The position numbers and the translations under genes are program-made. Below, piece after piece: positions 1 to 64,000 of a DNA stretch of 64,000 nucleotides. A model generated the notes under the pieces. The model searched no databases, was not told where the DNA came from, and was given only the letters and a program-made list of their open reading frames with translations. Each line of letters opens with the position of its first letter. The first letter of the stretch is position 1. Origin of the DNA: Tardiphaga robiniae (GTDB lineage Bacteria > Pseudomonadota > Alphaproteobacteria > Rhizobiales > Xanthobacteraceae); the NCBI RefSeq assembly GCF_001618955.1, contig NZ_LVYV01000001.1, forward strand, positions 1-64,000. The letters run 5' to 3'.

Positions 1-148
1 ACTGTTCGATCAGACAAAACAGGCGAGATGCCCATGCCGGGTTACGGCCGATCGGGCCTGGAATCTAACGGGCTATCTCCGCCTGCCGTCACTATGCGCG
101 TGACAGATCGACAGATACAGGAATCTCAATATGAGAGTCACATGTCGA

Positions 149-190
149 GATTCCGGGTTCGCTCGCGAAGAGCGAGCGCCCCGGAATGAC
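149..190. repeat. Intergenic palindromic repeat, copy A
   Basis: Hairpin-forming element with outer arms ATTCCGGG and CCCCGGAAT and an inner stem GCTCGC / GCGAGC. It recurs at 1007-1049 and, interrupted, at 6296-6362. It lies just past the stop codon of the cyclase gene, as expected for a REP-like element or a transcript 3' end. Bases 1-148 contain no gene that I can support. Confidence 0.75.
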
Positions 191-198
191 AGCGTGGT

Positions 199-975
199 TC
201 ACTCATCAATAATCGCCACCGCCCTTGTCCAGCCCGCCGATGCCTTCTCGATCTTCACCGGGAAGCACGACACCATAAAGCCGGTCGACGGCAGTTGTTC
301 GAGATTGTGCAGCTTCTCAAGATGGCAATAGCCGATGTGGCGGCCGGCCTTGTGGCCTTCCCAGATCAGGCTCGCATCTTTCGTCTCGGCATATTTCTTC
401 GCTGTGTAGACAAACGGCGCATCCCAGCTCCAGCCATCAATGCCGGTGAGGCGCACGCCGCGCTCCAGCAAATACATGGTGGCCTCATAGCCCATGCCGC
501 AGCCGGAGATGACGTAATCCTGCTGACCGTATTTGACGCCGGCAGATGTGTTGACGACGACGATCTCCAGCGGGCTCAGCGTATGGCCGATGCGCTTGAG
601 CTCGTCCTCGACGTCCTTGGCCGTCGCGACATAGCCGTCCGGAAAATGCCGGAAGTCGAGCTTCACGCCCGGCTGGAAACACCATTCCAGCGGTACTTCG
701 TCGATGGTCCATGAGCGTTCGCCGCGATTCATGGTGGGATGGAAGTGATAGGGCGCGTCGAGATGCGTGCCGTTGTGAGTCGAGAGCTGCACCAGCTCCA
801 CCGCCCAGCCCTCGCCGTCCGGCAGATCCTCGGCCTTCAGCCCGTCGAAGAACTGCAGCATCCGCGGCAGGCCCTGCTGGTGATCGACATAATTGATGGT
901 GGGATGATTGCCCGGCGGATCGGCGGGAACGTCGTTCTGCAGGGGAACGGAGATATCGATGAGTTTGCGGGCCAT
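199..975 (-). CDS. Cyclase family protein (metal-dependent hydrolase, PF04199)
   Basis: Cytosolic metal-dependent hydrolase of the cyclase / kynurenine-formamidase-like family, 258 residues. The family signature HxGTHxDxPxHF is clear at residues 67-78 and supplies metal ligands. I chose the ATG at 975 because GAGGAAACGCC lies directly ahead of it; an upstream in-frame start at 1011 has no such site. The gene is on the same strand as the FAH-family gene at 1088-2086 and about 110 bases downstream of it, with a palindromic repeat between them. Family members hydrolyse formamides, cyclic amides or lactones. Together with the FAH enzyme and the divergent importer, a role in degrading an imported organic acid is likely, but the substrate is not readable from the sequence. 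Confidence 0.85.
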   Translation of the reverse strand: MARKLIDISVPLQNDVPADPPGNHPTINYVDHQQGLPRMLQFFDGLKAEDLPDGEGWAVELVQLSTHNGTHLDAPYHFHPTMNRGERSWTIDEVPLEWCFQPGVKLDFRHFPDGYVATAKDVEDELKRIGHTLSPLEIVVVNTSAGVKYGQQDYVISGCGMGYEATMYLLERGVRLTGIDGWSWDAPFVYTAKKYAETKDASLIWEGHKAGRHIGYCHLEKLHNLEQLPSTGFMVSCFPVKIEKASAGWTRAVAIIDE

Positions 976-1006
976 GGCGTTTCCTCGGGGTTTCTTATTT
1001 CTGTTC

Positions 1007-1049
1007 GTCATTCCGGGTTCGCTCGCAAGAGCGAGCGCCCCGGAATGAC
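1007..1049. repeat. Intergenic palindromic repeat, copy B
   Basis: Same element as at 149-190, with arms GTCATTCCGGG and CCCCGGAATGAC and a central GCTCGC-AAGA-GCGAGC stem. It separates the FAH-family gene from the cyclase gene, so it may form a hairpin in a shared transcript. Confidence 0.8.
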
Positions 1050-1087
1050 AGTATGAGGTGGATGCGTAGCAACGTGACGACGCTGCC

Positions 1088-2086
1088 TCACACGTCCTGC
1101 CGCACCACCTTGTTCTTCAAGACGCCGATCTTCTCGACCTCGAGTTCGATCTCGTCATTGTGTTCGAGATACCAGCCGAGTTCGAGGCCGCAGCCGTTGC
1201 CGACGGTGCCGGAGCCGATGAATTCGCCGGGCATCAGCGTCTCGTCCTGCGTCACATGGGCGATGATCTCCTCGAAGGAGAACAGCATGCCCTCGCTGGT
1301 CGAGGACGAGCGCACCTTGCCGTTGACGCGGCATTCCATCTTCAGTCTGTAGGGATCGCCGATCTCGTCGGGGGTGACGATCCACGGGCCCAGCACATTG
1401 CCGCCATCGAAACTCTTGCCCTTGGCCGGACCGAGGCGACCTTCCATCTCGAGCCGCTGCGCATCGCGTGCCGAGAAATCATTGAAGATGGTGTAGCCGA
1501 AGATGTGATCCTTCGCCTTGGCCGCAGAAATATTCGCGCCCCTGGTCTTGGTGACGATGCCGAATTCGAGTTCGTAGTCCATCACCTTGCTGTAGCGCGG
1601 CCACTTCACCGTCGTATTCGTACCGCGCACGCTGAAGCGGTTGGTGATGTAGTAGATCGGCTGGCGGCGATAGACTTCGGGCAATTCGCCGAGCGGCTCG
1701 GCTTCCAGCCGCGCCAGTTCTTCCATGTCACCCTTCGCACGGGCAGCCAGTTTCAACTGGCCGCGCGGCGACTGCCGGATATGCAGCGGAAACGACATGC
1801 CATCGCGCATCTGCCGTGGCTCGGGCAATGGCGCGAGAATGTCTGTGCCTGCGACGTTCACGGACAGCGAGGCGTCACTCCCGTGTTTCTCGAAGGCACT
1901 GCGCGCCGCATCGAGTGCAGCCTCACCTGCATCGATCAACGCCAGCATCGAGTCGAAGGCCGGATTGCCGCCGTCGCGGGCCGCGGCGCTGGCGAGATCG
2001 AACAGTCTGCCGTCATTGGCGTGAACGATACCGACCCTGGCTTGGCCATCCTGCTGACCGCCGGCACGAAATGTCGCGAGCTTCAC
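1088..2086 (-). CDS. Fumarylacetoacetate hydrolase family protein
   Basis: Member of the FAH superfamily (hydrolases, hydratases and decarboxylases acting on beta-diketo or 2-oxo acids), 332 residues from a GTG start at 2086. That start is preceded by GGGAGA; earlier in-frame starts would add a peptide unlike the family. The acidic metal-binding segment is seen in DYELEFG, followed by GYTIFNDFSARD and the C-terminal GTVGNGCGLE loop, where many family members have GTPxGVG. The length fits the bacterial 2-keto-hydratase-like group. It is transcribed toward the cyclase gene and away from the ABC importer. Likely role: C-C bond hydrolysis or decarboxylation of a ring-cleavage or lactone-derived product. 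Substrate unknown. Confidence 0.85.
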   Translation of the reverse strand: MKLATFRAGGQQDGQARVGIVHANDGRLFDLASAAARDGGNPAFDSMLALIDAGEAALDAARSAFEKHGSDASLSVNVAGTDILAPLPEPRQMRDGMSFPLHIRQSPRGQLKLAARAKGDMEELARLEAEPLGELPEVYRRQPIYYITNRFSVRGTNTTVKWPRYSKVMDYELEFGIVTKTRGANISAAKAKDHIFGYTIFNDFSARDAQRLEMEGRLGPAKGKSFDGGNVLGPWIVTPDEIGDPYRLKMECRVNGKVRSSSTSEGMLFSFEEIIAHVTQDETLMPGEFIGSGTVGNGCGLELGWYLEHNDEIELEVEKIGVLKNKVVRQDV

Positions 2087-2103
2087 TGGCGTCTCCCACT
2101 TGC

Positions 2104-2151
2104 TTGTTCTTCGATAAAATATATGATCAAAAAAAATATCGATAAACAAGA
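2104..2151. promoter_or_regulatory. AT-rich divergent control region with inverted repeat
   Basis: The 118 bases between the divergent FAH gene (start 2086) and the substrate-binding protein (start 2205) hold a strikingly AT-rich patch in GC-rich surroundings. TCGATA at 2111-2116 and TATCGA at 2137-2142 form a 6-base inverted repeat around a tract of eight A. It probably contains both promoters and an operator for the GntR protein encoded at 3142-3840; this assignment is inference. Confidence 0.45.
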
Positions 2152-2204
2152 GGCGATCGCAAAGATTGTCACGATCGAAAAATGCTCGGGTGAGGGAGAC
2201 GACC

Positions 2205-3131
2205 ATGACCAAGTGGACGGTGGCAGCCCTATTGGCCACGCTCGCAGTGACGGGCACCGCGCATGCCCAGACCAAGCTTCAGATAGGTTGCACTGCAACA
2301 ACGGACTGCGCCTCGGCGATGGTCGCGGTCGATGAAGGCATCTTCAAGAAGCACGGGCTCGATGCCGAAATGATCCCCATCGGCATCAACTCCAATATCC
2401 CGGCGGCCATTCTGTCCGGCTCGATCCAGATCGGCGGCCCGACCTCCACCGTCTTCCTGCAGGCTGCCGACGGCGGCCTCGATCTCGTCGCGGTTGCCGG
2501 TGCAACGGTGATGAGCCCGACATCGAACGCCAATATCACCGCCTTCGTGCGTAACGGCATCACGATCAAGGAGCCAAAGGATTTCATCGGCAAGAAGGTC
2601 GGCGCACCGGGCCTCGGTGCGTTTCTTCACGTGCTGTTCGTCAAATGGCTGGTCGACAAGGGTGTCGATCCCAGGAAGGTCAATTTCGTCGAAGTGACCT
2701 TCCCGACCATGCCGGACATCATCAAGTCCGGCGGTGTCGATGCCGTGCTGACCGCCGAGCCGACGGTATCGCGCATGCTGGCCACCGGCAGCGGCAGCAT
2801 CGGCGCACGCTATGCGTCGGAGCTCGAGCGCACGGAGCCGATCATCTTCTATGCGGCCTCGCGCGAATGGGCCGAGAAGAATCCCGACACCGTCAGGAAA
2901 TTTCGTGCTGCCATCGCCGAAGGGGCGGCGATCGTGAACAGCGACAAAGACAAGACTTCGGCCGCAATCGCCAAATTCACCAAACAGACCATCGAACTGG
3001 TGAAGGCATCGCCGCCGAACAAATCGGAGCCGGTGCTGAAGCCCGAACAACTGGCATGGTGGATCGACGTCATGTCCTCGCAGAAAATGCTGGAGACCAG
3101 GCTCGATCTCAACAAACTGATTCTGAAATAG
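2205..3131 (+). CDS. ABC transporter substrate-binding protein (NMT1/THI5-like, NitT/TauT type)
   Basis: Periplasmic binding protein of 308 residues that would deliver a small organic ligand to the permeases encoded downstream. Residues 1-22 form a Sec signal peptide ending in AHA before QTKLQIG. The ATG at 2205 follows GGGAGACGACC and places the signal peptide at the N-terminus. The body has SsuA/THI5-like features: an AVDEGIFKKHGLDAEM motif near the N-terminus, an AAILSGSIQIG segment and a PTMPDIIKSG hinge region. Members bind nitrate, taurine, sulfonates, pyrimidines or aromatic acids. The divergent hydrolases favour an organic acid. First gene of an operon with gntR, ATPase and two permeases. 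Confidence 0.88.
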   Translation: MTKWTVAALLATLAVTGTAHAQTKLQIGCTATTDCASAMVAVDEGIFKKHGLDAEMIPIGINSNIPAAILSGSIQIGGPTSTVFLQAADGGLDLVAVAGATVMSPTSNANITAFVRNGITIKEPKDFIGKKVGAPGLGAFLHVLFVKWLVDKGVDPRKVNFVEVTFPTMPDIIKSGGVDAVLTAEPTVSRMLATGSGSIGARYASELERTEPIIFYAASREWAEKNPDTVRKFRAAIAEGAAIVNSDKDKTSAAIAKFTKQTIELVKASPPNKSEPVLKPEQLAWWIDVMSSQKMLETRLDLNKLILK

Positions 3132-3141
3132 GTCGAACTGA

Positions 3142-3840
3142 ATGGCGGGCCAGCCCCTTAGCAATACAATCGATGTATCCGGCTCGGATACGTTGAGCGA
3201 GCGTGCAGCGACACTGCTTCAGCATGACATCATTGCCGGCAATCTCGCGCCAGGCACGCGGCTTGGCATCGTCGATCTCGTGCAGCGTTACGAGATCGGC
3301 GCCACGCCGATGCGCGAAGGACTGTCGCGCCTGATCTCACGCGGCCTGATTATCGGCATCGGCCAGCGCGGTTTTCGCGTCGCCGACATCAGCCGAGAGG
3401 ATCTGGCCGACATCACACGGATGCGGAGCGTGGTGGAGATGGAGGCGCTGCGGCTGGCCATCGAACATGGCGACGATGCCTGGGAGGCTGGCATCCTCGG
3501 CGCGCTTCACCAGATGCGCAGGCATATCGACCGGACCGGCGATGAATTCCGCGAAGGCGCGCCGGATTTCGACAAACTCCATAAGGGATTTCACACCGCA
3601 TTGCTGGCGGCCTGCAATTCGAAGCGCCTGCTCTCGGCGCATTCGGAGCTTTACGATCAGGCCTATCGCTACCGCAGGGTGATGATGCGCGGCTTCGACA
3701 GCGGCAGCCGCTTTGTCGCAGCCCATCAGCTTCTGGCCGATCGCGTGCTTGCGCGCGAAACCGGTCCTGCGCAGGCCATGCTGACGTCGCATCTGCACTC
3801 GACGCTCGCTTTCGTCTATCCGCCCGGACAGGGAGATTGA
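3142..3840 (+). CDS. GntR family transcriptional regulator (FCD subfamily)
   Basis: DNA-binding repressor or activator of 232 residues. The N-terminal winged helix spans about residues 15-85, with RYEIGATPMREGLSRLISRGLI as the helix-turn-helix region. An all-helical FCD ligand domain follows (about 90-225), with the acidic and histidine positions typical of metal-assisted carboxylate binding. It begins 10 bases after the binding-protein gene and its stop overlaps the region ahead of the ATPase gene, so it is embedded inside the transporter operon. It probably senses the imported compound or a breakdown product and acts at the AT-rich region near 2104-2151. The effector is unknown. Confidence 0.88.
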   Translation: MAGQPLSNTIDVSGSDTLSERAATLLQHDIIAGNLAPGTRLGIVDLVQRYEIGATPMREGLSRLISRGLIIGIGQRGFRVADISREDLADITRMRSVVEMEALRLAIEHGDDAWEAGILGALHQMRRHIDRTGDEFREGAPDFDKLHKGFHTALLAACNSKRLLSAHSELYDQAYRYRRVMMRGFDSGSRFVAAHQLLADRVLARETGPAQAMLTSHLHSTLAFVYPPGQGD

Positions 3841-3845
3841 GTGCG

Positions 3846-4652
3846 ATGACATCCATTGCCCTCCGCAAGGACATCCCGTCGGCCGAGCTCGAAAAGTCGC
3901 AGATCGCGTTTTCCCATGTCACGCTGGATCTCGGCGGCAAGACGATCATCGAAAACGTCAGCCTCGACGTGAAGCCCGGCGAATTCCTCTGCATCATCGG
4001 CGCCTCCGGCTGTGGCAAGACCACGGCGCTGCGCCTCGCGGCCGGCCTGTACCAACCGACATCCGGACATGTCAGCTTCGACGGCGAACCCATGCGCGCG
4101 CCGCGGCGCGATGTCGCCATCGTGTTCCAGGATTACGGCAAGGCGCTGCTGCCATGGCGCACCGCCGCCGGAAATGTCGCGCTGGCGCTGGAAACCATCG
4201 GCATGCCCAAGGCCCAGCGCCCGGCGCGCATCGACGAACTGTTGAAGAAGGTCGGCCTGCCTAATCACGCCGCGAAATATCCTGCCGAGATGTCCGGCGG
4301 CATGCAGCAGCGGCTGCAGATCGCACGATGTCTGGCGCAGGAACCGAAAGCACTGCTGATGGACGAGCCGTTCGGCGCGCTCGATGCCATGACGCGGCAG
4401 GGTCTGCAGGACGAGGTCCTGTCACTGCTCGATGCCAGCAAGGCCACGGTGATCTTCGTCACTCATGATCTCGAAGAAGCCATTTATCTGGGCGACCGCG
4501 TGGTCGGCCTGCTGCCGCATCCCGGCCGTATCGGCATCGATCTTCCGATAAACCTGCCGCGCCCCCGCGATCAGTTGACCACGCGCGAGAACCCGGAATT
4601 CCTGCGCCTGCGCCGCGAATTGTTCGATTTCATCAAGGCATCGGAAGCATGA
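3846..4652 (+). CDS. ABC transporter ATP-binding protein (NitT/TauT type)
   Basis: Cytoplasmic ATPase of 268 residues that powers the importer encoded by its neighbours. Walker A GASGCGKTT is at residues 52-60, the Q-loop lies near VFQDYGKALLPW, the signature is MSGGMQQRLQIARCL, Walker B is ALLMDEPFGALD and the H-loop is VTHDLEEA. All catalytic elements are intact. The ATG at 3846 sits ten bases after GGGAG; a TTG at 3837 is too close to that site. The gene overlaps the next permease by four bases (ATGA at 4649), which indicates translational coupling. Confidence 0.9.
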   Translation: MTSIALRKDIPSAELEKSQIAFSHVTLDLGGKTIIENVSLDVKPGEFLCIIGASGCGKTTALRLAAGLYQPTSGHVSFDGEPMRAPRRDVAIVFQDYGKALLPWRTAAGNVALALETIGMPKAQRPARIDELLKKVGLPNHAAKYPAEMSGGMQQRLQIARCLAQEPKALLMDEPFGALDAMTRQGLQDEVLSLLDASKATVIFVTHDLEEAIYLGDRVVGLLPHPGRIGIDLPINLPRPRDQLTTRENPEFLRLRRELFDFIKASEA

Positions 4653-5413
4653 GATCCGAACGCCTGAAAGCGGCGATCCTTCCGATGAGCCTGCTCATCA
4701 TTCTGGAAGCCTGGGCACGCTCCGTCGATATCCACAGCGACGCGCTGGCGCCACCGAGCGCCGTGGTGCTGGCGCTGTTTCAGGCGTTCGGCGACGGCTC
4801 CATCCTGGCGGCGACGCGCGACACGCTGGCTTCGGCCTTTGCCGGCCTCGTGGTCGGCGGCGCCATCGGATTGTTCTTCGGAATTGCACTCGGTATCTTC
4901 CAGCCGCTGGATCGGCTGATGGAAGTCACCATCGAATCCCTGCGGCCGATCCCTTCCATCGCGCTGCTGCCGATCGCGCTGATCGCGCTCGGATTCGGCT
5001 ATCGCATGGAAATTGTGATCGTCGCTTTTGCCTGTGTCTGGCCAATCCTCATTCTCAGCCGCGCTGCGGTGCGCAGCATCGAGCCGCGACTGATCGAAGT
5101 CTCCCGCGCGCTGCGGCTGTCGCCAAGCGACCGCGTCCGCAAGATCATCATTCCCGCCGCACTGCCGCGCATCTTTCTCGCCTTCCGCCTCGCCGCAGGC
5201 ATCGCGCTGATCGTTGCCGTCACGGTTGAAATCGCGATCAATCCCATCGGGCTCGGCGCCGGAATCATGATTGCGCAGCAAGCATTGCGGCCGGACCTGA
5301 TGCTCGCTTATCTGCTGTGGATCGGCCTGATCGGCTATGCGCTCAATGCCGGATTGCTGGCAGCGCAGCAGCATCTGTTTGGCCCCGCAGCGCTGGCGGG
5401 AGAGGTCCGATGA
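4649..5413 (+). CDS. ABC transporter permease (NitT/TauT type), first copy
   Basis: Inner-membrane permease of 254 residues with about six membrane segments. It starts at the ATGA overlap with the ATPase gene. The BPD-type EAA-like loop that docks the ATPase is visible around EVSRALRLSPSDRVRKIIIP, and the N-terminal region matches SsuC-like proteins. It overlaps the second permease gene by four bases in the same way, so SBP, regulator, ATPase and two permeases form one translation-coupled operon. Two different permeases suggest a heterodimeric channel. Confidence 0.9.
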   Translation: MRSERLKAAILPMSLLIILEAWARSVDIHSDALAPPSAVVLALFQAFGDGSILAATRDTLASAFAGLVVGGAIGLFFGIALGIFQPLDRLMEVTIESLRPIPSIALLPIALIALGFGYRMEIVIVAFACVWPILILSRAAVRSIEPRLIEVSRALRLSPSDRVRKIIIPAALPRIFLAFRLAAGIALIVAVTVEIAINPIGLGAGIMIAQQALRPDLMLAYLLWIGLIGYALNAGLLAAQQHLFGPAALAGEVR

Positions 5414-6177
5414 ACTGGGCACTCACCCTCTGGCGCCTTGCCAGCTTCGCCGTTGCTGCAGGCCTGATCGCGCTGTGGCAGTTGATCGCCAATCTGAAAC
5501 TGGTCTCGCCGGTGTTCCTGCCCGGCCCCGACCGGGCCTGGGCCGCGCTGATGCGCGGCTTCAGCAACGGCACGTTGCTGGACAAGACAATCGGCACCCT
5601 CGAACACATGTTCTATGGCTGGCTGGTGGCATCGGTCGTCGGCATCGCACTCGGCGCCATGATCGGCTCGTCCAGGGCGATGCGCAGCTATGTCGCCCCG
5701 TCGCTGGAGTTCCTGCGGCCACTGCCCGTATCGGCGATCATTCCCGTCGCCATCGCTCTGTTCGGGCTGACCCAGGGCATGGCGCTGTTCGTCATCGCTT
5801 TCGGCGCGATCTGGCCGATGCTGCTTGCGACCGTTCACGGCTTCGGCGCAGTAGAGCCGCGTCTCTATGAGGTCGCGCGCTCGCTGCACATGTCGCGCCT
5901 CGCGGTGATCTTCAAGATAGCTCTGCCATCTGCGAGCCCCGACATCATCTCCGGCATGCGTCTGAGCCTGACCGTGTCGCTGATCCTGGCGGTGGTCTGC
6001 GAAATCCTCGCGGGGCTCGACGGCCTCGGCCATTGGGTGCTGCTCTCGGCACGCGCGTTTCGCTCGGCAGATCTATTTGCCGGCGTGATCCTGCTCGGCG
6101 TGATCGGCTATGTGACTGCGCTGGCGATGTCGATGATCGAGCAGCGACTGCTACGGTGGCGGACGAGCGGGCATTAG
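5410..6177 (+). CDS. ABC transporter permease (NitT/TauT type), second copy
   Basis: Second inner-membrane permease of 255 residues, starting at the ATGA overlap at 5410 (MNWALTLWRL). An upstream in-frame start near 5317 would run inside the preceding gene and lacks family similarity. About six hydrophobic segments are present, and the ATPase-docking loop is EVARSLHMSRLAVIFKIALP. It pairs with the upstream permease to form the channel. The operon ends here and is followed by two palindromic repeats rather than a classical U-tract terminator. Confidence 0.9.
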   Translation: MNWALTLWRLASFAVAAGLIALWQLIANLKLVSPVFLPGPDRAWAALMRGFSNGTLLDKTIGTLEHMFYGWLVASVVGIALGAMIGSSRAMRSYVAPSLEFLRPLPVSAIIPVAIALFGLTQGMALFVIAFGAIWPMLLATVHGFGAVEPRLYEVARSLHMSRLAVIFKIALPSASPDIISGMRLSLTVSLILAVVCEILAGLDGLGHWVLLSARAFRSADLFAGVILLGVIGYVTALAMSMIEQRLLRWRTSGH

Positions 6178-6188
6178 GCCACACCTTT

Positions 6189-6240
6189 GTCATTCCGGGG
6201 ACGGATCGACGCCGCAGGCGGCGGGACGGAGCCCGGAATC
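6189..6240. repeat. Intergenic palindromic repeat, divergent copy
   Basis: Outer arms GTCATTCCGGG (6189-6199) and CCCGGAATC (6232-6240) match the repeat at 149-190, but the inner part is a different GC-rich stem (GCCGC-AG-GCGGC). It follows the end of the transporter operon. Confidence 0.65.
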
Positions 6241-6295
6241 CCGATGTGTTCATCGCCCTCTTAGGTCCGGGGTGGAGAGAGGTGAAGAACACGTC

Positions 6296-6362
6296 GAGAT
6301 TCCCCGCCACTCCAACTGGAGTGGCTGAGGTTCGCTCGCAAGAGCGAGCGCCCCGGAATGAC
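6296..6362. repeat. Intergenic palindromic repeat, copy C with nested hairpin
   Basis: Starts like copy A (TCGAGATTCC), then is interrupted by about 25 bases that contain their own palindrome, GCCACTCC-AACT-GGAGTGGC at 6306-6325. It then resumes as GGTTCGCTCGCAAGAGCGAG and CCCCGGAATGAC. It lies between the converging permease and pgm genes. Confidence 0.65.
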
Positions 6363-6365
6363 GAG

Positions 6366-8015
6366 CTATTTCGCAAACACCTTCGAGATTGCCGCCTGCG
6401 CGTCGCTTTGAATCTGCTTGAGGTGATCCGCGCTGCGGAAACTCTCCGCATAAATCTTGTAAACGTCCTCGGTGCCGGACGGCCGCGCAGCGAACCAACC
6501 ATTGGCGGTCGAGACCTTGATGCCGCCGAAGGACTGATCGTTGCCGGCCGCCTTGCTCTCGGTCTTGGTCACCGCATCGCCGGCGAGCTCGGTCATGCCG
6601 ATCTGCTCCGGCGTGACTTTCTTCAGCACATTCTTCTGCTCGGGCGTGGCCGCGGCGTCGATGCGCTCGTAATAGGGCACGCCGAATTCCTGCGTGAGCT
6701 TCTCGAAGCGCTGGCTCGGATTTTCCTTGGTCACCGCGGTGATCTCCGCAGAGAGCAGGCCCAAGATAAGTCCGTCCTTGTCGGTGGTCCACACCGTGCC
6801 GTCCTTGCGCAGGAACGACGCGCCGGCGCTTTCCTCGCCACCGAAGCCGAACGAGCCGTCAACGAGACCGCTCACGAACCATTTGAAGCCGACCGGCGTC
6901 TCGACCAGTTTGCGGCCGAGCTTGTCCACCACCCGGTCGATGATGGCGCTGGAGACGATGGTCTTGCCGACCGCCGCATCCTTGCGCCAGTGCGGCCGGT
7001 GCGCGAACAGATAGTCGATGGACGCCGCGAGATAGTGGTTCGGATTCATCAAGCCGCCGGTGCGGGTGACGATGCCGTGGCGGTCGGCATCGGTGTCGTT
7101 GGCGAAAGCGACATCGAACCGGTCGCGCATGCCGATGAGTTTGGCCATCGCATAGGGCGATGAACAGTCCATGCGGATCTTGCCGTCCCAGTCCAGCGTC
7201 ATGAAGCGAAAGGTCGGATCGATCGCGGTATTCACAATCGTTGCGTCCAGTTTGTACCGCTCGATGATCGGCTGCCAGTAATGTACGCCCGCGCCGCCGA
7301 GCGGATCGATGCCGATCTTGACGCCTGATGCGCGGATCGCCTCCATGTCGACGACATCGGCGAGGTCGGTCACATAGGGCGTGATGAAATCGTAGCGCTT
7401 CACGAATTCGGATTTGCGCGCACGCGCGATCGGGATGCGCTTGACGCCGGCCATGTCGTTCTCGAGGAAGCCGTTGGCAGCTTTCTCCATGATGCCGGTG
7501 ATGTCGGTATCAGCCGGGCCGCCATTGGGCGGATTATATTTGAAGCCGCCATCTTCCGGCGGGTTGTGCGACGGCGTGACCACGACGCCATCGGCCAGAC
7601 CGGACGAGCGGCCCTTGTTGTAGGTGAGGATGGCGTGGGAGATCACCGGCGTCGGCGTATAACCGTCGTCCTGGTCAATCCGCACATGCACGCCATTGGC
7701 GGCGAAGACTTCCAGCGCACTGACCAGCGCCGGTTCAGCCAGCGCATGGGTGTCGATGCCGATGAACAGCGGACCGTCGATGCCGGCGCCCTTGCGGTAA
7801 TCGCAGATCGCCTGGCTGACCGCGAGGATGTGGTTCTCGTTGAAGGAATTGTGGAGAGCGGAGCCGCGATGGCCGGAGGTCCCGAAGGCGACGCGCTGGG
7901 CGGGGATGGACGGATCCGGCTTGCCGGCGAAATAGGCCGTCACCAGCCGCGGCACGTTGACCAGCAGGGATGGATCGATGGTTTTGCCGGCCAGCGGACT
8001 CACATGAGCAGCCAT
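6366..8015 (-). CDS. pgm: Phosphoglucomutase (alpha-D-glucose phosphate-specific)
   Basis: Interconverts glucose 1-phosphate and glucose 6-phosphate in the cytosol, supplying glycogen, trehalose and surface-polysaccharide precursors. The protein has 549 residues, the usual length for this family. TSGHRG is at residues 46-51. The phosphoserine loop [11 protein letters not shown] has its serine at residue 149. The metal loop is NDTDADRHG and the C-terminal phosphate-binding loop is RPSGTED. The start at 8015 is supported by AAGGAGAACAA. No glycogen genes are adjacent. It is separated from the Fnr-type regulator by a short spacer holding a tiny gene. Confidence 0.95.
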
Positions 8016-8136
8016 TTGTTCTCCTTCGCACACCAAGAGCCCTAAAGCGGCGCAACCGTCGCCGGGGTCAGGACTCATGGCATGTTTTGAAAGACAAATC
8101 AGCTGTTTGCGAGGCGCCGAGCGGTCCGCTGCAGGC

Positions 8137-8241
8137 TCAGGATTGCCCGAAGGTCCGGCGCGAGACCCAGGCCAGCGGCAGGGCGAAGCAGACGAACATC
8201 GTGACCACGGCGGCGGCGACCAGCATACTGTCGAAAGGCAT
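8137..8241 (-). CDS. Small single-pass membrane protein (34 aa)
   Basis: A 34-residue protein with one hydrophobic segment (about residues 6-26, [20 protein letters not shown]) and a basic C-terminal tail. Translation is well supported by AAGGAGAAGAGAT directly ahead of the ATG at 8241. It lies 83 bases downstream of the Fnr-type gene on the same strand, so it is probably co-transcribed with it. Too small for a confident family assignment. Tiny membrane proteins next to respiratory regulators are sometimes subunits or modulators of membrane complexes, but no function is claimed here. Confidence 0.55.
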
Positions 8242-8324
8242 ATCTCTTCTCCTTGAGTGACGGAGAAGAGTGTGAGCGCGGCAGGACACGCTCTCCTTGA
8301 GCTGCATCAAAATGCAGCGCCGCA

Positions 8325-9098
8325 TTACGCCGCGGCGAGCTGATCCAGCCGGTCGGTGGACAGCAGCCGTACGCCATCGGGCACCACGACAACGGTCTTT
8401 TCCTTGGCGAGCTTGGTCAGGGTGCGGCTGACAGTTTCGATGGTCAGGCCGAGATAGTCAGCAATGTCCTGCCGGCTCATAGGCAGCGGAACGTTGACCG
8501 ACTTCGAGCCGATGCGGCCATAGCGCGCCTGCAAATTCAGCAGGAAGGCGGCCACCTTCTCGTCGGCGGTGCGGCGGCCGAGCAGCAGCATCTGGTCCTG
8601 CGCGAGCGAGAGCTCATGGCCGGCAAATTCATGCAGGCGACGCAAGAGATGCGGCTTGCCATCGACATAGCTGAGAAACTGGGCGCGGGAGAAACGGCAG
8701 ACGCGCACCGACGTCACGGCCTCGGCGGCGACGCCGTAGCGGTCCATCAGCGCAAGTCCGAGGAAGTCACCGGGCAGCGCGAAGCCGACGATCTGGCGAC
8801 GGCCATCAGGTAGCGACTTGTAGAGCCGGACGATGCCTTCGGTCACGTTGAACACGCTACCGGCCAACGCGCCCTGATCGAACAGCATGGCCTTGGCCGG
8901 GAAATTCTTGACCTGGCTGAGGCGATCGAGCTCGTCGAGTTCCGCCGGTTCCAATGCGCCGCAGACGCTGAACAGGCGCACCTTGCAATCGTCGCAGCCG
9001 TTGGTGCTGCGGCCATGCCTGCAGTCGCGCTCTCCGGCACAGATCTCGGCCGCTGGTTCCGCGAAGGTCATGGCACTGTCCATTTCTGGTTTGGTCAC
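8325..9098 (-). CDS. Crp/Fnr regulator with cysteine cluster (FixK/FnrN/AadR-type)
   Basis: Cytoplasmic oxygen-responsive regulator of 257 residues. Cysteines at 35, 38 and 46 (CX2C-X7-C) plus C134 match the 4Fe-4S ligand pattern of FnrN-like proteins; C20 and C26 are extra. A cyclic-nucleotide-like beta barrel follows (about 50-165). The helix-turn-helix has SRQDIADYLGLTIETVSRTL, carrying the E..SR residues that read TTGAT half-sites. It is transcribed away from two Fnr-type boxes at 9132-9170, so autoregulation is likely. AadR, FixK1 and FnrN cannot be told apart from sequence alone. Confidence 0.9.
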   Translation of the reverse strand: MTKPEMDSAMTFAEPAAEICAGERDCRHGRSTNGCDDCKVRLFSVCGALEPAELDELDRLSQVKNFPAKAMLFDQGALAGSVFNVTEGIVRLYKSLPDGRRQIVGFALPGDFLGLALMDRYGVAAEAVTSVRVCRFSRAQFLSYVDGKPHLLRRLHEFAGHELSLAQDQMLLLGRRTADEKVAAFLLNLQARYGRIGSKSVNVPLPMSRQDIADYLGLTIETVSRTLTKLAKEKTVVVVPDGVRLLSTDRLDQLAAA

Positions 9099-9131
9099 AT
9101 GTGGCAGGTCTTGAAAATCACTCTACACCAT

Positions 9132-9145
9132 TTGACATGGATCAA
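9132..9145. promoter_or_regulatory. Fnr/FixK box 1
   Basis: TTGACATGGATCAA matches the TTGAT-N4-ATCAA consensus with one half-site base changed. It lies 34 bases upstream of the Fnr-type gene start and 78 bases from the divergent gene. Confidence 0.8.
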
Positions 9146-9156
9146 TCGTGGACGCT

Positions 9157-9170
9157 TTGACCCATATCAA
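9157..9170. promoter_or_regulatory. Fnr/FixK box 2
   Basis: TTGACCCATATCAA is a second Fnr-type box, 25 bases centre to centre from the first. It is closer to the divergent gene at 9223 and may control it. Confidence 0.75.
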
Positions 9171-9222
9171 TGCCGGACCAGCCCATCCCCGCCAATTTTG
9201 CAGGCCATGCGGGAATCCGGCG

Positions 9223-9627
9223 ATGAATGAGGAATATCAGGCGCAACCAATGACTTGGGCAGACGCCCGAGCCGCCTATCCGCTCGTCTATTTGCATGAT
9301 GCCAGCGTTACACTGGATGCATGGCTGGATTTCGTGCGCCGGCGAACCGATGCCGACGGCGGCGACAACGGGCTGATCGTGATCCGCGACCGGCGCGATA
9401 TCGTCCATGCGCTGTTTGTCTATCGGGTCGATCTCGACCTGCGCGGCTGCAACCAGCTCTGTATCGCGCAGCTGATCGTGGCCCAGATCCCCGGCTCGCA
9501 GATCGACCATGCCGTGGTCGCCTCGACCAGCCAGGTCGCGGCATCACTGGGCTGCCCGAGCATCGTGATCGAGCAGCCGTTCCAACTGATGCCGGGCGTC
9601 ACGTCGCGGACGCCGACAGCAGCGTAG
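9223..9627 (+). CDS. Hypothetical protein downstream of Fnr boxes
   Basis: A 134-residue soluble protein that I do not recognise. It contains a compact alpha/beta pattern (LIVIRDRRDIVHALFVYRVD, then LCIAQLIVAQIP, then HAVVASTSQVAASLGC) that could fit an acyltransferase-like fold, but no catalytic motif is clear. The start is uncertain: ATG at 9223 or at 9250, both with weak ribosome sites. It is divergent from the Fnr-type gene and shares the control region with the two Fnr boxes, so expression under low oxygen is the best clue to its role. Confidence 0.65.
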   Translation: MNEEYQAQPMTWADARAAYPLVYLHDASVTLDAWLDFVRRRTDADGGDNGLIVIRDRRDIVHALFVYRVDLDLRGCNQLCIAQLIVAQIPGSQIDHAVVASTSQVAASLGCPSIVIEQPFQLMPGVTSRTPTAA

Positions 9628-9693
9628 GGTTAGCACTCATACGGCAGAATCGATCCTTTGCCTTCGCATCGCGAATGCATGCCGTTCCCAGGG

Positions 9694-11799
9694 TCAAAGG
9701 ATGAAGTCGCTTGCCTTCAGACTCACCACATTGACATGGACCTGAAAGTCGGCGCTGCCGTCGCCGTTGACGTCGCCTTGCAGCAGGTGATCGGCATAGC
9801 GCAACTGTCCCGCGATGTGCCCGAAGGCGGCGCCGCCGATAAAGGCAAAGGCCTGCTGGCCCGCAGCATTGCTATCGGCATCGACCGCCGAAAGATCGAT
9901 CCGGTCCCCGGTGCCGAAATCCGTGATCCGATCCATCACGCCGGGCGTGCTGTCAGTGACCGCCGTGAATACGAAGCGATCGGCTCCGGCGCCACCGGCA
10001 AGAACATCGGCACCCGCACCGCCGGCGAGGATATCCTCGCCCGCATTGCCCCAGAGCTGATCGTTGCCGGCACCGCCATGCAGAATGTCATTGCCCGCGC
10101 CGCCGGTCAGCGCGTCGTTCCCTTCGCCACCATCCAGCGTGTCATTGCCGTCTCGGCCGTCGAGAACGTCCTTGCCGCCGCCGCCTGATAACATGTTGGC
10201 CGCGCCATCGCCGTTCAACGTGTCATCGAAGCGGCTACCAATGACGATCTCGATCGAACTGAAACTGTCACCGGCGGCATCGCTACCGCTGCCCGTACCG
10301 AGCGTCAGATCGACATGAATACCGGCAGACGATGTCTCGTAGCGCACGGTATCGATGCCGGACGCACCCGCGAAAGCATCGCCGCCCTTGCCGCCGACGA
10401 AAATGTCGTTGCCCTCACCACCCCACATGCGGTCGTCGTCATCGCTACCGAACAGAAAATCATTGCCGGCATCGCCGTAAAGAAAGTCGTTGCCGCCATC
10501 GCCATGCAGGACGTCGTTTCCCGCCGCACCATGAATCGTGTCCCGACCGTCACCGCCGTGAATGATATCGTTATCCGCCGTGCCGGGCAGCACGTCAGCG
10601 CCCGGCGTACCATTGGTGATCGTGTTGAACGACATGATGCGGCCGTGGATGTCATCGGACCCGAGGGACGGCACATAGGCTGTCCACGTCGCAAATAATT
10701 CTCCATTCTCCAACGAGATCAGGCTGGGCAGCGCGTCGACATTGTCAGTCGCAGAATTGACCACGAAATCCGGTCCGGTCACCGATCCATCGGCATTCAC
10801 GATATGACCGAGAATGCCGTTGGTCCCGGCGCTGAAATCGCTGCCCTCCCAAATCACCAGCGCGCGGCCGTCAGGCAAGGCGGTTACCACAGGAGAATTG
10901 GCATAAGCGTCGTTCGACGCGTTGATGATGATGTCCGATACACCCACGGACCCATCGGCATTCAGAATCCGGCCATGCACATCGTTTGAAAATGTACCGA
11001 CCTGCTGCTGCGTCCATGTGAGCAGGATACGCCCATCCGCGAGTTCGGCGGCGGACACGCCGCTCTGGTCCGTGCTGGATAGAGGCAGCAGCGAGAAGTC
11101 CGGCGACGTCGATGTTCCGTCGCTGTTGACAAAACGGCCCTCGACATGGGCGCCGGCATCCGGGGAGAGGTCGGTCCAGAACGCCAGCGCGCGCCCATCC
11201 GCAAGCGCGATCGCATTCCCACCGAGCTGACTGCCGGCGAGATCGCTATTGACGATGAAGTCGGCGCCCTCAGGCGTACCATGCGCATCGAGGATGCGAC
11301 CACGAATCTCGAGCGGATACGGATTCGTGCCGCCAGAAGAGTCCTCGTTCGAGGTCCAGGTCAGTAGGATGTGCCCATCGGCCAGCGTCTTGGCATTCGG
11401 GCCGGGCTGCCCCAGCGCCGTCGGCGTCGTATTGACGATGACGTCGGGGCCGCTCACGCCATCGGCAGTGACGATGCGTGTATGGATGTCGGAAGCCGTG
11501 TCGGATGCGAACTCGCCCCAGGAGACCAGAGCGGAACCATCAGCAAGCGTGACGATTGTCGGCAAGATGATGTTGCGCGGCGAGACGGTTGCGATGACGA
11601 AATCGGATTCCGCTGGCACACCTTCCGCATCGAATACGCGACCGCGCAATTCGAAGCCGCTGGTGAAGCCATCCGCATCTCTCAGCTCTGAACCCCAGAC
11701 GACCATCATGCGGCCATCAGGCAGCGTGGTCTGTGCCGAATAGGCCTGACCGAAGTCAGTCGTGCTGTTGATGGGAAATTCAGGTCCGACAAACGCCAT
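9694..11799 (-). CDS. RTX-type calcium-binding secreted protein
   Basis: A 701-residue protein in two parts. Residues 1 to about 395 hold about seven imperfect repeats of roughly 57 residues with the pattern LADGRxLxxW ... RIxNADG ... DFxVN, suggesting a beta-propeller-like adhesion domain. From about residue 400, nonapeptide GGxGNDxLxG repeats form the calcium-binding beta-roll, and a C-terminal serralysin-like segment follows (DRITDFGTGDRIDLS to ASDFIL). There is no signal peptide, consistent with type I secretion through a C-terminal signal. No HlyB/HlyD/TolC genes lie in the window. No protease HExxH motif is seen, so an adhesin or surface role is more likely than an enzyme. Confidence 0.88.
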   Translation of the reverse strand: MAFVGPEFPINSTTDFGQAYSAQTTLPDGRMMVVWGSELRDADGFTSGFELRGRVFDAEGVPAESDFVIATVSPRNIILPTIVTLADGSALVSWGEFASDTASDIHTRIVTADGVSGPDVIVNTTPTALGQPGPNAKTLADGHILLTWTSNEDSSGGTNPYPLEIRGRILDAHGTPEGADFIVNSDLAGSQLGGNAIALADGRALAFWTDLSPDAGAHVEGRFVNSDGTSTSPDFSLLPLSSTDQSGVSAAELADGRILLTWTQQQVGTFSNDVHGRILNADGSVGVSDIIINASNDAYANSPVVTALPDGRALVIWEGSDFSAGTNGILGHIVNADGSVTGPDFVVNSATDNVDALPSLISLENGELFATWTAYVPSLGSDDIHGRIMSFNTITNGTPGADVLPGTADNDIIHGGDGRDTIHGAAGNDVLHGDGGNDFLYGDAGNDFLFGSDDDDRMWGGEGNDIFVGGKGGDAFAGASGIDTVRYETSSAGIHVDLTLGTGSGSDAAGDSFSSIEIVIGSRFDDTLNGDGAANMLSGGGGKDVLDGRDGNDTLDGGEGNDALTGGAGNDILHGGAGNDQLWGNAGEDILAGGAGADVLAGGAGADRFVFTAVTDSTPGVMDRITDFGTGDRIDLSAVDADSNAAGQQAFAFIGGAAFGHIAGQLRYADHLLQGDVNGDGSADFQVHVNVVSLKASDFIL

Positions 11800-12339
11800 G
11801 ATGCAGCCCCCAATTCATTTCGCCGGAGCGTGAATCTTTAATCGGACGAATCTGGGGCTGATATTTGTCGGGCTCGCGTTGTTCGCCCTCGCATTGAATC
11901 AATTGCATCCCATCACATGCGTTCGGCGCGGCTGCCTTGTCCCAATGCAACGCGCACGCTTGCGATCACGTCGATCGCCCGCTCTGTCTCATCGCACATC
12001 GCGATATCCTGTTTCCCACACGGAGTTTGAATCACGCGCAACGCGGACGGCTGTGCGCGCGCGTGGTCATATCATTCTTGCAGCGATCTCCTTCGATCGG
12101 CGGACTGACGGCGATGCCGGAGCCCTGCTAACCATCTGGTGCGACCTGAACGGCGTGCCGAAAGCGCAGCAGAGCGACGTCGTGCAAGCCGATTGCGACG
12201 TCATTCGGCTTGAGTCGGTTTCAAATCGATAAACTCGATTGCAAGCATCAATAATATTCGTTTGTCAAAATTCATGGCGGTCCTAGGCTCGAACGAACCC
12301 GAAGAGCGATGCCGCCCCTCGATGATGCAGGAGCCGACC
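11800..12339. other. 540-base stretch without a supported gene
   Basis: It contains the promoter side of the RTX gene at the left. An open frame at 11879-12232 has low-complexity, arginine-rich translation and no ribosome site. An AT-rich patch lies around 12225-12280 and is probably the promoter of the small gene at 12340. No tRNA, repeat or clear hairpin was found. Confidence 0.5.
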
Positions 12340-12498
12340 ATGAAAACGATCATCCACCCCGACGTATCGGTCGCTCTCGCGCTGTTCGCCTTTGCTGCGG
12401 CGATCATCGCACGCCTGACAGTCACCAAGCGTTCCCGGCATAGCGCCGATCAGATCGCGGCCATCGTTGCGACATCGGGATATCCGTCCGGCGCCTAG
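12340..12498 (+). CDS. Small membrane protein (52 aa)
   Basis: A 52-residue protein starting MKTIIHPDVSVALALFAFAA, with one hydrophobic segment at about residues 9-27 and a basic then polar tail. The ATG at 12340 follows AGGAGCCGACC, a good ribosome site; an upstream in-frame start near 12262 lacks one. It converges with the lysR gene, which ends 17 bases away. No family recognised. An AT-rich promoter-like region lies upstream. Function unknown. Confidence 0.5.
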   Translation: MKTIIHPDVSVALALFAFAAAIIARLTVTKRSRHSADQIAAIVATSGYPSGA

Positions 12499-12514
12499 CC
12501 GCGCCTGAGCAGTA

Positions 12515-13423
12515 TCACGTCCGCCTTGCTGGACGTTTTGGTGCCCTCGCTTGCCCTGCAGGCGCGGGCTTTTTGTTGGCCGCGTCACGCGCGAGGCGAT
12601 GCATGAGTGCGACCGCTTCGGCGATGATCGCATCGTCGCGATCGCCGGGATAGACGACAAAGGCTGGCATCGAAAATTCCGGCGCATCGACGACGGCATG
12701 CAGCCGACCAGCCTTCAGCTGGGGTGCAACGATACGGCGCGGAAAATATCCGGAACCGCCATTCTCCAGCACATGCTGCAGCCCGAGCCAGCCGATATTG
12801 GCAGTGAGCGATGGCCCGGCGAAATCCGGAAACAGCGCCATGTGGCGCGCATAGAATTCCGGACCCCAATCGATATAGACGTAACCTGGCTGCGGCTCCG
12901 GCGCACTGTGCGAGCTGGTCGAGACCAGAATGAGCTGTTCATCGAACAACTGCTCGACCTTGAGACCGGGCCGGCTCTGCGGCGTATACATGACGCCGAT
13001 ATCGATCCGGCCTTCGACGAGGCCCTGCATCAATTCGGGTTCGAGGGCACTCTCGGCGCGGATCGCGATATCCGGATGTTTCGCGCGCATCAGCGGCAGC
13101 CAGTGCAGCAGATGCTCCTCCCACAGCCCGATGCGACCGCCGACGGTCAGCGTACCGCTGAAGCCTTTCGCAATGCCGACGTCCTGCCGCGCATGTTCCA
13201 CCGTTCGCACGAGCGTGGACGCGTGTTTCTGAAACTGGCGGCCGGCTGGCGTCAGCGTCGCCCCGGCCTTGTTGCGGACGAACAGCGTCACGCGCAGCAA
13301 CTGCTCCAGTGTCTGGATCCGCGCGCTAACCGTGGACTGTGTGACATGCAGCTTCTCCGCCGCAGTCACGAAATTCCCGGCGCTCACAACCGCAAGGAAT
13401 GTTCTGGCCAGTTCGGTGTCCAT
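12515..13423 (-). CDS. LysR family transcriptional regulator (last gene of tct operon)
   Basis: A 302-residue LysR-type regulator. The N-terminal helix-turn-helix (residues 1-60) contains NFVTAAEKLHVTQSTVSARIQTLE. The effector domain follows from about residue 90 and includes the second-lobe motif ENGGSGYFPRR. It ends with a basic, proline- and alanine-rich tail (KKPAPAGQARAPKRPARRT). It starts 15 bases after the tctA stop on the same strand, so it is the terminal gene of a tctC-tctB-tctA-lysR unit rather than divergent as is common for LysR regulators. It probably controls this transporter in response to its substrate. Confidence 0.88.
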   Translation of the reverse strand: MDTELARTFLAVVSAGNFVTAAEKLHVTQSTVSARIQTLEQLLRVTLFVRNKAGATLTPAGRQFQKHASTLVRTVEHARQDVGIAKGFSGTLTVGGRIGLWEEHLLHWLPLMRAKHPDIAIRAESALEPELMQGLVEGRIDIGVMYTPQSRPGLKVEQLFDEQLILVSTSSHSAPEPQPGYVYIDWGPEFYARHMALFPDFAGPSLTANIGWLGLQHVLENGGSGYFPRRIVAPQLKAGRLHAVVDAPEFSMPAFVVYPGDRDDAIIAEAVALMHRLARDAANKKPAPAGQARAPKRPARRT

Positions 13424-13438
13424 GCGAGCGCTCCCCGG

Positions 13439-14947
13439 CTACGCGCCCTCGTCGAGCGCGACCATCTCGCGCTTCCGACGCAGTGCAGGCAACAGCGGCG
13501 CAATCAGAAGCACCACTGCCAGCAGCAAACAGGCCGCCGAGATCGGCCGCTCGATGAAGGTCATGAGATTGCCCTGCGACAGGATCAATGACTTGCGCAG
13601 ATTGTTCTCCAGCAGCGGACCAAGCACAAAGGCCAGCACCAGCGGCGCGGGCTCATAGCCGAACTTGCGCATGAAGTAGCCGATCACGCCGAAGCCGATC
13701 ATGACATAGACGTCGAACACATTGTTGCTGCTGCAATAGACACCAATGATCGTGAACAGGATGATCAGCGGGAACAGCACATTGTACGGCAGCTTCAGCA
13801 GCTTCACCCACATGCCGATCAGTGGCAGGTTCAGCACCAGCAGCATGAGGTTGCCGATATACATGCTGGCAACGATGCCCCAGAACAGGCCGGGGTTCTG
13901 CGTGATCAGCAGCGGGCCGGGCTGCAACCCGTGAATGACGAAAGCGCCGAGCAGCAGCGCCATCACGACGTTGGGCGGGATGCCGAGGGTCATCAAGGGA
14001 ATGAACGCACCGCCTGCTGCCGCATTGTTCGCGGCCTCAGGTCCGGCAACGCCTTCGATCGCGCCATGGCCGAAGCGCTCCGGATGTTTCGACAGCCGCT
14101 TCTCCAGCGCATAGGACGCGAATGACGCCACCACGGCACCCCCGCCCGGCAGGATTCCGAGGAAGAAGCCGAGGATGGTGCCACGTCCGATCGGCCCGGC
14201 GCTGGCCTTCCAGTCTTCCTTGTTGGGCAGAAGCTGCGTGATCTTGGCATTGATGATGTCGCGCTTGATCACCTGCTCGGTGTTGAGCAGCACCTCGCCG
14301 AGCCCGAACAGACCCATCACCACGGGCACCAGGCCGATGCCGTCGATCAGTTCGATCCGGCCGAAGGTCAGCCGCGGCTGCGCGGTGATGCTGTCGAGGC
14401 CGATGAGGCCAAGCACGATGCCGATACAGGCCATCAGCAGCGCCTTGGCCATCGAGCCTTGTGTCAGGAAGGTCAGCACCACGAGACCGAGCACCATCAG
14501 GCTGGCATATTCCGCGGGACCGAACGCAATGGCGACCGAGGCGAGTGACGGCGCCACCAGCATCAGCATCACCAGCGCGAAAGTGCCGGCGATGAAGGAG
14601 CCGAGCGCGGAAATGCCGAGCGCCGGGCCGGCACGGCCCTGCTTCGCCATCTGGTGACCGTCGATACAGGTGACGACGGAGGCGGCCTCGCCGGGAATGT
14701 TAACCAGGATCGACGTGGTCGAGCCGCCATACATCGAGCCGTAATAGATGCCGGCCATCATGATGATGCCGGACTCCGGCGTGCCGGACAGCGTCACCGG
14801 CAGTAGCAGCGACATCGCCGAGATCGGCCCGATGCCGGGCAGCACGCCGACCAGCGTGCCGATGAAGACGCCGATGAAGCAGTAGAGAATATTGACGGGC
14901 TGCAGCGCGACGCCGAAGCCGTGCATGACATTGACGAGAACATCCAT
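13439..14947 (-). CDS. tctA: Tripartite tricarboxylate transporter permease TctA
   Basis: Large inner-membrane subunit (502 residues, 10 or more membrane segments) of a secondary transporter that imports carboxylates together with a periplasmic binding protein. Conserved TctA features are visible: [23 protein letters not shown] near residue 35, [18 protein letters not shown] near 70, and a second glycine-rich loop [20 protein letters not shown]. The order tctC, tctB, tctA on the minus strand with short gaps is the standard operon. The substrate (citrate, other carboxylates or aromatic acids) is set by TctC and cannot be deduced here. Confidence 0.95.
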
Positions 14948-14962
14948 GATCTGTGTTTCCCG

Positions 14963-15448
14963 TCAGCCGATTTCAAACATGCCCGAAGGCAACTGGATCA
15001 GCAGGCCGCGCTTCAGCACCCACCACACACCAACAGGCGCCAGCACCGCGAGCGGAATCGCCAGCGTCCAGCGCACGGGATCGATCACGCGCAACAGCAG
15101 CAGCATCAACGGAATGGTCGAGATCAGGAAACCCAGCGGTTCGAGCGCGAAAGCATAGGCCGAGAGGATGACGATGATCGCGCCCGGCTTGCCCCAGCTT
15201 GCGCCTTCCCATCGCGAGCCAAAGGTCGGTCCGCCTTCGGTTACCGAAGCGAGAATGATGGTGACGGCGAAAGCGCACATCAGCAGGCCAATATAGAACA
15301 GCATGAAGCCGGAGCCGGGATCGTTGATGGTGCCGAGCTTCAGCTTGAGGCCTGAGCGAATGACGAACACGCCAAGCGCAATGCCGAGCACGCCGGTCCA
15401 GAGTTCTGAATTGTTGAGCCGGAATGGCGGGCGGGTTTGGTCAGTCAT
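14963..15448 (-). CDS. tctB: Tripartite tricarboxylate transporter small membrane subunit TctB
   Basis: A 161-residue small membrane subunit with four predicted hydrophobic segments, the TctB topology. It probably bridges the periplasmic receptor and the TctA channel. The ATG at 15448 (MTDQTRPPFRLNNSELW) is preceded by GGACAGAAACG; the longer frame from 15502 adds a cysteine-rich peptide that does not fit. It lies 15 bases ahead of tctA and 83 bases after tctC on the same strand. Confidence 0.9.
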   Translation of the reverse strand: MTDQTRPPFRLNNSELWTGVLGIALGVFVIRSGLKLKLGTINDPGSGFMLFYIGLLMCAFAVTIILASVTEGGPTFGSRWEGASWGKPGAIIVILSAYAFALEPLGFLISTIPLMLLLLRVIDPVRWTLAIPLAVLAPVGVWWVLKRGLLIQLPSGMFEIG

Positions 15449-15531
15449 CGTTTCTGTCCCGGGACATCGACATGAAATGAAGGCGCATGCGATGGACCCC
15501 ATCGCATGCGCCTGACGTCGTTATTCGACGA

Positions 15532-16515
15532 TCAATTCGGCTTCTTGCCCAACCCAATTCCCTCGATCACCTTGCGCTCGGAATTGGTGACCTCGACCAC
15601 GAACTTCTTGTAGTCCTCGGTGTTCTTGTAGTTCGGCACCATGTCGTATTTCGCCAGCGTCGCGATGACGGCGGGATCCTCGATGGCCTTCTTGAAGGCG
15701 TCATGCAGCTTTGCGACGATCTTCGGATCCATGCCCTTCGGCCCGGCGATGCCGAACGGCGAGTCATAGACCATCGGATAGCCGCTTTCCTTCAGCGTCG
15801 GCGCGTCCGGGAAATTCGGCGACCGCTTGTCGGTCCACACCATCAACAGACGCAGCTTGCCGGCATCAACCAGCGGCCGCCAGCCGGTGGAATCCGCCTG
15901 CAGCATGGTGTGATTGCCGAGCACCGCAGCGTTGGTTTCAGCGCCGCCCTTGAACGGCACCTGCGTCAGCTTGATGCCGGCCATGGCGGCGATCTGCTCC
16001 ATGCCGACATGCAGCGACGTGCCGGTGCCCGGCGTCGCATAGGTCACCTTGCCGGGATTGGCCTTGGCAAAATCGACCACGTCCTTCCAGGTCTTGAACT
16101 GCGACTCCGCATTCGTGGTGATTCCGAACGTGTAGCCGGTGAGATGGATGATGTAGGAGAAATCCTTGTCCGGATTCCACGACACGTCCTGCATCAGCGG
16201 CAGGCGGAACACGGTGATTGGAATCTGCGAGATGGTGTAGCCATCCGGCTTCGCGGCGGCTGCCATGGTGGCCGGGCCTACCGTGCCGCCACCGCCACCC
16301 TTGTTGTCGACGGCGATCGGCTGACCGAGATGTTTCGATGCCGCGTCCGCAATCGCGCGCATCGAGATGTCGGTGGAGCCACCGGCGGGCCATGGCACGA
16401 TCAGTGTGATCGGCTTGGTCGGATAGTCCTGCGCCCGGGCTGCACCACCGAACATGGTGGCGGCCGCGGCGAGCGCGACAGCAGCGGACAAGGCAAGGCG
16501 ATTGCGTTGCAACAT
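15532..16515 (-). CDS. tctC: Tripartite tricarboxylate transporter substrate-binding protein TctC
   Basis: Periplasmic receptor of 327 residues (Bug/TctC family). The signal peptide is residues 1-28 ending ARA before QDYPTKPI. The typical first strand ITLIVPWPAGGSTDISMR and the IAVDNKGGGGGTVGP loop follow, which close over a carboxylate ligand. First gene of the tctCBA-lysR operon, so its upstream region (16516-16886) holds the promoter. A second, unlinked TctC (24229-25206) shares the family but not the operon. Confidence 0.93.
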   Translation of the reverse strand: MLQRNRLALSAAVALAAAATMFGGAARAQDYPTKPITLIVPWPAGGSTDISMRAIADAASKHLGQPIAVDNKGGGGGTVGPATMAAAAKPDGYTISQIPITVFRLPLMQDVSWNPDKDFSYIIHLTGYTFGITTNAESQFKTWKDVVDFAKANPGKVTYATPGTGTSLHVGMEQIAAMAGIKLTQVPFKGGAETNAAVLGNHTMLQADSTGWRPLVDAGKLRLLMVWTDKRSPNFPDAPTLKESGYPMVYDSPFGIAGPKGMDPKIVAKLHDAFKKAIEDPAVIATLAKYDMVPNYKNTEDYKKFVVEVTNSERKVIEGIGLGKKPN

Positions 16516-16886
16516 GTGTTTCTCCCTCTGCGATTCCGGAGGTGATGCCCGGACCGGCTGTATTTTTATTGTCGTTCAGTCTAGCCCGGAACAAACCCAA
16601 GAAAAGGACATGTTTCGAACCAGGCTGCGAACGCGTCTTGCGTCTTTGGCAATCAACGATGATTTCACCGCCGCCGCAATTCGCAATCAGGATGAGCCAT
16701 GCGACATTCCGTCTGCACGCGGAGATCGCCCGGCTAACATATTGATCGCGGCGGACAAGAAATTCCGCCTGCAAAAATAACTGAGAAAATTTTGTCTGTG
16801 ATGTCGGATCGCGGCGGGCCCACGCGTCCTATGCGCGACAGTCACCAAAGAGAACACCCAGAGCGTATACCCACAGGAGCCATCCG
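16516..16886. other. 371-base intergenic control region
   Basis: Separates tctC (minus) from the VOC gene at 16887 (plus). An AT-rich stretch around 16770-16800 contains the palindromic GAAAATTTTG core and probably the promoter of the VOC pair. The tctC promoter must also lie here. Open frames inside it have no ribosome site. No RNA gene seen. Confidence 0.5.
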
Positions 16887-17306
16887 ATGAGCAAAATGAT
16901 CTTCGTCAACCTGCCGGTCAGCGACCTGCCCCGCGCGGTCGCCTTCTATGAAGCGGTCGGCGCGACCAAAAACCCGCAATTCTCCGACGACACCGCCGCC
17001 TGCATGGTGTTCTCCGACACCATCCACGCGATGCTGCTGACGCACGACAAATATCGCCAGTTCACATCGAAGAAGATCGTCGACGCGAAGACGTCGAGCG
17101 AAGTGCTGATCTGCGTCTCCGCCGACAGCCGCGACGAGGTCGATGGTCTCGTGAAGAAGGCCGTAGGTGCGGGCGGCAGCGCCGATCCGACACCCACACA
17201 GGATTTCGGCTTCATGTATGGCCGCAGCTATGAGGACCCCGACGGTCACATCTGGGAAGTGATGTGGATGGACATGGCCGCCGCGCAATCTGCGATGGCG
17301 ACCTGA
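16887..17306 (+). CDS. VOC family protein (glyoxalase/bleomycin-resistance fold), lactoylglutathione-lyase-like
   Basis: A 139-residue cytosolic protein with the VOC fold. It starts MSKMIFVNLPVSDLPRAVAFYE, the usual first strand and helix, and ends with DPDGHIWEVMWMDM, where the family metal-binding glutamate sits. It resembles the YdeN/lactoylglutathione-lyase-like group of unassigned VOC proteins. It is followed at 30 bases by another VOC protein of the PhnB type, probably in one operon. Metal binding is likely; the substrate is unknown. Confidence 0.85.
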   Translation: MSKMIFVNLPVSDLPRAVAFYEAVGATKNPQFSDDTAACMVFSDTIHAMLLTHDKYRQFTSKKIVDAKTSSEVLICVSADSRDEVDGLVKKAVGAGGSADPTPTQDFGFMYGRSYEDPDGHIWEVMWMDMAAAQSAMAT

Positions 17307-17335
17307 ACGATACGCCGGCGAGAAAGGACACGACG

Positions 17336-17815
17336 ATGTCGAAGATTTCACCCTGCATCTGGTACGTGAACGAGGCCGAAGCGGCCGCCAGATTCTACTG
17401 CTCACTGTTGCCCAATTCGTCCGTCGATCGCGTGCAGCGCGCCCCGATCGACTATCCCGGCGGCAAGGCCGGCGACGTGCTGGTGGTCGGCTTTACCTTG
17501 GCGGGCCAGAGCTTCATCGGCCTGAACGGCGGCAGCCCCGCCACGTTCAGCACTGCCGTGTCCTTCACGATCCATTGCGACGATCAGGCCGAAGTGGACC
17601 GGCTGTGGGACACCCTCCTGGCCCATGGCGGCAAGGCAAATGCCTGCGGCTGGCTGAATGATCGCTGGGGCGTGCCGTGGCAGATCGTGCCGAACGGCTT
17701 TACTGAAATGCTTGCCAGCGAGAATGGCGAGGGCGCCAAGCGCGCCATGACCGCCATGATGGGCATGGTGAAACTCGATCTGGCCGCCCTGAAGAAGGCC
17801 TTCGACGGCGGCTGA
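17336..17815 (+). CDS. VOC family protein, PhnB-like (PF06983)
   Basis: A 159-residue protein of the PhnB / 3-demethylubiquinone-methyltransferase-like VOC group. It begins MSKISPCIWYVNEAEAAARF and contains the typical CDDQAEVDRLWDTLLAHGG and CGWLNDRWGVPWQIVP motifs. The ATG at 17336 is preceded by AAGGACACGACG. It probably shares a transcript with the VOC gene upstream. Members of this group are mostly uncharacterised. A related but distinct protein is encoded at 18191-18592 on the other side of tRNA-Met. Confidence 0.87.
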   Translation: MSKISPCIWYVNEAEAAARFYCSLLPNSSVDRVQRAPIDYPGGKAGDVLVVGFTLAGQSFIGLNGGSPATFSTAVSFTIHCDDQAEVDRLWDTLLAHGGKANACGWLNDRWGVPWQIVPNGFTEMLASENGEGAKRAMTAMMGMVKLDLAALKKAFDGG

Positions 17816-17923
17816 AGCCGGTCCTAAGTGCCTGATCGGGCGACGATAGCGGCCCGGCCCCAAAATCGGCGGCCGGGTGGCAGGAACATCGATTTCAGGC
17901 AGTGATTTCAGACGTCGCCTTGC

Positions 17924-17952
17924 TTGACATCGAGTCCCCCGACTTCTTATAT
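17924..17952 (+). promoter_or_regulatory. Sigma-70-type promoter of tRNA-Met
   Basis: TTGACA at 17924-17929 and TTATAT at 17947-17952 are separated by 17 bases, a close match to the housekeeping consensus, 44 bases ahead of the tRNA. A small palindrome, GGGGACA-ATT-TGTCCCC (17968-17984), lies in the leader. Confidence 0.65.
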
Positions 17953-17996
17953 GCCGCGCATTCGCCGGGGGACAATTTGTCCCCTCCGGATGCCGT

Positions 17997-18073
17997 GGCG
18001 GGGTAGCTCAGTTGGTTAGAGCACGGGAATCATAATCCTGGGGTCGGTGGTTCGAGTCCACTCCTCGCTACCA
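17997..18073 (+). tRNA. tRNA-Met (anticodon CAT)
   Basis: A 77-base tRNA with encoded CCA. Acceptor GGCGGGG pairs with CCTCGCT (two G-U pairs). The D-arm is GCTC/GAGC, the anticodon loop ATCATAA carries CAT, and the T-arm loop is TTCGAGT. CAT is read as elongator Met here; tRNA-Ile2 (lysidine-modified) shares the anticodon and is not fully excluded, but the body matches rhizobial tRNA-Met. The last ten bases are duplicated immediately downstream. Confidence 0.93.
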
Positions 18074-18098
18074 AATTTTCTGGCTACCAAATCTTGCA
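18067..18098 (+). repeat. Tandem copy of tRNA-Met 3' end
   Basis: GCTACCAAAT occurs at 18067-18076 (tRNA end plus flank) and again at 18083-18092, giving a 16-base period. It looks like a small slippage duplication or the remains of an integrase attachment site. No integrase gene is nearby. Confidence 0.6.
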
Positions 18099-18109
18099 GA
18101 CATGTTGCC

Positions 18110-18139
18110 AAGGCCTTGCATACGTCGCGAGGCCTTTTT
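18110..18139 (+). terminator. Intrinsic terminator after tRNA-Met
   Basis: AAGGCCT at 18110-18116 and AGGCCTT at 18130-18136 form the stem, followed by a run of T. Confidence 0.75.
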
Positions 18140-18190
18140 CATGCCCGCACTGTTTTCCCACCTGCAACAGGGATCCGCTCGGCTGCGTGC

Positions 18191-18592
18191 TCAGCTCTGA
18201 GGCAGATATAACTGCCACGACACGCCAAACTTGTCCGTCACCCAGGCGAATCTCGGGCTGAACGGATAGGCATCGAGCGGCATCATCACCTGGCCGCCCT
18301 CCGACAGACCGGCGAACAGCCGGTCGACTTCCGCGGCATTGTCACAATCGACGAACAGCGACATCGACGGTGTAAAGGTGAAACCGTGCTTTGCCGGACT
18401 ATCGATGCACATGAAGGACTGCCCCTTGATGGTGAAATGCGCCTGATGGATAGAGCCCTCGGGGCCGGGCTCGCCCGCGCCATAGCGCGTCAACTGGGTG
18501 ATGGCCGCATCGCCGAACAGCGAGACATAGAAATTCATCGCCTCTTCGGCGCGGCCTTCGAACATCAGGAAGGTCTTGATGGACTGCACCAT
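18191..18592 (-). CDS. VOC family protein, PhnB-like
   Basis: A 133-residue VOC-fold protein beginning MVQSIKTFLMFEGRAEEAMN, with the PhnB-group features FYVSLFGDA, FVDCDNAAEVDRLFAGLSEGG and FAWVTDKFGVSWQLYLP. It is distinct from the protein at 17336-17815 and lies on the opposite strand, converging on tRNA-Met. Upstream on its strand is the GntR gene, separated by a copy of a dps-like 3' tail. Enzymatic role unknown. Confidence 0.87.
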   Translation of the reverse strand: MVQSIKTFLMFEGRAEEAMNFYVSLFGDAAITQLTRYGAGEPGPEGSIHQAHFTIKGQSFMCIDSPAKHGFTFTPSMSLFVDCDNAAEVDRLFAGLSEGGQVMMPLDAYPFSPRFAWVTDKFGVSWQLYLPQS

Positions 18593-18616
18593 CGCTCCAC
18601 TCCATTGCTGAACTGC

Positions 18617-18701
18617 GGCATTTCAACATGAAAACGTGCGCCATGAAGCGGGCTCTTTGACGCACTGGAACCTGCGACGAGAGTTATGCCTAGTTGCCGC
18701 C
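18617..18701 (-). repeat. Copy of the dps 3' end and terminator (relic)
   Basis: Read on the minus strand, this stretch aligns with the end of dps and its terminator at 25236-25341. On the plus strand, GGCATTTCAACATGAAAACG is identical (20 of 20), TGAAGCGGG and CTTTGACGCA are identical, and the dps stop-codon region matches in 17 of 19 bases (TTATGCCTAGTTGCCGCCT against TTACGCCTCGTTGCCGCCT). The coding frame is broken by TAG and the terminator stem is partly decayed. Confidence 0.7.
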
Positions 18702-18717
18702 TGCCATGCGCCGCTCG

Positions 18718-19467
18718 CTACGATGCAGCGTCTTCGCCCTCGTGCAGTTCCGAGAAGATCTGCTTGTCCTGGAGAATGATTTCAGCGGTCTGCCTGTAAT
18801 GCGCGGTGAGTAGATCCACGGCACGGTCCGCGTCACCGCTCAAAACAGCAGTCATGATCGCCTGATGCTCGTCGGTCACATGGCGTGACGGGAAAGCCTT
18901 GCGGATTGACAGGCGCCGATAGCGGTAGAGCTGGTCGGCGAGTTGTCCGCAGAACGCGATCAGGGACTGCGAACCGCAATTCCCGATCAAGGTGCGGTGA
19001 TAGACGCGGTGCAGTCGCTCCCATTCCGGATTGTCTTCGAAGTGTTCGGCATTGAGCGAGCGCGGGGTTCGCCCGAGGCGATGTTGCGCGAGCAAAAGCT
19101 GCTCCTCCCATTGCGGCGTCGAGGCCGCCATGGATTCCCGCAGCGCCAGACTCTCGACCCAGCAGCGGGTCTTGGTGAGTTCGGCCAGTTCGCTGCGGCT
19201 GATATCTGCGACATAGAATCCGCGCTGCTCGCGGCACTCGACCAGACCATCGGCGGTCAGCCGGTTGAGCGCCTCGCGTAGCGGCGTCTGACCGGTCTGA
19301 TACAGCTCGGTCAGGAAACGCATCTGGAGTTTCCGGCTCGGCTCGAGCCGCCCGGACAACAGATCCTCCCGCAGCCGGTCATAAACCGTGCTGGCCTGGG
19401 TCGAGGGCGGCGGTGGCGAAGCCAATTCCAGTGATGCTGTGTCCACGCTCTTAGATCCCGGAATCAT
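18718..19467 (-). CDS. GntR family transcriptional regulator (FCD subfamily), ring-cleavage cluster
   Basis: A 249-residue regulator. The winged helix (about residues 25-95) contains ELYQTGQTPLREALNRLTADGLVECREQRGFYVADISR, typical of FCD-type GntR proteins; the C-terminal helical FCD domain follows to about residue 235. It is divergent from the aromatic-degradation genes that begin at 19684 and shares a 216-base AT-rich control region with palindromes, so it is the obvious regulator of that cluster. It resembles the GntR protein at 3142-3840 in architecture, but the two are clearly different proteins. Confidence 0.9.
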   Translation of the reverse strand: MIPGSKSVDTASLELASPPPPSTQASTVYDRLREDLLSGRLEPSRKLQMRFLTELYQTGQTPLREALNRLTADGLVECREQRGFYVADISRSELAELTKTRCWVESLALRESMAASTPQWEEQLLLAQHRLGRTPRSLNAEHFEDNPEWERLHRVYHRTLIGNCGSQSLIAFCGQLADQLYRYRRLSIRKAFPSRHVTDEHQAIMTAVLSGDADRAVDLLTAHYRQTAEIILQDKQIFSELHEGEDAAS

Positions 19468-19482
19468 CTGTCAGTCGACTTT

Positions 19483-19550
19483 AGTTTCTATACACTTTTT
19501 CAGATTTTATAAAAATCTATAAATTTCTGTTGTCTGAGCAAGTTTCTATA
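19483..19550. promoter_or_regulatory. AT-rich operator/promoter region of ring-cleavage cluster
   Basis: AGATTTT-ATA-AAAATCT at 19502-19518 is a perfect 7-base-arm palindrome. It is flanked by two direct copies of AGTTTCTATA at 19483-19492 and 19541-19550, spaced 58 bases. The region lies between the GntR gene and the divergent catabolic operon and is probably where GntR binds. Confidence 0.55.
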
Positions 19551-19683
19551 GGATATGAGTTTCCCAAGGTCCTGAGAGACGCTGGCCGGGAGGCGCGACA
19601 ATGTTTGGCAAGGCTGCGCAAGCGTTTGATACATCAACAGTTTTCGCAGCTGCCCAGCCGGGCATTGCCCGATCACAGTGCCT

Positions 19684-20715
19684 ATGAGCGCCATCTCCCC
19701 ATGCAGCTGCGGGATCGATGTCCACGCGCATGTCGTGCCCTCCTCCTTCCCGTCCTACCTGGGCGCGGCGATGCCAGCCGACTGGCCGTCGATGGCGGAT
19801 GCCAAACCCTGCCACAAGCATGTGATGATGGCCGGCCGCATCTATCGCACGGTGTCGGATCGCTGCTGGGATGTCGCCAAGCGCGTCGCGGATATGGCGG
19901 AGATGGGACTCGGCGTGCAGGCCATTTCGCCGATGCCGGAGCTGCTGTCCTATTGGATGGCGCCCGAACCGGCCGGTGACCTGCTGCGCTACATCAACGA
20001 CCAGATGGCCGAGATGATCGCGCATTCCGGTGGCCGCCTCGTCGCCCTCGGCGCGGTACCGCTGCAGGACATCGACCGCGCCATTGCCGAGCTGCATCGG
20101 CTGAAGCACGAACTCAGCTTTGCGGGCATCGAGATCGGCAGCAACATCAACGGCAAGCCGATCGGGTCTCCCGACTTCGATGGATTCTTCGCCCAGGTCG
20201 AGAAGCTCGACATGGCGGTGTTCGTCCACGCCTTGCGACCATGCGGCATGGACCGCCTCGTCGGTCCGGCGCAATTGCAGCAGGTGCTGGCCTATCCGAC
20301 CGATGTCGGCCTCGCTGCCGCATCGGTGATCACCTCGAACCTCTTGCTGCGCCACCCGCGCCTGCGCATGGCGTTCAGCCACGGCGGCGGCACGCTCGCG
20401 TCGCTGCTGCCGCGGCTTCAAGAGGGATATCAGGTGTTCCCGGTATTGCAGGAGAGCATCCAGGAATCGCCGACCCTGCAGGCACGCCGGCTCTATTACG
20501 ACGCGCTGGTCTATGACGACCCGACGCTGCTGCATCTGATCGCCAAGTTCGGCGCGACGCAGATCATGCTCGGCACAGACTACCCGTTCGCATTTCATGA
20601 TCGCACTCCGGTGGCGCGCGCCACATCGGCCATCAGCGACGAGGCCACGCGCAATCTCGTCCTTCATGCCAATGCAAGACGTTTCCTCGGCCTTGACGAG
20701 CAGGCTCCGCAATGA
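19684..20715 (+). CDS. Amidohydrolase family decarboxylase (ACMSD-like)
   Basis: A 343-residue metal-dependent enzyme of the amidohydrolase_2 family, like 2-amino-3-carboxymuconate-6-semialdehyde decarboxylase and related non-oxidative decarboxylases. The metal site is seen as IDVHAHVVP near the N-terminus, FVHALRP, FSHGGG and the aspartate in LGTDYPF. The start is ATG 19684 or GTG 19678; neither has a strong ribosome site. It overlaps the dioxygenase gene by four bases (ATGA), so the two are translationally coupled. In this cluster it probably decarboxylates a ring-cleavage product or an aromatic acid. Confidence 0.88.
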   Translation: MSAISPCSCGIDVHAHVVPSSFPSYLGAAMPADWPSMADAKPCHKHVMMAGRIYRTVSDRCWDVAKRVADMAEMGLGVQAISPMPELLSYWMAPEPAGDLLRYINDQMAEMIAHSGGRLVALGAVPLQDIDRAIAELHRLKHELSFAGIEIGSNINGKPIGSPDFDGFFAQVEKLDMAVFVHALRPCGMDRLVGPAQLQQVLAYPTDVGLAAASVITSNLLLRHPRLRMAFSHGGGTLASLLPRLQEGYQVFPVLQESIQESPTLQARRLYYDALVYDDPTLLHLIAKFGATQIMLGTDYPFAFHDRTPVARATSAISDEATRNLVLHANARRFLGLDEQAPQ

Positions 20716-21617
20716 CCCATTTCCCGATCACCGCCCTGCGCAGCGTCGATCTCGACACGCCCGATCTGCTGCAATCCGAGCAGTTCTACATATCCGTCTG
20801 GGGTCTCGAGCTCGTGACGCGCCATGACGGCGTCAGCTATCTGCGCGCCAGCAGCAGCGATCACCATGTCGTCGCCTTGCGGCAGGGCGATCGCCCTGCG
20901 CTGAGGGCCATCACATTCCGACTGCATTCGGATGCGGAATTCGAAACGATCTCCGCAGCATCGGTGAAACACGGCGCCACGCTGCTCTCAGGCCCGGCTC
21001 CGAATCTGGGGCCCGATGGCGGAACGATCATGAGCATCCGCGCGCCCGGTGGCGGCGTGCTGCGCTTCGTTCATGGCGACCTGCAACATGCCGAAGCGCC
21101 GTCATCGACCAGCCGGCCGACACGTCTCGCGCATGTCAACATCAACAGCACCGACGTCGATGATCTCGCCGCGTTCTACGAGCAGGCGCTCGGCTTCCGG
21201 CTGACCGACCGCTCGAAGATCATGGCCTTCGTCCGCTGCAACAGCGACCACCACGCCATCGTCATCGCCGACGCTGCCGTGAACGGGCTCAATCACGTCG
21301 CCTTCCTGATGCCGGACATCGAAGCGGTGATGCGGGGCTCGGGTCGCATGATCGATGCCGGATTTCCCATTGCCTGGGGCGTCGGCCGCCACGGCCCCGG
21401 CGACAATGTGTTTGCCTATTTCATCGATCCGGTCGGGATCGTCATCGAATACACCGCCGAAGTTCTGCAGATCGACGACAGCTATGTCGTGCGCGGCCCG
21501 TCGGAATGGGTCTGGCCACCCGGCCGCACCGATCACTGGGGCATCGCACCGCCGAAAGCCGATTACGTCAAGACGGCACAGACCGCGGTTCCTTATGCCG
21601 ACGGGAGTACCGCGTGA
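20712..21617 (+). CDS. Type I extradiol dioxygenase-like VOC protein
   Basis: A 301-residue two-domain VOC protein like 2,3-dihydroxybiphenyl or catechol 2,3-dioxygenases. The C-terminal domain carries the iron triad candidates: His in LAHVNINS, His in LNHVAFLMPD and Glu in VIEYTAE. A conserved DPVGIVIEY end and a C-terminal WVWPPGRTDHWGI tail fit the family. It cleaves a catechol-type ring next to its hydroxyls using Fe(II) and oxygen. It overlaps its neighbours at both ends (ATGA at 20712, GTGA at 21614), so it is part of a coupled operon. Confidence 0.88.
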   Translation: MTHFPITALRSVDLDTPDLLQSEQFYISVWGLELVTRHDGVSYLRASSSDHHVVALRQGDRPALRAITFRLHSDAEFETISAASVKHGATLLSGPAPNLGPDGGTIMSIRAPGGGVLRFVHGDLQHAEAPSSTSRPTRLAHVNINSTDVDDLAAFYEQALGFRLTDRSKIMAFVRCNSDHHAIVIADAAVNGLNHVAFLMPDIEAVMRGSGRMIDAGFPIAWGVGRHGPGDNVFAYFIDPVGIVIEYTAEVLQIDDSYVVRGPSEWVWPPGRTDHWGIAPPKADYVKTAQTAVPYADGSTA

Positions 21618-23182
21618 CGGTTTCATCTGAGCAGACACGGAATGATTTTCAGGTTGTCCTGATCGGTCACGGCCCATCGGGCGCCGTCGCGGCCAGCCTT
21701 CTTGGCGACCTTGGCATCCGCACGCTGGCGATCGACCGTCAGCGCGACGTCTATGACAAGCCGCGTGCGATCGCGATCGATCATGAGATCCTGCGCCTGC
21801 TCGACAATATCGGCGCTGCCGAACGCGTGCTGCCTTACGTTGCTCCGTTCCCCGCCTCCCAGCATTTCGGCGCCAAAGGGCAGCTGATCCGCCGCATCGA
21901 CATGGTCGCGGAGCCCTATCCGCTCGGCTACACGCCCAGCATGGTGTTCACCCAGCCGCCGGTCGAGGCTGCCTTGCGCGAACATGCTGCGGCCTATGAC
22001 AGCGTCGAGGTCGAGCTGGGCACCGAACTGCTCGGCTTCGAGCAATCGACCGATCGTGTGACACTGCATTTACGCGACGATCGCGGCACAACGCGCGCCG
22101 TCACCGCCGACTACGTCATCGCTTGCGACGGCGCCTCCAGCAGCACGCGGCAGCAACTCGGCATCGCATTTGAGGATCTCGTCTTCGATGAGCCCTGGCT
22201 TGTCGTCGATCTCCAGGTCAACGACGCCTCCCTCAGCAAGCTGCCGCAGACTGCGGCGCAATTCTGCGATCCGTCGCGGCCCACGACCTTCATCATCGGC
22301 CCCGGCAACCATCGTCGCTTCGAGATCATGCTGCTGCCGGGCGAAGATCCGCGCGAGATGGAAACGGCCGCGCAGGTCTGGCGATTGCTCGCGCGCTGGA
22401 TTACGCCCGATGATGCCACGCTGTGGCGCGCTGTGAGCTACCGGTTTCATGCGCTCGTCGCGAAGGAATGGCGGCTTGGCCGCATCTTCCTCGCCGGCGA
22501 TGCCGCGCATCAGCAGCCGCCGTTCATCGGCCAGGGCATGTGCCAGGGCATCCGGGATGTCGGCAATCTAATCTGGAAGCTCGACCGCGTACTCCGCGGG
22601 CAATCCAATGCAAAACTGCTCGGCAGCTACGGCGAGGAGCGCGGCGAGCATGTGCGCCAGCTCACTTCCCGCATCAAGGCCATCGGCCATGTGATCTGCG
22701 AACGCGATCCCGACGCCGCAGCAGCACGCGACGAGCGCATTCTTGCGGAGGGTGGCGGCCAACCCCGCACCATCACCCGTCAGGAAATCGTGCCGCCATT
22801 GCAGACTGGTTTATTGGCGTTCCCGCTTCATGCTGCGCATGGCACGTTGTTTCCACAGCCCTGGATCAGGACTGCAGAAGGACGGCGCCGTCTCGATAGC
22901 GTCGCCGGCACCGGATGGCGGCTTGTGCTCGATATGCGCAACGAACTGGAGCTCAGTCCCGATCTGCAAGCGATCATGACTCAGCTGGACATCAGGCCAA
23001 TTCGCATCGGTCCCGCCACCGATGACGTACTTACTGAAGAGGACGGCGTTCTCGCCGCCTGGTTCGACCGTCACGACTGCCGCGCCGCAATCGTACGGCC
23101 CGACCACTACGTCTTCGGCATCGCTAGCGAGACCAGTGCACTCGACGCGCTGCTCACCGATCTTGCGGAGCGGCTCCAATGA
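21614..23182 (+). CDS. FAD-dependent aromatic monooxygenase (MhpA/PheA-like)
   Basis: A 522-residue flavoprotein hydroxylase of the PF01494 family, closest in architecture to 3-(3-hydroxyphenyl)propionate hydroxylase. The Rossmann motif GHGPSGAVAASLLG is at the start, the DG motif is CDGASSSTRQQLG, and the FAD pyrophosphate-binding GD motif is LAGDAAHQQPPFIGQGMCQGIRD. A thioredoxin-like C-terminal domain follows. The GTG start at 21614 overlaps the dioxygenase stop. It would add a hydroxyl ortho to an existing one with NAD(P)H and oxygen, producing the catechol that the dioxygenase cleaves. Confidence 0.9.
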   Translation: MTVSSEQTRNDFQVVLIGHGPSGAVAASLLGDLGIRTLAIDRQRDVYDKPRAIAIDHEILRLLDNIGAAERVLPYVAPFPASQHFGAKGQLIRRIDMVAEPYPLGYTPSMVFTQPPVEAALREHAAAYDSVEVELGTELLGFEQSTDRVTLHLRDDRGTTRAVTADYVIACDGASSSTRQQLGIAFEDLVFDEPWLVVDLQVNDASLSKLPQTAAQFCDPSRPTTFIIGPGNHRRFEIMLLPGEDPREMETAAQVWRLLARWITPDDATLWRAVSYRFHALVAKEWRLGRIFLAGDAAHQQPPFIGQGMCQGIRDVGNLIWKLDRVLRGQSNAKLLGSYGEERGEHVRQLTSRIKAIGHVICERDPDAAAARDERILAEGGGQPRTITRQEIVPPLQTGLLAFPLHAAHGTLFPQPWIRTAEGRRRLDSVAGTGWRLVLDMRNELELSPDLQAIMTQLDIRPIRIGPATDDVLTEEDGVLAAWFDRHDCRAAIVRPDHYVFGIASETSALDALLTDLAERLQ

Positions 23183-23255
23183 TCACGCCGGCCGCACAGC
23201 GTCACCACACCAGCATTCCCCACGGACACGCAGCTTCCAGAACGAGGACATCACG

Positions 23256-24104
23256 ATGAAATTGGCAAGTTTTCAGATCGGCAGAAAACCCACCTGGGGC
23301 GTGATCGAGGGCGATGACGCGCTCGACATCGGCGCGATTCTTGGAGAGCGCTATCCCGATCTCAAATCCGTCATCGCAGCCAACGCGCTGTCCGCGGTGC
23401 GTGATGCAGCCGGCAAGGCCAAGCGTATCCCGACCGCCGACATCACCTGGCTGCCGGTGATTCCGAACCCGGACAAGATCCTCTGCATCGGCCTGAACTA
23501 TGAGATGCACCGCAAGGAAACCGGACGCGCCGAAGTCGACAATCCCACGGTGTTCGGCCGCTTTGCCAACAGCCAGACCGGTCATCTCACCAATATCATC
23601 CGGCCGAAGGTCTCGACCCACCTCGACTTCGAAGGCGAACTCGCAATCATTATCGGCAAGCCTGGACGCCACATCACGCAGGCCGATGCGTGGAGCCATA
23701 TCGCCGGCTATGCCTGTTACAATGAAGGCAGCGTGCGCGATTTCCAGCGTCACACCCATCAGTTCACGCCCGGCAAGAATTTTCCGGAGACCGGCGGCTT
23801 CGGCCCCTGGATGATGACGCCGGACGAACTCGGCGATGTTGCGCCGCTGCGGCTGCAGACCCGCGTCAATGGCCAGGTCGTGCAGGACGCCACCATCGAT
23901 CAGATGATCTTCGATATCCCGCGTCAGATTGAATACTGCTCGTCCTTTACCCGCCTTGAGCCGGGCGACGTGATCGCCACCGGCACGCCGGGCGGCGTCG
24001 GCGCCAAGCGCACGCCTCCGCTTTGGCTGAAGCCGGGCGATATCGTCGAGGTCGAGATCGATCGGCTCGGCGTGCTGCGCAACGGCGTGGCCGACGAGGC
24101 CTGA
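23256..24104 (+). CDS. Fumarylacetoacetate hydrolase family protein (ring-cleavage cluster)
   Basis: A 282-residue FAH-family enzyme. Seen in order: KILCIGLNYEMHRKETGR, the acidic metal segment DFEGELAIIIGK, GYACYNEGSVRDFQ, the lysine loop KNFPETGGFGPWM, and the catalytic GTPGGVGAKRTPP. The ATG at 23256 follows GAGGACATCACG. It lies 73 bases after the hydroxylase gene on the same strand. Likely job: hydration, hydrolysis or decarboxylation of the 2-hydroxymuconate-type product made upstream in the pathway. It differs clearly from the FAH protein at 1088-2086, which lacks the GTPGGVG sequence. Confidence 0.9.
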   Translation: MKLASFQIGRKPTWGVIEGDDALDIGAILGERYPDLKSVIAANALSAVRDAAGKAKRIPTADITWLPVIPNPDKILCIGLNYEMHRKETGRAEVDNPTVFGRFANSQTGHLTNIIRPKVSTHLDFEGELAIIIGKPGRHITQADAWSHIAGYACYNEGSVRDFQRHTHQFTPGKNFPETGGFGPWMMTPDELGDVAPLRLQTRVNGQVVQDATIDQMIFDIPRQIEYCSSFTRLEPGDVIATGTPGGVGAKRTPPLWLKPGDIVEVEIDRLGVLRNGVADEA

Positions 24105-24228
24105 CGCAAGCGGCAGCCCGCGCCACCAGCGCCGCGGGCTGCTTCTCACGACAAAGACCCGCTCGTTCAAAAAGAGCGCCTCAACAAGCGATCAGAAATC
24201 GCAGGCCATCCATTTCAGGAGGAAGTCC

Positions 24229-25206
24229 ATGCTCACATTGTCCCGTCGTATCTTGTTGACCGGCAGCATTCTTTGCCTCTCGCTGCCCGCCTATGCGCAA
24301 TCCTGGCCGCAAAAGCCGGTGACGATCGTGGTGCCGCAGGCGGCGGGCAACAGCCCGGACGTGCTGTGCCGCATCGTCGCCGAAAAACTCTCCCGCGCGC
24401 TCGGACAACAATTCATCGTTGAGAACCGCCCGGGCGCCGCGAACCTCGTCGGCGCACAGACGGTCGCGCGCGCCGCGCCCGACGGCTACACATTCCTGTT
24501 CGCGACGTCGGCGGCGCTGGTCACAAATCCCTATACGTTCAAGAAACTGCCCTACGACCCCGTGAAGGATTTCGTGCCGGTGGCAATGGTGGCGCGAAGC
24601 AATCACGTCCTGCTCGTCAATCCCGACGTGAAGGCAAAGACGCTGACGGAATTGATCGCGCTCGAAAAATCCGCTCCCGGCTCCCTGAGCATGGCGGTCG
24701 ACGGCGCGCGTAACATTTCCGGCCTGATCGCACAGACCATCAACAAGCAGGCGGGCACCAGTTTCGTGCTGGTGCCCTACAATACGATCACCAACGCGAT
24801 CCAGGACAGCCTGACCGGACGCACCCAGGTGACGATCCAGTCGGCATCGGTGGCCGAATCCTTCATCAAGGCTGGCACGTTGCGCGCACTCGCCATCGCC
24901 GGCAACAAGCGCGTCGATTCACTGCCGGATGTGCCCGCGATCACCGAGACGTTGAAGGGCGCGGATCTGCAAGGCTGGTTCATGATGATGGCCCCGACCG
25001 GGACACCTGCCGAGATCGTCGACAAACTCAGTGCCGAGATTGCGCAGGCACTGAAATCGCCGGATGTGCAGGAGCGCGCGCCTGTCCTCGGCTTCGATGT
25101 CGCCTCCGGTGACGTCGTCACGCCCGCAGGCGCGAAGCGCTTTTTCGACGCCGAGCTTGTCGCCACAGGCAAGACGATTCAGGAACTCGGCATTCAGCCT
25201 GAATAA
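24229..25206 (+). CDS. TctC/Bug-family substrate-binding protein (orphan)
   Basis: A 325-residue periplasmic receptor with signal peptide (residues 1-23, ending AYAQ) and the Bug-family core: PVTIVVPQAAGNSPDVLCR, FIVENRPGAANLVGAQ and ARAAPDGYTFLFATSAA. Translation starts at ATG 24229 after CAGGAGGAAGTCC. No tctA or tctB is adjacent; this is common, since one TctAB pair can serve many receptors. Its place as last gene of the ring-cleavage operon suggests that it binds the aromatic or carboxylate substrate of the pathway. Confidence 0.9.
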   Translation: MLTLSRRILLTGSILCLSLPAYAQSWPQKPVTIVVPQAAGNSPDVLCRIVAEKLSRALGQQFIVENRPGAANLVGAQTVARAAPDGYTFLFATSAALVTNPYTFKKLPYDPVKDFVPVAMVARSNHVLLVNPDVKAKTLTELIALEKSAPGSLSMAVDGARNISGLIAQTINKQAGTSFVLVPYNTITNAIQDSLTGRTQVTIQSASVAESFIKAGTLRALAIAGNKRVDSLPDVPAITETLKGADLQGWFMMMAPTGTPAEIVDKLSAEIAQALKSPDVQERAPVLGFDVASGDVVTPAGAKRFFDAELVATGKTIQELGIQPE

Positions 25207-25235
25207 CTGCGGTCCTGCGCTTGGTGCCGAACAAC

Positions 25236-25286
25236 GGCATTTCAACATGAAAACGCCCGCTGTGAAGCGGGCGCTTTGACGCATTC
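25236..25286 (-). terminator. Intrinsic terminator of dps
   Basis: On the minus strand, CGCCCGC-TTCACA-GCGGGCG is followed by a TTTTC tract. It may also stop transcripts from the converging tctC-like gene. A decayed copy lies at 18617-18662. Confidence 0.75.
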
Positions 25287-25315
25287 GGTTGTGACGAATT
25301 CGGCTCGAACGAAGC

Positions 25316-25840
25316 TTACGCCTCGTTGCCGCCTTCCTGACGCGATGCTTCGAACAGGAACCAGGTGCGGCGCTCGGTGTCGTCGATGTAGTTTTCCAGC
25401 AGGCTGGCGCTGGCGACGTCCTTGGCGTCATCGCAAACCTCGTGGGCCTTGCGCATCGCCGCTGCCATCTTCTTGTTGTCGTTCATCAGCTCGCGCAGCA
25501 TCTCCACTGGCGGCACATAGGCCTCATCATTGTCCTTGATGGTCTGCAGCTTGGCGACTTCGCCGATCGAGCGCAGCGTGCGTCCGCCGATCTTGCGCAC
25601 GCGCTCCGCCAACGGGTCTGTCGTCGCAAAAATCTGGTCGGACTGCTCGTCGAGCATCAGGTGATAGTCGCGGAAATGGCGCCCGCTGAGATGCCAATGG
25701 AAATTCTTAGTCTTCAGGTAGAGCGCGAAAGCGTCGGCGAGCAACCCGTTCAACGCCTTGGCCACCTTCTCCACGGCATCGGCTGAGAGGTCAGTCGGGG
25801 TATTCATTTCGGCAGCGATTTTCGGTGTCTTGGTGCTCAC
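25316..25840 (-). CDS. dps: DNA starvation/stationary phase protection protein Dps
   Basis: A 174-residue ferritin-like protein that forms dodecamers, oxidises and stores iron, and shields DNA. The inter-subunit ferroxidase ligands are all present with canonical spacing: H48, H60, D64, D75 and E79. The start is GTG at 25840 preceded by AAGGTAAG; an ATG at 25807 would drop eleven residues and has no ribosome site. A GGAAC-N16-CGTT promoter of the general-stress (EcfG) type lies about 170 bases upstream. A copy of its 3' tail lies at 18617-18701. Confidence 0.95.
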   Translation of the reverse strand: MSTKTPKIAAEMNTPTDLSADAVEKVAKALNGLLADAFALYLKTKNFHWHLSGRHFRDYHLMLDEQSDQIFATTDPLAERVRKIGGRTLRSIGEVAKLQTIKDNDEAYVPPVEMLRELMNDNKKMAAAMRKAHEVCDDAKDVASASLLENYIDDTERRTWFLFEASRQEGGNEA

Positions 25841-26013
25841 GTTACTTACCTTCCCGTGTCGGATGATTTGATGGCTGGAGGGTTGTCGTCAGGGCGGAAG
25901 ATTTCAGGAAAAATCAGAGTGGTCTTGACGGAAAGCACTGCAAATTTCCGAAAATTGCGGTTCTTGAAGGAAAGGCGGTTTCCCACGCGCCTGAAAACGC
26001 TCTAGACCGTCTC

Positions 26014-26038
26014 AACGCATCACAAATATAGGGGTTCC
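26014..26038 (-). promoter_or_regulatory. EcfG-type general stress promoter for dps
   Basis: On the minus strand, GGAAC (26038-26034) and CGTT (26017-26014) are separated by 16 bases, matching the alphaproteobacterial EcfG consensus. It points toward dps, a typical general-stress gene. The promoter overlaps the palindrome at 26034-26050. Confidence 0.6.
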
Positions 26039-26050
26039 CGACACGGGAAC
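26034..26050. promoter_or_regulatory. Perfect palindrome ahead of methyltransferase gene
   Basis: GTTCCCG-ACA-CGGGAAC, 7-base arms with a 3-base centre, ends 21 bases before the methyltransferase start. It overlaps the -35 element of the divergent dps promoter, so a bound regulator could affect both genes. Confidence 0.55.
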
Positions 26051-26071
26051 AACAATCGGGCCGGGCAGACG

Positions 26072-26767
26072 ATGGAAGATTGGATCGATTATTACGATTC
26101 CACGCATACGATTTATGCGAGCAAGCTGCATCGTGACGTGCATTTCGAGGTCATCGCTCGCGATATCATGGGCTACATCGCCTCTCAGGATGCCGTCGTG
26201 CTCGACTATGCCTGCGGCGAAGCACTCTCGGCCGCCAAAGTGGCCAATGCCTGCAGCAAGCTGATCCTGGCAGAGCCCGCGCCCGGCGTCCGCGGCCGGC
26301 TGGTCGCCCGCTTCGCACCCAACACCAAAATCCGGGTCCGTTCGCTGGAAGAGTTGCGCAATATGACGGCGCAGTCGATCGACCTGGCTGTCATGAATTC
26401 GGTGGCTCAGTACATGACAGGCCCCGAACTCGACGATGCCTTTGCAATCATCAAGCGGCTCCTGGCGCCCGGTGGCAAGCTCGTGGTCGGCGACATCCTG
26501 CAGCCCGATGTCGGCATGGCGACCGATGTCATGGCGCTGCTGAAGCTCGCCCGGGAACACGGCTTTCTCTGGGATGCTTTCGTCGGCCTCGTGCGCACGG
26601 CCCTCTCGGACTACCGCCAGTTACGCACCAAGGTCGGCCTGCAGCGCTACAGCGAGGCGGAGATGCTGGCCAAGCTGACCGCGGCCGGATTCCGGGCGTC
26701 GCGGGCGCCGGTCAATATCGGCCATAATTCCTCGCGCATGACCTTCGTCGCCCATCACACATTCTGA
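26072..26767 (+). CDS. Class I SAM-dependent methyltransferase
   Basis: A 231-residue protein with a Rossmann-type SAM fold. Motif I appears as VVLDYACGEALSAAKVA (residues about 42-58). The acidic ribose contact is in LILAEPAP, motif II is SIDLAVMNSVAQYM, and a LLAPGGKLVVGD post-motif follows. The glycine-rich loop is DYACGEA instead of the more usual ExGxGxG. The substrate is not evident; related proteins act on small molecules or sugars. The ATG at 26072 follows GGGCAGACG. It is divergent from dps across a region that holds a stress-type promoter and a palindrome. Confidence 0.8.
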   Translation: MEDWIDYYDSTHTIYASKLHRDVHFEVIARDIMGYIASQDAVVLDYACGEALSAAKVANACSKLILAEPAPGVRGRLVARFAPNTKIRVRSLEELRNMTAQSIDLAVMNSVAQYMTGPELDDAFAIIKRLLAPGGKLVVGDILQPDVGMATDVMALLKLAREHGFLWDAFVGLVRTALSDYRQLRTKVGLQRYSEAEMLAKLTAAGFRASRAPVNIGHNSSRMTFVAHHTF

Positions 26768-26860
26768 GGCATCGGCTCGGGCAAACGGACGATTAAGGTT
26801 AACAGAAGGTTTACAAAACTTGAGGTGGATCGCCACCCCGTGATCGGTAACATTGTGCTC

Positions 26861-26936
26861 GGCCCGGTGGCGGAAATGTCTACGCGGGAGCGATGCATCG
26901 CTCTTTATCCTGGTTCAAGTCCAGGCTGGGCCTCCA
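26861..26936 (+). tRNA. tRNA-like sequence with palindromic anticodon arm (possible degenerate tRNA)
   Basis: A 76-base element. It has a 7-bp acceptor (GGCCCGG with CTGGGCC), an encoded TCCA end, a perfect T-arm (CCTGG-TTCAAGT-CCAGG) and a short D-arm (GCG/CGC). The D-loop lacks the usual GG. The anticodon arm is the 16-base palindrome GAGCGATGCATCGCTC, giving a loop of six or fewer bases and no readable standard anticodon. The variable region is short. It could be a decayed tRNA or a tRNA-like RNA with another use; the intact T-arm and CCA argue against simple decay. Confidence 0.45.
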
Positions 26937-26969
26937 ACCTTTCAGACATTCACCAGTGCGTCGGCGCTG

Positions 26970-27335
26970 TCAGGCTTCGGTGAATTCCAGCACCGGAAGC
27001 TGCAGGCGCTCGGCATCGCGCTCGGCCGATGCGAGCACCGCATCCAGCAAACCCGGAAACCTGCTCTCGAGATCTTCGCGGCGCAGTTTCATCAACCGCG
27101 CCGTCCCCACCGCGCGCGTTTCCATCAGGCCGGCCTCGCGCAGTTTCGCAAAATGATAGGCGAGATTGGACTTGCCGCTGAGGCCGTAAAAGTCGCCGCA
27201 GCGCAATTCGCCGACCTCTTTCTCGCGTTTGGCCAGATTGTAGACGATCGCCAGCCGGATCGGATCGCTCAGGCAATCCATCACGCCAGGCAATTCGATC
27301 TGTTCGCGCGTGGGATGCAGGAGAATGCGGCTCAT
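26970..27335 (-). CDS. ArsR/SmtB-type winged-helix regulator
   Basis: A 121-residue small DNA-binding protein. The winged-helix region contains CLSDPIRLAIVYNLA, a GLSGKSNLAYHFAKLREAGLM recognition helix and the RAVGTARLMKLRREDLE wing. It lacks the CxC metal site of classical ArsR proteins; only two cysteines are present, at about residues 21 and 46, so the signal may not be a metal. It is divergent from the MFS transporter gene, with two identical GTTCAA-N6-TTGAAC sites between them, which is the standard layout for an efflux pump and its repressor. Confidence 0.88.
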   Translation of the reverse strand: MSRILLHPTREQIELPGVMDCLSDPIRLAIVYNLAKREKEVGELRCGDFYGLSGKSNLAYHFAKLREAGLMETRAVGTARLMKLRREDLESRFPGLLDAVLASAERDAERLQLPVLEFTEA

Positions 27336-27371
27336 GGCTCCTCAATACTGATTCCGACCGGCCGCTGCAAT

Positions 27372-27389
27372 GTTCAATATTTCTTGAAC
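27372..27389. promoter_or_regulatory. Operator 1 (ArsR-type)
   Basis: GTTCAA-TATTTC-TTGAAC, a perfect inverted repeat with 6-base arms and a 6-base spacer, 37 bases ahead of the arsR-type start. Confidence 0.8.
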
Positions 27390-27419
27390 CATTTGACATT
27401 TTGCACCGCCGCATCAATA

Positions 27420-27437
27420 GTTCAACAGACCTTGAAC
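27420..27437. promoter_or_regulatory. Operator 2 (ArsR-type)
   Basis: GTTCAA-CAGACC-TTGAAC has the same arms as operator 1 and lies 48 bases away centre to centre, immediately ahead of the MFS gene ribosome site. Its position would block MFS transcription or translation. Confidence 0.8.
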
Positions 27438-27450
27438 TAAGGATGTGGCG

Positions 27451-28623
27451 ATGAGCGTTTTCTGGCTGGCCCTGGCGGCATTTGCGATTGGGACAGAAGC
27501 CTTTGTGATTGCTGGACTTCTTCCGATCATGGCAGCGGACCTGAATGTCACGTTGGCGGCCACGGGACAATTGGTCACCGTTTACGCCATCACCTATGCC
27601 ATCGGCTCGCCGATCCTGGCTGTGCTGTTCAGCAATTTTGACCGCCGCGCCGTCGTCTCGCTGGCGCTGGTCTGCTTCATCGTCGGAAATCTTTTGGCGG
27701 CCGTTGCGACCACATTCGGCACTCTCCTGCTATCGCGCATGCTAATGGCCGTCGGCGCCGGACTGTGCATGCCGACCGCCATGGCCGTCGCAATCGCGAT
27801 CGCTGCACCGGAACGCCGTGGCCGCGCCGCGTCGCTGGTAATCTCCGGCCTGACGGTGGCGACGGTTCTGGGCGTGCCGCTCGGAACCTGGGTCGGCAGT
27901 CATTTTGGCTGGCGGTCGACATTCGTGATGGTCGCAGCGCTTGGCGCCGTCGCATTGGCCGGGCTGCTGCTGGGATTGCCCCGCGGTTTACCACGCACTG
28001 CTGCCACACTCGGTCAGAGGCTTGCCGTCGCGCGCCATCCCGAAGTGCTGAAAACCCTTGCTGTGACCTGCATGTGGGGCCTCGGAGGCTTTACCTCATT
28101 CACCTACCTGGCTGTGCCGCTGCACCGACTTGGCTTTGACGCCAACGGAATCAGCCTGGCACTGCTGGTCTTTGGCGTCGCCGCGGCCATCGGAAACACC
28201 CTGGGCGGCACGATGTCCGACCGTATCGGGCCGCTCCGGACCTCGACGCTGGGCCTGATCGGCATGATGCTGTCACTGACGCTGCAATCGGTGGCCCTGA
28301 CATTCGCGCCGCCCGCCACTGCGGGCGTGCTGTTTCTGGTCTTCATTTTTACCCAGGGCATTGCCGGCTGGATGTTCTACCCAGGACAGGTCGCGCATCT
28401 CGTGCGCGTCACGCCGGAAGCCTCGGTCATCGCGCTCTCGTTGAACGCCTCCGCCATGTATATCGGCTTTGCCGCCGGCAGTGCGTTGGGCGGCGTGGTG
28501 CTGTCGACATTGAGCTCCAGCCACCTCGGCTGGATCGGCGGCTGCGCCGAGGCGGCAGCCCTCGCGCTCGTCCTCGCTGGACACCTTCTGAAGCGTCCGA
28601 AACCGGCCCAAATTGCCGGTTGA
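27451..28623 (+). CDS. MFS transporter (drug/arabinose-efflux type)
   Basis: A 390-residue inner-membrane exporter with 12 predicted membrane segments (DHA1-like). Motif A-like loops are seen at LFSNFDRRAVV and MSDRIGPLRTS, and motif C-like GVPLGTWVGSHFGWRSTF lies in segment 5. It closely resembles the AraJ/YdhP/PbuE group exporting drugs, sugars or nucleosides. The ATG at 27451 follows AAGGAT at a suitable distance; a GTG six bases earlier is less likely. It is controlled by the divergent ArsR-type repressor through two palindromes. Confidence 0.9.
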   Translation: MSVFWLALAAFAIGTEAFVIAGLLPIMAADLNVTLAATGQLVTVYAITYAIGSPILAVLFSNFDRRAVVSLALVCFIVGNLLAAVATTFGTLLLSRMLMAVGAGLCMPTAMAVAIAIAAPERRGRAASLVISGLTVATVLGVPLGTWVGSHFGWRSTFVMVAALGAVALAGLLLGLPRGLPRTAATLGQRLAVARHPEVLKTLAVTCMWGLGGFTSFTYLAVPLHRLGFDANGISLALLVFGVAAAIGNTLGGTMSDRIGPLRTSTLGLIGMMLSLTLQSVALTFAPPATAGVLFLVFIFTQGIAGWMFYPGQVAHLVRVTPEASVIALSLNASAMYIGFAAGSALGGVVLSTLSSSHLGWIGGCAEAAALALVLAGHLLKRPKPAQIAG

Positions 28624-28738
28624 TGGCACCTTCAAAAGCCTTCCCCGCCCCGTTATAGTGGTCTAAAGACAGCCGCGCGCGAGGATCGGCCCATGGCTCC
28701 CCTGAGGGGTCAATGGCTGGTTTGGCGCCCGGGCCCGA

Positions 28739-28767
28739 GGGACGCGCGTATGCGCGCCCTTTTTTTG
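28739..28767 (+). terminator. Hairpin plus T-run directly upstream of carB (terminator or attenuator)
   Basis: GGG-A-CGCGC, a short GTAT loop, GCGCG-CCC and then seven T end only 29 bases before the carB ATG. It could end the MFS transcript. Because so little room is left for a carB promoter after it, it more likely lies within the carB leader. An alternative pairing (GGCGC at about 28723-28728 with GCGCC) could compete with the stem. Confidence 0.7.
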
Positions 28768-28795
28768 TGCCGATTTGTCACCACCGCGAGTTTAA

Positions 28796-32260
<3,465 letters not shown>

Positions 32261-32304
32261 ATTCGGGCGGACTGCAGGTCCGACGAGATCAGCTAGGCAA
32301 GGCA

Positions 32305-32335
32305 CGACCGGAACTCACCGGTCGCGTCTTTGTTT
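32305..32335 (+). terminator. Intrinsic terminator after carB
   Basis: CGACCGG (32305-32311) and CCGGTCG (32318-32324) form the stem, followed by a T-rich tract. Confidence 0.65.
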
Positions 32336-32455
32336 TGTTTCGGCGCTCGAAGCCGGCGTCTGAACTGGCTGCAAGCGCAGCCAAGCCGACATCTTGCAGA
32401 ACGAATGGTTTCATGCGCGCCGCCGCGTTCCGCATGACGTTAGAGGACGAAGAGA

Positions 32456-32932
32456 ATGGTTGAGAAGGTCCCGATGACAGCAGGTGGCTACGCTGCGCTG
32501 GAGGTCGAGCTGAAGGAACGTCAGTCGGTGCACCGTCCGCGGATCATCGAGCAGATCGCCGAAGCGCGCTCCCATGGCGACCTCTCGGAAAATGCCGAGT
32601 ATCACGCCGCCAAGGAAGAGCAGTCGCATAATGAAGGCCGCATCAGCGATATCGAAGACAAGCTCGCCCGCGCCGATATCATCGATATCTCGAAGCTGTC
32701 CGGCGACACCATCAAGTTCGGCGCGACCGTGACGCTGATCGATGAAGACACCGAGAAGAAGGCGGTCTGGCAGATCGTCGGCGAGCCCGAGGCTGATGCC
32801 AAGAAAGGTCGCATCTCGATTACCTCGCCACTGGCGCGTGCGCTGATCGGCAAGAGCAAAGGCGCATCGGTCGAAGTCGTCGCTCCCGGCGGGGCCAAGG
32901 CCTATGAGATCACCAAGGTCGAGTGGCGCTGA
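32456..32932 (+). CDS. greA: Transcription elongation factor GreA
   Basis: A 158-residue factor that inserts a coiled coil into the RNA polymerase secondary channel and stimulates cleavage of backtracked RNA. The coiled-coil tip carries the acidic catalytic pair in [15 protein letters not shown] (residues about 42-56), and the C-terminal FKBP-like domain ends in [18 protein letters not shown]. Full family length. The ATG at 32456 follows GAGGACGAAGAGA. It has its own strong terminator (32955-32985). Confidence 0.96.
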
Positions 32933-32954
32933 TCGACAGCGCTCAACGCGAAAC

Positions 32955-32986
32955 AAGAAAGCCGCGCATCATGCGCGGCTTTCTTT
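32955..32986 (+). terminator. Intrinsic terminator of greA
   Basis: AAGAAAGCCGCGCAT pairs with ATGCGCGGCTTTCTT around a single C; a textbook hairpin. Confidence 0.9.
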
Positions 32987-33134
32987 ATTGTCCCCTGATT
33001 GCGGTATCCAGCCATCGCTACTCACGGAAACTTCTGGAATACTTCCACAGCTCACGTGTTTTCACACGAGAGTGACCAGCATTTTGCATTGCAGTAATGC
33101 TAGAAACGATGGTCATCACAGGGGGACTAATGAC

Positions 33135-33539
33135 ATGGACCAAACGCTAGCCAAATTTCAGCCTGTTGCACTCAGCCTTTTCCGCTTCATCACCGGCCTG
33201 CTGCTGCTGCAGTATGGCATCGCCAAGATCTTCAAATTTCCGGTTCTGCCCTATTTCGCGAATATTCCGCCGTTGATCCAGGTCGCGGCAACGCTTGAAC
33301 TCGTCGGCGGTGCGCTGCTGCTGCTCGGCCTGTTCACGCGCCCAGTTGCGTTCATCCTCGCCGGTGAAATGGCTTTCGCTTACTTCCTCGGCCACATGTT
33401 TAAAGGCGCGGATCCGGTTTTCCTGCCGCTGCTGAACGGCGGCACCGCTGCCATCCTGTTCTGCTTCTCCTGCCTCTATCTTGCGACGTCAGGCGGAGGC
33501 CCGATCAGCCTCGACGCGATACTGCGCAAGAAGAGCTAA
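33135..33539 (+). CDS. DoxX family membrane protein
   Basis: A 134-residue inner-membrane protein with four hydrophobic segments. DoxX-family features are seen: LFRFITGLLLLQYGIAKIF at the N-terminus, then LELVGGALLLLGLFTRPVAFILAGEMA and FCFSCLYLATSGGGP. Family members include subunits of thiosulfate:quinone oxidoreductase and redox-linked membrane proteins, but most are uncharacterised. The ATG at 33135 is chosen because it begins the family's N-terminus; longer frames add a non-conserved peptide. It is a single gene, ending at a two-way terminator shared with the converging Lrp-type gene. Confidence 0.85.
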   Translation: MDQTLAKFQPVALSLFRFITGLLLLQYGIAKIFKFPVLPYFANIPPLIQVAATLELVGGALLLLGLFTRPVAFILAGEMAFAYFLGHMFKGADPVFLPLLNGGTAAILFCFSCLYLATSGGGPISLDAILRKKS

Positions 33540-33561
33540 GCTCGACATCACGACAGTAAAA

Positions 33562-33599
33562 AAAGGGCGCTCACCGCAAGGTGGGCGCCCTTTGCTTTT
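33562..33599. terminator. Bidirectional terminator between doxX and lrp-type gene
   Basis: The 12-base stem AGGGCGCTCACC / GGTGGGCGCCCT (one G-U) with a GCAA tetraloop is flanked by A-run and T-run. Confidence 0.85.
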
Positions 33600-33610
33600 A
33601 GCGCTCGCTG

Positions 33611-34117
33611 CTAATCCGCAGCCCTCAGCTCGAGCGGCACGGCGGCTGCGTATTTCGAATTCTGCAGAACCAGAGACGTGCGGACGTTGCGGACATGCGG
33701 TGCCGCCGTGAGATGGCCGACGAAATCCTGGAAGGTCGCCATGTCGGGCGCCACGCATTTCAGGATGAAGTCGATCTCGCCCGACAGCATCCAGCACTCC
33801 CGCACCAACGGCTCCTTGCGGACGAAATCCTCGAACGCCTTGAGATCGGCATCGGCTTGGCTCGACAGGTGGACCGAAGCGAACACAGTAACGTCGAAAC
33901 CGAGCAATCGGGGATCCAGCAACCCGCGATAGCCCTGGATATAGCCAGCCTCTTCCAGGGTCCGGACCCGCCGCAGACAGGGCGGCGGCGAGATGCCGAC
34001 CCGCTTGGCCAGTTCCACATTGGTGATTCGGCCATCGGCCTGGATTTCACTGAGAATTTTGAGGTCGATGTCGTCTAGGCTTTTCGGCACGCGGCGCGGA
34101 TCCTGGCTGGTATTCAA
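33611..34117 (-). CDS. Lrp/AsnC family transcriptional regulator
   Basis: A 168-residue regulator. The N-terminal helix-turn-helix is ILSEIQADGRITNVELAKRVGISPPPCLRRVRTLE, with the PPPCLRR recognition signature of Lrp. The C-terminal RAM (ligand/oligomer) domain has GFDVTVFASVHL and GEIDFILKCVAPDMATFQ. It probably controls amino-acid metabolism genes, including itself. A perfect palindrome lies 41 bases upstream (34158-34174). It is divergent from trxB. Confidence 0.92.
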   Translation of the reverse strand: MNTSQDPRRVPKSLDDIDLKILSEIQADGRITNVELAKRVGISPPPCLRRVRTLEEAGYIQGYRGLLDPRLLGFDVTVFASVHLSSQADADLKAFEDFVRKEPLVRECWMLSGEIDFILKCVAPDMATFQDFVGHLTAAPHVRNVRTSLVLQNSKYAAAVPLELRAAD

Positions 34118-34157
34118 AGAAACCGTTTGAACTCTCTTAGCGCAGGAGCCGCAACTT

Positions 34158-34174
34158 GCGCAATTTTATTGCGC
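34158..34174. promoter_or_regulatory. Palindrome in lrp-type/trxB divergent region
   Basis: GCGCAAT-TTT-ATTGCGC, perfect 7-base arms. Its length and AT centre fit an Lrp-family operator, so autoregulation is plausible. Confidence 0.6.
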
Positions 34175-34351
34175 GTGCATCGCAGAAATTAAGCGTCTCC
34201 GGGGGAAAAATTGCCGGGACGAATTGCAATTCTTGCATGGCTCGCCAGATATTCTACACTAGCAGACAAGACTTTCGACGCCGCAGCGACGTGTTCGCCG
34301 GCACATTTCGCCTCAGCAATGACCAATTTCCCTTCAGAAAGGGACTCGACC

Positions 34352-35317
34352 ATGGCCGCCCCCATCCATGCCAAAGTCGTCATCATCGGCTCAGGCCCGG
34401 CTGGCTACACTGCCGCTATCTACGCCGCACGCGCGATGCTCGAGCCCGTCCTGATCCAGGGGATTCAGCCCGGTGGCCAGCTCACCATCACCACGGATGT
34501 CGAAAACTATCCGGGCTTTGCCGACGTCATTCAGGGCCCCTGGCTGATGGAGCAGATGGAGAAGCAGGCTCAACACGTCGGTACCAAGATCGTCACCGAT
34601 CTGGTCAGTGACATGGATCTGAGCCAGCGTCCGTTCCGCCTGACCTGCGACAGCGGCGACGTCTATCTGGCCGAAACCGTGATCCTAGCCACCGGCGCGC
34701 AGGCGCGGTGGCTAGGCATCCCGTCGGAAGAGAAATTCCAGGGCGGCGGCGTATCCGCCTGCGCCACCTGCGACGGATTCTTCTATCGCAACAAGGAAGT
34801 GATCGTAGTCGGCGGCGGCAACACGGCCGTCGAGGAAGCTTTGTTCCTGACCAATTTCGCCTCGCAGGTCACCATCGTGCATCGCCGCGACCATTTCCGT
34901 GCCGAACGCATCCTGCAGGAGCGATTGTTCAAGCACCCGAAGATCAAGGTGGTCTGGGACTCGGCGCTCGATGAGATCTGCGGCACCGAGGGCCCGGCCA
35001 AAGTTACCCATGTGCGCCTGAAAAACGTCAAGACCGGCACCATCACCAAGGTGCCGGCGGACGGCGTCTTCATTGCCATCGGCCACGCACCTGCGACCGA
35101 ACTCATCAAGGGCCAGATCAAGCTGAAGCCCTCGGGCTATGTCGAAGTGACGGCGAATTCCACCGCAACCTCGATGCCCGGCGTCTTCGCCGCCGGCGAC
35201 GTGGCGGACGAAACCTATCGGCAGGCGGTCACCGCCGCGGGCATGGGCTGCATGGCCGCCCTCGAAGCTGAACGCTATCTCGCCGCGCATGCTCATGACC
35301 GCGCAGCGGCCGAATGA
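34352..35317 (+). CDS. trxB: Thioredoxin-disulfide reductase
   Basis: A 321-residue NADPH-dependent flavoprotein that reduces thioredoxin. The FAD-binding GSGPAG is at residues 13-18. The redox-active pair C137-A-T-C140 lies in SACATCDGFFY, the NADPH-binding GGGNTAVEEALFL follows, and the C-terminal FAD motif is GVFAAGDVADETYRQAVTAAGMGC. The start is the ATG at 34352, where the family's N-terminus begins; the longer upstream frame is AT-rich intergenic DNA. The stop overlaps the LysR gene start by four bases. Confidence 0.96.
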   Translation: MAAPIHAKVVIIGSGPAGYTAAIYAARAMLEPVLIQGIQPGGQLTITTDVENYPGFADVIQGPWLMEQMEKQAQHVGTKIVTDLVSDMDLSQRPFRLTCDSGDVYLAETVILATGAQARWLGIPSEEKFQGGGVSACATCDGFFYRNKEVIVVGGGNTAVEEALFLTNFASQVTIVHRRDHFRAERILQERLFKHPKIKVVWDSALDEICGTEGPAKVTHVRLKNVKTGTITKVPADGVFIAIGHAPATELIKGQIKLKPSGYVEVTANSTATSMPGVFAAGDVADETYRQAVTAAGMGCMAALEAERYLAAHAHDRAAAE

Positions 35318-36243
35318 TGATCAAACGAACCCGCGACGGATTTACAGATATGGACTGGGACAAGCTGAAGGTGTTTCACGCGGCGGCGGAAGCGGGGAGC
35401 TTCACGCATGCAGGCGAGCAACTGGGCCTGTCGCAATCGGCAGTCTCACGACAGGTGAGCGCGCTCGAGCAGGAACTGGCGGTCTCGCTATTCCACCGCC
35501 ACGCTCGCGGCCTGATCCTCACCGAACAGGGCGACCTGCTATTCCGTACCGCCCATGACGTGTTCATGCAGCTCCAGGCGGCCCGCGCGAAGCTGACCGA
35601 CAGCCGCGAGCGGCCGAGCGGCGACCTCAAGGTGACCACAACCCCGGGCGTCGGCATCAACTGGCTGATCCCGCGCCTTGGCGAGTTCACCGCACTCTAT
35701 CCGGAAATCCGCATTTCGCTGATCGTCACCGACGAGGAACTCGACCTGTCGATGCGCGAGGCCGATGTGGCCATCCGCACCCGCAAGCCGACCCAGCCGG
35801 ACCTGATCCAGCGCAAGCTGTTCGCCATGGGATTCCACGCTTATTGCTCGCCGGAATACATCAAGCATTTCGGCACCCCGCGCACCCTCGACGAACTCGA
35901 CGGGCACCGCATCATCATGCTCAGCGACGCCCAGGTGTCCCCGCACCTGCAAAACCGCAGCTGGCTGATCGATGCCGGGCGCAACGGCTCCGGCCCGCGC
36001 GAAGCCTACTTCAAGGTCAACAATATTCTGGGCCTGATGCGCGCCTGCCAGCAGGGCTTGGGCATTGCAGCATTGCCGGACTACCTGGTCGAAGAAAACG
36101 ATCGTCTGGTTCAGCTCTTCAGCGAGTCGGACTCGATTCAACTCGACACTTATTTTGTCTATCCCGAAGAGTTGAAGACGGTCGCCCGTGTGCAGGTGTT
36201 CCGAGACTTCATCGTCAGCAAGGCACAGCGCTGGCCGTCCTAA
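35314..36243 (+). CDS. LysR family transcriptional regulator coupled to trxB
   Basis: A 309-residue LysR-type regulator whose start overlaps the trxB stop by four bases; an internal start at 35350 (MDWDKLKVFHAAAEAGS) is a serious alternative. The helix-turn-helix is AAAEAGSFTHAGEQLGLSQSAVSRQVSALEQEL. The effector domain follows, with FHRHARGLILTEQG at the linker. The close link to trxB is frequent in rhizobia, but the target genes are unknown. It is not OxyR-like in its cysteines: only two are seen, at about residues 178 and 240. Confidence 0.9.
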   Translation: MMIKRTRDGFTDMDWDKLKVFHAAAEAGSFTHAGEQLGLSQSAVSRQVSALEQELAVSLFHRHARGLILTEQGDLLFRTAHDVFMQLQAARAKLTDSRERPSGDLKVTTTPGVGINWLIPRLGEFTALYPEIRISLIVTDEELDLSMREADVAIRTRKPTQPDLIQRKLFAMGFHAYCSPEYIKHFGTPRTLDELDGHRIIMLSDAQVSPHLQNRSWLIDAGRNGSGPREAYFKVNNILGLMRACQQGLGIAALPDYLVEENDRLVQLFSESDSIQLDTYFVYPEELKTVARVQVFRDFIVSKAQRWPS

Positions 36244-36337
36244 CCCGCAATATTTCAGGGCAGATATGCCCACGCTTCCCAGCATGTCAGACATGCCAAG
36301 TGATGCGTTGCTGCATGCCACCTTCAGGGATCATACT

Positions 36338-36483
36338 TCTCAGACGCTGAGATTTTGCGCTGCGCATTTGTCCCCCTCCTCCAGTGGTGCGGAGTCTCAG
36401 TAATCCCTCTTGGAAGGTGATTGTGTCGGCCTCTCGAGGCCAATACCTCAGAGCCGGACTCGTTTGAGTCCGGCTTTTTTTTG
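36338..36483 (+). ncRNA. Candidate small RNA with anti-Shine-Dalgarno loop
   Basis: The intergenic stretch holds a first hairpin (TCTCAG-ACG-CTGAGA near 36340), an exposed CCCCCTCCTCC at 36372-36382 that is complementary to ribosome-binding sites, a small GGCCTCTCGAGGCC hairpin (36429-36442), and a strong terminator at 36452-36482. No coding frame of interest. Alphaproteobacterial regulatory RNAs with CCUCC-rich loops are known. No promoter was proven, so the 5' end is a guess. Confidence 0.4.
36452..36482 (+). terminator. Strong intrinsic terminator
   Basis: AGCCGGACT pairs with AGTCCGGCT and is followed by a run of T. It lies between the LysR gene or candidate sRNA and the converging copper ATPase gene. 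Confidence 0.9.
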
Positions 36484-36496
36484 CGCCCGCGAATTG

Positions 36497-38881
36497 TCAG
36501 TCCAGCTTCACTTTCGCCAGCCGGAGCGCATTCCCGATCACGCTCACCGAGGACAGCGCCATCGCGGCAGCGCCGATCATCGGCGACAGCAGAATGCCGA
36601 AAATCGGATACAGCACACCGGCCGCGACCGGCACGCCCGCTGCATTGTAGATGAACGCAAATGTCAGGTTCTGGCGGATATTGCTCATCACAGCCTTTGA
36701 TAATTCGCGCGCACGCACCAACCCCATCAGATCGCCGGTCAGCAACGTCACGCCAGCACTCTCGATCGCGACATCGGTCCCCGTTCCCATGGCGATGCCG
36801 ACATCCGCAGCAGCCAGCGCAGGTGCATCGTTGACGCCGTCGCCAACCATGGCGACCCGGCGGCCTTCGCCGCGCAAACGCGTGACCACGTCACTCTTGC
36901 GCTCCGGCAACACACCCGCCTCGACCTCATCGATACCCAGTGTCTTTGCGACGGCTTTAGCCGTCGTCGCATTGTCGCCGGTGAGCATGACGATCCGCAG
37001 GCCGTCGGCGCGCAGCTTCTTCAACGCATCCTGCGCCGATGGCTTTACGGGATCGGCAATCGCCATCACGCCGGCGACGCTGCCATTAATGGCAACGAAG
37101 ATGGCAGTCGCACCGTTCTGCCGCGCCAGCTCGGCGACGCCGTCGGAGCGCGTCGTATCCACCTTCAATTCGCTCATCAGCATCGCATTGCCGAGCGCAA
37201 CGCGCTTGCCATTGACCACACCCGACGCGCCTTTGCCGGATGGCGAGGCGAAGTCACCGGCATCGCTCAGCACAACATTGCGTTGCTTTGCTTCATTGAC
37301 GATGGCTTGCGCCAGCGGATGTTCGCTGGAACGTTCGATACTTGCAGCAAGTTGCAGAATGTCGCTTTCGTTGAAACCTTCTGCTGGCAAGATGCTCACC
37401 AGTTTCGGCTTGCCTTCCGTCAGCGTACCGGTCTTGTCGATCACAATGGTATCAATGCTTTCCAGGCGCTCCAGCGCCTGCGCGTCGCGCACCAGAATAC
37501 CGGCATGGGCGCCGCGGCCGACGCCGACCATGATAGACATGGGCGTTGCGAGACCGAGCGCACAGGGGCACGCGATGATCAGCACGGTGACCGCAGCAAC
37601 AAGCGCAAACGAGAGCCGCGGCTCTGGCCCGAATGTCGCCCAGGCGATGAATGCAATCACCGCCGCGGCGAGCACGGCCGGCACGAACCAGCCGGCGACA
37701 CGATCCGCGAGACGCTGGATCGGCGCGCGCGAGCGCTGCGCCTTGGCGACCATGTCGACGATGCGCGACAGCATCGTATCGCGGCCGATCTTGTCGGCCC
37801 GCAGCACGAGACCGCCGCTCTGGTTGACGGTGCCACCGATGACGCGCGCGCCTTCGGCCTTACTCACCGGCATGGACTCGCCGGTAACCATGGATTCATC
37901 CACCGACGAACGCCCCTCGGTGACGACACCGTCGACTGGAATTTTCTCGCCCGGCCGCACGCGCAATAAATCACCGATGGCAATAACATCGAGAGCGACG
38001 TCCTCATCACCGTCCTTGCCGATGCGTCGCGCGGTCTTCGGCGCAAGGCCGAGCAGCGCGCGGATCGCACCTGACGTCTGATTGCGCGCGCGCAGCTCAA
38101 GCACCTGTCCGAGCAAAACGAGCACTGTGATGACAGCAGCGGCTTCGAAATAGACCGCCACTGCACCGTGATAGTCACGGAACGCGTCAGGAAACAGACC
38201 GGGCGCGAAGGTGGCCACAACGCTGTAGATCCACGCCACACCGGTGCCCATCGCGATCAGCGTGAACATGTTGAGATTGCGCGTTACCACCGAGCGCCAG
38301 CCGCGTTCGAAGAACGGCGCGCCGGCCCACAGCACCACGGGCGTCGCCAGCACCAACGAGATCCAGTTCGACGTTGTCGGCGATACCAGCTGCATCAGGC
38401 CGAGATGCGCGCCCATCTCCAGCACGAACACCGGCAATGTCAGCGCCAGCGCAATCCAGAAGCGCCGGGTCATGTCGATCAGTTCAGGATCTGGCTTATC
38501 GTCGAGCGAGACCTGCTCCGGCTCCAGAGCCATGCCGCAGATTGGACAGCTCCCGGGTCCTTCCTGACGGATCTCCGGGTGCATCGGGCAAGTATAGATC
38601 GTGCCGGCCGGCGCCGGCGGGGCGGGCTCCTTCGGCTGAAGAAAGCTCTCGGGATCGGCGTTGAAGCGCTCGCGGCAGCGCGCGCTGCAGAAGAAATACT
38701 CATGGCCTTGATAGATCAGGCGGTTCTTGGCGATCGCGGGATCGACAGTCATGCCGCAGACCGGATCGAGCACTTTGGCCGGCGCAGCCTCGGCGTGATG
38801 GCGACCATGCGAACAGCATGCGCCATGCGTGTGACCGGCATGGGCATCGTGCCCCGTATGCGTGTGAGTTGTCTCTGCCAC
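36497..38881 (-). CDS. copA: Copper-translocating P1B-type ATPase
   Basis: A 794-residue inner-membrane metal exporter. The N-terminus has a histidine-rich stretch (residues 1-30), a YHS domain (about 38-83, VCGMTV ... [10 protein letters not shown]) and a heavy-metal-binding [20 protein letters not shown] motif (about 98-117). The core has the TGES actuator loop, CPC in segment 6, phosphorylated DKTGTLT, the HP motif in SSEHPLA, and the [10 protein letters not shown] hinge. CPC with these N-terminal domains supports Cu(I) or Ag(I). The GTG at 38881, preceded by AGGCGAGG, is the start; the longer upstream frame runs into the CsoR operator. It is divergent from csoR. Confidence 0.9.
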
Positions 38882-38901
38882 CGTAACCTCGCCTCTTGAA
38901 A

Positions 38902-38924
38902 CATATACCCTATGGGGGTATATG
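38902..38924. promoter_or_regulatory. CsoR-type operator
   Basis: CATATACCC-TATGG-GGGTATATG, perfect 9-base arms. It matches the TACCC/GGGTA core of CsoR/RcnR operators and lies between the copper ATPase and csoR. The csoR start codon at 38922 falls inside the right arm. Confidence 0.85.
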
Positions 38925-39206
38925 AACCTCATGCGCACCGAGATCAAGACGTCCTGTTTAAAACGCCTCAAACGGATCGAGGGCCAGGTCCGTGGTCTTG
39001 CCGGCATGGTCGAGGCCGACCGCTATTGCATCGACGTGGTCACGCAGATCGCCGCGGCCCGCGCAGCCTTGCGGCGGGTCGAAGAGGAGATCCTGCGAGA
39101 TCATGTTGCGCATTGCGTGGAGCATGCGATCTCGTCAGGCGACAAGGCCGATCAACGCCGCAAGATCGCCGAGTTGATGGACGTGGTCAGTCGCGTCGAT
39201 CGATGA
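38922..39206 (+). CDS. csoR: CsoR-family copper-sensing repressor
   Basis: A 94-residue all-helical repressor of the DUF156 family. The Cu(I) ligands Cys36, His61 and Cys65 are present (YCIDVV and HVAHCVEHA), the same numbering as in M. tuberculosis CsoR, which favours copper over nickel or formaldehyde sensors. A further cysteine lies at position 12. The first ATG (38922) lies within the operator; a second in-frame ATG at 38931 is possible. No ribosome site is clear for either, so translation may be leaderless. Copper would release it from the 38902-38924 site and induce the divergent ATPase. Confidence 0.9.
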
Positions 39207-39476
39207 CGGCTCACATCAACGATACGTCAGGCCGTTCGCGACAGGGTTGATCGTTGGTTATCGTTTTTGCGCGGCAAAAGTGCAGCACGCAGCAGAGCTG
39301 CCGCATGGGTAGATAGGAATGCGCGAAAAGATACCAGTTTGCACTTCCGTAAGCATGCTGAGCGATAAAGCGGGGATGCGGTATGCTCATCCGCCAGGCG
39401 GTATTTACGTCTCCTTACGCAATTCCCCCTAGCTTCGCCCGCAATCGCGGCATTCCCGCCGTTGCGGTATCGGTTC

Positions 39477-41879
39477 ATGTTGAAGGTCTATAATTGCATT
39501 GCGACGGCCCACGATCTGAGACTCGTGGTGCTCGCAGCCCTCATCTGCGCGCTTGCATCCTTCGCTGCGGTCAACCTGTTGCGCCACGCTCGCGGATCGA
39601 GCGGCCAGATGCGTGGCATATGGTTGATGGTGTCCGCGATCTCCATCGGGTTCGGAATTTGGGCAACGCACTTCGTTGCGATGCTGGCCTTCTCGCCGGG
39701 AATTCCAAGCGGCTACAATATCATTCTGACCCTCCTGTCGCTGGTCGCGGCGATCCTGCTGACCGGCGCTGGACTCGCGGTATCATTGCTGCCGAACTGG
39801 CGGCACGGACCATTGCTTGGTGGCGCCATCGTCGCCGGCGGCATCGCCGCGATGCATTACACCGGCATGGCAGCACTCGAAATCCCCGGGATTATCCTGT
39901 GGGATCCGGTGCTCGTCATCGTATCGATCTTGCTTGGTGCGCTGATTGGCGCGGCGGCTCTTCCCGTGGCTCTCTATGGCACCGAGGAGAAATGGAAAAT
40001 CAGCGGCGCCGTGCTGTTGACGCTGGCGATCTGCAGCCACCATTTCACCGCGATGGGCGCGGTCTCGATCATCCCCGACCCCACCGTAGAAGTTTCCCAA
40101 CTGGCCGTGCCCGCCGGATGGCTCGCAACCGGTGTCGCGCTCGCAAGCTTTGCCATCATCGGAATGGCGCTGGCCGGCATCATACTCGATATCCGTGACC
40201 GCCGACGCTCGGAGCTTGAGGCCGACCGTATGCTCGGCCTTGCCAATGCCGCGGTCGAGGGCCTGCTGGTCTGTGACGGCAGCGAAGTCGTCACCGTCAA
40301 TACCAGCTTCGCGACTCTCGCAGGCTCATCCGCTACGAAGTTCGTCGGCACCAGGCTGGAAAGCTGTTTTCCGGAAGACATCTCGCGCAGGAAATTGCTC
40401 ACTCACCCGAACCAGCCGATCGAAGCCAGTTTGCGCCATCGCGATGGCTCGGTGATTCCCGTCGAGGTGATCTTGCGGCCGATCGATTTCGCCGGACGGC
40501 CACATCAGGTGATCGCCGTTCGCGACCTGCGGGCGCGCAAGAAAGCAGAACAGCACATCCGCTATCTCGCCCAACACGACGCACTGACATCGCTGCCCAA
40601 CCGCGGCCATTTCAACGAACGGATCGATCAGGAAATCACGGCACTGACAGACGGCAAGAAGCTCGCCGTGCTCTACCTCGATCTCGACCGCTTCAAGGAA
40701 GTCAACGACCTGTTCGGCCATGCCGCCGGCGACAAGGTGCTGCAGACCGCAGCGTCACGTATCACGGCAATGCTCAGAAAAGGGCAGATGATGGCCCGCC
40801 TCGGCGGCGATGAATTCGCCATTCTGTTGCCGGGTCTGGCAAATGCCGACGCAGCGGGACGCCTCGCCGAGGAAATCCTCCAAACGCTGCGCGCCAGGGA
40901 CGCAGCGGATAGCGACGGCATCTCGAGCAGCATCGGCATCGCAGTTTGTCCCGACGATGCCATGGATCCAGAGACGCTTCTTAACCATGCGGACACTGCG
41001 CTTTATCGAGCCAAGACTGAGGGCCGCGCCACCTATCGTTTCTTCGAGGCCGAAATGGGCGAAGCGGTTCGCGATCGGCGAATGCTCGAGCACGATTTGC
41101 GTCACGCCATCGCCGGCAATCAGATGAAGCTGGCTTATCAGCCGCAAGAAGACATTCAGAACGGAACGGTCATCGGCTTCGAGGCGCTGCTGCGTTGGGC
41201 GCATCCGGTACGCGGCAACGTGCCGCCCGATATCTTCATTCCCGTTGCCGAGGAGACCGGCGCGATTCTCGACATTGGCGAATGGGTGCTGCGCACCGCC
41301 TGCCAGGAAGCCGCGAGCTGGAAGCAGCCACTCACCATCGCCGTCAACGTATCCGCAGTGCAGATCTATCACGACAATTTCGTCGCAATCGTCCATGAGA
41401 TCCTGCTGGAAACGGGCTTACCCGCGCACCGGCTCGAACTGGAGATCACGGAAACGGCCCTGATCCGCGATTTCGATCGCGCGCTCTCCACCCTGCGCAG
41501 GATCAAGGCGCTTGGCGTTCACATCGCAATGGATGATTTCGGCACCGGCTATTCGTCACTGTCGAACTTGCGTGCCTTTCCATTCGACAAGATCAAGATC
41601 GACGGCTCGTTCATCAAATCGGTCAACACCAACAGCCAGGCAGCGGCGATCGTGCGGGCGGTGCTCGGTCTCGGTCGCGGATTGGGACTTCCCGTGCTGG
41701 CCGAAGGCGTTGAGACCGAAGCGGAACTTCAGTTCTTGCGCGATGAGAGTTGCGACGAGGTCCAAGGCTATCTGCTCGGACGGCCCGCTCATATCGAGCA
41801 TTTCCTGGACATCACCCAGGGCAAGACAACGACAACAGCCACAGCGACGATCGTTAAAGACTTAGCTGCCACGGCATAG
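39477..41879 (+). CDS. MHYT-PAS-GGDEF-EAL cyclic-di-GMP protein
   Basis: An 800-residue inner-membrane signalling protein. The N-terminal MHYT domain (seven membrane segments, about residues 1-230) has three motif copies: THFVAM, MHYTGM and HHFTAM, thought to bind copper and sense oxygen, CO or NO. A PAS domain follows (about 245-360). Then comes GGDEF (GGDEF at 443-447, intact) and EAL (EAL at 569-571, intact, with the downstream metal-binding motifs ITETALI and DDFGTGYSS). Both cyclase and phosphodiesterase activity are possible. The start is ATG at 39477. It stands alone, with a 270-base featureless gap upstream. Confidence 0.93.
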   Translation: MLKVYNCIATAHDLRLVVLAALICALASFAAVNLLRHARGSSGQMRGIWLMVSAISIGFGIWATHFVAMLAFSPGIPSGYNIILTLLSLVAAILLTGAGLAVSLLPNWRHGPLLGGAIVAGGIAAMHYTGMAALEIPGIILWDPVLVIVSILLGALIGAAALPVALYGTEEKWKISGAVLLTLAICSHHFTAMGAVSIIPDPTVEVSQLAVPAGWLATGVALASFAIIGMALAGIILDIRDRRRSELEADRMLGLANAAVEGLLVCDGSEVVTVNTSFATLAGSSATKFVGTRLESCFPEDISRRKLLTHPNQPIEASLRHRDGSVIPVEVILRPIDFAGRPHQVIAVRDLRARKKAEQHIRYLAQHDALTSLPNRGHFNERIDQEITALTDGKKLAVLYLDLDRFKEVNDLFGHAAGDKVLQTAASRITAMLRKGQMMARLGGDEFAILLPGLANADAAGRLAEEILQTLRARDAADSDGISSSIGIAVCPDDAMDPETLLNHADTALYRAKTEGRATYRFFEAEMGEAVRDRRMLEHDLRHAIAGNQMKLAYQPQEDIQNGTVIGFEALLRWAHPVRGNVPPDIFIPVAEETGAILDIGEWVLRTACQEAASWKQPLTIAVNVSAVQIYHDNFVAIVHEILLETGLPAHRLELEITETALIRDFDRALSTLRRIKALGVHIAMDDFGTGYSSLSNLRAFPFDKIKIDGSFIKSVNTNSQAAAIVRAVLGLGRGLGLPVLAEGVETEAELQFLRDESCDEVQGYLLGRPAHIEHFLDITQGKTTTTATATIVKDLAATA

Positions 41880-41896
41880 CCGCAAACGACAAAAAA

Positions 41897-41921
41897 CGCG
41901 CGAAGATCTCGCGCGCTTTTT
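41897..41921. terminator. Terminator between MHYT gene and parA-like gene
   Basis: CGCGCGA (41897-41903) and TCGCGCG (41909-41915) form the stem; A-run before and T-run after allow use from either converging gene. Confidence 0.75.
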
Positions 41922-41947
41922 CTGGGGTCAAAAGAGCAGAACGGCTA

Positions 41948-42628
41948 TCAGGCCGCCTGCTTGTGCATCGCGCCGGTCGCCGATCCGTTGCCGCGAATAG
42001 CCTTGATCGAACGTTCGATCGCCGCCCACAGCTTCCCGATCTCGCTGGCTGCGCGACCTTCTGCCTGATATTCGCGGGCGCCTTCGCCGTTGCCAAGTGC
42101 GAGCAGGAGATCTGCACGGTTGGTGATCTGACCGGACCACACCGGAGCCTTGAACTTGGCGAGCGCTTCGCGGGCGATCGTCACGATACGGCTTTCGGAA
42201 TCGTCACGGCGTGCCGGCGCACCGTTGATGACAACCGCATAGGGCTTGCGGGCCGAGCGGCAGCTCTGAATCGTAGCCTGCACCGCGTCGACGTCGAACA
42301 CGCCGGGACGCGCAGGAATGATCACCATGGTTGCGTTCTTGATGGCATCGTCGACCACAGCCGATGTATTCGGCGGCGTGTCGATGAACACCCATTCAAA
42401 ACCGTCACGCTTCGCTGCGGCAACCATTTCGGTCACGCTGCGATTTGCGATCTTCAGCGGCGGTTCATTTGTGCCCCGCAGCTTGTGCCACAGCGTCAAC
42501 GAACCCTGCGGATCCGCGTCGATGAGCAAGCAAGGCTTCGTTGATTTATGAACTTGAGCAGCAAGATGTGCAGCCAGGGTACTCTTCCCCGAGCCGCCTT
42601 TACGCGATGCGAAAACTATGACGTTCAT
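41948..42628 (-). CDS. ParA/MinD-family ATPase (orphan)
   Basis: A 226-residue P-loop ATPase with the deviant Walker A KGGSGKST (residues 10-17) including the signature lysine, the switch DADPQGS, and Walker B-like VFIDTPP. This fits the ParA family that forms ATP-dependent dimers and positions DNA or protein complexes. No parB and no centromere-like repeat cluster lie nearby, so chromosome partition is not indicated; roles such as ParC/PpfA-like positioning are alternatives. The start at 42628 follows GGAGGCCAACAT. An AT-rich region of about 200 bases lies upstream. Confidence 0.85.
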   Translation of the reverse strand: MNVIVFASRKGGSGKSTLAAHLAAQVHKSTKPCLLIDADPQGSLTLWHKLRGTNEPPLKIANRSVTEMVAAAKRDGFEWVFIDTPPNTSAVVDDAIKNATMVIIPARPGVFDVDAVQATIQSCRSARKPYAVVINGAPARRDDSESRIVTIAREALAKFKAPVWSGQITNRADLLLALGNGEGAREYQAEGRAASEIGKLWAAIERSIKAIRGNGSATGAMHKQAA

Positions 42629-42837
42629 ATGTTGGCCTCCAGATTGACCCCAGGAGGCGAAAATGAATCAGTCTGCTGATTCGTTAAAGTCATATTTACG
42701 CGTAATTCAAGGATATGTGCCTGATTTGTTTGGAATGTTGGTTTTTGAGTCACACAGTGCGGCGCAACAGGCCCAAAATGAGTCACATGTAGTACGCATG
42801 TCGCCACTTTGTCGCACTCTGGTATCAAGTCAGACGC

Positions 42838-43209
42838 TCAAATCTTGCTATCAGCGCCGTTGGAACGAGTTGAGTCCGGGCCTTCGATAGCAATGCCCTT
42901 CGCGCGCTGACGTTCGATCCATTTTCGCTCAAGCCAACCGAGAAACTGCGCCACCGGCTTTTCCAGCGGCGGAATATCCTGCGCGATGAGGATGAGTCCG
43001 AGCGGCAACATCCAGAGGCCGAGCACAGGAAGAATGCTGAAAATCCCGCCGATAATCAGCAAAATGCCAAGCGGGAATCGAATGAGCTTCGATGAGGGCT
43101 TGCGCAACCAACCTACAAATCGAGCCGGTCGGGGCGGAAGTTTGGTTTCGAACCAGGCCAAATGCCGATTGAGTTCGGCCTTGTAGTCGATATTGGTTTC
43201 GCTGCTCAA
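42838..43209 (-). CDS. Conserved small membrane protein
   Basis: A 123-residue protein with a soluble N-terminus, two adjacent hydrophobic segments (residues about 45-80, FPLGILLIIGGIFSILPVLGL then MLPLGLILI) and a basic C-terminal tail. The hairpin-like pair is similar to PGPGW-type transmembrane proteins. The start appears to be TTG at 43209 with GAGGAG upstream. A near-match to the EcfG promoter (TGAAC-N16-CGTT, one mismatch) lies about 60 bases upstream on its strand. Function unknown. Confidence 0.7.
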   Translation of the reverse strand: MSSETNIDYKAELNRHLAWFETKLPPRPARFVGWLRKPSSKLIRFPLGILLIIGGIFSILPVLGLWMLPLGLILIAQDIPPLEKPVAQFLGWLERKWIERQRAKGIAIEGPDSTRSNGADSKI

Positions 43210-43382
43210 AATGACGCTCCTCGTGGTCTGGAGATGTTGCTTCGTGGCGTGATACCAACGTGTCAGTTTGTCACGGGTTCACTTTTTTGCCACGATCGAC
43301 GGCGTCACGGTGCAGCGACTCGGCGAGATCACGCCGTTCTGCACGCTGACTAAACTTCCGTTCACGTGAAAGCGGAGCCTGA

Positions 43383-43682
43383 TCAGCTCGGGCGAGTCGG
43401 TTTTTTCGCCCTTCGCGACTTGACCGCGGGTTTGCGCGCGCTGGCCGGCGTTGCCCGAAAGAATTGCGCGCAGCCCGGGCTCAATTGCGCCCGCTTCTGG
43501 ACCATGCAGGCCGTCACGCGATCGACGTCCGGAATGGCTGAGCTGCAGAGCCGAAAGGCGTCGCCGGTGCAAAGCTGTTGCTGATCCTCGGTATAGGCTT
43601 GCGACGGCGTCGCCAAGAACGACGCACCGATCATGACTGACATGGCAAGCCACCCGCTCAGAATCCCTGGACGTACCGACAT
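43383..43682 (-). CDS. Small secreted cysteine-rich protein
   Basis: A 99-residue protein with a signal peptide (residues 1-30, ending in PSQA before YTEDQQQLC). Mature cysteines sit in QLCTGDAFRLCSS, TACMVQK and SPGCAQFF, a pattern of four that probably forms two disulfides. It has a basic tail rich in lysine and arginine (KPAVKSRRAKKPTRPS). The start at 43682 is strongly supported by AAGGGGGACTA. This family is common in Bradyrhizobium-like bacteria, with unknown role in the periplasm. Confidence 0.8.
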   Translation of the reverse strand: MSVRPGILSGWLAMSVMIGASFLATPSQAYTEDQQQLCTGDAFRLCSSAIPDVDRVTACMVQKRAQLSPGCAQFFRATPASARKPAVKSRRAKKPTRPS

Positions 43683-43901
43683 TAGTCCCCCTTGGTTGCA
43701 CATTATCGTGGGAGTGTCGGAGACGATTGCCAGCTTGGCAAGGCGGACGTGACTGGGATCGGGCTTGCCTTCGCGCCTGCCCTGTAGTTTCTCCCGAACA
43801 TTGCGGCGCCGTTGCCCCGTCGCGACCTCGTGCGAGAGACGGTCCAAGATGAACAGTGAGACAAAAGCGATACTCCGAACCTGCGCGGGCGGTTCACGAT
43901 C

Positions 43902-44549
43902 ATGAACTGGACTCGTATTGGCATTATCGGCTTCGTGGGATTGTGCGGCTGGGCGGCATGGCCCAAAGGAAATGACGCGACGCCGCCGCGCCCACTACTG
44001 ATCAGGGCAGCATTGAAGCAGGTCGATGATCCCGTCATCATCCTCGGCGACAGCATCGTCAAACGCGCAACCTTCCCCCGTGCCGTCTGCGGTCGGCCGG
44101 TCGTCAATGCCGGAATCGACGGATCGACGACATCGAGCGGTCTCGATGCCATGCTGACAAAAGCACTTGGCGGGAAGCAGGCCGCCATGGTCGTCGTCTC
44201 CCTCGGACTCAACGATGCTGCGGTCCCTGTGAACGCGGACTCATACAGGACCAACTATCTCGCTTTGCTCGCGACGCTGAAATCCACGGCGCCACGAATG
44301 GCCATAGCGACCGTGACGCCTGTTGAAGCTGGCAAGTCCGATAGCGCGCGCATCAACGATCGGGCGATCGACAGCTACAACGCGTTGCTGCCAAGCATCG
44401 CCGGCAATGCTGGCGCGAGCCTTGTCACCATCCCGTCCATGCCGGCGAAATACACAACCGATGGCATTCACCTGAATGATGCCGGCTATGCGATCTGGAC
44501 CAAGGCGGTTCTCGGCGGGGTCAGCGAGGTCCTCTGCAAAGGCAAGTAG
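43902..44549 (+). CDS. SGNH/GDSL-family hydrolase
   Basis: A 215-residue esterase-like protein with an N-terminal hydrophobic anchor or signal (residues 4-20). Block I is ILGDSIV (catalytic Ser51), block II has the glycine in NAGIDGSTT, block III has GLND, and block V is DGIHLN with the catalytic Asp/His pair. All four SGNH residues are present. It probably acts in the periplasm on an acyl or acetyl ester of a lipid, peptidoglycan or polysaccharide; the substrate is unknown. Single gene. Confidence 0.88.
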   Translation: MNWTRIGIIGFVGLCGWAAWPKGNDATPPRPLLIRAALKQVDDPVIILGDSIVKRATFPRAVCGRPVVNAGIDGSTTSSGLDAMLTKALGGKQAAMVVVSLGLNDAAVPVNADSYRTNYLALLATLKSTAPRMAIATVTPVEAGKSDSARINDRAIDSYNALLPSIAGNAGASLVTIPSMPAKYTTDGIHLNDAGYAIWTKAVLGGVSEVLCKGK

Positions 44550-44579
44550 CAGCGCAAGCGATCAACGCAGGAAACCGCA

Positions 44580-44810
44580 TCAGGCCTCGTTGACGCCAAC
44601 GCCGCGCTTGTCGAGCAGCAATTGCCCTTTCGACGTGATCGCAAATTTCTGCCCCGCTGCCGGCTTGGCTTGATCGATCACCTCGACAAGCCCTTGGGCA
44701 ATCAGCCCGTCAAGCACGGCACGTTTTTCGGCATTGAGATCGAGCGCGGAGGCGCGCGCGATGTCGCACATCATCGCAATAGCAGTATTGCTGATATCAG
44801 CGTCGATCAT
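44580..44810 (-). CDS. Small conserved hypothetical protein
   Basis: A 76-residue soluble protein, starting MIDADISNTAIAMMCDIARA after GGGAGGCAATC at 44810. The middle (AEKRAVLDGLIAQGLVEV) and end (KFAITSKGQLLLDKRGVGV) look like a small winged-helix-like alpha/beta domain. No family recognised and no clear operon partner; it converges with the SGNH gene and abuts a response-regulator remnant. Function unknown. Confidence 0.6.
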   Translation of the reverse strand: MIDADISNTAIAMMCDIARASALDLNAEKRAVLDGLIAQGLVEVIDQAKPAAGQKFAITSKGQLLLDKRGVGVNEA

Positions 44811-44862
44811 GATTGCCTCCCTGTCGTTCAGGAGCCAACGGAACGATGGCAATCGAGTTCCA

Positions 44863-45060
44863 TGACCGGCCTGGCGGAAGCACGCGGCCATTTGGGACGT
44901 CGAGGTGCCGGAAGGCGGCCTGTTCGTGCCCAAGCCCTACAGCCCCGAGCAGATCGCGGGCACGCTGAATGATCTGACCGGCGCGCCGGCATTGCCGGCC
45001 CGACCCAAGCGGTCAGACATTGTCGCAGCCCAAAGCAACGGCCACGCTCGAATCGCCTAA
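44863..45060 (+). pseudogene. Remnant of response-regulator receiver domain (C-terminal end)
   Basis: An open frame without a start codon, bounded upstream by a stop at 44860-44862, translates to WDVEVPEGGLFVPKPYSPEQ and then IAGTLNDLTGAP, ending at TAA 45060. KPYSPEQI is the typical lysine-containing end of a receiver domain; the phosphorylated aspartate half is missing. Reading stops 14 bases before tRNA-His. It is best explained as a decayed gene. Confidence 0.55.
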
Positions 45061-45074
45061 ATGATTGATTTGTA

Positions 45075-45151
45075 TGGTACAGTTGGGTGGTCTCGAACCA
45101 CCGACCTCCTGCTCCACAAACAGGCGCTCTAACCAACTGAGCTACAACTGC
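45075..45151 (-). tRNA. tRNA-His (anticodon GTG)
   Basis: 77 bases with encoded CCA. The acceptor GCAGTTG pairs with CAACTGT, the anticodon stem CCTGT/GCAGG encloses the loop TTGTGGA, and the T-arm is GGTGG-TTCGAGA-CCACC. The discriminator is A and the base at -1 is T, so the usual G-1 is not encoded. This matches the known alphaproteobacterial exception. Confidence 0.95.
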
Positions 45152-45251
45152 ATCCTGACCGGCCCCAAAATCAGGGGGTCCCGAACAGGCGGGAAACTAG
45201 GTGCAACGCATCACTTTGGCAAGGCCGCGATGATGATTTTTGGCGCAAACA

Positions 45252-45279
45252 AAAGCCCGGGCTTGCGGCCCGGGCTTTC
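45252..45279 (-). terminator. Terminator of phasin gene
   Basis: AGCCCGGGC (45254-45262) and GCCCGGGCT (45268-45276) form a perfect stem with A-run and T-run on the two sides. Confidence 0.85.
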
Positions 45280-45302
45280 GATTATTTGGCGGTGCGATCG
45301 GC

Positions 45303-45737
45303 TCAGGCAGCCGGTTGGAACAGCTTCGAAGCGCCTGTCTTGATCGGTTCGGCGGTCTCGGTGGCGATCTTCTGGCCGAGTTCGGCCAGCTGTTTGGTCT
45401 GACCGGTGAAGGTTTCAACCTGGCTGCGCGCAAAAGCGGTCCACAGCTCCATCGCCTGCGACGGCGACTTCACGCCGATCAGCGACTGGGCGAAGTCGAA
45501 GCCCGCATTGGTGTTGGTCTTGGCAATGTCGAGCAGCTTGGCCGAATATTCGGCAGCGCCCTTGGTGGCCGTGCCGAACACAGCTTCAACCGTGCTGTTA
45601 TGAGTTTCGGCAGCGTCCTTGAACTTGGCATAACCCTCGCGCGCCTGCGAGACGCCCTTTTCGGCGAACGCGCGGACCTGCTCCGGCACCTGGAACGGGA
45701 TAACGGAAGATGAGAACGGATCGGTCGATTCGGCCAT
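45303..45737 (-). CDS. phaP: Phasin family protein, first copy
   Basis: A 144-residue granule-associated protein that coats polyhydroxyalkanoate inclusions. The phasin_2 pattern is visible: an N-terminal short segment (SSSVIPFQVPEQVRAFAEKG), long amphipathic helices rich in alanine, glutamine and lysine, and SLIGVKSPSQAMELWTAFARSQVETFTGQTKQLAELGQK. No cysteine. The start at 45737 (MAEST) has AAGGA eight bases ahead; ATG 45746 is less well placed. Two TGC-N3-GCA sites of the type bound by the repressor PhaR lie upstream. Confidence 0.88.
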   Translation of the reverse strand: MAESTDPFSSSVIPFQVPEQVRAFAEKGVSQAREGYAKFKDAAETHNSTVEAVFGTATKGAAEYSAKLLDIAKTNTNAGFDFAQSLIGVKSPSQAMELWTAFARSQVETFTGQTKQLAELGQKIATETAEPIKTGASKLFQPAA

Positions 45738-45887
45738 AGCGTGCATCCTTCGTGGTGGGGGGGTGAAATCAATAAACCCGTGGCGGCTGCGGAAGGCACC
45801 AGTGCCTTTCATCAGCTGGCGGGAAACAGACCGGCAGCGCCATCAGCGATGCGTCATTGTGGTTACCGCAATATCATGTCGGAATTG

Positions 45888-45914
45888 TGCGACGCAACAG
45901 AATATTGCACCGCA
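45888..45914. promoter_or_regulatory. Paired TGC-N3-GCA sites (possible PhaR sites)
   Basis: TGC-GAC-GCA (45888-45896) and TGC-ACC-GCA (45906-45914) lie 151-177 bases upstream of the first phasin. The pattern resembles binding sites reported for the phasin repressor PhaR. Short motif, so chance occurrence is possible. Confidence 0.35.
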
Positions 45915-46007
45915 GAATCGCATAAGACCCGGATCGAATGCGCGCCCACGTCATGGAACTCGCTGAATATCAATCACTGATTGCATAGCGGAGAGCGCAG
46001 GGGTCGG

Positions 46008-46379
46008 TCAGCTCTTGGGCTTGGCGGCGTCCATGGCAGCGCGGCTCATGATCTGGCCCATTTCGCTGGCCTGCTCTGCCAGCGACTTCATCTGCGACTG
46101 CACGTATTCGCTATGGAGCCGCATGACGTCGCCGAGATCCTTGGCGTGCAGCAACTGCTGGGCATAATCCAGCGACGCGGCGACGTTCTTCTCGGCATAG
46201 GCGATGGCCTTGGTGCTGACATCCTTGGCGCCGGCGCGCACGGTCTCACCGCGGTTTTCGATCGACGACGCCGTGCTCTGGGCGCTGGCCAGAAACTTCT
46301 CGAATGCCTGCTTGGCCTGGTCGAAGCTGGCTTCGGCCATTGCGCGCATTTCCTTCGGAATTTCGAATTGGTCGGTCAT
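46008..46379 (-). CDS. Phasin family protein, second copy
   Basis: A 123-residue phasin_2-type protein. It starts MTDQFEIPKEMRAMAEASFD after GGAGCGGGAC and is almost wholly helical, with the conserved FEKFLASAQSTASSIENRGETVRAGAKDVSTKAIAYAEKNVAASLDYAQQLL core summarised as alternating A/K/E/Q heptads. It is shorter than and different from the first phasin, suggesting distinct granule surfaces. Same strand, 270 bases upstream, so it is probably transcribed separately. No PHA synthase is in the window. Confidence 0.85.
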   Translation of the reverse strand: MTDQFEIPKEMRAMAEASFDQAKQAFEKFLASAQSTASSIENRGETVRAGAKDVSTKAIAYAEKNVAASLDYAQQLLHAKDLGDVMRLHSEYVQSQMKSLAEQASEMGQIMSRAAMDAAKPKS

Positions 46380-46745
46380 GTCCCGCTCCATTTTGCATTG
46401 ACGAAGCCGTCCACGGCCCCGTCTCCCGTGTCGCCCACTGCAATCTAGCCGAGCTTGGCATCGCCGATGTGACGCGGCGTCCCGTCCTCGTCCGATCCCA
46501 TCGTGGACCTTTGTTTTTGTTTTGCAACTGCCAACGCATGGCCCTGCCCCTCCGTTCGGCAGAATGCCGAACCCTCGGAGCGGATTAACGTTATTGCTGC
46601 TTTGGCCTGCTGGAATGGGCGGGGGACGTGGACCTGCGCGCCTGCGCGGGCGATACTAACGAATTATTAAGGATGTCATCGTTTGGCCCGCAATCTGTGA
46701 CGCGGATACCGGACGGACGCCCAACGAGTCAGTCATGAAGTGCCG
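46380..46745. other. 366-base intergenic region with perfect palindrome
   Basis: Separates the second phasin (minus) from the large kinase gene (plus). It contains TTCGGCA-GAA-TGCCGAA at 46555-46571, perfect 7-base arms, and a possible TGC-N4-GCA site at 46529-46538. No supported gene. The palindrome could be an operator for either neighbour. Confidence 0.5.
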
Positions 46746-49700
46746 ATGAACAATGCGGATTTTCAGTTGCGGGGTGTTGGCGATGCACGGCTGGCCGTAC
46801 ACGCCACCAGCAACCAGCCGGTTTGGCTGTGGTCGCGCGACGGCACCCGTGTGCTGTGGGCCAATCCGGTCGGCGCGCGACTGTTCGGGGCCCGTAACGC
46901 AGCGGACCTGTTTGCCAGGACTTTCGGCCCCGCCGATACCCATCGCCGCCAGATAGCCCAGCTCGGCTCACGGCTACCGGCCAGTGGCGCGATGCGGCTG
47001 GAGCGCCTGCGCGGCTTCGGCGCGGCGCTGGGGAGCCTGATGACGTGCGCCTGCTCGCAGCTTGAATTTCCCGATGGCGGCAGCGGCATTCTCGTTGTCG
47101 CAGCGGAGCCGCTCGGTGGCCGCGGCATGCCGCTGGTCGAACGGCTGCAAAATCTCGTCGAGGGGATCGACACTCCGATCGCCGCCTTTGCACGCGACGG
47201 CCTGTTCGTCGGCGCCAACGAAATGGCTCGGGCGCTGCTTGGTTTTCGCAATCTCTCCGATGCCGGCCTCGATCACGCGCGCGACGGCGCGCTAAAGGAC
47301 GGCCGCATCGAAACGCCTATCGGCTTTGGCCGCATGGTACTGCAGCGCGTGGGCAGCGGCGCCGATGTCGGACTCGTGGCGCTGATCGCGCCGGGCGCTG
47401 TGCATCCGGCACCGAGCGAAGAAGAACTTGAGGCTCCCACAAGACCCGAAGCCGGCGTTGAACCGCAGAGCGCCCTTGCAGAGCCGAGCGACCTGTTTAT
47501 CGAATTCGATGAGGCCACCGAAGCGGCTGACCTCAACAAACAGACCGTCGACATCGACGCTCCGATTGAGCCTGACACCACCGATACCCATCGCGACACG
47601 CATCTCGAAGACATTATTGCTGAAACCATTGCACATGCCGACACGCCGGCGGAGGCTCACGAGCCGTCGCCCTATATCGAGCCCGTCGCTGACGAACCAG
47701 TGCCCGTTGCCCTGCCCGAAATCGAATCGCGCACGACACCGCTCCGTTTCGTATGGCAGATCGATGCGGAGAAGCGCTTCACACTGAACTCTGACGAGTT
47801 CATCCACCTGATCGGCCCGCGCACAGCGGCAAGCTTTGGCCGCAAGTGGAACGATCTCACAGCCGAATTCAATCTCGATCCCGATAGCCACGTCGTCAAG
47901 GCGATGGCCACGCAGCAGACATGGAGTGGCATCACGCTGCTCTGGCCGGTGGATGGCGGTGGCCGCCTGCCTGTCGAACTCTCTGGCCTGCCGCTGTTCG
48001 ATCGCGAGCGCAATTTCACCGGCTATCGCGGTTTCGCTGTTTGCCGCGACCTCGATGGAATGACGCGGCTCGCCGAGCAACGTCGACATGATCACATCGG
48101 CGATCCACCGCCCCGACCATTATCCGCCGATGTCGCGCAGGCGGGCCCTGTCGGCGACAGTCTCGATGAACCGATTGCCCTCACCACCAACCCGATACCA
48201 GAACAGACACCACCGCCAACCACCCCGGACAGCACCGTGCAACCACCCGAGAACGTCGTGCCATTTCGACCAGGCGATCCCAGATCGCCGGCACTGACGC
48301 CTGTCGAGAACAGCGCCTTCAACGAGCTTGCGCGGCAATTGTCGGCGCGGCTTGAGTCGGAAACGGGACTGATCACGAGCACGAACACACCCGAAGCGGA
48401 CAGCGAGACGGACGATGCACCGACGGCTGCCCAGACCTTGTCTCAGCCAACTGAGGCGGCGTCACAGGCTGCCTGGCTGACAACGCCACCGGCTGCACCG
48501 CGCGGCGAGATGATGCGCGACAAGATGCTGCTCGACCTGATGCCGGTCGGCGTCCTGATCTATCGCCTCGATCGCCTGCTGTTCGCCAATCCCGCCTTCC
48601 TCGCCCGAATGAACTATCCGAGCCTGAACGCACTGGAAGAAGCGGGTGGCCTCGATGCGCTCTATGTCGGAGCTGATGTCTCTTCTGCGGCCAGCACCTC
48701 CGATGACGGCACCGCCGTCACGATTTCAGGCGGTGACCAGTCCGGCAACACAGTGCCCGCCGAAGCGCGCCTTTACACGATTTCATGGGACAACGAGCCG
48801 GCGCATGCGCTGATTTTCTCTCCGCCCAAGGCAGAGCTTGTCGCCGCCCCTGTTACGATCGCTGCGCCCGTTGCGGACGCGCCCTTGCCCGCCGGCCATA
48901 TCGATGCCGAAGATCTGGCCACGATCCTCGATACCACGGCCGAAGGCGTCATCATGTTCGATGCCGAAGGCAACATCAATTCCTGCAACCGCAGCGCCGA
49001 GGCGCTGTTCGGCTATAGCGGCGAATTACTGACGCAGCGGAATCTGACCGACCTCTTCGCAGCAGAAAGCCGCCGGGTGGTGCAGGACTATCTCGCAAGC
49101 GTCAAGGAATCCGGCGTGGCCAGCCTGATGGATCATGGCCGTGAGGCCCTCGGCCAGGTGCGCGCGGGCGGCCTCGTGTCGCTGTCGATGACCATCGGCC
49201 GCACGCGCACGGATGGACCGAACTTCTTTGCCGTGTTCCGCGACCTGACGCAGACGAAGAAGACCGAAACCGAACTGCTGAATGCACGCCGCCAGGCCGA
49301 CCGCGCTGCGACCGCTAAGGCGGATGTTCTGGCGCGGATCAGCCACGAGGTCCGTACACCGCTGAATGCCATCATCGGCTTCGCGGAAGTGATGGTCGAC
49401 CAGCGCTTCGGCCCGCTCGGCAACGAGCGCTATGTCGAATACATGAAAGACATTCGCGCCTCGGGTGAACGCGTCATCGCGATCGTCAACGATCTGCTCG
49501 ATCTGTCACGCATCGAGACCGGCAAGATTGACCTCGCTTTCACCACGCAGAACCTTAACGAGATGGTCGAGCAATGCGTCGCGGTGATGCAGCCGCAAGC
49601 CAATCGCGGCCGCATCATCATCCGTACCTCGCTGGCCCATCTGCTTCCCACGGTGGTTGCCGACGCCCGCGCGCTACGACAGATCACGCTGAATCTGATC

Positions 49701-50006
49701 GGCAACTCGATCCATCTCGCCAATGCCGGCGGTCAGGTGATCGTCTCCACCGCATTGTCGGACTTCGGTGAGATCGTGCTGCGCGTCCGCGACACCGGTC
49801 ACGGCCTCAATGACAACGAACTCGCCGCCGCGATGGAGCCGTTCCGTAGCTCGACGCCGGCGGACTCTTCAGAGAGTTCGGGTGTCAGCCTGTCGCTGAC
49901 CAAGGCGCTGGTCGAAGCCAACAACGCGCGCTTCCAGATCAAGACCGCGCCGAGCTCGGGCACGCTGATCGAGGTGGCATTTTCGAATGCAGCGGTGAAG
50001 GCCTGA
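46746..50006 (+). CDS. Large PAS-domain sensor histidine kinase (PdhS/DivJ/PleC-like)
   Basis: A 1086-residue kinase with no membrane segment. The N-terminal part holds PAS-like blocks (about residues 15-215), followed by an acidic low-complexity linker (about 220-330) and another PAS-like block (335-440). A proline/threonine-rich linker (450-590) leads to a PAS pair (600-690 and 730-850). Then comes the H-box SHEVRTPLNAIIGFAEVM with the phosphorylated histidine at residue 867 and a degenerate N-box region (NLIGNSIHLANAGGQ). The G1 box is DTGHGL. The H-box matches DivJ/PleC/PdhS kinases that act on DivK. The start is ATG 46746 or GTG 46740. It probably controls asymmetric division. Confidence 0.85.
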   Translation: MNNADFQLRGVGDARLAVHATSNQPVWLWSRDGTRVLWANPVGARLFGARNAADLFARTFGPADTHRRQIAQLGSRLPASGAMRLERLRGFGAALGSLMTCACSQLEFPDGGSGILVVAAEPLGGRGMPLVERLQNLVEGIDTPIAAFARDGLFVGANEMARALLGFRNLSDAGLDHARDGALKDGRIETPIGFGRMVLQRVGSGADVGLVALIAPGAVHPAPSEEELEAPTRPEAGVEPQSALAEPSDLFIEFDEATEAADLNKQTVDIDAPIEPDTTDTHRDTHLEDIIAETIAHADTPAEAHEPSPYIEPVADEPVPVALPEIESRTTPLRFVWQIDAEKRFTLNSDEFIHLIGPRTAASFGRKWNDLTAEFNLDPDSHVVKAMATQQTWSGITLLWPVDGGGRLPVELSGLPLFDRERNFTGYRGFAVCRDLDGMTRLAEQRRHDHIGDPPPRPLSADVAQAGPVGDSLDEPIALTTNPIPEQTPPPTTPDSTVQPPENVVPFRPGDPRSPALTPVENSAFNELARQLSARLESETGLITSTNTPEADSETDDAPTAAQTLSQPTEAASQAAWLTTPPAAPRGEMMRDKMLLDLMPVGVLIYRLDRLLFANPAFLARMNYPSLNALEEAGGLDALYVGADVSSAASTSDDGTAVTISGGDQSGNTVPAEARLYTISWDNEPAHALIFSPPKAELVAAPVTIAAPVADAPLPAGHIDAEDLATILDTTAEGVIMFDAEGNINSCNRSAEALFGYSGELLTQRNLTDLFAAESRRVVQDYLASVKESGVASLMDHGREALGQVRAGGLVSLSMTIGRTRTDGPNFFAVFRDLTQTKKTETELLNARRQADRAATAKADVLARISHEVRTPLNAIIGFAEVMVDQRFGPLGNERYVEYMKDIRASGERVIAIVNDLLDLSRIETGKIDLAFTTQNLNEMVEQCVAVMQPQANRGRIIIRTSLAHLLPTVVADARALRQITLNLIGNSIHLANAGGQVIVSTALSDFGEIVLRVRDTGHGLNDNELAAAMEPFRSSTPADSSESSGVSLSLTKALVEANNARFQIKTAPSSGTLIEVAFSNAAVKA

Positions 50007-50021
50007 GTGGCCTTCTCCGAT

Positions 50022-51230
50022 TTAGCGACTGAGCGCCATCGCCGCGTCGGAACGGCGCGGCTTGCGATAGCCGATCAGCAGCGGACCGAATGAGACAGCG
50101 AAGCCGATAAAGGCCGCGACCCACGTCAATGCTGCAACATGGAGCAGCGGCGGACTGTAAGCCGGCTCGATCACGGCGCCGATCCGCGCCAGTGCCGCCA
50201 CGATGACGGCAGCATAGATCATCAGCGTCGTGCGTGAGGCGTGCAGTGCCTGGCCAGTATGCCCCAGTGTTGCCCGGCTCATGACAGCCAGCGTCATCAC
50301 GCCGGCCGCACCTGCCATCCATGCATGCAAGCCGGCGCTGGGCACTACCCATCCTGCTGCCGCTGCGGCATTCAGCAGGAAACCCAGCGGCACGAAAGCG
50401 TAACCAATATGCAGGATCAGCAACAGTCCCTCGCGCCAAGTACGATCGCCGGCCCAGCGCGCCAGACGTATCATGTGCAGCAAGCCGACCAGCGCGAGAG
50501 CCGCTCCCGTTGGTTCGCCAAAGGGCCGCGCGATCCACAGCACCAGCGCGGCGGCACTGACGGCGATGACGATCATATCGAAACGCGCAAACGGCACTGG
50601 CAGCCGACCAGGATTCTCGCGTACCAGCCAGTTGCGGGTGAAGCTCGGAATGATCCGGCCGCCGATCAGCGAGATCAGCAACACAACGACCGCGACGCCG
50701 ATCCGGATGCTGATGTCTGCGACGCCAGCAAGATGAGCTTCAACATGAAAGGCGATGTTGCCGACCAGCAGGAAGGCGACTATGCCGACCACTGGCAGAT
50801 TACGCCAGTTGCGGCCCGCCGCGATCTCGCGGGTTGCAGCGGCGGCGACCAGCGTCAGGAAACTCACATCGACCAGCATCGCTATGAGCCAGCCGGTATA
50901 GGCCGAAAACGTCAGACAAATCCGTCCCGCGATCCAGAGGACGACCAGCCCGAGCAATGGCAAGCCGCGGATCGGCAACCGGCCGGTCCAGTTCGGAATG
51001 GCTGTGAACAAAAAGCCGGTGACCACGGCCGACATGAAGCCGAACAGCATCTCGTGAATGTGCCAATCGCGCGGCGCAAAACCGGTGGCCAGCGCCAGCC
51101 GGCCATGGAAGGCCGGCACCCAGACCAGAATTCCCAAGCCGGCATAATACGCACCGAGCAGGAAAAAGGGGCGGAAGCCGGCCGAGAGCAACGGCCAATC
51201 GGCGATGGAGCGAACACGAAGAAGCGTCAT
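50022..51230 (-). CDS. nnrS: NnrS family membrane protein
   Basis: A 402-residue inner-membrane protein with about 12 hydrophobic segments. NnrS-family features are seen: GFRPFFLLGAYYAGLGILVW, then DWHIHEMLFGFMSAVVTGFLFTAIPNWTGRLP, then GGRIIPSFTRNW; the conserved histidines are haem and copper ligands in studied members. NnrS protects against nitric oxide stress and is typically regulated by NnrR. It lies 24 bases after the pseudoazurin gene on the same strand, so the two share a transcript with an NnrR-type box upstream. Confidence 0.93.
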   Translation of the reverse strand: MTLLRVRSIADWPLLSAGFRPFFLLGAYYAGLGILVWVPAFHGRLALATGFAPRDWHIHEMLFGFMSAVVTGFLFTAIPNWTGRLPIRGLPLLGLVVLWIAGRICLTFSAYTGWLIAMLVDVSFLTLVAAAATREIAAGRNWRNLPVVGIVAFLLVGNIAFHVEAHLAGVADISIRIGVAVVVLLISLIGGRIIPSFTRNWLVRENPGRLPVPFARFDMIVIAVSAAALVLWIARPFGEPTGAALALVGLLHMIRLARWAGDRTWREGLLLILHIGYAFVPLGFLLNAAAAAGWVVPSAGLHAWMAGAAGVMTLAVMSRATLGHTGQALHASRTTLMIYAAVIVAALARIGAVIEPAYSPPLLHVAALTWVAAFIGFAVSFGPLLIGYRKPRRSDAAMALSR

Positions 51231-51254
51231 CGTTACTCTCCCGTTTGGGGCGTG

Positions 51255-51698
51255 TTACTTTGCAGCGACTTTCTCGAACAACGTCGCGAACACTGTCTTG
51301 GCCTTGCCGGGATGGGTCACGGCCTTGGCTTCGGCCGCATTGGTTGGCGCACCGACCACCACCAGTCCTACCATGCCCATGCCGTAATGTGGCGCGCATT
51401 TCACGCCGTAGACGCCGGGCTTGTCGAAGGTCACCACGAGGTCCTGGCTCATCTTGCCAACGAAGGGCGTCGCATCGGCGGGCAGCATGCCTTTGACCGA
51501 TTCAACGCTGTGCGCCTTGTCGGTCGACACGAATTTCACGGTATCACCGGGCTGCACATTGACCAGTGCGGGCTCGAACACCATTGCGGTCCCGTCGGCG
51601 CCCTTGTTGAGCATTTTGACCTCGACCTCCGCAGCGCCAGCGGCGCCTGTCAGAGCGAAAAGGATGGCAGCGGTTGCAAGCATGAAAGCCTTGCGCAT
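51255..51698 (-). CDS. Pseudoazurin
   Basis: A 147-residue periplasmic blue copper protein that carries electrons, typically to copper nitrite reductase or nitrous oxide reductase. The signal peptide is residues 1-22 (ending GAA). Type-1 copper ligands are His63, Cys101, His104 and Met109 in HSVES and CAPHYGMGM, all in canonical spacing. The gene is first of a two-gene unit with nnrS. The intergenic region holds the NnrR-type box at 51769-51782. No nitrite or nitric oxide reductase gene is in the window. Confidence 0.93.
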   Translation of the reverse strand: MRKAFMLATAAILFALTGAAGAAEVEVKMLNKGADGTAMVFEPALVNVQPGDTVKFVSTDKAHSVESVKGMLPADATPFVGKMSQDLVVTFDKPGVYGVKCAPHYGMGMVGLVVVGAPTNAAEAKAVTHPGKAKTVFATLFEKVAAK

Positions 51699-51768
51699 CG
51701 TATTTCTCCGTAAACTCCGGTCATTTCAGCCGGATGCGCCAAATTAGGCCTGCCGCCCGGCCTCGACA

Positions 51769-51782
51769 TTGCGCCAGCGCAA
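51769..51782. promoter_or_regulatory. NnrR-type box
   Basis: TTGCG-CCAG-CGCAA is a perfect dyad matching the TTGCG-N4-CGCAA motif used by NnrR proteins in Rhodobacter relatives. It lies 71 bases ahead of the pseudoazurin gene and 70 bases ahead of nnrR. Confidence 0.75.
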
Positions 51783-51851
51783 ACTTCCACTTGATCGACG
51801 CCCGCAATCACGGTCTAGAAGTGTCCGGAACGGGAACTTGACGGAGAACAC

Positions 51852-52559
51852 ATGTCGGCGGTCGACAGCTCCATGGTCGCGCATCTGCCGCTGTTCGAGA
51901 GTCTCTACACCGCAGCCTGCGAGGCGATCCTGCGCGAGACGCATTCGATCCGCGTCCCGAAGAACAAAGTGATTTTCGAGCAGGGCGAGGACGTCCATTC
52001 GTTCTATCTGCTGCTCCATGGCCATATCCGCGCGACCAAGATGACGCCCGCCGGCGAACAGGTGATCGTGCGCTACGTCGCGACCGGCGAGATCTTCGGG
52101 ATCGGTCAGGCCATGGGGCTGACGACTTATCCGGCAACCGCAACGGCGGTGGATGACAGCGTGGTTCTGGTGTGGCCCACCACGATCTGGACGCGGCTGG
52201 TTGCCGACTATCCCGCCCTCGCCGCCAATACGCTCAAGACCGTCGGTAGCCGACTGCAGGAGGCTCATACGCGTGTGGTCGAGATGTCGACCCAGCAGGT
52301 CGAGCAGCGCGTTGCTCACGCCCTGCTCCGGCTGATCAACCAATCAGGCCGCAAGACCGCGCAAGGCGTCGAGATCGATTTCCAGCTGAGCCGGCAGGAT
52401 ATCGCTGAAATGACCGGCGCCACGGTCTTCACCGTGAGCCGCACGCTCAGCACCTGGGAATAGCGCGGGCTGATCGAAAGCAGCCGGCAGCGCATCGTGC
52501 TGCGCGAACCCGAGACATTGCGTGCGCTCGCCGACGCTCTTCCAGGTGATGATGCGTAG
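51852..52559 (+). pseudogene. nnrR: NnrR-type Crp/Fnr regulator interrupted by in-frame amber codon
   Basis: NO-responsive Crp/Fnr-family regulator. A 203-residue product reads from ATG 51852 (after GGAGAACAC) to TAG at 52461-52463. Without a frame change, reading continues for 31 more codons (RGLIESSRQRIVLREPETLR and ALADALPGDDA) to TAG 52557-52559; these are the expected C-terminal wing residues. So one codon, most likely CAG, became TAG. The cyclic-nucleotide fold and helix-turn-helix (LSRQDIAEMTGATVFTVSRTL) are intact; there is no Fnr cysteine cluster. The truncated protein may still bind DNA weakly, or the stop may be suppressed, or it may be a sequencing error. Divergent from pseudoazurin-nnrS. 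Confidence 0.8.
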
Positions 52560-52564
52560 CGCGG

Positions 52565-53899
52565 TTACGCCGCTTCGAACTGCCTGACCTCGTTCGACAC
52601 TCCTCCGAGTGGGATCGAGACGGCAGCCCTGACACCCTGAGCGTCGTCGCGGTTTGCGATATCGAGGCTGAAGCCGTTACGATCCGCCGCCGTCCGGGCA
52701 ATCGCCAATCCGAGCCCGGTGCCATCGATATCCATCGGAGCCGCGCGGAAGAAGCGGTCATAGAGATATGGCACGGCGGATTCCGGTATTCCACATCCGC
52801 TGTCGATCACCTCGATGACGAAATCCGTGCCTCGGCGCACAGCCTTGATGCTGACCGCGCCGCCGGCACGCGTGTAACGCACCGCATTGTCGAGCAGGTT
52901 CGAGACGATCAGCCGGAGATCGGCGGCACGAACATTCAATTCATCACGCGTCCCCGGTGCGATCGCGAGTGAGACGCCCTTGGCGTCGGCGATGGACACG
53001 AAGCCGGACACTACCAGCCGCACGAAGGCCTCGGCATCGACGACCTCAGCTTCGCTTTCGATGCCGGCATCGGCGCGAACCATGGTCATCAACTGGTTGA
53101 CTGAATAAGATGCCCTTCGAATCCCGTCGAGCAGATCCTGCGCGATCTCACGTTCAGGCGCATTGAGTTCACGCGATCGCAGATTGTCGATCTGGATCTG
53201 GAGGGCCGCGAGCGGAGTCCGCAATTCATGTGCCGCGTCGGACACGAAGCGACGCTGGGTCTCCAGCGCAGTCTGATGTCGCTCGATCAGGGAATTCATG
53301 GCTGTCACAAGCGGAGCGACCTCGACCGGAACGCCTTTCAGACTTAGCGCGTCCTTCGCATCGGCGCTGCGCTGGCCGATATCAGCCGACAGTGTTCCAA
53401 GCCCTGACAATACGCGCTTCACGGCCCACCAGATCATCAGCCACGCAATCGGGATGGCAACGATCAGCGGCACGGCAGCGCCGGCGGCCGCATAGGCGGC
53501 AACTTCCTCACGCGCACTCCAGCGCTGCGCGACCTGGATCGCATGCGTCGCGTCGCGCGACGTGAACACGCGCCAGCGCTCTCCGCCCGCAGTCACGTCG
53601 GCATAGCCGAGTTCCGACTGAGACGGGATATCGACCGAGGGGCCCGAACGATGAATGGGCTGCTTTGCCTGATCCCAGATCTGGATCACCAGCTGGTCTT
53701 CCAGTTCGGCATCGATCCGCGGCTCGATATCATGCCGGAACACCATACCCGCCGTAAGCGCGACCTCGTGTAGAGCGTTGTCCTGGAAGCTGTTCACTTC
53801 GTATTTGACGAAATAATAGGATGTGATGGCCGCAGCAACGCCGACGAAGATGAGCAGTCCCGTGACGTAAGTCATCACGGTCTTTCGCAACGACGTCAT
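52565..53899 (-). CDS. Two-component sensor histidine kinase (QseC/TctE-like)
   Basis: A 444-residue membrane kinase. Two membrane segments (about 12-30 and 133-158) flank a periplasmic sensor with DIEPRIDAELEDQLVIQIW. Then come a linker, the H-box AAHELRTPLAALQIQIDNLR, N-box NLLDNAVRYT, G1 DSGCGIPES and G2 GTGLGLAIA; all are intact. It overlaps the response regulator gene by four bases on the same strand. Architecture resembles QseC/TctE-type kinases. With a TonB receptor divergent on the other side of the regulator, iron or siderophore signalling is a reasonable guess. Confidence 0.92.
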   Translation of the reverse strand: MTSLRKTVMTYVTGLLIFVGVAAAITSYYFVKYEVNSFQDNALHEVALTAGMVFRHDIEPRIDAELEDQLVIQIWDQAKQPIHRSGPSVDIPSQSELGYADVTAGGERWRVFTSRDATHAIQVAQRWSAREEVAAYAAAGAAVPLIVAIPIAWLMIWWAVKRVLSGLGTLSADIGQRSADAKDALSLKGVPVEVAPLVTAMNSLIERHQTALETQRRFVSDAAHELRTPLAALQIQIDNLRSRELNAPEREIAQDLLDGIRRASYSVNQLMTMVRADAGIESEAEVVDAEAFVRLVVSGFVSIADAKGVSLAIAPGTRDELNVRAADLRLIVSNLLDNAVRYTRAGGAVSIKAVRRGTDFVIEVIDSGCGIPESAVPYLYDRFFRAAPMDIDGTGLGLAIARTAADRNGFSLDIANRDDAQGVRAAVSIPLGGVSNEVRQFEAA

Positions 53900-54564
53900 C
53901 CGCCCTCCTTGGTCACCATCCAGCCCGCACCGCGGACATTGCGGACAATGTCCTTGTCAAATTTTTTGCGCAGTCCGTGGATCAGCACGTCGACTGCGTT
54001 GCTCTGGACTTCCTCGCCCCAACCGTAGATCCGGCTCTCGATCTGGCTGCGCGACAGGATTTGCCCGGGGCGTTCCATCAAAGCCTGCAGTACCGCAAAT
54101 TCGCGCACCGACAGCAGATGCTTGATATCGCGGAATGTCGCCACCTGCGTCGATGGATCCAGCGTGATCTCCGCGGACGTCATCAGCGACACCACGCGAC
54201 CATTGGCGCGGCGCGTGACTGCGCGTATGCGCGCGAGCAGTACCGGCAGTTCAAACGGCTTGACGATGTAATCGTCTGCGCCGAGATCGAGACCCGCCAC
54301 CATGTCGGACACGCCATCCCGCGCGGTGATGATAAGGGCCGGCGTGGTCATGCCGGCTTTTCTTTTCGCCTTGAGCACGTCCAGGCCGGACATCTTGGGC
54401 AGCCCAATGTCGATCAGAGCGACCGCATATTCCGACCGGTCCATCGCGGCGAAGCCATCGCGGCCATTGCGCGCCCAGTCGACGCTCATGCCATTCTCGC
54501 TCAGGCCGCGCACCAGCGCCTTGCCGAACATGGCATCGTCTTCGATCAGTAGAACGCGCATCAT
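53896..54564 (-). CDS. Response regulator, OmpR family
   Basis: A 222-residue regulator. The receiver domain (residues 1-116) has the acidic pair in LLIEDDAMFG, the phosphorylated aspartate in ALIDIGLP, and a lysine in YIVKPFEL. The OmpR-type winged helix follows (about 125-220) with SVREFAVLQALMERPGQILSRS and the wing NVRGAGWMV. It overlaps the kinase gene by four bases. It probably acts on its own operon and perhaps on the divergent TonB receptor gene across 364 bases of intergenic DNA. Confidence 0.94.
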   Translation of the reverse strand: MMRVLLIEDDAMFGKALVRGLSENGMSVDWARNGRDGFAAMDRSEYAVALIDIGLPKMSGLDVLKAKRKAGMTTPALIITARDGVSDMVAGLDLGADDYIVKPFELPVLLARIRAVTRRANGRVVSLMTSAEITLDPSTQVATFRDIKHLLSVREFAVLQALMERPGQILSRSQIESRIYGWGEEVQSNAVDVLIHGLRKKFDKDIVRNVRGAGWMVTKEGG

Positions 54565-54928
54565 TCAATCTCGTGCCTGCGGGACATTCGGAAAGCCAGT
54601 CAGTCAGACAACATCGGAGGCATCCCGATATTCCCTTATCCCAGGTGTCGGTGACTGCGGCGCTTACGCGCATTGCAGCGCTTGTCCAGTGACCAATCGT
54701 TTGGCGCAGGCGGGACGCCGCACCTCATTTAGAACGATTACAAATTATCCCGACGCCCCTTGGTGCGCAGATCACACACCTTGGGCATATCCCTCGAAGT
54801 TCGATTGATTCTAAACGCCATCTAATTCGCGCCTAATACTCCGAATTGCAGATGTGTCCAAGTGTTTCCAGGGAAACACAAGGACCGCCGGCATCTGCAT
54901 GAGCGGAGAATATTTCAGGGGCGTAGTA
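54565..54928. other. 364-base divergent control region with iron-response-like site
   Basis: Lies between the two-component operon (minus) and the TonB receptor (plus). TTTAGAA-CGA-TTACAAA at 54728-54744 is an imperfect dyad like the iron control element bound by Irr in rhizobia, and a second half-site TTCTAAA lies near 54810. No gene seen. Confidence 0.4.
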
Positions 54929-57232
54929 ATGACTTCCAGGACTTCTATCGGGGGGCGCGACACAGCGGCGCGCAAAGCTTTTCTGATTTCGACGAGCGCG
55001 GCGGCCATCATCACGGCGGGATTTTGCATCGCAGAGCCGGCGATTGCACAGAATGCGAATTCCGGCGCATCGACATTGCCGCCGGTACAGATCGACGCTC
55101 CCAGCGCGCCGCGCGTACGCCGTGCCCAGCCGCAACGCGCCGCATCCGGCCGCGTCGCACGGACACATACCGTTGCGCCGCAGCCGGTTCGCCAGCCGCT
55201 CAGCGTCAACCCTCAGGACGCACAGTCCGGCCAGGTCGGCTACATCACTCGCAATATTTCGAGCGGCACCAGAACCAACACCGCGCTCCTCAACGTGCCG
55301 CAATCAGTCACGGTGCTGACGAAGGAATTCATCCGGGATCAGGATTTCCGCAGCATCGGCGAAGCGGTTCGCTATGTGCCGGGCGTCGTGCCGCATCAGG
55401 GCGAAGGCAATCGCGATGACGTCGTCATCCGCGGGCAGCGCACCAATGCCGACTTCTTCATCGACGGTATTCGCGACGACGTGCAGTATTTCCGCGATCT
55501 CTATAACACCCAGCGCATCGAGGTCCTGAAGGGACCGAATGCCATGATCTTCGGCCGCGGCGGCGGCGGCGGCGTCATCAATCGCGTGCAGAAGGAAGCC
55601 GACGGCGTTTCGATCCGTGAGGTAACTGTTCAGGGCGGATCGTTCGACAACAAGCGCGTGACGATCGATACCGGCGGCGCCGTGAACGAGAATGTCGCGG
55701 CGCGCATCAACGCGATGTATGAGAATTCCGGAACCTATCGCGACTACGGCCACCTCGAGCGTTATGGCATCAATCCGACCGTGACGATTCGCGGCGAGGA
55801 TACCAAGGTCAAGCTCAGCTACGAATATCTGCATGACGACCGCACCGCGGATCGCGGCATCCCGGCACAGGGCACTGTGCCAGCGCCCACGAATGCACGC
55901 CCGACCGTGCCGTTCGCGACCAATGCTTCGACCTTCTTCGGCAATCCGGACCAGAGCTATTCGAAGCAGGACGTCCACATTGCCAACGCCTTCATCGACC
56001 ACGATTTCAATAATGGCCTGACGGTCAAGAACTCGTCACGCTATGCGAACTACGACAAGTTCTACCAGAACGTTTTCCCGACCACGGGAACGTTCGTCAC
56101 CCCCGGCGGCACCGCGTCCATCTCGGCCTACAACAACCTGGCTCAGCGCGAGAACCTGTTCAATCAGACCGACTGGACCTACAAGACCAATACCGGTCCC
56201 GTGCTGCACACGATCGTATTCGGTACCGAGTTCGGACGGCAGAACACTTTCAGCCTTCGCAACACCGGCCAGATCAACGGCGGCGCGACCTTGGTCGTTC
56301 CCGCGTCCAGCCCGACCACCTTTGCCCCGTGGTCGTTCATCCACAACAACGCCTCCGACAACAACTCCTATGCGACGCTCGATATCGCATCGGTCTATAT
56401 TCAGGACCAGATCGAGGTCAGCCGTTACCTGCAGTTCATCGGCGGCGTTCGTTACGATCGCTTCGACCTCACCTCGCAGAACCTCAATCCGGGCGGCACC
56501 GTAGACAGCCGTGTCGACAACCTTGTCTCGCCGCGCGCCGGCGTGATTATCAAGCCGGTCGACAACGTCTCGGTCTATGGCAGCTACAGCATTTCGTATC
56601 TGCCTAGCGCCGGCGACCAGTTCAGCTCGCTGACGCCATCGCTCGCCATCACCGTGCCGGAGAAGTTCATCAACAATGAAGTCGGCGTGAAGTGGGACAT
56701 CACCCCACGGCTGCAGGCCTCCGCGGCAATCTACGACCTCGACCGCGAAAATCAGCGCTTCATTCAGAACGGTCTGGTCGTCGCATTCGGAAAAACCAAC
56801 ACCAAAGGCGCCGAGCTCAGCCTGACCGGTTATGTCACCGATCAGTGGCAAGTCACCGGCGGCTACGCCTACACCGATGCGCGCATCGTCGATGCCAGCT
56901 CCGCCACGATCGTCCCAGGCAACCGCGTCGGCCTGGTGCCGCTCAACACCTTCACCATGTGGAACAAATATCAGTTCAACGACATGTGGGGTGCCGGCCT
57001 CGGTGTCATCCATTACGACGACTTCTTCGCCACGTCGGATGATACTGTGAAGCTGAAAGCCTTCACCCGCGTCGATGCCGCCGTCTACTTCCGGCTCGAC
57101 AAGACGTGGCGTGCCCAGCTGAACATCGAGAACCTGTTCGATACCAGCTACTACGCCACCGCCGATGCGGCCAACAACATCACGCCCGGCTCGCCGCGCG
57201 CGTTCCGGGCATCGGTGACGGCGAACTTCTAA
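54929..57232 (+). CDS. TonB-dependent siderophore receptor
   Basis: A 767-residue outer-membrane receptor that imports a ferric siderophore using TonB energy. The signal segment is residues 15-41 (AFLISTSAAAIITAGFCIAE ... AIAQ). The plug domain has NVPQSVTVLTKEFIRDQ, DDVVIRGQRTNADFFIDGIRD and RIEVLKGPNAMIFGRGGGGGVIN. The C-terminal barrel ends in phenylalanine (ASVTANF), as required for barrel insertion. It resembles the catecholate/ferrichrome group (FhuE/Fiu/BfrD). The ATG at 54929 follows AGGGGCG; an ATG at 54899 is an alternative. Divergent from a two-component system, with an iron-response-like site between. Confidence 0.92.
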   Translation: MTSRTSIGGRDTAARKAFLISTSAAAIITAGFCIAEPAIAQNANSGASTLPPVQIDAPSAPRVRRAQPQRAASGRVARTHTVAPQPVRQPLSVNPQDAQSGQVGYITRNISSGTRTNTALLNVPQSVTVLTKEFIRDQDFRSIGEAVRYVPGVVPHQGEGNRDDVVIRGQRTNADFFIDGIRDDVQYFRDLYNTQRIEVLKGPNAMIFGRGGGGGVINRVQKEADGVSIREVTVQGGSFDNKRVTIDTGGAVNENVAARINAMYENSGTYRDYGHLERYGINPTVTIRGEDTKVKLSYEYLHDDRTADRGIPAQGTVPAPTNARPTVPFATNASTFFGNPDQSYSKQDVHIANAFIDHDFNNGLTVKNSSRYANYDKFYQNVFPTTGTFVTPGGTASISAYNNLAQRENLFNQTDWTYKTNTGPVLHTIVFGTEFGRQNTFSLRNTGQINGGATLVVPASSPTTFAPWSFIHNNASDNNSYATLDIASVYIQDQIEVSRYLQFIGGVRYDRFDLTSQNLNPGGTVDSRVDNLVSPRAGVIIKPVDNVSVYGSYSISYLPSAGDQFSSLTPSLAITVPEKFINNEVGVKWDITPRLQASAAIYDLDRENQRFIQNGLVVAFGKTNTKGAELSLTGYVTDQWQVTGGYAYTDARIVDASSATIVPGNRVGLVPLNTFTMWNKYQFNDMWGAGLGVIHYDDFFATSDDTVKLKAFTRVDAAVYFRLDKTWRAQLNIENLFDTSYYATADAANNITPGSPRAFRASVTANF

Positions 57233-57398
57233 GAGCTCTAGAGATCGGGCCGCAGGTAAGCCGTTGCTTATCTGCGGCCCACTTAAATCTGGAATCAATC
57301 TAATCTTTTGTCCACGCGACGTTCAGTCACTGACATTCGAACGCCCACTGCGCTACTCCACCTGACATTGTAGATACGCCCCTTGCCGGAGCCATTTC

Positions 57399-58415
57399 AT
57401 GATCAAGCATCACGCCCTTGCCACCGCCGTCCTCTTCGCCGCCCTTGGCTCATCCGCGCTCCAGGCAGCGGAAGAAGTCAACGTCTATACCTATCGCGAA
57501 ACCAAGCTCGTGCAGCCGATCTTCGAGGCCTTCACCAAGGACACCGGCGTGAAGGTCAATGTGATCTCGGCGAGCTCAGGCCTCGAGCAGCGCATGAAGG
57601 CCGAAGGCGTCAACAGCCCGGCGGACGTACTGCTGACGGTAGATATCGGCCGCATCGATGAAGCCGTGCAGGCGGGCGTGACGCAACCGATGAAATCCGA
57701 GGTGATCGAGAAGGTCGTGCCGGCGCAATATCGCGATCCCGACGGCCACTGGGCCGGCATTTCGATGCGCGCTCGCGTGATCTATGCGTCGAAGGATCGC
57801 GTCAAGCAGGACGCCATCACCTATGAGGAACTGGCCGATCCGAAGTGGAAGGGCAAGATCTGCATCCGCTCCGGCCAGCACATCTACAATAACGGGCTGT
57901 TCGCCGCCTATGTCGCCAAGCACGGCGAAGCCAAGGCCGAGGAATGGCTGCGCGGCGTGAAGGCCAATCTGGCGCAGAAGCCCTCGGGCGGCGACCGCGA
58001 AACCGCGCGGGACGTTGCGGCCGGCAAATGCGATCTCGGTATCGGCAACACCTATTACTGGGCGCTGATGATGAATGCCGATCCCGACAAAAAGCCCTGG
58101 GCGGAAGCCACCAAAGTGATCCTGCCGACCTTCGAAGGCGGCGGGACCCATGTGAACCTGTCCGGCGTGCTGCTGGCCAAACATGCGCCGAACAAGGCCA
58201 ACGCCATGAAACTAATCGAATGGCTCGCCGGCGAGCATGCCCAGCAGGTCTATGCCGACGCCAATTATGAATATCCCGTGCGCGCCGGCATCACTGTGAA
58301 CCCGACGATCGCGGGCTATGGCAAGCTCAATGCCGATCCGATGCCCATCGCCAAGATTGCCGCCAACCGCAAAGCCGCGTCGACGCTGGTGGACAAGGTC
58401 GGATTTGATAATTGA
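57399..58415 (+). CDS. Ferric iron ABC transporter substrate-binding protein (FbpA/FutA-like)
   Basis: A 338-residue periplasmic Fe(III)-binding protein. The signal peptide is residues 1-23 (ending LQA before AEEVNVYTYRE). The ferric-binding paired tyrosines are seen in GNTYYWALM, and an ADVLLTVDIGRIDEA motif and GGTHVNLSGVLL are typical. It takes ferric iron released in the periplasm and passes it to the permease encoded at 58580-60220. The 165-base gap between the two genes holds a large inverted repeat. It follows the TonB receptor by 166 bases, so iron import steps are grouped. Confidence 0.92.
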   Translation: MIKHHALATAVLFAALGSSALQAAEEVNVYTYRETKLVQPIFEAFTKDTGVKVNVISASSGLEQRMKAEGVNSPADVLLTVDIGRIDEAVQAGVTQPMKSEVIEKVVPAQYRDPDGHWAGISMRARVIYASKDRVKQDAITYEELADPKWKGKICIRSGQHIYNNGLFAAYVAKHGEAKAEEWLRGVKANLAQKPSGGDRETARDVAAGKCDLGIGNTYYWALMMNADPDKKPWAEATKVILPTFEGGGTHVNLSGVLLAKHAPNKANAMKLIEWLAGEHAQQVYADANYEYPVRAGITVNPTIAGYGKLNADPMPIAKIAANRKAASTLVDKVGFDN

Positions 58416-58429
58416 GGGTCACTGTCCAC

Positions 58430-58546
58430 GTCGTCCCCGCGCAGGCGGGGACCAATAGTCTCCGAAGTAAAAATGAATCACTGGAACGGCCACAACGTCG
58501 AACCGAACCTTCGGTGTGTATGGGTCCCCGCCTGCGCGGGGACGAC
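58430..58546. repeat. 24-base inverted repeat within the iron ABC locus
   Basis: Arms at 58430-58453 (GTCGTCCCCGCGCAGG, continuing CGGGGACC) and 58523-58546 are exact reverse complements, separated by 69 bases. Each arm is itself nearly palindromic. Similar elements are common between genes in the Bradyrhizobium group. It could fold into a long hairpin between the two genes of the transporter. Confidence 0.85.
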
Positions 58547-58579
58547 ATGCGGAGAAAACCTGCGTAGCTTAATTCTCCC

Positions 58580-60220
58580 GTGACCCTCTCCCGCACCGAA
58601 CTCACAGCAATCCTCATTGCACTCGCGACCACGCTCCTCGTGGCTGCGCCTGTCATCAGCATCGCGCTACTGGCGCTGCAGCCGGAGCCTGAGCTTTGGC
58701 AGCATCTGATCGCCTATGTATTGCCGCAGGCGCTGCGCGACACCGCAGCCCTCCTGATCGGCGTCGGTATCGTTACGCTCGCGGTCGGTGCCGGCACCGC
58801 ATGGCTGGTCTCGGCGCACGATTTCCCCGGCCGCGCGCTCATGCTCTGGCTCTTGCCGCTGCCGCTGGCGATTCCGACCTATCTCGCCGCTTACGTCTAT
58901 GTGGACCTGTTCGAGCCACTGGGTCTCGTCCATCGCGCATTGGCAACGGCAATGTCGTTGCCCGGCGCGATCGCGTGGCTGCCGAGCCTGCGTTCGTTGC
59001 CCGGCGCCGTCTTCGTGATCGGCATCGTGTTGTATCCTTACGTCTATCTCTCGGCCCGCGCGATGTTCCAGCATCGCAGCGCCGATTTTGCTGAAGCCGC
59101 GAAGATACTCGGTGCGGATCGCTGGACGACGTTCCGCCGTGTCTCGCTACCGATGGCGCGCCCCGCCCTCGCTGTGGGCCTCGCACTGGTATCGCTGGAA
59201 ACGCTGAACGATATCGGCGCCAGCGAATATCTGGGCATTCGCACGCTCACCGTCTCGGTTTTCACGACCTGGCTCAACCGCGGCAGTCTTGCAGGTGCTG
59301 CGCAGCTGTCATTGTTCATGCTCGCCATCGTCGGGGTGCTGATCGCCATCGAGCGCTTCGGCCGCCGCGAAGGCAGCGTGGAATTCTCTTCGGAGAATCC
59401 GCGGTTGGCACCGCGCACGCCTTTGACGGGCGCATACGGATGGCTTGCTTTCACCGCCTGTCTCATCCCTGCCCTGCTCGGCTTCGCCGTGCCCTTGCTC
59501 TATCTGCTGCGTGAGAGCCTGCGCCGCGGTCTGCTATCGATGGAAACGACGGTTTGGCGCGATGCCGGCCACACCATAGCGCTGGCCGCAATTGCCACGG
59601 GAGCCGCGCTGCTTCTCGGGCTCGTGGTGATCGTCGCTCAGCGCTGGCGTGGTTCGCGGCTGACCAACCTGTCGGTCGCTGTCGCCCAGACCGGCTATGC
59701 GCTGCCCGGAACGGTGCTGGCGCTGGGTCTGCTGACGCCGGTGCTGTTCATCGACAATGGATTCAGCAAGCTCGCCGGATGGCTCAGTCTCGCATCGCCC
59801 GGGCTTGTCATGGTCGGCTCCGGCGCCGCCGTGGTGATCGCCTATGTGATCCGGTTCCTGGCGGTGCCGACCGGTTTCATCAAGGCCGGCTTCGAGCACA
59901 TTCCCGTCGATTACGACGACAGCGCCCGCGCCGCCGGCGCGCCGGCAATCACCACACTGCGCGTGATTCAACTGCCGCTATTGCGTCCGGCATTGTTCGG
60001 CGCTGTCATCGTCGTCTTCGTAGATTGCCTGAAGGAATTGCCCGCAACGCTGTTACTGCGACCGCTCAATGTCGAAACGCTGGCGACTTCGATCTATCAA
60101 TATGCGAGCCGTGGCAGCTTTGAAGAAGGCGCCCTGGCCGCACTTCTCATCGTCGCTGCCAGCATCGGCCCGGTGGTCTGGCTGACACGCTTTGCAGATG
60201 TGCCGCAGGGGCCAGTGTAA
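58580..60220 (+). CDS. Ferric iron ABC transporter permease (FbpB-like, fused two-domain)
   Basis: A 546-residue inner-membrane permease with about 12 membrane segments, made of two fused permease domains as in FbpB/SfuB. Each half has an ATPase-docking EAA loop: EAAKILGADRWTTFRRVSLP in the first and DSARAAGAPAITTLRVIQLPL in the second. The GTG start at 58580 (MTLSRTELTA) has no strong ribosome site. No ATP-binding partner follows; the next gene is on the opposite strand and unrelated. The partner ATPase must be encoded elsewhere or be shared. Confidence 0.92.
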   Translation: MTLSRTELTAILIALATTLLVAAPVISIALLALQPEPELWQHLIAYVLPQALRDTAALLIGVGIVTLAVGAGTAWLVSAHDFPGRALMLWLLPLPLAIPTYLAAYVYVDLFEPLGLVHRALATAMSLPGAIAWLPSLRSLPGAVFVIGIVLYPYVYLSARAMFQHRSADFAEAAKILGADRWTTFRRVSLPMARPALAVGLALVSLETLNDIGASEYLGIRTLTVSVFTTWLNRGSLAGAAQLSLFMLAIVGVLIAIERFGRREGSVEFSSENPRLAPRTPLTGAYGWLAFTACLIPALLGFAVPLLYLLRESLRRGLLSMETTVWRDAGHTIALAAIATGAALLLGLVVIVAQRWRGSRLTNLSVAVAQTGYALPGTVLALGLLTPVLFIDNGFSKLAGWLSLASPGLVMVGSGAAVVIAYVIRFLAVPTGFIKAGFEHIPVDYDDSARAAGAPAITTLRVIQLPLLRPALFGAVIVVFVDCLKELPATLLLRPLNVETLATSIYQYASRGSFEEGALAALLIVAASIGPVVWLTRFADVPQGPV

Positions 60221-60225
60221 CGCGC

Positions 60226-61290
60226 TTACGCAATCGGGACCTGACCGCTTTTGCGTGACTCCGCAAAGATCGCCCAGGCCGCCACGAACATCGCTGCAAT
60301 GACGGGACCGACGACAAAGCCATTGAGGCCCAGCGCATCGATGCCCCCAAGCGTCGCGATCAGCACCAGATAATCCGGCAGCTTGGTATCCTTGCCCACC
60401 AGCATCGGCCGCAGGATGTTGTCGACCAAACCAATGACGAGAAATCCATAGGCAATCAGGATCACGCCCTGAACGACCGAGCCCGTAGCCAGCAGATAGA
60501 GCGCGACCGGCATCCAGACGAGGCCAGCGCCCACCGCCGGCAACAGCGACAGGAACGCCATCAACACGGCCCAGAGCAGCGCGGCGTTGATGCCAAGGAT
60601 CGAGAAGATCAGCCCGCCGAGCGCACCCTGCGCCAGTGCGACCAGAATGCCGCCCTTCACCGTGGCCCGAATGACCACCGTGAACTTCTCCATCAGATCG
60701 TCACGTAACTCCGGCCGCAGCGGAATCGCATTCTTCACACGCTGCGACAACGCCTCGCCATCCTTGAACAGGAAGAACAGCAGATAGAGCATGATGCCGA
60801 GATTGATGATGAAGTCGAACGTGCTTTGGCCGATGTTCAGCGCCTGGGTGGCGATGTACTGACTGCCCTGGACCAGACCGTTCGAGATTTTCTCCTGTAG
60901 GCCGCCGAGATTGGCAATCCCGAAACGGTCGAGCAGGCTCTTGGCCCATTGCGGCGCTGCATCGAGAATCTGCTGCAGGAATCGCGCGAGATTGAATTCG
61001 CCTGATTTCATCTTGCCGACGACAGCCGCCGCTTCCTGCGCCAGCGATGCGCCAACCACTGTCAGCGGCAAGATCACGATCAGCACGATCAATCCCACGG
61101 TGAGCAAGGCGGCCGAGTTTGGATGCTTTGGCATCCGGCGCTCCACCCGCCGATGCATCGGCGCGAACATGATCGCGATGACGACGCCCCACAGGATCGC
61201 GCTGTAGAACGAGCTCATGATCCAGCCGAAGGCCAGCGTGACCACGACGATCAGAAGCAGGAAGAAACGGTCCTCGAGACTGGCGCGCAT
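60226..61290 (-). CDS. AI-2E family transporter (PF01594)
   Basis: A 354-residue inner-membrane protein with about eight hydrophobic segments and a large amphipathic region, the layout of TqsA/YdiK-like AI-2E exporters or ion antiporters. Family features are AILWGVVIAIMFAPMHRRVERR near the N-terminus and the C-terminal LVIGLVDNILRPMLVGKDTKLPDYLVLIATLGG motif. The role varies (autoinducer-2 export, sodium or potassium/proton exchange), so the substrate is open. It converges with the iron permease gene, ends 6 bases away from it, and is followed upstream by a Rhizobiales repeat. Confidence 0.88.
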   Translation of the reverse strand: MRASLEDRFFLLLIVVVTLAFGWIMSSFYSAILWGVVIAIMFAPMHRRVERRMPKHPNSAALLTVGLIVLIVILPLTVVGASLAQEAAAVVGKMKSGEFNLARFLQQILDAAPQWAKSLLDRFGIANLGGLQEKISNGLVQGSQYIATQALNIGQSTFDFIINLGIMLYLLFFLFKDGEALSQRVKNAIPLRPELRDDLMEKFTVVIRATVKGGILVALAQGALGGLIFSILGINAALLWAVLMAFLSLLPAVGAGLVWMPVALYLLATGSVVQGVILIAYGFLVIGLVDNILRPMLVGKDTKLPDYLVLIATLGGIDALGLNGFVVGPVIAAMFVAAWAIFAESRKSGQVPIA

Positions 61291-61302
61291 GTCGGCTTCC
61301 TA

Positions 61303-61350
61303 GAGCATGATCCGGAAAAGTGGAAACCGGTTTTCCGAAAGATCATGCTC
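61303..61350. repeat. Rhizobiales-type palindromic intergenic element
   Basis: GAGCATGATC (61303-61312) and GATCATGCTC (61341-61350) are perfect arms; the centre carries CCGGAAAAGTGGAAACCGG and TTTTCCGAAA, forming nested stems. The same family of elements is widely spread in Bradyrhizobium and relatives. Confidence 0.85.
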
Positions 61351-61435
61351 AACTAAAGAGATGAGAAGGCAGATACTAACACGAATGCCCGGCACGAGGC
61401 CGGGCATCAGGTCAACGTTCGGAGCGCGCGATCGT

Positions 61436-62086
61436 TCAGGTGTTGGTCAGCGCGACCCGGAATTCAGCTTCGGTATTGGCCTTCACCTCATCAAGCGTCA
61501 CGCCATCGGCGAGTTCGATCAGGGCCATGCCGTCATTGCCGTGCTTGTCGATGGTGAACACCGCCAGATCGGTCACGACCATGTCGACGACGCGCTCGCC
61601 GGTCAGCGGCAGGTTGCAGCTCTTCAGCAGCTTGGCGCCATCCTTGGCAGAATGTTCCATCACCACGACGACGCGCTTCACACCAGCGACAAGGTCCATC
61701 GCCCCGCCCATGCCCTTCACCATCTTACCGGGGATCATCCAGTTGGCGAGATCGCCATTCTGGGCCACCTGCATGGCGCCGAGGATCGACAGGTCGATAT
61801 GGCCGCCGCGGACCATGCCGAAGGAATCCGCCGATGAGAAATAGCTGGTCTCCGGCAGTTCGGTTACGGTCTGCTTGCCGGCATTGATGAGGTCTGGATC
61901 TTCGTCGCCCTCATATGGGAAAGGGCCCATGCCGAGCATGCCGTTCTCGCTCTGCAGCTGAACGTCGACGCCTTCGGGAATGTAGTTTGACACCAGCGTC
62001 GGAATACCGATGCCGAGATTGACGTAATATCCGTCGCGCAGTTCTTTAGCCGCGCGCGCTGCCATTTGATCACGGGTCCAAGCCAT
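61436..62086 (-). CDS. scoB: 3-oxoacid CoA-transferase subunit B
   Basis: A 216-residue subunit of succinyl-CoA:3-ketoacid CoA-transferase, which activates acetoacetate or related acids by CoA exchange. Family features: [17 protein letters not shown], the catalytic glutamate in [26 protein letters not shown] and DLAVFTIDK. The ATG at 62086 follows CAGGAGAGAACG. It is paired with scoA 28 bases upstream in the same operon. Likely role: acetoacetate or polyhydroxybutyrate breakdown, consistent with the phasin genes elsewhere in the window. Confidence 0.94.
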
Positions 62087-62114
62087 CGTTCTCTCCTGTT
62101 TTTGCTTTTGGCGG

Positions 62115-62819
62115 TTACGCGGGACGCTGACGCGAGGTGACTTTTTCGATCCGCTTCTTGCCGGTACCAACCTCGACAATGCGCTTCACGAAGATGCCCG
62201 GCGTATGAATATGATCCGGATCGATTTCGCCAGCCGGCACCAGATGCTCGACTTCCGCAATGGTGATCTTGGCGGCGGTCGCCATCATCGGGTTAAAGTT
62301 GCGGGCGGTCTTGCGATAGACGAGGTTGCCTGCGGTATCGCCCTTCCAGGCGTGCACGATGGCAATGTCGGCAAACAGACCACGCTCGAGCATGTAGGTC
62401 TCGCCATTGAATTCCATGGTCGGCTTGCCTTCCGAGATCAGCGTGCCAACGCCGGTCTTGGTGTAAAAGCCCGGGATGCCCGCACCGCCGGCACGGATGC
62501 GCTCGGCCAGCGTACCCTGCGGGGAGAATTCGAGTTCCAGTTCGCCGGCCAGATACTGCTGGGCGAACAGCTTGTTCTCGCCGACATAGGACGAGATCAT
62601 CTTCTTGATCTGGCGGGTTTCCAGCAGGCGAGACAGGCCGATGCCGTCAACGCCGGCGTTATTGGACACCACGGTGAGGTCCTTGACCCCGGAATCGCGC
62701 AAGGCGTCCGACAGGTCCTCGGCAATGCCGCAGAGGCCGAAGCCGCCGGACATGATCATCATGCCGTCCTTGAGAATGCCGTCGAGTGCCGATTTGGCGT
62801 CGGGGTAGACCTTGTTCAT
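62115..62819 (-). CDS. scoA: 3-oxoacid CoA-transferase subunit A
   Basis: A 234-residue partner of ScoB. Family features: [16 protein letters not shown], the [15 protein letters not shown] loop, and [39 protein letters not shown]. First gene of the scoAB operon; the upstream region 62820-63051 holds the promoter and no other gene. Substrates could also be 3-oxoadipate-like acids, but the sequence fits the succinyl-CoA:acetoacetate type better. Confidence 0.94.
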
Positions 62820-63051
62820 GGGAATCGACCTGATGCAGGAATGCGCTGAGAACCCAGCGGGCGCGGGCGGCTATGTCGTGGATTATTAGGCGGAAACTCC
62901 GCGGCAGGTCAATCGCGGGGGACTGCGACCCCATCACCCCCGCTATGGCCTTGAAAGCGTCAAGAAAACCCTTCAAATTGAGGGCCTTGGACGTGGGCGC
63001 ACATGGATGCCGCCCCGCTATGTGTGACCACCAACCAACCCGGATAGTTCA

Positions 63052-64000
63052 TTGACGAGTGCCCAAGGAATAAGACGCCTGGGGATGCCGATTGCGGCGC
63101 TCCTGGGTGTTGCAGTGATCGGGCTGTTTGCCATGTCGTGGCTGCTCAACCGCGATACGTTGCGTCATGCCGTGGAGGCACAGATCCGTGCCGTGACCGG
63201 GCTGGACTTCGTCGTCAACGGCGCGGTGGATGTCTCGGTCTTTCCGGGCAGCTATGTCTCGTTTCACGATGTCGGCCTGAAAGGCGGCGGGTCGATCGAT
63301 CCCGCTTTGACGGTTGATGTGCTGACGGCCAATCTGCGGCTATTGCCGCTGCTGCTGCAGCGCTTCGAGATCGCCGACATGATGATGCTGCGGCCACGTA
63401 TCCGCGTGATCCGCGAGGCCTCCGGCGAAAGCAACTGGACGCCATTCATCGAGTCCATCGCCCGCACCATGAGGCCAGGCGCTGAACAGCCACTATCCTT
63501 CTCCGAGATCCGCATCCAGGACGGCGTGCTGCATTATCAGGACCCGCATAACACCGAGCGTCTCGGCGACATCGACCTCTCACTGGCCTGGCCATCGATC
63601 TCGCGCTCATTCGCTGCAACCGGCCAGTTCGACTGGCGCGGCGAACGCATCGACGGCAGCCTCAGCGTCAGCGACTTCATTGCCGCACTGTCCGGTGAGC
63701 GCTCCGGCGTCAAGGCACGCATCGCCGGTGCGCCGATCAAGCTGGCCTTCGACGGCACCGTCGCCAACAAGGCCAGTCTGGTCATGGAAGGCACGCTGAC
63801 CGCTGACAGCATGTCGCTGCGCAATGCGCTGCGCTGGGTCGGTCAGGCACCGCCCGGCTCCGGCGGTTTCGGCCGCTTTGCCCTGAAAGCGCGTGCCAGC
63901 CTGGTCGGTCCGTCGATCGCGCTGACCAACGTCAATGTCGAGCTCGACGGCAACAGCGCCGAAGGCGTCATGACCTACAGCAACACCGGCCGTCAGACGC
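63052..64000 (+). CDS. AsmA family protein (N-terminal part, runs off the window)
   Basis: An open frame of more than 316 codons that continues past the right edge. The N-terminus has a basic stretch and one membrane anchor (LGMPIAALLGVAVIGLFAMS), followed by the AsmA pattern: FVVNGAVDVSVFPGSYVSFHDVGLKG, then LPLLLQRFEIADMMMLRPRI and ASGESNWTPF. AsmA proteins are anchored in the inner membrane and project into the periplasm, where they affect phospholipid transport to the outer membrane. The start is uncertain: TTG 63052 or ATG 63085. Confidence 0.85.
   Translation, partial: MTSAQGIRRLGMPIAALLGVAVIGLFAMSWLLNRDTLRHAVEAQIRAVTGLDFVVNGAVDVSVFPGSYVSFHDVGLKGGGSIDPALTVDVLTANLRLLPLLLQRFEIADMMMLRPRIRVIREASGESNWTPFIESIARTMRPGAEQPLSFSEIRIQDGVLHYQDPHNTERLGDIDLSLAWPSISRSFAATGQFDWRGERIDGSLSVSDFIAALSGERSGVKARIAGAPIKLAFDGTVANKASLVMEGTLTADSMSLRNALRWVGQAPPGSGGFGRFALKARASLVGPSIALTNVNVELDGNSAEGVMTYSNTGRQT

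Follow-up and report, generated by a model that had tools for sequence, protein, structure and literature searches.

A TAG codon lies in frame within nnrR, the gene for a regulator of the NnrR type, in a genome of Tardiphaga, and raises the question of whether the gene has been cut short, whether the stop is bypassed, or whether the sequence is in error. The 64 kb of DNA analysed (hereafter the window) form the start of contig 1 in this genome, which comprises 6.36 Mb in 56 contigs with a listed completeness of 100% and contamination of 0.04%. The window is syntenic with T. robiniae LMG 26467 (G003) and with two further Tardiphaga genomes (G015 and G017), with block identities of 84-96%; relatives were sampled at one genome per species. 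Translation of positions 51852-52559 gave 203 residues, one TAG and, up to the stop at 52557-52559, a further 31 residues (Table 1), bearing out the first-pass annotation, which had described a TAG after 203 codons with 31 open codons beyond it. The reading that we consider probable is that this is a recent, ordinary nonsense allele of nnrR in this Tardiphaga strain, the stop being unseen in any relative examined.

Table 1. Features of the nnrR locus, with coordinates relative to the window.
Feature	Coordinates	Strand	Remarks
nnrS, intact	50022..51230	-	PF05940, E 1.9e-109
Pseudoazurin gene, intact	51255..51698	-	TIGR02375, 146.5 bits vs cut-off 109.85
Palindromic Crp/Fnr-type box TTGCGCCAGCGCAA	51769..51782		Between nnrR and divergent pseudoazurin and nnrS; fits published FixK2 consensus
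nnrR open frame	51852..52463	+	203 codons, ends in premature TAG; cNMP-type sensor domain and helix-turn-helix up to recognition helix
In-frame TAG, codon 204	52461..52463	+	Next base C; sense codon in 80/80 related loci
Former nnrR 3' end, wing and C-terminal tail	52464..52559	+	Still open; outside main product now

The product of the interrupted gene belongs to the Crp/Fnr regulators, with a cNMP-type sensor domain and a Crp-type helix-turn-helix (PF00027, 62.8 bits; PF13545, 45.9 bits; both over cut-off). It is of the rhizobial NnrR type, being homologous to nnrR of Bradyrhizobium diazoefficiens, divergent from nnrS and sharing the box between them. Related loci were taken as the best 80 of 111 relatives, and over its 203 residues the window protein is 65-70% identical to 78 of these, mostly from Bradyrhizobium and Rhodopseudomonas. 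Among the loci B. diazoefficiens is represented by strain SZCCT0449 (L060); the type strain of PMC6710368 is not named there. The NnrR of B. diazoefficiens (blr7084) likewise belongs to the Crp/Fnr regulators, its gene diverges from nnrS, and a TTGCG-N4-CGCAA box is present, whereas the window copy ends after codon 203, sits beside a pseudoazurin gene and belongs to a genome without detected NirK or cNor. A more distant comparison is with DNR of Pseudomonas aeruginosa (3dkw), a Crp/Fnr protein that is NO-responsive. The window protein matches it by sequence, but only remotely (E 5e-13), and nine other solved sequences score above it.

As the first-pass annotation had proposed, the interrupted codon was compared with those of close relatives. 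Codon 204 is a sense codon in all 80 related loci (AGC in 50, CAG in 24, CAA in five and CGA in one, encoding Ser, Gln or Arg), and none of them stops before codon 230. The closest counterpart, NnrR of T. robiniae LMG 26467 (L013), is 98% identical over the 203 residues and has the same neighbours and the same box, but is full length at 235 residues with a sense codon at 204. All six other Tardiphaga copies found encode full-length proteins of 234-240 residues, leaving the window strain as the only one with a cut nnrR among the seven Tardiphaga genomes that carry the gene. A family-wide search with the full-length T. robiniae protein as query covered 391 genomes and gave matches in 175; among the matches listed, only the window copy has an internal stop (1/150). 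The stop is, as far as sampled, private to the window genome. Behind it the frame is more than chance, because the 31-residue peptide is identical to that of T. robiniae at 30 of 31 positions and no related locus stops before codon 230. A stop missing from close relatives and a downstream frame that is still conserved are what a nonsense allele presents. A second nnrR copy as a backup was considered and rejected, since the genome's second-best match is only 28% identical. In the open-licence literature searched, none of the titles listed reports a natural nnrR nonsense allele; one paper among them, PMC6515984, contains the terms nnrR, frameshift and pseudogene. Tardiphaga went unmentioned in the papers listed by a related search.

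What the truncated protein has lost can be read from its domain match. The HTH_Crp_2 match ends at profile position 47 of 70 and the complete winged helix is missing. This agrees with the first-pass annotation, in which the residues behind the TAG were taken to be the wing and tail after the helix-turn-helix. Crp/Fnr DNA-binding domains have a wing at the position of the lost residues. The full-length T. robiniae protein aligns to solved Crp/Fnr chains through residue 223, and against the solved chain 4byy it scores 86.7 bits, while the truncated protein of the window reaches 73.2 bits. Seven positions of the tail (G206, L207, R212, Q213, L217, R218 and P220) are invariant in 80/80 loci. In the proposed mechanism, the truncated NnrR would keep its sensor domain, dimer helix and recognition helix, with the wing hairpin and C-terminal tail gone, and most likely could not bind DNA properly, or would be degraded. 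Loss of DNA binding is likely since the missing tail corresponds to the conserved wing. The recognition helix is nevertheless retained and dN/dS is low (see below), both of which would fit a shortened NnrR that is still active, perhaps with altered specificity. Given the seven invariant positions and the wing normally found there, we regard such activity as highly unlikely.

The age of the stop was approached through the pattern of substitution. The dN/dS of the 203 codons against G003, G015 and G017 is 0.06, 0.13 and 0.11, respectively, and lies within the range of 0 to 0.20 for other window genes, in a set of 38 intervals picked by eye of which two are the nnrR halves and one has no homologue in the relatives. 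The part of the gene before the stop therefore behaves like other window genes, which leaves three options for the stop: a recent origin, an error or a tolerated change. Private nonsynonymous and synonymous changes in nnrR number 3:6 (4:6 with the stop included), compared with 98.5:479.5 in other genes (Fisher's test, p = 0.19 and p = 0.08, respectively). With no significant relaxation on this branch, the stop would be either young or an error. One of the private changes lies at residue 30, which is Thr in the window protein and Ala in 80/80 loci; it hints, if weakly, at relaxed constraint.

A sequencing or assembly error, in which the true codon is sense and nothing is broken, is the main rival to a nonsense allele. 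It would account for a single differing codon without other disruption, in a gene otherwise under purifying selection with its tail intact, and the assembly is in 56 contigs. However, among the flags that were followed, the rest being judged by eye, nnrR was the only recognisable window gene with a premature stop relative to the three relatives, so that the local error rate looks low. The change is moreover a substitution rather than an indel, and the listed completeness and contamination of the genome also speak against an error. Overall, we consider an error unlikely and continue to favour a nonsense allele.

Several other flags within the window were discounted as broken genes. An in-frame TAG at 58565 precedes a GTG start at 58580, and the flags near 4154-5410 and 19594-20712 are both upstream of plausible starts; at the latter, the window and T. 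robiniae share the position of the stop. Ten flagged ORFs of the relatives gave no Pfam match at E 0.01 and were therefore taken as antisense or chance frames.

A genuine stop might still be read through. The first-pass annotation had offered a suppressed stop as one outcome, for which no suppressor tRNA was found. Anticodons were read genome-wide: all 46 tRNAs above the Rfam cut-off lack a CUA anticodon, and none of the four weaker tRNA matches yielded an ARAGORN gene. Release factor 1 (RF1) is present, over cut-off. These results give no support to dedicated amber suppression. The same two observations count against genome-wide suppression or reassignment of the amber codon, as does the fact that several window ORFs terminate in TAG, and we regard its probability as close to nil.

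Low-level readthrough is a different matter. The base after the TAG is C, the genome holds a tRNA-Gln with a CTG anticodon (L111), Gln is the residue at codon 204 in the closest Tardiphaga relatives, and the frame beyond the stop is unbroken; a near-cognate tRNA-Gln(CUG) could thus decode UAG-C often enough to supply sufficient full-length NnrR. According to PMC5289835, tRNA-Gln misreads UAG in E. coli and +4C increases readthrough in yeast, but readthrough of UAG ranks below that of UGA, which counts against it here. An intact tail is equally expected of a young mutation. Moreover, no relative among the matches listed has a stop at codon 204, so nothing suggests selection for readthrough. On this balance, readthrough sufficient to restore the regulator seems improbable, and an ordinary nonsense allele remains our preferred reading.

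The window also encodes a tRNA-like RNA (26861-26936, + strand), whose CCA is encoded and which has a perfect T arm and an acceptor stem of 7 bp. ARAGORN finds no anticodon triplet in its anticodon arm ('tRNA-???'). In searches of the Rfam models it had no match to a tRNA model (whole genome, E<=10) and no match of any kind at E<=1. A 116-base query matched 92 of the 198 genomes of the family, with many matches confined to ~76-80 bases. The best 20 loci comprised 16 called 'tRNA-???', three called tRNA-Ala(TGC) and one uncalled. Comparison of the 16 distinct sequences shows preserved acceptor, D and T stems; base pairing in the anticodon stem is mostly maintained too, frequently through G-U pairs, although unpaired bases occur at two positions. 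This RNA looks more unusual than the nnrR stop.

If nnrR has been lost, the fate of its presumed targets may depend on the box that separates it from the divergent genes (Table 1). This box, described in the first-pass annotation as an intact NnrR-type box, is indeed intact at 51769-51782, and the three Tardiphaga relatives that were compared carry it without change. Its attribution to NnrR was less secure: the FixK2 consensus is also fitted, and hence the box is not specific evidence for NnrR. PMC6710368 gives this consensus as TTG(A/C)-N6-(T/G)CAA and reports that in B. diazoefficiens FixK2 directly activates both nnrR and the divergent nnrS, with a predicted box in the common promoter region. 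In L060, TTGCGCTATCGCAA begins 66 bases before nnrR, and the same motif is placed at position -66 of blr7084 in PMC6710368. A box fitting the FixK2 consensus is found within 200 bp upstream (<=200 bp) in 64/80 loci, compared with 0.5% of mononucleotide shuffles; the remaining 16 loci have none within this distance. The whole genome contains 19 palindromic boxes.

Since FixK2 activates nnrR and nnrS in Bradyrhizobium and the box fits its consensus, the targets may stay under oxygen control without NnrR. Candidate regulators are present. A FixK-like gene (L005) is intact, lies near ccoN and has FixK2 (4i2o) as its best PDB match. A second Crp/Fnr regulator within the window (8325-9098, - strand) is FnrL/FixK-like, has N-terminal cysteines and also has 4i2o as its best PDB match; it is a candidate for acting on the nnrR/nnrS box. 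Both proteins fall short of the curated cut-offs of the FixK and FnrL models, the scores being 120 bits for L005 and 157 bits for L002 against 300 bits. In the mechanism that we propose, pseudoazurin and nnrS would probably still be driven by oxygen-responsive regulators of the FixK/Fnr type through the shared TTGCG-N4-CGCAA box, and the strain would be deprived of the control layer that depends on NO without necessarily ceasing to express the two genes. By analogy with Bradyrhizobium, FixK-type control may sustain expression of nnrS and pseudoazurin. Both this continued control and the loss of DNA binding are steps of the explanation that we infer.

A further, rather doubtful extension of this mechanism is that NnrS and pseudoazurin have been uncoupled from NO sensing, with NnrR lost, FixK-type oxygen control kept and a trace of full-length NnrR possibly arising from a leaky UAG-C. 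Such a split would be unique to this strain among the seven Tardiphaga genomes in which both nnrR and nnrS were found.

The neighbours are as intact as the first-pass annotation held them to be, judging from their PF05940 and TIGR02375 matches. A homologue of nnrS is found in 72/80 loci, and pseudoazurin adjoins nnrR in only 3/80. Across Tardiphaga, nnrR and nnrS co-occur in the same 7 of 18 genomes, and neither was found in the other 11, of which five are <90% complete. In one genome (G006), nnrR and nnrS are widely separated.

Among denitrification proteins, NirK and cNor were sought. No NirK over cut-off was found in the 11 examined of the 18 Tardiphaga genomes, the window genome among them; two of these 11, neither being that of the window, have a weak match (76.5 bits, compared with a cut-off of 296.3). 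Nor was cNor found among the five PF00115 proteins of the window genome, which are two CtaD (one 0.05 bits under cut-off), one CyoB and two CcoN. With neither NirK nor cNor found, a role for NnrR in denitrification appears unlikely here, the loss of NnrR may cost little, and its regulon may be small. A lost or weakened NO response, as put forward in the first-pass annotation, is the outcome best supported; however, 'lost' may be too strong, because FixK2-type control may remain through the same box and NnrR may govern few genes. Should the stop prove real, the strain would offer a natural truncation of nnrR in a genome without detected NirK or cNor, and with it a natural experiment on whether FixK-type control by itself suffices for nnrS and pseudoazurin. 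Knowledge of NnrR itself, or of the genetic code, is not changed by it.

Comparison of the window with its relatives brought up two further genes with uneven divergence. The gene at 39462-41879 (+ strand) has a dS of 0.07 to G015, compared with 0.89 to G003 and 0.90 to G017, as if recombination had swapped its allele. A mosaic pattern of the same sort, though weaker, is seen at 54854-57232 (+ strand), which we take to be a receptor-like gene ahead of an iron-transport-like operon, where dS is 0.13 to G015 and 0.35-0.37 to G003 and G017.
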